This document shows, piece after piece, positions 1 to 22,366 of a stretch of DNA of 22,366 nt. Positions within the stretch are counted from its first letter, which is position 1. Each line of letters begins with the position of its first letter. The DNA is from a virus, in the IMG/VR virus record IMGVR_UViG_3300042890_001870, positions 1 to 22,366 of that record, one strand, 5' to 3'. A program made the position numbers and the translations under genes. Under the pieces are notes generated by a model. It made no database searches and was not told the DNA's origin. It saw only the letters and a list, made by a program, of their open reading frames with translations.

Positions 1-17
1 TTTAATATAATTTTGTA

Positions 18-2870
18 TTATATGTTATTGAAAGATGCACCAGTATTCATGATAACAAATTCAACTTGAATGAATTCCAATGCTCTAGTTGGTTTCAAGA
101 AGATTTGACCAGTTAATTGGTTTTTATCAAAGTCTTCTGGGTCACTTGAAAGAACAACACGGAAATCTGTTAAACCTCTTTGAGTTCTAATGTTATCCAA
201 AATAGGGTTAACTTGACTTAAGAATTGGTTTCTAACAACTGAATCGTTTTGTTCAAACAATAATCTGATACCAACAGCAGAAATAAGTTTTCTTGCTTGT
301 AAAAGAAGTCTTCTAACATTGATTCTGTTAAGAGCAGTTTCTTTAACTTGAAGTGTTTTATTACCCCAAATCTTAATACCATCTGATGCGAAAGTAGCGA
401 TTGGGTTGATTCTATTCTCATAAAGAATATCTCTACCAGCAAGTGTAAGCTTAGCTCTAGCTTGAATAGCATCAACATCACCACGTTGGATACCAGCAAC
501 GGCAAACCATGGGTAAGAAACGTTATCTGTTATTGCTATGTTTCTTACAACATCACGTGTTGGTGGAACAAAAATAAGTACATTGTTCTCAGCATCGTTG
601 ATTTGTATCCATGGCCAATATGTACAAGAATAGTTACTATCAAAATTACCATCTAAATTACCAACAACATCTTCTGGTGATAAAATAGTTCCAGATGAAT
701 CAGTATCTGGTGTTGTCATGATGTATAATGAATCAGCTCTATCTACCTCAACCATTTCAATTGCAGCTTCGATTAAGTTTGTGTTATCAAAGTTATCAAT
801 ACCTGGTGTTGCAAATACGTTAATATTAACAGCTTCTGGGTTTTTAAATGTCCAAATACCTTCCAAGTATGCATAGTAATCAGAGTTAATTCCTCTATCA
901 CCATTAGAAAGATTTCTATTTTTGAAAGTCATCCCATTAGCTAAACCAGCAGCACCATAAGTACCATTAATTGTATATCTATCAGTATTACTTCTTCTAG
1001 TTCTGTAAATATCCCATCCATCAAAACCACCAAATGGTACAAATGTAAATTTACGAGCATAAAGCTGTTCGTAAGGACCATTAATTAATCCAGATTCAGT
1101 TCTAAATTCCCAATCACCAGTATCAAATTTAAATATTGGGCTATAAGTAGCACCAGAACTATTAATAGGAATAGTAACATTATCAATAGTTACACCAGTA
1201 GCGTTAATATCCATGTGGAAACCATCAGTTAAACCAGTCCAAGCATTTGGAGTTGTAGTTTGAGGGATACCTTTATAATCAAAGAAATCAGCATCAATAC
1301 CTACAGTCTCAGATAAACCTAAATAGAATTTACGTTTGTTTTCAAAAGCACTATAAGTTTGTTTATACATAACACTTGGGTCAACAACACCAGTATTTGA
1401 ATTAGTTTGGTAATCTCTAATAGGATAACCAACAAATCCAGCTGGGAATGCATCGTTAGTGTTAGTAGTGTCATCCATTTCAATCAATACATATGATGAT
1501 TTAGAAACATATACACCATCAAGCGTACCAATTTTTCTACCAATATAACTTGCAGATGTTTTATCCATAACACATTTTGAATATACTTCTAAAATAACTG
1601 GTTGTGCATCTGTATCGTAGAAACTTCTAATTTGAACATCAAACTCTTTTGTATCTGGTTTAATATTAACAATAGAAATTTTAAATTGCTCATTAGCAGC
1701 ATTACCATCAGAAATAGTTGTGAATCTAAATAATCTCAACACTTTATTACCACGTAACTCAGAAACAGTCCATGGGGTCATAGCTGGTTGGTATTCTTGT
1801 AAATAATCACTGAAATCTTGACCGTAAGCGATTAAACTTTGTTTAATTCCTCTAATTTTACCAGCAACATTTTCTACTTTAAATAAGTTATCAAATAATT
1901 CTTCAACAAATAATGCAGTATTACCATCATCATTTCTTCTACCTAATACTTTACTAATATAATTAGTTTTTGTTTTATCAAATGATAATGAATAATCAAA
2001 AGCACCTTGTGTTGTTGATGTACCACTAATTGCGAATGCACCAATAGGATTAGATACCGAAGTTAAAACACTAGAATCAAATCCAATGTTAGTTGAACCA
2101 GTAACTTCAAATGACGGTAATTGTGTAGTTAAATCTACAGTACCTCTAGAACGTATCAAAGCAATTACTTGGTTTTCAACATCACTATAAGACGTTGCTG
2201 AATAAGTAATTACAGTACCAGTTGTAGTACCCGTAATAACACCAGTACCATGTGTTAAAATATTAGTAGCATCAACAAATAAATTAAATGATGCACCAAT
2301 AAAATTAGAACCAGTTTTATAGTATGTTGAAGCAACATTAACTGTTGAACCAGTTACAGCATTTCCTAAGAATGCTAATTGTGTTGATAGTAAACCATTA
2401 TTGATAAGTGTTTGAACTGTTGGTTCTGAAGATACAAGTGTTACCACAGTACCAGCAGATGTTGCAGTATAACTAATCAATGGTGAATATGTAGTACCAG
2501 AATCTGTTACTACCAATGTTGATGCATCCATAGCTGCATCTAATGTTATACCCCACGCTAAACCAGCATCAAAACCAGAAAAACCTAATACTCTAGTTAC
2601 GAATAATTGGTTTGATTTTGATAAATATGATTTTGCAACGTAAGGTAATTCATATTTTGGAGCACCATTATCTTTTACAATAGTAGCATCTAAACCACCA
2701 AAGAATGATTGGAACTCTCCATAATTACTTATGAAAATTGGTTGGAACGCTGGACCAATAGTAGTTTCTCCAACTAACCCAAGCGTTGTAACACCAACGT
2801 TACGTGTTATAAAAGTTAAATCTCTTTCTGATGTGTAAACACCTGGACTAACGAAAACTTGATTTGCCAT
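18..2870 (-). CDS. Contractile tail sheath protein (T4 gp18-like), enlarged
   Basis: Polymerises around the tail tube and contracts to drive the tube through the host envelope. The N-terminus carries the sheath signature FVSPGVYTSERDLTF followed by GLVGETTIGPAFQPIF. The conserved C-terminal part begins near residue 786 (YPWFAVAGIQRGD) and runs through an Asn/Arg-rich helical stretch to FDKNQLTGQIFLKPTRALEF near residues 905-925, typical of sheath subunits. The product is 950 residues against about 660 for T4 gp18. The extra length lies in a Thr/Ser/Gly-rich stretch, roughly residues 105-290, and further middle insertions, probably domains exposed on the tail surface. The start is an ATG with no Shine-Dalgarno sequence, preceded about 45 bases upstream by the AT-rich motif at 2911-2924. 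The stop is TAA. Identification as sheath is firm; the role of the inserted domains is inferred. Confidence 0.93.
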   Translation of the reverse strand: MANQVFVSPGVYTSERDLTFITRNVGVTTLGLVGETTIGPAFQPIFISNYGEFQSFFGGLDATIVKDNGAPKYELPYVAKSYLSKSNQLFVTRVLGFSGFDAGLAWGITLDAAMDASTLVVTDSGTTYSPLISYTATSAGTVVTLVSSEPTVQTLINNGLLSTQLAFLGNAVTGSTVNVASTYYKTGSNFIGASFNLFVDATNILTHGTGVITGTTTGTVITYSATSYSDVENQVIALIRSRGTVDLTTQLPSFEVTGSTNIGFDSSVLTSVSNPIGAFAISGTSTTQGAFDYSLSFDKTKTNYISKVLGRRNDDGNTALFVEELFDNLFKVENVAGKIRGIKQSLIAYGQDFSDYLQEYQPAMTPWTVSELRGNKVLRLFRFTTISDGNAANEQFKISIVNIKPDTKEFDVQIRSFYDTDAQPVILEVYSKCVMDKTSASYIGRKIGTLDGVYVSKSSYVLIEMDDTTNTNDAFPAGFVGYPIRDYQTNSNTGVVDPSVMYKQTYSAFENKRKFYLGLSETVGIDADFFDYKGIPQTTTPNAWTGLTDGFHMDINATGVTIDNVTIPINSSGATYSPIFKFDTGDWEFRTESGLINGPYEQLYARKFTFVPFGGFDGWDIYRTRRSNTDRYTINGTYGAAGLANGMTFKNRNLSNGDRGINSDYYAYLEGIWTFKNPEAVNINVFATPGIDNFDNTNLIEAAIEMVEVDRADSLYIMTTPDTDSSGTILSPEDVVGNLDGNFDSNYSCTYWPWIQINDAENNVLIFVPPTRDVVRNIAITDNVSYPWFAVAGIQRGDVDAIQARAKLTLAGRDILYENRINPIATFASDGIKIWGNKTLQVKETALNRINVRRLLLQARKLISAVGIRLLFEQNDSVVRNQFLSQVNPILDNIRTQRGLTDFRVVLSSDPEDFDKNQLTGQIFLKPTRALEFIQVEFVIMNTGASFNNI

Positions 2871-2910
2871 AGTTTTATTTTTTGTTTTTTTATTATTTAC
2901 TTTATTCGAT

Positions 2911-2924
2911 TTTATTATAAATAT
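2911..2924 (-). promoter_or_regulatory. Candidate late promoter motif for the sheath gene
   Basis: The minus strand reads ATATTTATAATAAA. The 16 bases at 2910-2925 are identical to those at 10900-10915, upstream of the gp14-like gene. Related motifs precede other virion genes in this window. Function as a promoter is inferred from recurrence and position only. Confidence 0.45.
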
Positions 2925-2971
2925 TCAGTTTTTTTCAAAAGTAATCCATATCAAAAAGATATATTTCTTTT

Positions 2972-3002
2972 AGTATGAGTTTTATCATACTTTTATCATA
3001 CT
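2972..3002 (+). promoter_or_regulatory. Operator-like heptamer repeats upstream of the small regulator gene
   Basis: Three copies of one heptamer lie within 31 bases: AGTATGA at 2972-2978 (inverted), TCATACT at 2985-2991, and TCATACT again at 2996-3002. The two direct copies are 11 bases apart, about one helical turn, so both would face the same side of the DNA. Ribbon-helix-helix repressors typically bind arrays of short repeats of this kind, often in front of their own gene. That this is an autoregulatory operator is inference. Confidence 0.4.
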
Positions 3003-3008
3003 TTTATA

Positions 3009-3023
3009 ATATTTATTGTAAAA
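3009..3023 (+). promoter_or_regulatory. AT-rich ATATTTAT motif before the small regulator gene
   Basis: ATATTTATTGTAAAA lies 5 bases before the preferred start codon at 3029. It resembles the motif in front of virion genes. At this distance it could be a promoter with an almost leaderless transcript, or an A/T-rich translation enhancer. Confidence 0.25.
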
Positions 3024-3028
3024 ACCCA

Positions 3029-3196
3029 ATGAAAAGAGATAAAAACTTGAAAATAACAACTAAAACACATCAACTACTTAAAAAGTATTGTGAAGATAAT
3101 GGACTTAAAATGTTTGCATATGTAGAAACATTAATTAAACGAAATTGTATTTTAAAACAAAATAATAACAATGATAACGATATATATGGTGAATAA
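3029..3196 (+). CDS. Small ribbon-helix-helix-like DNA-binding protein
   Basis: A 55-residue, Lys-rich protein. After a short charged start, LKITTKTHQLLKKYCEDNG followed by KMFAYVETLIKRN matches the layout of a ribbon-helix-helix fold: one beta-strand (LKITTK) that would insert in the DNA major groove as a dimer, helix A (THQLLKKYCEDNG) and helix B (FAYVETLIKR). An Asn/Asp-rich tail follows. I chose the ATG at 3029 over the in-frame ATG at 2975 for two reasons: the strand then falls near the N-terminus as in the family, and the longer form would add a hydrophobic segment encoded by the operator-like repeats. The gene is isolated between the divergent sheath gene and the convergent giant fibre gene. 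It may regulate its own promoter or flanking late genes; this is inference. The fold assignment rests on pattern alone. Confidence 0.6.
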   Translation: MKRDKNLKITTKTHQLLKKYCEDNGLKMFAYVETLIKRNCILKQNNNNDNDIYGE

Positions 3197-3240
3197 CATA
3201 CATATTATTTAACCCAGTTTATAAACCATATATATGTTTT
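3195..3240 (+). terminator. Possible terminator after the small regulator gene
   Basis: An 11-base arm at 3195-3205 pairs with 3228-3238 with one mismatch and is followed by a short T run. The 22-base loop itself contains the palindrome GTTTATAAAC at 3217-3226. The stem is AT-rich and weak, and it overlaps the stop of the convergent fibre gene. Confidence 0.3.
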
Positions 3241-6200
3241 TAAGATGATGGATTTGTCGTTATAGTTGTCGTTCCTATGTCTCTTACATATATTCTTAAT
3301 GGTGATGGTCTATCAGCACCAGCAACATAGGCTCCAGTTTGCCTACTACCACATCTAACTATATTACCACTAAAATTACATACTGTCATAACATAATATG
3401 AATATATTGTAGATGGTGTTAATCCACTTAATATAAATGAAGCTCTATATGATGCGGAACTACCATCAGCATCTCCATTTATTCTAAACCAACCTTTATC
3501 TGGTGTGGTGGTTGATGCCGTTGTTGAGTGTAAACCTATCATTTGAACAGCAGCACTATTTGTAAATATAATATCCGCTTCAAATATTATTTCAACAACA
3601 CCACTTGATGGTGCTGTAAATGTTGTTTTAGCATATCTATTAGTAGCGTCTGAATTACAATTAATAACTGTAAAATCTGTTGAACTAGCTACAGTGTGTG
3701 TAGCAAGTGTTGAAGCTGTTAATACAGTTATAGCAAGTATTTTACCATTATTTATACCATCACCAGCATATGTTGTTGCACTTAATGTTCCATAAACACT
3801 AGTATTACCAGACACCGTTAATTTATTATTACCAATAGGTTGTGTTAAACCAATAGCTGTGTTACCACTTGCATTTATCACGAAATGAGAAGCATCTCCA
3901 TTGGATATATCTTGTACAACAAATGCATCACCAGCACCATTCTGAATGATTTTAACTAATTCAGATGAACTATTTCCAGAAAATAAAGATTGAGTACCAC
4001 CAGTTATATATATGTTATCACTATATAATGTTGTAGCCGAAATAGTTGTACCGATAAAAGTACCATATACCGTAGTATTACCAGATACGGTTAATTTATC
4101 ACCATTTAATGGTGTTAATAATCCGATAGCTGTATCACCACTAGCATTAATAACGAATGGTGAGGTATCTGGGTTAGTCGAATCTTCAATAATTAAAGCA
4201 TTACCACTACCCAATTGTGTTATCCTAACTAATTCGTTAGATGAATTACCTTGAATTCTAACAAGTCCATTAGTTATATTAGTATTACCATTTACTGTTA
4301 AACCAGTTAATGTATTAAATAATGTGTTAAATGTACCTCCAGTATTATTGGTAAATGTAAATGTATTGTTAGAATAAGTAGCCCCAGTTGTAAATACATC
4401 AGTTGGTAAATTATAATATGTTGTAGCAGATATGGTATTAGCAGTTAACCCACTATTAAATATAGTACCACCAGTTACTGTACCACCACTCAACGGTAAG
4501 TAATAACCATTTAAATTATTAGAAACTGATAAACCAATTTGTTTAGCAACAATAATCACAGATGGTGCTACTGGTCTTGTTGGTGTAGTTAAACCACTAA
4601 AGGTTGTTATTTCAATATATTGACTAGGAGACGAAAAATAAAATTCAACATAGTCATTAGCATTTAATTCGAATATATATGATACAAAAGGTAATTGTAA
4701 CGCACTATTAGATACCATACTTACTATTGATGAACTTCTAGTAACTGGATTACCATTTATACTAGCCCAAATAGTAACATCAGAAGTAGTACCTTGTGTT
4801 TTTTGTATTTGAGCCGAATACCCAATTTCATAAACACCTTTGTTATTAACCTTGATTTGAGAACCATTAACAACACTTATTCCATTAGATAACTCAGTAG
4901 TATTATATGTCCAAACAGTTGGTGTACTAACACCAGTAACTGGTTGTGTTGTTGTGTCTGAGAAGCTACCATAATAGTTAGCAGACATACCACTAGAAGT
5001 TAATCCAGTTACAGTAAATGTACCACCAGTATTATTTGTGAATACAGCACCACCACCATTATAAGTTCCACCAGTTACATATACATCTTTAGGTAAACCA
5101 TAATAAGTTGTAGCTGAAACCGTTGTTGCTGTAAGACCATTTAAAAAAGTCGTTGGACCAGTTACTGTACCACCAGTAAATGTTGAACCACCAGTTGTAC
5201 CACTTACAACATTTCCAGAAGAATCTATTCCTAAATTAGTAATAGATGTACCACTACCAATAGTTTTAATATTCAAAGTAGTAGCCGTAGCACCACCATT
5301 ATTAGCTCTAAAACCGTTTGATTCAAAAGTAGTTCCAGAAATATAACCATCAGCTCTTATAAATGAAGTAACACCATTTGAAGCAGTTTGACCCTCTAAT
5401 AATCTAGTTATATTATCAGCATTCCCAGTACCATTTTTTATAGATAAACCATCAAGAACTGCATTTATAGTTATTTCTGGACTATTAGAATTATCATATG
5501 CTTGTTGTAATGTAGTTGTTGATAAACCACCAGTTCCACCGAAACTTTCACCAAACTTAGAAACAAAAGTGAATTTAGCATAAGCTGGATTGGTTAATGA
5601 TTGTCCATCAGTACCAATATCATTTCTAACTGAAAGTACCCCAATCAATATCCCAGTACTTTCAGCATTAGGATAAGGTATAAATACCTCTGATTGTACC
5701 GCAGCAACAGCGGCATTTAAACTCGTATATACAGTTTGACCATACAACACATTTATAACACCAGTTGGATACATATATATCCTTTGATTAGTAGCTCTAT
5801 CAAGGTTAGCATTACCAATACTAGTAATTACACCACCAACATCATAATTTCTAGGGTCAATAACGGTTACACTAGTTGAAGTACCACCAGTTTGTGTTCT
5901 GTAGTTAAATGAAGCTGGTGTTTTTCCAGTAATAATAACATCATTAGGGCTTAATTGGTTATTATGCCAATTAATACCATTACCCCAAAGAATACCAGCT
6001 GAAGTATTAAAACTTAGATTAGCACCATTTGGTGAAGGTATAATACCTTGATTTATCAACCTTATAGGTGACCATAAATCACGCAAAGATGACATTGGTG
6101 ATACATCATAATCAGCTGTGTTATTTATATTTAATATAGTTGACCTATTTGGATGATTAACCTTACCTAAATATATACTTTCTCTTCTTTGTTGTGGTGT

Positions 6201-7268
6201 AGGAAATATTGTTTGTTGTGTTATAGTTAAACCACTATTAATTAAAATATATGTTGAATCGGCTGTTAAAATATTAGTAACCGATATGTTAGTACCTCCA
6301 GTATAATTAATAGCTAAAACATCTGGCGTTAAAGCATATTCATATGTATTTTTAACAATCCAACCTTTCAATGGTGCAACATTAAAAGTTGTTGTTGATG
6401 CTGTTGTCATTCCAGTAAATTCAAACAAACCAGTAGATAATGTATTTCCTTCCAATACATTTCGTTCTAAATCCGTTAAAGATAATACTGAGTTTTCATT
6501 GTTTATATTAACAAATAATTTACCAGTTGTAACTCCAGTTTGAACCACATAACCAACATTATTTGTTCTTGCTGAAAGTGGAAAAGTTAAAAATTTTGTA
6601 TAATCATCTAACTTACCTGGTATAGTATCAGAAGCAAAAACCAATGAACCAACTGTCACCCCAGTTAATTCAATGTTACTTATAATACCATTTGTTATTA
6701 CTATACCTTCAGAGTTGTTAGGTATTATTTCAGCCGAAACACCAACAATATTAAAACCAGTATTTTTATTAACAGCAAGAGTTACAGATGGTAACCCACT
6801 ATAAGACGATAAAATTTCTAACGCTTTACCTCTAGGAATATCAGTACCACTATTATTGAATACTCTAATATAGTTTTGTTGACCTAAATTAACGGTAACA
6901 CCTTGATTAATTGATGAATTATATGATAATGCTTTTTCAGTATTATCAAAATAAACAGTTCCAGCAACTGTAGCAGCACTAGTTGTTCCAGTGTTAAAAA
7001 TGATATAATCAACTGTATTTATACTTGTTGCAGAGATTGTTGTGGCAGATAAATAAGGTGTGAACAATGTACCAGTCATTGTGTCACCAGTTTTATGAAC
7101 CCTATCCCAACCAATTGGTAATATTGAATTAGCTGTTGTTCCAGATGCGTAAAGGATATTATCAGCTGTGTTTAAAGCTAATTCTCCAAGTAATAAATCA
7201 CCAGCTGATGGTATCTTACCAGCAATATTTGAACGTTTAATTAAAAACGTATTTTTTCTATTTGCCAT
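3240..7268 (-). CDS. Giant modular tail fibre / structural protein (1342 aa)
   Basis: A very long Thr/Gly/Asn/Ser-rich beta protein of the tail fibre type, probably part of the host-recognition apparatus. The N-terminal 45 residues contain GDLLLGELALNTADNILYAS, a short module common at the head of phage fibre proteins and also present, diverged, in the 474-residue fibre at 7431. Residues of about 330-570 form a globular stretch with QRRESIYLGKV and IDPRNYDVGGV. Residues of about 763-911 (starting YYGSFSDTTTQPV, with VYEIGYSAQIQ and WASINGNPV) look like a C1q/TNF-like jelly-roll. Then come two tandem 64-residue repeats (41 of 64 identical) and a separate C-terminal domain of about 140 residues. 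SATTYYGLP-type linkers separate modules. Stop TAA. Fibre role is confident; exact position on the virion is not visible from sequence. Confidence 0.8.
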   Translation of the reverse strand: MANRKNTFLIKRSNIAGKIPSAGDLLLGELALNTADNILYASGTTANSILPIGWDRVHKTGDTMTGTLFTPYLSATTISATSINTVDYIIFNTGTTSAATVAGTVYFDNTEKALSYNSSINQGVTVNLGQQNYIRVFNNSGTDIPRGKALEILSSYSGLPSVTLAVNKNTGFNIVGVSAEIIPNNSEGIVITNGIISNIELTGVTVGSLVFASDTIPGKLDDYTKFLTFPLSARTNNVGYVVQTGVTTGKLFVNINNENSVLSLTDLERNVLEGNTLSTGLFEFTGMTTASTTTFNVAPLKGWIVKNTYEYALTPDVLAINYTGGTNISVTNILTADSTYILINSGLTITQQTIFPTPQQRRESIYLGKVNHPNRSTILNINNTADYDVSPMSSLRDLWSPIRLINQGIIPSPNGANLSFNTSAGILWGNGINWHNNQLSPNDVIITGKTPASFNYRTQTGGTSTSVTVIDPRNYDVGGVITSIGNANLDRATNQRIYMYPTGVINVLYGQTVYTSLNAAVAAVQSEVFIPYPNAESTGILIGVLSVRNDIGTDGQSLTNPAYAKFTFVSKFGESFGGTGGLSTTTLQQAYDNSNSPEITINAVLDGLSIKNGTGNADNITRLLEGQTASNGVTSFIRADGYISGTTFESNGFRANNGGATATTLNIKTIGSGTSITNLGIDSSGNVVSGTTGGSTFTGGTVTGPTTFLNGLTATTVSATTYYGLPKDVYVTGGTYNGGGAVFTNNTGGTFTVTGLTSSGMSANYYGSFSDTTTQPVTGVSTPTVWTYNTTELSNGISVVNGSQIKVNNKGVYEIGYSAQIQKTQGTTSDVTIWASINGNPVTRSSSIVSMVSNSALQLPFVSYIFELNANDYVEFYFSSPSQYIEITTFSGLTTPTRPVAPSVIIVAKQIGLSVSNNLNGYYLPLSGGTVTGGTIFNSGLTANTISATTYYNLPTDVFTTGATYSNNTFTFTNNTGGTFNTLFNTLTGLTVNGNTNITNGLVRIQGNSSNELVRITQLGSGNALIIEDSTNPDTSPFVINASGDTAIGLLTPLNGDKLTVSGNTTVYGTFIGTTISATTLYSDNIYITGGTQSLFSGNSSSELVKIIQNGAGDAFVVQDISNGDASHFVINASGNTAIGLTQPIGNNKLTVSGNTSVYGTLSATTYAGDGINNGKILAITVLTASTLATHTVASSTDFTVINCNSDATNRYAKTTFTAPSSGVVEIIFEADIIFTNSAAVQMIGLHSTTASTTTPDKGWFRINGDADGSSASYRASFILSGLTPSTIYSYYVMTVCNFSGNIVRCGSRQTGAYVAGADRPSPLRIYVRDIGTTTITTNPSS
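3786..3977 (-). repeat. Fibre internal duplication, copy B (64 codons)
   Basis: Encodes the 64 residues from GNSSSELVKIIQ to NTSVYGT. It aligns without gaps to the copy at 4059-4250, with 41 of 64 identical residues by my count. Both copies share FVINASG and KLTVSGNT, the latter a common beta-turn motif of phage fibres. Confidence 0.85.
4059..4250 (-). repeat. Fibre internal duplication, copy A (64 codons)
   Basis: Encodes the 64 residues from GNSSNELVRITQ to NTTVYGT, the upstream partner of the copy at 3786-3977. The two copies have exactly equal length (192 bases), which suggests an in-frame duplication kept under structural constraint. Confidence 0.85.
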
Positions 7269-7326
7269 ATATAATGGTATATCTTAAAAATCTCTATAAA
7301 GAGTTATGTTTTTAGGTTATGTAACC

Positions 7327-7342
7327 TTTATAAAATAAATAT
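7327..7342 (-). promoter_or_regulatory. AT-rich motif upstream of the giant fibre gene
   Basis: The minus strand reads ATATTTATTTTATAAA, a looser version of the motif found before the sheath and gp14-like genes. It directly follows the terminator-like hairpin at 7339-7366, so termination of the upstream gene and initiation of the next one would be juxtaposed. The roughly 60-base leader that follows also holds two small palindromes: AGGTTA-TG-TAACCT at 7314-7327 and a CTCT/AGAG pair near 7292-7303. Confidence 0.3.
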
Positions 7343-7366
7343 GCACAACCATTAGATTGTGCATAT
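7339..7366 (-). terminator. Hairpin, probable terminator of the 474-residue fibre gene
   Basis: A perfect 10-base stem (7339-7348 with 7357-7366) closes an 8-base loop. On the minus strand the hairpin is followed by ATTTATTTTAT, an imperfect U-tract. It lies about 65 bases after the stop of the fibre gene at 7431. The 162-base gap between this gene and the giant fibre gene contains no coding sequence that I can support. Confidence 0.5.
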
Positions 7367-7430
7367 TATAATTATTATATTTTTAAAGTAAATAGTTTTT
7401 TGACATAACTAATTAATAATCAGTTAGTTA

Positions 7431-8855
7431 TCAATATTGTCCACCATCAAGAACGTCAAATTCGGCCAATACTCTAACACCATTTGGTGTTGTTATACTA
7501 GTACTTCTAATTACTATATCATTTAATTGAGTTATAAGACCTCTATTTGCATATCCAGTTGAAGAAGTATACTCAGTAACACTAGGTACGTTAGAAGCTG
7601 TTAAACCAGTCAATGTGTCAAGTCTATTTATGTTTAAGTTAACGTCACCACCGTTGACACCATTACCATCTTGAATTGTCCAACCAGCACCTATAGAAGT
7701 TACTGTTGTATTTCCAGTTGGGTTATAGTTAAGTGAGATATTAGGGTCTTCAACATACAATTGAGAAGTAAACGCAGAAATTGCAGAACCAAACACAGTT
7801 AAATCACCTTGGATAACTGCACTACCAGTAACGTTTAAACCACCAGTACCAACATTAACTGTACCATCACTAGGGACACTAAATGTATTTGTACCAGCAT
7901 CATAAGTAAATCCAGCTTCATCAGTTAATAAACCACTAGTACCAACATAAACAACTCTACCAGCAGTTAAATTAGATAAAGTTAAACCAGAAACAGTTGA
8001 AAATTGAACTGGTAAATCTGGTTGACCTTGGTTTTGTTTAATTGTAAACGTATTTGTTGTTGGTGAATATGTGAATCCAGTTACAAATGTATCATTTGAA
8101 GTTAAACCAGTTACATTAAATGAACCATTGTTGTTATTATTCAAGGTAAGTGTACCAGCATTATAAGTACCACCAGTAGTATATACATCAGTTAAACCAG
8201 TTATAGTTACATTTGATGCGTTTTTTCTACCTAAAACAATAGAACCATTAGGACCAGTATAAGAAATAGTACCACCAGTAACATAAACATCATTTGTTTG
8301 TGTGTAAGATGTAAGTGTATCTACATTAACAACAGAATAAGGATTACCAATAGTAATTGGAGCATATAAATAAGTTGAACCACTTAGATTAGTTGTACCA
8401 GTAACTGTTAAATCACCATTAACAGTTAAACCAGTCATCACATCAATAAGAGTTGTTAAATTTGGTTGTCCGTTGTTTTGTTTAATAGTTAAAACGTTAC
8501 TTCCATATGTAAATCCAGTAACATAAGTATCAACACCAGCAATAGCTGATATGTCAGCCAAAACAAACCCAGTAGTCGTACCAGATAAGAATTTTCCAGT
8601 TAAATTTGTTACACCACTATATGCTGTGATTTGATTTCTAATCTTTAAATCATATAAGTTAGAACCTACTTCAAAAAATGTTGGTGTAGTTGGTCCAGAT
8701 TGTGTCCAACCACTAGTTGATGTGGTAACACCAGAAAAATACATTATACCATCAGCAGTATTAACGATTGGTTCACCTTTGAGTAATGTAGACGGTAAAG
8801 GTCTATTTATAATATCACTATTTTTTAAAATGTGAGTTGTGTTTCTTATTGCCAT
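7431..8855 (-). CDS. Modular tail fibre protein (474 aa)
   Basis: A beta-rich fibre protein with the N-terminal module LKGEPIVNTADGIMYFSG, homologous in pattern to the start of the giant fibre at 3240. The body is built from repeats of the form (D)VYVTGGTYNxGTLTxNNNxGxFNVTGLT, seen at least four times with variation. The C-terminal third contains SQLYVEDPNISLNYNPTG and GAGWTIQDGNGV, a segment common in tail fibres. The protein ends in DGGQY, similar to the NGGIY end of its upstream neighbour. The start has one of the few credible ribosome binding sites in the window (AGGAAAAAATG). The gene has its own upstream AT-rich motif at 8871-8883, 37 bases after the neighbouring gene stop. The stop is TGA. 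It is probably a short fibre or a fibre segment on the same complex as the giant fibre. Confidence 0.75.
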   Translation of the reverse strand: MAIRNTTHILKNSDIINRPLPSTLLKGEPIVNTADGIMYFSGVTTSTSGWTQSGPTTPTFFEVGSNLYDLKIRNQITAYSGVTNLTGKFLSGTTTGFVLADISAIAGVDTYVTGFTYGSNVLTIKQNNGQPNLTTLIDVMTGLTVNGDLTVTGTTNLSGSTYLYAPITIGNPYSVVNVDTLTSYTQTNDVYVTGGTISYTGPNGSIVLGRKNASNVTITGLTDVYTTGGTYNAGTLTLNNNNNGSFNVTGLTSNDTFVTGFTYSPTTNTFTIKQNQGQPDLPVQFSTVSGLTLSNLTAGRVVYVGTSGLLTDEAGFTYDAGTNTFSVPSDGTVNVGTGGLNVTGSAVIQGDLTVFGSAISAFTSQLYVEDPNISLNYNPTGNTTVTSIGAGWTIQDGNGVNGGDVNLNINRLDTLTGLTASNVPSVTEYTSSTGYANRGLITQLNDIVIRSTSITTPNGVRVLAEFDVLDGGQY

Positions 8856-8870
8856 TTTTTCCTTTTTTTT

Positions 8871-8883
8871 TTTATATAAATAT
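8871..8883 (-). promoter_or_regulatory. Candidate late promoter motif for the 474-residue fibre gene
   Basis: The minus strand reads ATATTTATATAAA, followed by an A-rich leader that includes AGGA before the ATG. It is a close variant of the motifs at 2911-2924 and 10901-10914. Confidence 0.4.
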
Positions 8884-8894
8884 ATTATTATTTG

Positions 8895-9293
8895 TCAATA
8901 TATACCTCCGTTCAAAAAATCGTCTTGTATTATTGAATTATTTGCTGTTATTTGTCTAGTATTACCAGAAGAATCTATACCTAAATCTAATAAAGGTGTT
9001 GTGACACTTATTGTTGATGTCCAGACACTAGAGGTTCCACTAATGGTGTTAATATCCCTAAATCTTTGTAATGGGATTCCCAAATCAATAGTTGCGTCTA
9101 GCAATGGTATTATACTAGTATTAAAAATTGTTTGACCAGTACCTAATATGATTTCAGCATCACCACTACAAGATATTATAGTGTTGGTATAAATAGCTGT
9201 ACATGCCGAAATAACTGGTGTACCACCAGTCAATGGCATTGGTTGAATAATGAACATTTGATTTATACTCGAAGAATTATTTGAACAGCTCAT
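8895..9293 (-). CDS. Small fibre-like structural protein (132 aa)
   Basis: A short protein with fibre-type sequence. The segment DATIDLGIPLQRFRDINTISG is of the kind found in phage fibres and tail-associated proteins, and LLDLGIDSSGN recurs as NLGIDSSGN in the giant fibre. The Cys/Ser/Asn-rich start (MSCSNNSSS) is unlike its neighbours. The C-terminus NGGIY resembles the DGGQY end of the next gene. It begins immediately after the upstream gene: that gene's stop TAA (9295-9297) lies one base from the ATG. It is likely co-translated with the tail completion protein. A function beyond being a virion or fibre-associated component cannot be given. Confidence 0.6.
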   Translation of the reverse strand: MSCSNNSSSINQMFIIQPMPLTGGTPVISACTAIYTNTIISCSGDAEIILGTGQTIFNTSIIPLLDATIDLGIPLQRFRDINTISGTSSVWTSTISVTTPLLDLGIDSSGNTRQITANNSIIQDDFLNGGIY

Positions 9294-9294
9294 A

Positions 9295-10356
9295 TTATAT
9301 TGTATTTCCTAATAAGGTGAAAACACCTTCATCATAAAAGTTTTTTGTTATTTTAATTGTTATTATATCATTTGCATTAAACACCAAAGGTGTAGTCATA
9401 ACCAAACCATCAAATACACCAACATTATTTACTAAAATAACTATTCTACTAATTCCATTGATATTATTCAATTGTGTAAACATTACCTTATATTGATTTG
9501 TAAATGAAAATTGAGTTTCAGATTTAGGTTTAAAATCAAATGTAAAATTAACATCATTTACATTTACCGTTGGTGTTAGTATTATATCACCAAAATTAAT
9601 GATGCCTTCATCAATTTCGGTTGTTATCATAGTTCTATTTATTGTTGGTACGACTTCAAAATCTTCTTCATCAAGTATATAACCTAATAATTTAAGTTCA
9701 AATAATTGAACATAAAATCTTCTATTTTCGAAATCATCGATATTACTTTCATCACCAATACTTTCTAAATGCAAAGGCATAGGGTGACCATTAACATTTA
9801 TATAACATTGTCTAGATTGAAAAGCTCTTTGAATAATTCTATTGAATTTATTCAAATCTTTCATTCTATTTGTAAACAATCTTATTTCATAAGTCATATC
9901 AACTGGTGTTGGTTGAGGTACTTTATATAAATCAACACCATGTCTAATACCATCCCATGTTGGTACTTTCATGTATGTGTATGTTCTGTTGCCTGGTATG
10001 TTCCATAATCCAGCTTGGTTTTGACCTTGTTGAATATCTGGTTTTCTAATTATTGTTATAAATGGTAACTCAATATTTTTGTATTTATCAGAAAATTGCC
10101 ATGTTTTACTAAATTCAGTCCATCTTTGAATAGTTAAAAATATAACTGGTACCTTTTCACCATTAATACTAATACTAAACCCTTTATCAGATTTAGCAAA
10201 TTCAACAACAGCTTGGTCCATATCTTCTTCCAATACACCCTTGGGTAAAAAAGTACCCTTATCAGCAATTCCATCTAGGATATCTTGTCTCCTTTGAAAA
10301 CCAATATTATCTTGTTTTATTTTTATGTTGGTCATGTAACCTTTAGGCATTGCCAT
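9295..10356 (-). CDS. Tail completion / sheath terminator protein, T4 gp15-like
   Basis: A 353-residue protein whose central part (about residues 145-232) resembles T4 gp15, the ring that caps the tail and stabilises the sheath end before head joining. The similar features are the segment VDMTYEIRLFTNRMKDLNKF, followed by an internal helix and then LESIGDESNIDDFENRRFYV and a beta-strand FELKLLGYIL. T4 gp15 has the same order: MIYELSIFT, then a DE-rich turn, RR and a closing strand. About 115 C-terminal residues form an additional beta-rich domain not expected in gp15 (272 residues). The position between a gp14-like gene and fibre genes supports a neck or tail-end role. The match is by remembered pattern, not alignment; a different tail protein remains possible. 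Confidence 0.5.
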   Translation of the reverse strand: MAMPKGYMTNIKIKQDNIGFQRRQDILDGIADKGTFLPKGVLEEDMDQAVVEFAKSDKGFSISINGEKVPVIFLTIQRWTEFSKTWQFSDKYKNIELPFITIIRKPDIQQGQNQAGLWNIPGNRTYTYMKVPTWDGIRHGVDLYKVPQPTPVDMTYEIRLFTNRMKDLNKFNRIIQRAFQSRQCYINVNGHPMPLHLESIGDESNIDDFENRRFYVQLFELKLLGYILDEEDFEVVPTINRTMITTEIDEGIINFGDIILTPTVNVNDVNFTFDFKPKSETQFSFTNQYKVMFTQLNNINGISRIVILVNNVGVFDGLVMTTPLVFNANDIITIKITKNFYDEGVFTLLGNTI

Positions 10357-10374
10357 ATCTTATTCTATTTAAAT

Positions 10375-10896
10375 TTATACCCCACGGAATTCTGAACTAT
10401 CAACTGGTGCACATTTAACTGTTCTGAAGGCACCTTTATAACCCATTATTGTATGTTTGTTATCGTAATTTTTAACACCATCATTTACCACTGAAAAATA
10501 TCTTATTTCAGTTTCGGAAACTGGATACCCTATGTAATCACCATAAGATAATGAAGCGTTTAATTCTTTTAATTGAGCATCATATATTCCAAAACTTAAA
10601 TTACCATCTTGGATATATCTCAACCCACCATTGTTATTATATGTTTTGTTTTCTGGTGCTTCAAATAATGGAATCACTTTTAACTCAATTGGTGGGAAAA
10701 ACCTAATCCCATCTTTTGATGCTTCACCATAAAGAATGTCACTTTCACTCATTTCTCTATCAACTATATAAAGAATAACTGTAAAATTACCATCACCTTC
10801 TATTGCCTCACGACCCATAGAAATTTCTAAATTAAAATCTTCTTCCGAAAAAAATTTATTTATACGTGTTATAGGTGTAATTTTCTTATTTTCCAT
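10375..10896 (-). CDS. Neck / head-completion protein, T4 gp14-like
   Basis: A 173-residue protein. EISMGREAIEGDG, LYIVDREMSESDILYGEASKD (near residues 42-62) and SYGDYIGYPVSETEIRYF (near residues 115-133) follow the order found in T4 gp14: a start segment, a PRE-type motif with FGE, and a late GD-IYF beta-hairpin. gp14 forms part of the neck that closes the filled head and receives the tail. This protein is shorter than T4 gp14 (256 residues). The next gene, 18 bases downstream, is gp15-like, matching the 14-15 order of T4. The start codon sits nine bases after an AT-rich promoter-like motif and lacks a Shine-Dalgarno sequence. The assignment is an inference from motif order and neighbours. 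Confidence 0.5.
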   Translation of the reverse strand: MENKKITPITRINKFFSEEDFNLEISMGREAIEGDGNFTVILYIVDREMSESDILYGEASKDGIRFFPPIELKVIPLFEAPENKTYNNNGGLRYIQDGNLSFGIYDAQLKELNASLSYGDYIGYPVSETEIRYFSVVNDGVKNYDNKHTIMGYKGAFRTVKCAPVDSSEFRGV

Positions 10897-10900
10897 AGCT

Positions 10901-10914
10901 TTTATTATAAATAT
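10901..10914 (-). promoter_or_regulatory. Candidate late promoter motif for the neck/tail-completion operon
   Basis: The minus strand reads ATATTTATAATAAA, nine bases before the final GCT and start of the gp14-like gene. It is identical over 16 bases to the motif upstream of the sheath gene. If it is a promoter, the transcript would be almost leaderless. Confidence 0.45.
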
Positions 10915-10943
10915 TTATCTTTTGATTAATAACCAATAAACTA

Positions 10944-10974
10944 TTGATTTTATTAAAAAGTTTTATTATATTTA
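10944..10974 (+). promoter_or_regulatory. Host-type (Bacteroidota) promoter candidate for the helicase operon
   Basis: TTG at 10944-10946 is separated by 20 bases from TATATTTA at 10967-10974. This matches the Bacteroidota primary sigma consensus (-33 TTG or TTTG, -7 TAnnTTTG) at all but the last base of the -7 element. A leader of about 20 bases would follow before the helicase ATG at 11002. Confidence 0.45.
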
Positions 10975-11001
10975 ATTAAAAAATTACCAGGTATTTAAAA
11001 A

Positions 11002-12861
11002 ATGTATGATTTGATAAACTTAGATGATTTAAAAGGGCATAGTGCACTTTCATTGTTAGAAAACTATGAAGGTATTAATCCGTATATTCTTAAATTAAAA
11101 AACGAATTAGTAAAAAATAAGAAAATATCACTAACTGATAACCAATCAAGATACATAGTTGATAACCACGATAGAGAACCACAAATGATTAATCGTGTTA
11201 TAGGTATTACCGAATACTTAGGTTTAGAATTACAAAAACAAGACGTGTTATCATTTATCCCAGAAAGAATATTAATTGAATTTATTCTTGCTGAAACAGA
11301 TAAAACATACCATGTATATGGTAAATTAAATAGAAATCAAAAAAATTCTAAAATGTATTGGTTACCAAAAACACAAGTAACTGATGACCCATACTTTGAA
11401 CCGATAGAAATGGATGTTGATTTTACACCATACAATGATATCCTATCTAAACAAGGTAAGAAATTATACCAACATCAAGAAGAAGGTATTAAATTCCTAT
11501 TATCTAGAAATGGATGTATATTAGCAGATGATATGGGTTTAGGTAAATCAATTCAATCAATCATTGCTGCATTGGAAAGTGGTGCTAAAGATATCTTAAT
11601 CGTTTGTCCATCATCAACCAAGATAAATTGGGAGCGTGAGATTAATGTTTTTTGTGACGATACAGCTATAATAGATGGTAAAAACTTTAAAAAAGCTAAA
11701 TTTACAATAATAAACTTTGATATCCTTAAAAATTTCCATACACTTCCAGACAATAGAAAAAGAAAAGAAGGTGAACCACAACAAGTACTTTTTAGAGACT
11801 TAGCCAATAGTAAGTTTGATTTAGCAATTATCGATGAAGCTCACTATCTTAAAAATCATGACAGTATTCGTGGTAAAATTATGGTTGAATTAACTGTAAA
11901 ACACAACATTCCAAAAGTTTGGTTACTTACTGGTACACCAGTTGCGAATAGACCAATGGACTTCTTCAATCTTCTTAAGATAATTAAGTCTCCAATAGCG
12001 AATAATTGGAAACACTATGCTCTTAGGTATTGTGATGGTAGACAGTTCATGAGAACACTTAAAAATGGTCAAAGAAAACAAATATGGTTAACAGATGGTG
12101 CTAGTAATTTAGAAGAATTAGCAGCTAAGACTAAAAATATTATTCTTAGACGTTTAAAAACTGAAGTATTAGATATGCCAGATAAGGTAATAACACCAAT
12201 GTACCATAGATTAGACCTTAAAGGTTGGAAAATGTACGGTTTATTATGGGATGAATATATGGCTAAAAGAAAATCTGAGGGTAAGAAATCAATAGAAACA
12301 CAAAAAGATTTGGTTGAGTTAATATTACTTAGAAAATTCATAGCAATGGAAGCGATACCTAACACAATTGAAATTGTTGAAAACGCAATAGAAATGGGTC
12401 GTAAAGTAATTATTTTCACATCTTTTACTGAAGAATTAGAAGCATTGGAAAATCATTTTGGTAAGATTGCTGTAAAACATAATGGTCCGATGACCATGAA
12501 TGCTAAACAAAAATCTGTAGATTCATTCCAAAACAATTCAAAGATTAAGGTATTTATTGGTAATATAAAATCAGCTGGTGTTGGAATTACACTTACCGAA
12601 GCTACAGTTGTTATATTCAACTCATTTGATTGGGTTCCAGGCTCTAACGAACAAGCCGAAGACAGAGCTTTTCGTATTGGTCAAAAAAATGATGTAAACG
12701 TATATTACCAATTATTTGTTGATACTATATCAACTAGAATGTGGAATATGTTAAATAATAAAAAAGATGTTATTAATATTATCATGGGTGATAATAAATT
12801 AACTGAAGAAGAAATAACCATCAAAATGGTGGATGAATTAATAAATGATTTAAATGGTTAA
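11002..12861 (+). CDS. SNF2-family (superfamily 2) DNA helicase/translocase
   Basis: An ATP-driven double-strand DNA translocase of 619 residues. The helicase motifs are complete and in order: YQHQEEGIKFLL; the ATP-binding loop ADDMGLGKS at residues 175-183; LIVCPSSTKINWE; DEAH at 278-281; TGTP at 310-313; KVIIFTSFTEE; GVGITLTEA; and QAEDRAFRIGQ with the arginine finger region near 555-558. RAFRIGQ marks the SNF2 group, as in HepA and SMARCAL1. The roughly 150 residues before the helicase core are not recognised in detail. Such proteins remodel forks, remove bound proteins or assist recombination; T4 uses UvsW for related work, though that is a different subgroup. It is first in a plus-strand operon with glutaredoxin, behind a host-type promoter, consistent with early expression. 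Confidence 0.9.
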   Translation: MYDLINLDDLKGHSALSLLENYEGINPYILKLKNELVKNKKISLTDNQSRYIVDNHDREPQMINRVIGITEYLGLELQKQDVLSFIPERILIEFILAETDKTYHVYGKLNRNQKNSKMYWLPKTQVTDDPYFEPIEMDVDFTPYNDILSKQGKKLYQHQEEGIKFLLSRNGCILADDMGLGKSIQSIIAALESGAKDILIVCPSSTKINWEREINVFCDDTAIIDGKNFKKAKFTIINFDILKNFHTLPDNRKRKEGEPQQVLFRDLANSKFDLAIIDEAHYLKNHDSIRGKIMVELTVKHNIPKVWLLTGTPVANRPMDFFNLLKIIKSPIANNWKHYALRYCDGRQFMRTLKNGQRKQIWLTDGASNLEELAAKTKNIILRRLKTEVLDMPDKVITPMYHRLDLKGWKMYGLLWDEYMAKRKSEGKKSIETQKDLVELILLRKFIAMEAIPNTIEIVENAIEMGRKVIIFTSFTEELEALENHFGKIAVKHNGPMTMNAKQKSVDSFQNNSKIKVFIGNIKSAGVGITLTEATVVIFNSFDWVPGSNEQAEDRAFRIGQKNDVNVYYQLFVDTISTRMWNMLNNKKDVINIIMGDNKLTEEEITIKMVDELINDLNG

Positions 12862-13108
12862 AATATATAGCATACCAGATTGTCCGTATTGTACGGAATT
12901 AAAAAGTATATTAACAGAAGAAGGTATAGAATTTATTGATGTTAATGTCAACTTAGAAGAAAATGAAAATGAATATAATCAGATTCATGAAATCACTAAA
13001 TCTGATGATGTTCCAATCGTTAAAGTTGGTAAACAACTTCTAGTACCAAATGTTTCTTTTGCTAGTATTAGAGAAGCTGCTGATTTAACAAAGAAATTTT
13101 TAGCTTAA
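12854..13108 (+). CDS. Glutaredoxin-like thiol-disulfide oxidoreductase
   Basis: An 84-residue thioredoxin-fold protein. The redox motif CPYC is at residues 10-13, the cis-proline motif DDVPIVKVG follows near residue 54, and the length is that of small glutaredoxins such as T4 NrdC. Such proteins usually donate electrons to phage or host ribonucleotide reductase to make deoxynucleotides for phage replication; no reductase gene is visible here. The ATG lies inside the end of the helicase gene (8-base overlap ATGGTTAA), so translation is probably coupled. Identification of the fold is firm; the reductase partner is inferred. Confidence 0.88.
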   Translation: MVKIYSIPDCPYCTELKSILTEEGIEFIDVNVNLEENENEYNQIHEITKSDDVPIVKVGKQLLVPNVSFASIREAADLTKKFLA

Positions 13109-13122
13109 TTCAATGTTTTCTT

Positions 13123-13137
13123 ATATTTATATATAAA
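13123..13137 (+). promoter_or_regulatory. Candidate late promoter motif for the gp13-like gene
   Basis: ATATTTATATATAAA on the plus strand, ending 8 bases before the ATG. It is the same motif in the same orientation relative to the gene as those before the minus-strand virion genes. It would separate late expression of gp13 from the early helicase-glutaredoxin transcript. Confidence 0.4.
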
Positions 13138-13145
13138 GAAAACAC

Positions 13146-14288
13146 ATGGCAGTAAGTAACGAAGAAAAAGAAAAACTCTTCAGACAATTCAGACATTCCG
13201 TTGGTGCACCCATTCGTCAAATTGAGGTGTTAGATGAGATGTTATGTACTCTATTAGAGATTTGTATTGAAGACTACAGTATGTATGTTCAAGAATGGTT
13301 AATCGAACATCAATGGCAATCATTATTAGGGAACAATATCGATACTATCGATATGGCCTTTGCATTGAGTGTTAGAAGTTTTGATTTCATGACACAATAC
13401 ACATATGCATACTCAAAACAAGTTGGTTTACAAACCAATGGTCCTTGGGAACTTAAAAAAGATTTTGTTGAGTTAGAAGCTGGTAGACAAGTTTACCAAA
13501 TTCCAGCTGGACGTGAAGTTAATGAAGTTCTTTGGATAACACCTCCAGCAACTAGTCAAGCCTTGTTAGCCAACTATGGTGGTATTGATTATGGATTTGG
13601 TGGTGGGTTTGCTCAAACTGGTGGTGGTACTGGAACTGGTGGTCCAGGTTTTGCTCGTATGGGTTATTACATTGCACCAGCATTTGATATTTTATTAACA
13701 GCTGCTGATATGAATCTTAAAAATAGAATTGTTAGAAGTGAACTTGTATATAAAATAACAGCTGGACCTAATGGTACTAAATTATTACATTTATTAAGTA
13801 CACCAGGTTCTAAATTATCATTCGGTCAAGGTATTGGTGGTGTTGGTAGTTCTATCAATATGACTGGTTGTCAAGTTTGGTATTTCTATTACGATACAAC
13901 CAACGCTGATGTTGATGCTTGTAGACGAGATAATCCAGATATCATAAAAATGCCAAACCAAGTTCCGTTGTCTAAATTAGACTATGCTGATTTCAATGAA
14001 CCAACAAAAACACTTGTTCGTCAATTATTTATAGCTGAAGCCAAAAAAACACTTGGTAGAACTAGAGGTAAATTTGGTGGAATAGTTGGGCCTCCAGATG
14101 CTGAAAGAACTATGGATTACGAAACACTTATTAGTGAGGGTAATGAAGAGAAAAAAGCAGCTTTAGAAAGACTTGACACTAGACTTTTAAGGTTATCTTC
14201 AACAGCACAGCTAGAGCGTGGTGCAAATGAAGCCGAATTCTTAAACAAATCATTAGGATATAGACCACTAGGATTTTATGTATACTAA
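13146..14288 (+). CDS. Neck protein, T4 gp13-like
   Basis: A 380-residue virion protein. The N-terminus HSVGAPIRQIEVLDEMLCTL followed by EICIEDYSMYVQEWL parallels the start of T4 gp13 (RLGAPIINVELTPDQIYDC, then ALELYGEYH). The C-terminal helical region LFIAEAKKTLGRTRGKFGG, then DYETLISEGNEEKKAALERL and a closing LGFYVY, matches gp13 in order: AKELNGQILARHQG, a LIEEARLEKEAL segment and a FGILV end. gp13 helps seal the packaged head and join it to the tail. Residues of about 140-176 form an inserted Gly-rich loop (GGGFAQTGGGTGTGGPGF) not found in T4. The gene is on the plus strand behind helicase and glutaredoxin, while the gp14- and gp15-like genes are on the minus strand 2.2 kb away. No Shine-Dalgarno sequence is seen. 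The assignment is good but made from memory of the family. Confidence 0.72.
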   Translation: MAVSNEEKEKLFRQFRHSVGAPIRQIEVLDEMLCTLLEICIEDYSMYVQEWLIEHQWQSLLGNNIDTIDMAFALSVRSFDFMTQYTYAYSKQVGLQTNGPWELKKDFVELEAGRQVYQIPAGREVNEVLWITPPATSQALLANYGGIDYGFGGGFAQTGGGTGTGGPGFARMGYYIAPAFDILLTAADMNLKNRIVRSELVYKITAGPNGTKLLHLLSTPGSKLSFGQGIGGVGSSINMTGCQVWYFYYDTTNADVDACRRDNPDIIKMPNQVPLSKLDYADFNEPTKTLVRQLFIAEAKKTLGRTRGKFGGIVGPPDAERTMDYETLISEGNEEKKAALERLDTRLLRLSSTAQLERGANEAEFLNKSLGYRPLGFYVY

Positions 14289-14295
14289 AACAAAG

Positions 14296-14321
14296 AAGGA
14301 GCCATTACAGCTCCTTTTTTT
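14296..14321. terminator. Bidirectional intrinsic terminator between gp13-like and DNA polymerase genes
   Basis: A perfect 7-base stem AAGGAGC/GCTCCTT (14296-14302 with 14310-14316) closes a 7-base loop and is followed by a T run on the plus strand. On the minus strand the same hairpin is followed by CTTTGTTTT. It lies between two converging genes, 8 bases after the gp13-like stop and 7 bases from the polymerase stop, so it can end both transcripts. It is the most GC-rich hairpin in the window. Confidence 0.85.
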
Positions 14322-14327
14322 ATTGTC

Positions 14328-17300
14328 TTAAAATCCCCATTCATCTTCTTCCTCTTCTTTTAATAGAGTTTCATGTTCTAGTTCCATCATAGCCATCATA
14401 GCTCTTTCACCATTGTTACTGTCTTCGTAATCATCTGGTAATTCAGCGTATGTATCATCTATCTCATCATCCAATTGAATGATATCATCACTTCTAACGA
14501 TATCACCGTTATCATCTTCTTCTTCAGATACTTCACCATCATCTTCACTTTCACTTTCAGATAAAACTCTTCGCTTCTTATCTTCTTTTTCAATAACAAC
14601 AACAGCTGCTTTTTCTTTCAATAATGTTACTAGTGCATCGGTGTCCTTTTTCAATGGTATTATTTCTTCGACATCAACATTTTCAACTATTTCAGTAAAC
14701 ATATCAATTGTCTTACCAGTCATAACTTCTTGTTCATTAAGATAATCTAAGTATTCTTGATATCTATTATCTAAGTTCTCAATACTAACTAATTTATAAT
14801 ATTTATCCCTTTCTATCGCTTGAATCTCGTATTTGAAAATATCTGATACTGGACATAATTCTTCACCCCATTTTCTAGAAATCAACATATTAAAATCTTC
14901 AGATATATCAGCTATCATAAATGCTACTTTAGGTAACTCACCAGTATTGATAATATGGTCAAATTCAGAAACCTCTAAGTGTTTAAATATTCCATCAAGA
15001 GATTCTTGTTCGTGTTTTATACCATCAATCTTAGCTATACGCATACGTTCTTTCCAATCTATTCTTATTGTTTCCCATTCAGATTCATCCATATTATTTG
15101 GAATCTTATCAACACTATCCCAGAACCTTATTTCTTTATCCTCCATTTTCATAAGGTCTTCGTAAGAGTCTTGGTCACCAACTTTATTTGGCATACCACA
15201 AACCAACCCACATTCAGAATGAACAAATATCATTCTTTCTTTAAGTTTTTCAGTTGTTTTTTTAGTAATCTTATCTTTAGTTTTAACTATGTCTAATAGT
15301 ATTTTACTACGAATATCTGGATGGAAACAAACTAGAAGTGGTCTAACTTTTTTATTAAAAGCTTCTAAATAACGAGCAACATTATATTCATCAGTATATA
15401 ACTCATTATTAATATTTTCCATTCTCCTTTCCATTTCATCACGACCTAAATCATCCTCCAAAGAATCGATAGCTACTTTTAACATATTCAATTCTTTTAC
15501 AAGTTCGAAATCTCTTTCAACTGTTTCTGGGTCAATAAGTTTACAGTTAAGTTCAACAACTTTATTAGGTTGTGGGTAAACACCATGTTCAGCAAAATGA
15601 GCATCTTTTTGTTTTTTAGTCATTTTATTCTTATCTATGGTTTTTAAATCACCATGTGATTTAGCACTACCAATATTTATATAGTATAATACATCACCCA
15701 AAGTAATATCTAAACTTTCTCTAATTGCCAATTCCATATGTGCTTGTTTAGGCATAGGGTTACCAGCTTTATTTAACTTTTTAGTTTTTGCTTTATAATC
15801 ACTGATATTAGACTTAACTTTAGCCTTAGAAGCTATTTTAACAAGTGGGATTTGATAATTATAAATCTTATCAACATATTCATAATAGAAATTAATAAAT
15901 GAATAACCATCACCATCTAATAACATACGAATTGCTTTACCTAAGAACTCTTCAATATAAACTGACATTTTCTTAGACTTAACAGAATTACCAACCAACT
16001 TAATTTTACCACCAATATCGTTGGCGTAGTTTTTACGAGCAAAATTGATAGTAGAATTACACACATCATCAATATCTAACCCCATACGTCCTTCCATGTA
16101 GTTTTCATTGAATTCGGCCAATACAGCTTCCAACCCAACCAATTCAACATTAGCGTTTTTATCAGTTTTCCAATGTGAACCCTTAGCAACGTATTTAATA
16201 TCATTAATATTAGGTGGGGATGCAAAGTTGAATCCATCAGTATCACCTACAAGTGCTCTAAATCCGTGTTTTTCAGTAAAGTGTTTAACCATAAGACGTA
16301 AGTATTGACGACCACGACAAGTTGTTTCTTCAGCTGAATCTGTATCACCCCAATTGAAAATATATGGTGCACCATAAGAACCAAACCATGAGTTAGCTAA
16401 AATCTTAAGTGGTAACTGTTTCTTATCATATAGATTGGCTAACGCTTTGTTCTCATCTATTTCTTTCTTAAGTTTATCTATTTCATCATCAGACATTGTG
16501 GGTTTACACTCCTTTAATTTCTTTTCTAATGATTTGTATTTATACTTATGTTCACCAGTTAAAAATTTGTATTTATCACGTGTATCAACAACGTAAGTAA
16601 GTGTACCTTCCATCATCCCAGTGATATCTAAGTCTGGAAAGATAAAGTGAGTCAGCTGAATCTTTGGATAAAGTGCAGCAAAATCCAATTTAACAACATC
16701 CCTAGCATACCCAACTTCCAATAAACGAGCTAAACCACCAGTAAAATCTCTTTTCTTTTGTGTTTCTGGAATTGCAAGACCGTTTTCATATGACCAAGCA
16801 GACATAATCAATTTCCATTGACCAGCAGTACCCATTGTTGATGAACGTTGGTATGTTGTTGGTAACATTTTTCCGATAAGAAATGATGCTTGATTAAATA
16901 TGTTATCAATTTGTTCTGTTTCCCATAAATCGTCAGATAAATATCTTTGAACAATATAAGCACCAGTTTTAACTTCATATCCATTTTTCAAAGGTTTCTT
17001 TTCTGTAAGCATATACCAATCACCATCGGTATCATTAAATGCGTATTTATTAACCTTATCAGCCCACGTTGTATTGATTTTATCACCTGGCACATAAACC
17101 CTATTAGGTTTAGCTATTTCAGAGTATTGAGTAATATACTTTAAACCCCACGCCTTTATTTCTGAGTTAATAGCCATAGCTCTACGAACAGCATGTGATA
17201 TATCAATAATGTTATATCCAAACATACTTGTCTGTTGGTAAATTTCTGTCTCACCACCAAACTTAACTGTTGATGATTTTCGCTTGATTTTAGAGAGTCT

Positions 17301-18104
17301 ATTGAGTGTTATGGCTAATTCTGTCACTGGTATAGATAAACGCTCTGCACGCTCAAATATGAAAGGCCAATCGAAGTTCTCAGAATTATAACCAGCGATA
17401 ATATCTGGTTTAACAATATCGATGATTTTAAAGAATCTATCAATCATTGCTCTTTCAGCATCTCTTTTTTGTTGATAACTTTCACCTTCAGTTTCCAATA
17501 GGTAATCCATACCTCTATTATCACGAACACCAATTTGGAAGATAGCATTTTTACTTGGAAATAAACCTTCCGTTTCTAAGTCAAATTGAAATCTATGCAA
17601 CCCATCATAATCATCAACACCTTTAAACAATCGTTTACCAGTTTGAATCATAAATTGTTCAACTGGGCTAAACATAACAAAATTTTCACGAAATTCTTTA
17701 TCGAAAACATCAAAACCACCATCTTTAAAAAATCTAACCAAATGATTATATGATTTTGTGCAAATGGCTATATATTTATAACCATTTTCTAATCTTTTAG
17801 GTGAAAACCCATCACTATTGGCTGTTTTTAATCTCTTGATTGTAACACCATATTTGGTACCCATCTCAAGTCTTAATTTCTTGTTTCGATTGTATAATAA
17901 ATTACCTATCTCTTCTTTAAACCACAAAAATGGTTTAAACTTAACGTCTTCAGTATACTTACCAAGTTCTGGGTCATTGATTACTAGTGTAACCATAGGT
18001 TCACCATAAGATGCTTCTATTGAAACGATGTATTTCTGTGGGTCTGAACCTTCCAAGAATTCTTCAATTCTCTCATTACTTACCTTTGCTTTTTGCTCAC
18101 TCAT
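14328..18104 (-). CDS. Family B DNA polymerase with 3'-5' exonuclease (T4 gp43-like), 1258 aa
   Basis: The replicative polymerase. Exonuclease motifs: FDLETEG with D175 and E177 (Exo I), YNSENFDW with D245 (Exo II) and RYLSDDLWE with D391/D392 (Exo III candidate). Polymerase motifs: KLDFAALYP with D474 (A), KILANSWFGSYG with K567 and N571 (B) and GDTDGF with D621 and D623 (C). A KNYAN segment then closes the palm. All key residues are present and uninterrupted, so no intein or intron is seen. At 1258 residues it is about 360 longer than T4 gp43. The extra length lies after motif C, in an enlarged thumb region and a highly acidic C-terminal tail of about 85-100 residues ending EEDEWGF. Two host-type promoters and two perfect inverted repeats precede it. 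Start ATG, no Shine-Dalgarno sequence; stop TAA, with a shared terminator beyond. Confidence 0.95.
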   Translation of the reverse strand: MSEQKAKVSNERIEEFLEGSDPQKYIVSIEASYGEPMVTLVINDPELGKYTEDVKFKPFLWFKEEIGNLLYNRNKKLRLEMGTKYGVTIKRLKTANSDGFSPKRLENGYKYIAICTKSYNHLVRFFKDGGFDVFDKEFRENFVMFSPVEQFMIQTGKRLFKGVDDYDGLHRFQFDLETEGLFPSKNAIFQIGVRDNRGMDYLLETEGESYQQKRDAERAMIDRFFKIIDIVKPDIIAGYNSENFDWPFIFERAERLSIPVTELAITLNRLSKIKRKSSTVKFGGETEIYQQTSMFGYNIIDISHAVRRAMAINSEIKAWGLKYITQYSEIAKPNRVYVPGDKINTTWADKVNKYAFNDTDGDWYMLTEKKPLKNGYEVKTGAYIVQRYLSDDLWETEQIDNIFNQASFLIGKMLPTTYQRSSTMGTAGQWKLIMSAWSYENGLAIPETQKKRDFTGGLARLLEVGYARDVVKLDFAALYPKIQLTHFIFPDLDITGMMEGTLTYVVDTRDKYKFLTGEHKYKYKSLEKKLKECKPTMSDDEIDKLKKEIDENKALANLYDKKQLPLKILANSWFGSYGAPYIFNWGDTDSAEETTCRGRQYLRLMVKHFTEKHGFRALVGDTDGFNFASPPNINDIKYVAKGSHWKTDKNANVELVGLEAVLAEFNENYMEGRMGLDIDDVCNSTINFARKNYANDIGGKIKLVGNSVKSKKMSVYIEEFLGKAIRMLLDGDGYSFINFYYEYVDKIYNYQIPLVKIASKAKVKSNISDYKAKTKKLNKAGNPMPKQAHMELAIRESLDITLGDVLYYINIGSAKSHGDLKTIDKNKMTKKQKDAHFAEHGVYPQPNKVVELNCKLIDPETVERDFELVKELNMLKVAIDSLEDDLGRDEMERRMENINNELYTDEYNVARYLEAFNKKVRPLLVCFHPDIRSKILLDIVKTKDKITKKTTEKLKERMIFVHSECGLVCGMPNKVGDQDSYEDLMKMEDKEIRFWDSVDKIPNNMDESEWETIRIDWKERMRIAKIDGIKHEQESLDGIFKHLEVSEFDHIINTGELPKVAFMIADISEDFNMLISRKWGEELCPVSDIFKYEIQAIERDKYYKLVSIENLDNRYQEYLDYLNEQEVMTGKTIDMFTEIVENVDVEEIIPLKKDTDALVTLLKEKAAVVVIEKEDKKRRVLSESESEDDGEVSEEEDDNGDIVRSDDIIQLDDEIDDTYAELPDDYEDSNNGERAMMAMMELEHETLLKEEEEDEWGF

Positions 18105-18120
18105 TATCTAGAATTTTTTA

Positions 18121-18150
18121 CAAATATACATAAAAAATTTAAATAAACAA
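18121..18150 (-). promoter_or_regulatory. Host-type promoter P1 of the DNA polymerase gene
   Basis: On the minus strand TTG (18148-18150) is followed after 19 bases by TATATTTG (18121-18128), a full match to the Bacteroidota -33/-7 consensus TTG-N17-23-TAnnTTTG. Initiation would fall roughly at 18114-18117, giving a leader of about 10-13 bases before the ATG at 18104. Confidence 0.65.
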
Positions 18151-18170
18151 TATTTTTGGGTAAAAATATT
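18149..18170. repeat. Perfect inverted repeat overlapping P1
   Basis: AATATTTTT (18149-18157) and AAAAATATT (18162-18170) pair perfectly around a 4-base spacer. The repeat overlaps the -33 TTG of P1. It could be an operator or, as RNA, a weak hairpin; no U-tract follows in the minus direction. Confidence 0.55.
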
Positions 18171-18172
18171 TT

Positions 18173-18195
18173 TAACTTTGTATATTACAAAGTTA
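18173..18195. repeat. Perfect inverted repeat overlapping P2
   Basis: TAACTTTGTA (18173-18182) and TACAAAGTTA (18186-18195) form a perfect 10-base inverted repeat with a 3-base spacer. One arm contains the whole -7 element of P2. It lies two bases from the inverted repeat at 18149-18170. It fits a dimeric repressor site. A terminator for the upstream fibre operon is the alternative, but the U-tract is poor. Confidence 0.6.
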
Positions 18196-18218
18196 CCGAT
18201 TTAATTTTATAGTGTCAA
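18188..18218 (-). promoter_or_regulatory. Host-type promoter P2 upstream of the DNA polymerase gene
   Basis: On the minus strand TTG (18216-18218) is followed after 20 bases by TAACTTTG (18188-18195), again a full match to TAnnTTTG. It lies 67 bases upstream of P1 and would give a leader of about 75-80 bases containing both inverted repeats or their remainder. Confidence 0.55.
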
Positions 18219-18225
18219 GATAATC

Positions 18226-18600
18226 TTACTTTTTAATACTACCTTCTAACACATTTACAAATAATTCTTCTCTAATTGGAGCTATAAGTGTACCAGTACC
18301 ATCTAAAAATTCTATTTCGAATTGACCAACATATCTACCTACATGAGATGTTTCTTTTTTACTGAATTGGTATATTATATAAAATTCTTCACCAACACAG
18401 TCACTTTGTGGTAATACCAATTGAATATTAGCTAATTTTTTAGCAATTCTTTTAACACCAGTAATAACATCAGTCATAGTGAAATATATATTAGAGTTTT
18501 GAATTTTCTCGTGAAATTTTTGATAATCATTTCTTCCATCCCTAATTAATTCTAATTTAAGGATTGGTAATGTTGCGTTTTTTTTTATGTGAAATTCCAT
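18226..18600 (-). CDS. Small baseplate/fibre-associated protein (124 aa)
   Basis: Contains an immunoglobulin-like beta pattern: MEFHIKKNATLPILKLELIRD, then FTMTDVITGVKRI, then EEFYIIYQFSKKETSHVGRY and IEFLDGTGTLIAPIREELFV. The YQF...T...GRY.G.F.I.F pattern resembles the N-terminal domain of BppU-type baseplate upper proteins, which attach receptor-binding proteins to the baseplate. It is last of three minus-strand fibre genes and follows the LamG-like adhesin by 18 bases, so it may be an adaptor or cap for that adhesin. An ATATTTATTAG stretch lies seven bases before the ATG but could be chance in such AT-rich DNA. The assignment is from pattern only. Confidence 0.5.
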   Translation of the reverse strand: MEFHIKKNATLPILKLELIRDGRNDYQKFHEKIQNSNIYFTMTDVITGVKRIAKKLANIQLVLPQSDCVGEEFYIIYQFSKKETSHVGRYVGQFEIEFLDGTGTLIAPIREELFVNVLEGSIKK

Positions 18601-18618
18601 ACTAATAAATATCTAATT

Positions 18619-19464
18619 TTAATTTATAAATCCATATTTCTGTTTAAAATAATTCCAAACAGTTGTTAAACCAGCATCTGGTACGGCTCCATCATAAACC
18701 AAAACCTCAGCCACATCAATTGGTGAAGCTTGTGCAAATGTACCACCATTAAATCCACCAGAAACATAAAACTTAGCGGTTGATGAAACAGCTTTCATTG
18801 TCTTATCAGCACCACCAGCAATTGCTGTAGCCTTAAGCGTGGAATCAACATAACCATTACAAGTACCACCACTCATTCTATATGTGTAGTAAAAGAATTT
18901 AGATGAATCAACACCACCAGAACCCCACGGAATTGATATTTTTGTCTTATTGAGTGTATTATTATAATACCACATATCAATAAATTGTGGTGTTGAATCA
19001 CCATCAATACCAAAACCTTCAGTCTCACTACCCCATGCAGCATTGAATTCAATAATAGGTGCTCCAGAACTCCACGCTCTCGTTGTATTTCTTTTAAAAA
19101 CAAAAAACACAGTAAAACCAGAAGAAATACCAGTAAGACTTGGTGATAAATTAGCCGCCATATATTCTTCATTTAAATCATTAGTTTGAATATACGGAAA
19201 CGATGAACTACTACCACTAGGTGAGAAAGTTGCTGCTGAATAAGTTGGTGAATTTGATGTTGTTGCTGTTAAATTATTCCCATAAACTGTTTGGTCTTGC
19301 CATAATCTAATATCAGTATTACCAATAGTTGCACCACTATAAGGTAACCCATTATAAACACCCTTCAAAGCATCAACCCAAAGGACAGCCTTCACATTAC
19401 CAAAAAGTGGTAATGGGTCACCAGCACTATAACCATCTCTATAATTAAAAGGTATATTAAACAT
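18619..19464 (-). CDS. LamG/concanavalin A-like adhesin, probable receptor-binding protein (281 aa)
   Basis: Pattern of a LamG-type jelly-roll lectin domain: VLWVDALKGVYN near the start, RLWQDQTVYGNNLTATT (the WxDxxxxGNNxT motif), a central strand FTVFFVFKRNT, and the closing block IDVAEVLVYDGAVPDAGLTT with WNYFKQKYG. Such domains bind carbohydrate and are common at fibre tips. Its start codon overlaps the stop of the preceding repeat fibre gene by one base (TAATG), so the two are probably made in a fixed ratio. It may be the separate tip subunit of that fibre. The fold is likely; ligand and assembly partner are inferred. Confidence 0.65.
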   Translation of the reverse strand: MFNIPFNYRDGYSAGDPLPLFGNVKAVLWVDALKGVYNGLPYSGATIGNTDIRLWQDQTVYGNNLTATTSNSPTYSAATFSPSGSSSSFPYIQTNDLNEEYMAANLSPSLTGISSGFTVFFVFKRNTTRAWSSGAPIIEFNAAWGSETEGFGIDGDSTPQFIDMWYYNNTLNKTKISIPWGSGGVDSSKFFYYTYRMSGGTCNGYVDSTLKATAIAGGADKTMKAVSSTAKFYVSGGFNGGTFAQASPIDVAEVLVYDGAVPDAGLTTVWNYFKQKYGFIN

Positions 19465-22366
19465 TATCTAAAATCTTTTGCTATAAGACCATACAAATTA
19501 GTACCATCGCTTATTAATGTTATTATGTCAACCGCATTTGCTGTAGATGATAAAACTGGTGCTATACCAGATTGCCATTTATATTCACTACCCCAAGTAA
19601 CTACTCTAGAACCACTAGCGTTTTGTTTAAGTATCATAGTATAAACAGCACCATTTTGTATATTTGTACCACCACTAATACTTGTAGTTGTTGCTGACAA
19701 GATAACAGTTTGAATATTACTGTTGTTCCAATTAGGTATATGTGTAGCACTTACTGTTCCAGCACTATAAATAGGATTTCTAGATTGACCAGTAAATGTT
19801 AAATTACCATCAACCAATAAGTTTCCACTAACATGTAACCTCTCTGTAGGTGCTATAACACCAATACCTATTTTACCAATTGTGTTAGCACTAATTGATG
19901 GGGCTCCAGTTATTGCTGAATATGTTCCAGTTCCAAACAACACACCACCAATGTTGATACTGTCTATCGTACCAGCAGATAAAGTTATATTTGTACCAAT
20001 AATTATATTATTTGAACCAATACTATCACTAGTGATTATCGCATTACCAGCATTATAACCAAATAAATTTGAATAAGTAGCACCAGTTGCACGATAACCA
20101 GCAACAGCTCCCATGAAATTAGAAAAAGAAGCACTAGATGCACCATTACCAGATTGATAACCAATGAAATTACTAAATCTAGCATCAGTTGCTTGTTGAC
20201 CAGCACTATACCCCATGAAATTAGATTGACTAGCACCAGTTGCTTGATAACCAGAATTATAACCAAAGAAGTTTGATACAGTAGCACCACTAGCACCTAA
20301 ACCAGCAGCACGACCCATAAAATTAGCAAAAGTAGCACCATTAGCTTCCCTACCAGCACTACTACCAATAAATGTTGAATAACCAGCACTATATGCTTTA
20401 TAACCAGCATACCAACCAAAGAAATTTGATTCACCAGAACCAGATGCTTGATAACCAGAACTACCACCTATAAAAATTGAAGCTAACGCACCAGATGCTT
20501 GATAACCAGAATTATAACCAATAAAGTTTGATTGATAAGCATTATATGCTTGTTGACCAGCTGCTTGACCAAAGAAATTTGAATTATTAGCACCACTAGC
20601 TTGATAACCAGCCCCTTGCCCCAAGAAGTTAGAGTTAGATGCGTTATAAGCTTCCCTACCAGCAGTAGTACCAAAGAAGTTTGAATTATTAGCACCACTT
20701 GCTTGATAACCAGTGTTAAACCCAAATAAATTTGTTTTATAAGCATTAGTTGCTTTATAACCAACTAAATAACCAAAGAAGTTTGAATTATTAGCACCAC
20801 TTGCTTGATAACCAGCACTACTACCAATAAAGTTTGAAGCACCAGCATCATAAGCTTGATAACCAGCATTAGTACCAAAGAAGTTTGATACAGTAGCACC
20901 ACTAGCAAAAAAACCAGAGTTTAGACCAAAGAAATTTGATTGAGAAGCATTAGTTGCACCATAACCAGCACTACTACCCAAGAAATTAGATGAGTTTGCA
21001 TCAGTTGCACCATAACCACTACGGAAACCAAAGAAGTTAGATTGTTCAGCGTTTGTTGCAAATGTACCAGCACTTAAACCCATAAAGTTTGACAATGAAA
21101 CTCCAGATGCTTGATATCCAGCATAGTTTCCGAAGAAGTTTGAATCAGTAACTCCAGATGCTTGATATCCAGTATCTACTAATCCAGTTGAAAATAAAGA
21201 AGATGTGTTAATAACTGATATTGGACCACTAGGTAATCCATAATATGTTGTAGCTGATATTGTAGTAGCACTTAAACCACCACTAAATGTTTGTTGTGGT
21301 GTAAAGTTGTTAGCAACATTTATTAATGCTAAATTATTGTATTGAGATGAATTTAAATGGTAATACTGACCACCTAAACCACCTTGAAGTCCAGTTAAAT
21401 CATTATGCACACTTGTTGAACTAAAATTACCAGAAGGTTGGAAAACAACACCAAAAGATGTTTGTGTTTGACCAGTTGTTTCTCCAACACCAACAATTAT
21501 TCTACCAACTAAAAATGCATGTGAAGACACTAATTCTGGAACTAGTGGTTCTGAAGAAGCTTCAGCTAATGATACACTATCATATTGATTAACACCATAA
21601 ACTTCATATAAATGGTCGTTTATTTCTTGACCTCTAAAATACCAATTGGTAAGATACTTACCAGTTGTACCAGAAACTATATCAGTTCCATTATCATAAT
21701 AAGAATTATTTAAAGTATTACCAGTTGTTGTTGCGGTCCATGAACCACCAACATGGTAATTTTTAAAGAATGTATTACCACTAGAATCACATTGATTTAA
21801 TACTTGTCTATTTGTTCCATTCCAAGCAACACCAGCAGTCAAAGTAACAACACCAGTACCACTCAAACCAATAATCAAACCACTTTCATAACCAAATCTA
21901 TTAGTCATGATAAATCTATCATTTAATTTATTAGCTAAACCAGCACCTTGGTTACCGAATTCAAGTGTGTGTACAAAATTACCTAAACGATAAATTATCA
22001 TATACAAAATAGTACTACTATCATCAACAACACCATCATTATCGTAAACATAGTATCTAGGTGAACCACCATTGTATTCAACTACAACGTAGTTGGTATC
22101 ATTATCGGTTAATGAAGGTATAGCACCAACACCAGTAGTTCCAGATGCTACATCATAAACAATAATTGGCTCAATATTATTTGCGTTATTAAATAACGCA
22201 ACCTTTATTGGTGGTAAATTAATTTGACCATTATTAGGAATAACCTTAGACCACCCAGAAGCACCACTAATAACACCAGCAGCATATGTTGTACTACCAT
22301 AAACGTTAAAAGTACCACCCGTGTTGTTGGTATATGTTAATGTACCATTTGAATAAGTACCACCAG
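19464..22366 (-). CDS. Repeat-rich tail fibre protein, 5'-truncated by the window edge
   Basis: The minus-strand frame stays open from 19464 to the last base, at least 967 codons, with no stop upstream of the TTG at 22005-22007 or the ATG at 21999-22001. Neither is likely to be the true start: the codons up to the edge encode fibre sequence, such as GGTYSNGTLTYTNNTGG, a module shared with the other fibres. In order from the edge come a GGTY-type module, a globular segment with NTNYVVVEYNGGSPRYYVYD, a variable domain, a GLSATTISATTYYGLP linker, 21 copies of a 17-residue repeat, an SNNIIIGTNITL cap, an ERLHVSGNLLVDGNLTF turn motif and a C-terminal beta domain ending YGLIAKDFR. It is probably a long receptor-contacting fibre and heads the operon with the LamG-like adhesin. 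Confidence 0.85.
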   Translation of the reverse strand, partial: GGTYSNGTLTYTNNTGGTFNVYGSTTYAAGVISGASGWSKVIPNNGQINLPPIKVALFNNANNIEPIIVYDVASGTTGVGAIPSLTDNDTNYVVVEYNGGSPRYYVYDNDGVVDDSSTILYMIIYRLGNFVHTLEFGNQGAGLANKLNDRFIMTNRFGYESGLIIGLSGTGVVTLTAGVAWNGTNRQVLNQCDSSGNTFFKNYHVGGSWTATTTGNTLNNSYYDNGTDIVSGTTGKYLTNWYFRGQEINDHLYEVYGVNQYDSVSLAEASSEPLVPELVSSHAFLVGRIIVGVGETTGQTQTSFGVVFQPSGNFSSTSVHNDLTGLQGGLGGQYYHLNSSQYNNLALINVANNFTPQQTFSGGLSATTISATTYYGLPSGPISVINTSSLFSTGLVDTGYQASGVTDSNFFGNYAGYQASGVSLSNFMGLSAGTFATNAEQSNFFGFRSGYGATDANSSNFLGSSAGYGATNASQSNFFGLNSGFFASGATVSNFFGTNAGYQAYDAGASNFIGSSAGYQASGANNSNFFGYLVGYKATNAYKTNLFGFNTGYQASGANNSNFFGTTAGREAYNASNSNFLGQGAGYQASGANNSNFFGQAAGQQAYNAYQSNFIGYNSGYQASGALASIFIGGSSGYQASGSGESNFFGWYAGYKAYSAGYSTFIGSSAGREANGATFANFMGRAAGLGASGATVSNFFGYNSGYQATGASQSNFMGYSAGQQATDARFSNFIGYQSGNGASSASFSNFMGAVAGYRATGATYSNLFGYNAGNAIITSDSIGSNNIIIGTNITLSAGTIDSINIGGVLFGTGTYSAITGAPSISANTIGKIGIGVIAPTERLHVSGNLLVDGNLTFTGQSRNPIYSAGTVSATHIPNWNNSNIQTVILSATTTSISGGTNIQNGAVYTMILKQNASGSRVVTWGSEYKWQSGIAPVLSSTANAVDIITLISDGTNLYGLIAKDFR
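20073..21143 (-). repeat. 21 tandem 51-base repeats encoding a 17-residue fibre motif
   Basis: Twenty-one units of SNFFGxxAGYQAxxAxx follow one another without a single insertion or deletion: 1071 bases, exactly 21 x 51. A partial unit (SNLFGYNAGNAI) follows down to about 20037, and a degenerate half unit (GYQASGVTD) precedes. Ser-Asn-Phe, Gly at positions 5 and 9, and Ala at positions 12 and 15 are the most constant. The rhythm recalls the YadA/trimeric autotransporter head repeats (SxAIGxxAxAxG), which form a left-handed beta-roll. A stiff trimeric beta-roll shaft is likely. Confidence 0.92.

Follow-up and report, generated by a model that had tools for sequence, protein, structure and literature searches.

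The window, that is, the whole 22,366-nt stretch of viral DNA analysed here, carries genes for a tail sheath (18-2870), an Arc-like regulator, fibres of 1342 aa (3240-7268) and 474 aa (7431-8855), a gp14-like protein (10375-10896), a helicase, a gp13-like protein (13146-14288), a DNA polymerase (14328-18104) and a 124-aa protein (18226-18600). An AT-rich box with the core ATATTTAT, here called the late box, is present in eight of the nine upstream regions of the window; in 5000 dinucleotide shuffles the mean is 0.59 and the maximum 4/9. A preliminary description had listed copies of a looser 14-mer as a candidate late promoter of this phage. These copies were located to within a base, at 2911-2924 (-), 8870-8883 (-), 10901-10914 (-) and 13123-13136 (+, one mismatch), and the looser forms are found at 3009-3022 (+) and 7329-7342 (-). 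The two copies with 16 identical bases, AATATTTATAATAAAA, are those of the sheath and gp14-like genes, as the sequence itself shows.

The late box of the tail-sheath gene lies at 2917-2924 (-), with a putative transcription start (+1) at 2912 and a leader of about 42 nt; it is found upstream of 10/10 orthologues. The box of the 474-aa fibre gene (8876-8883, -; putative +1 at 8871) occurs in 5/6 members of its family, and that of the gp14-like gene (10907-10914, -; putative +1 at 10902, leader 6 nt) in 9/12 orthologues. The gp13-like gene has its box at 13123-13130 (+), a putative +1 at 13135 and a leader of 11 nt; an inverted repeat surrounds this box (13114-13144, +), and an RNA hairpin is predicted in read-through transcripts. 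The Arc-like regulator has a box at 3009-3016 (+) with a putative +1 at 3021, and both the spacing and the AAA at +1 agree with the site consensus. Its start codon is probably at 3029, a position that shares the reading frame of the listed 2975. The 1342-aa fibre gene has only a weak box (7335-7342, -), which is 66 nt from the ATG and has a poor downstream sequence. An additional box is found four bases before the 124-aa gene (18605-18612, -). Here the putative +1 would be the A of the ATG itself, which is the leaderless type; orthologues of this gene keep the starting residues MEF.

The Bacteroidota housekeeping promoter, read by sigma-ABfr, has TTTG at -33 and TAHHTTTG at -12 to -5 (PMC6847099). 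In contrast to the late boxes, the DNA polymerase gene is preceded by a host-type -7 box, TATATTTG, at 18121-18128 (-), and such a box lies ahead of 8/10 orthologues. The preliminary description assigned host-type promoters to both the polymerase and the helicase; this stands for the polymerase and fails for the helicase, whose orthologues have a TAHHTTTG box in 0/10 cases. Nor is the motif missing before the helicase, as had been stated. The gp14-like box is near-palindromic and includes one ATATTTAT at 10911-10918 (+), within the helicase upstream region.

Enrichment in related contigs and cultured phages

A protein search with the gp13-like query gave 80 related loci. The region upstream of the gp13-like gene was examined in 78 of these, two having been excluded because the match ran upstream of the start, and the exact box is found in 77 of the 78. 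The sequence ATATTTATAANNAAA has 138 upstream sense occurrences in 81 loci and one occurrence elsewhere. No matching record was found when the gp13-like protein was compared with the phage collection by tblastn; close relatives are therefore essentially uncultured.

The genome-wide comparison covered eleven incomplete contigs of 98-306 kb together with the window. Gene prediction relied on a simple codon model with the first ATG as start codon, and the predicted proteins were clustered into families. In an unsupervised 8-mer search over 819 upstream regions, ATATTTAT ranks first. It precedes 323 genes against 33 expected and is found 52 times on the opposite strand; because the contigs are related, these pooled counts are not independent and P values are overstated, and the family-level tables are safer. 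The host box TAnnTTTG is the second most enriched 8-mer. Position within operons is also distinctive: the box precedes 326/819 genes with an intergenic gap and only 8/643 genes inside operons, which fits a promoter and is unlike a translation signal.

A chance pattern of AT-rich intergenic DNA would account for the bulk count of the loose 14-mer in the window alone, which is not unusual (17 matches against 12.7 +/- 3.7 expected). The comparison refutes this explanation, and it now has practically no probability: dinucleotide-shuffled upstream regions give 24.5 +/- 5.2 copies of ATATTTAT against the 323 observed, the strand bias is strong, and the box is conserved before orthologous genes. Its frequency is thus not equalled in coding or AT-matched DNA, and the proposal of a late promoter, having survived this comparison, is strongly supported by the related contigs.

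The box is shared with cultured relatives. In Flavobacterium phage immuto, [AC]TA[CT]TTAT occurs in sense orientation in 29 upstream regions and in antisense orientation in 4; the genes carrying it include those for terminase, portal, sheath, tube and tape measure. Microcystis phage Mel-JY01 has ATATTTAT upstream in 15 sense and 0 antisense cases. LR756508 has only a looser box, together with a gp55-like protein. No sense copy is found in the unrelated Bacteroidota phages crAss001, phi38:1 and FCL-2, in which host-type boxes are present. In the upstream regions of T4, used as a control, TATAAATA occurs 12 times sense and 5 times antisense, and ATATTTAT 3 and 6 times, respectively.

Two minor observations concern the cultured phages. 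A second upstream motif, TATATTTAGGTATCAATAATTAAAACA, is found in immuto (NC_055915.1, about 60988-76244; L176) 21-29 bases before the ATG of small genes of unknown function, and it likely represents an early promoter class. The head genes of Mel-JY01 include one annotated as ribosomal protein bS21 (L172:2207-2434).

Genes with late boxes and genes with host-type promoters

The two promoter classes are nearly exclusive. At the gene level, 306 genes have only the late box, 190 only the host-type box and 17 both; at the family level the numbers are 36, 16 and 2. Presence of the late box within a family is close to all-or-none. It lies ahead of 8/10 virion and lysis families and 1/11 replication and transcription families (P = 0.002), and it occurs on both strands. 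PHROG-annotated families with the late box are sheath, tube, head protease, gp13-like, gp14-like, fibre, gp25-like, PhoH and endolysin. The host-type class comprises SSB, primase, an exonuclease, a SigA-like sigma factor and DNA polymerase. The major capsid and portal families have no box of their own; the capsid gene is directly downstream of a box-carrying gene.

The one replication family with a late box is a DnaB-like helicase (fam45; L091:537-1985 and orthologues). A variant box, roughly ATATTTATnATAAC, lies about 30 bases before the ATG in 6/8 genomes; therefore not every carrier is a virion gene. This helicase, and some DNA polymerase genes which have a late box together with a host-type box, would be expected if the motif were a middle promoter or were read by a host stress sigma factor. 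Such a role is nevertheless very unlikely, since the annotated carriers are mostly virion and lysis genes and the unrelated Bacteroidota phages lack the box.

Other observations relate to the arrangement and products of these genes. At the junction of fam14 and fam15, two late boxes are oriented divergently, exactly 14 bp apart (G001:C1:90404-90445; L088:10404-10445). The pair is found at the same place in eight other contigs, making nine contigs in all, and the footprints of two polymerases bound there would overlap. Many proteins from unrelated families begin with MKxLIKxLLRE (L086:17728-18489, L095:19202-19483, L159:10529-11545 and others), and several of them are located behind leaderless-type late promoters. 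The T4 prohead protease follows an LxE rule, which LRE fits; this N-terminus may be a peptide that targets internal head proteins to the capsid.

Anatomy of the putative promoter and its relatives

With families weighted, the consensus site is ATATTTAT-N4-AAA, and the DNA at -29 to -25 is T-rich. No -35 element was found in the late class: the largest relative entropy near -33 is 0.30, compared with 1.28 in the host-type class. Counted from the start of the box, an A at index 12 is kept in 84-99% of sites over distances to the ATG from 7 to 45 bases, and the host-type class of these phages likewise has an A at index 12. In F. johnsoniae promoters the box is at -12 to -5 and mapped starts are 4-5 nt after it (PMC6847099). 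Because the A is fixed and both the F. johnsoniae starts and the host-type class agree with it, +1 was assigned to index 12; the A of ATATTTAT-N4-A is the probable transcription start. On this assignment the promoter would be one 8-bp AT box spanning -12 to -5 and lying some 10 bp ahead of the start.

Most copies are 10-20 bases before the ATG, and the full range is 4 to about 70. Distances pile up at exactly 4-5 nt, in about 29 genes, and almost none are closer. In genes whose ATG follows the box after exactly four bases, index 12 coincides with the A of that codon. This suggests that about 29 genes, with an ATG at or beside the putative +1, have leaderless mRNAs.

The T4 late promoter has TATAAATA at -13 to -6 and is read by gp55 with gp33 and the clamp gp45 (PMC2988020, PMC1524935). 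The present class resembles it in that a lone 8-bp AT box lies roughly one helical turn ahead of the putative start, with no -35 element, that both strands carry it upstream of virion and lysis genes, and that the genomes encode a candidate gp55-like protein. In register, the T4 bases at -12, -11, -10, -7 and -6 agree with this box (nATATTTA). The T4 consensus itself is not matched, because AA at -9/-8 is TT in ATATTTAT. Other differences are that -13 is free, that a T at -5 is kept, that leaders are very short or absent, and that the gp55-like protein is only remotely similar. The choice of A or C at -12 in immuto recalls phage Aeh1. The preliminary description saw in the motif the reverse complement of the T4 box. 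Aligned on the putative start, however, the two boxes have the same orientation and only -9/-8 is changed; on this alignment the resemblance to a reverse complement arises from the symmetry of the sequence.

Compared with sigma-ABfr promoters, the late class has an equal box-to-start distance, an AT-rich segment near -28 and Ts at -8 and -7. It differs in lacking both the G at -5 and the -33/-35 element, and in having ATA at -12 to -10. No published late motif of Bacteroidota phages was found in the literature searched, which lay mostly outside the subscription journals.

The predicted hairpin is a property of the gp13-like gene only. The flanks of its box are complementary (z 5.8; 0/300 within-family permutations, with relatedness not fully removed), and the sequence and register of the hairpin change across the family. 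In the window, the read-through RNA is predicted to fold at -8.8 kcal/mol (z -2.1). The predicted late RNA, beginning at 13135, is missing the 5' arm, which would leave the start free. In 12 orthologues the mean unpaired probability of the start region is 0.43 in read-through RNA and 0.77 in late RNA, a gain which exceeds that at other late genes. As a general property of the motif the hairpin was rejected: over all sites the flanks are only slightly more complementary than expected (z 2.3), and neighbour orientation gives no clear excess. Hairpins around late promoters are described for I-TevI and other late genes of T4 (PMC2988022). The gp13-like case is similar in having an inverted repeat around the box and late-promoter RNA without the 5' arm; it is different in that the hairpin stops just before the ATG, covers no Shine-Dalgarno sequence and is a prediction.

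A hairpin around the gp13-like copy, and the usual distance of 10-20 bases from the ATG, are also what might be seen if the motif acted in the 5' leader RNA, in translation or mRNA stability, and were no promoter. This is highly improbable. The box is rare inside operons (8/643) and excludes host promoters; the distance to the ATG varies from 4 to about 70, yet up to about 45 bases the A keeps its place at index 12; and the hairpin is not general.

Candidate reader of the box

The preliminary description suggested a diverged phage sigma factor as the reader of the box, which is plausible, and the comparison points to an unannotated protein family of 242 aa, fam25, whose gene is located beyond the reach of the window. 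It is found in the same conserved gene block in eight contigs and also in immuto, Mel-JY01 and LR756508; the immuto gene lies at 78150-78869. Weak matches to the profile of the T4 gp55 late sigma factor (phrog_234) all fall in this family (G001, G003, G004, G010 and immuto; E 1e-4 to 8e-3); these five genomes give their matches independently of each other, and the family is conserved. The fam25 protein is longer than gp55 (242 against 185 aa), and the similarity is only remote. When the entire PDB was searched with the fam25 profile, SigA (E 0.013) and T4 gp55 (E 1.2, in the same register) were the only hits. Among the T4 ORFs, gp55 is the best match (E 0.0013) and the next has E 0.5. Homology of fam25 to T4 gp55 is probable, in the twilight zone of similarity, and fam25 is the best candidate for a late sigma factor reading the box. 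In the relatives, phrog_223 finds no clamp of the gp45 type, direct phmmer queries with T4 gp55, gp45 and others find nothing beyond gp44 in Mel-JY01, and phrog_12791 has only one doubtful match (G007). Another family, fam33, was considered as gp55 because of its size and was rejected; its PHROG match is a dUTPase.

The same promoter could instead be read by a SigA-like phage sigma factor (fam59; phrog_351), which is clearly a sigma-70 protein with regions 1.2, 2 and 4. Most of these phages carry a SigA-like sigma factor, and the fam59 gene is at one locus in the six contigs that carry the main subfamily, mostly behind a host-type promoter, as expected of a switch gene. However, immuto and Mel-JY01, whose genomes are complete, lack it although both have the box, and for this reason it was lowered to an alternative. 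In addition, it retains region 4, although no -35 element is found in the late class. Such a reader is unlikely, while still deserving some weight.

It is very likely that the motif is the late promoter of T4-like myoviruses with Bacteroidota-type early promoters and that the putative remote gp55 homologue is its foremost candidate reader. Early and replication genes would start at host-type promoters (TTG at -35/-33, TAHHTTTG at -12 to -5). After a switch, virion and lysis operons on both strands would start at ATATTTAT, which would occupy -12 to -5, be accompanied by an AT-rich segment near -28 and direct initiation at the A four bases downstream. The absence of a -35 element would be explained if the fam25 protein worked together with the core RNA polymerase of the host. 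Some transcripts would have the AUG at their very 5' end. In read-through RNA from the helicase-glutaredoxin operon, the hairpin would hide the gp13-like start codon, and only the late transcript would be freely translated. Judged by host-type promoters only, the phage of the window would have a host of the Bacteroidota type. A fuller account, held tentatively and as slightly less probable than its opposite, is that a diverged gp55 lineage re-tuned the T4 box at -9/-8 towards the -7 Ts of Bacteroidota; late leaders would be mostly 0-15 nt and some absent, in hosts without Shine-Dalgarno use, and hairpin gating would be kept at the gp13-like gene.

A late-gene signal would thereby become readable in a large, mostly uncultured phage group, so that operons, start codons and late genes of unknown function could be marked in metagenomes, and an unannotated protein is pointed to as a candidate late sigma factor. 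The T4 plan of late transcription would extend to phages with Bacteroidota-type early promoters, with a change in the box. Phage immuto and Flavobacterium sp. LMO8 are a cultured phage-host pair which allows a direct test.

Some members of the gp55-like family have an in-frame insertion of ~76 residues near the N-terminus. It is found in several contigs: L255, L260-L263, L268, L271, L275 and L276 (gene from 1501).
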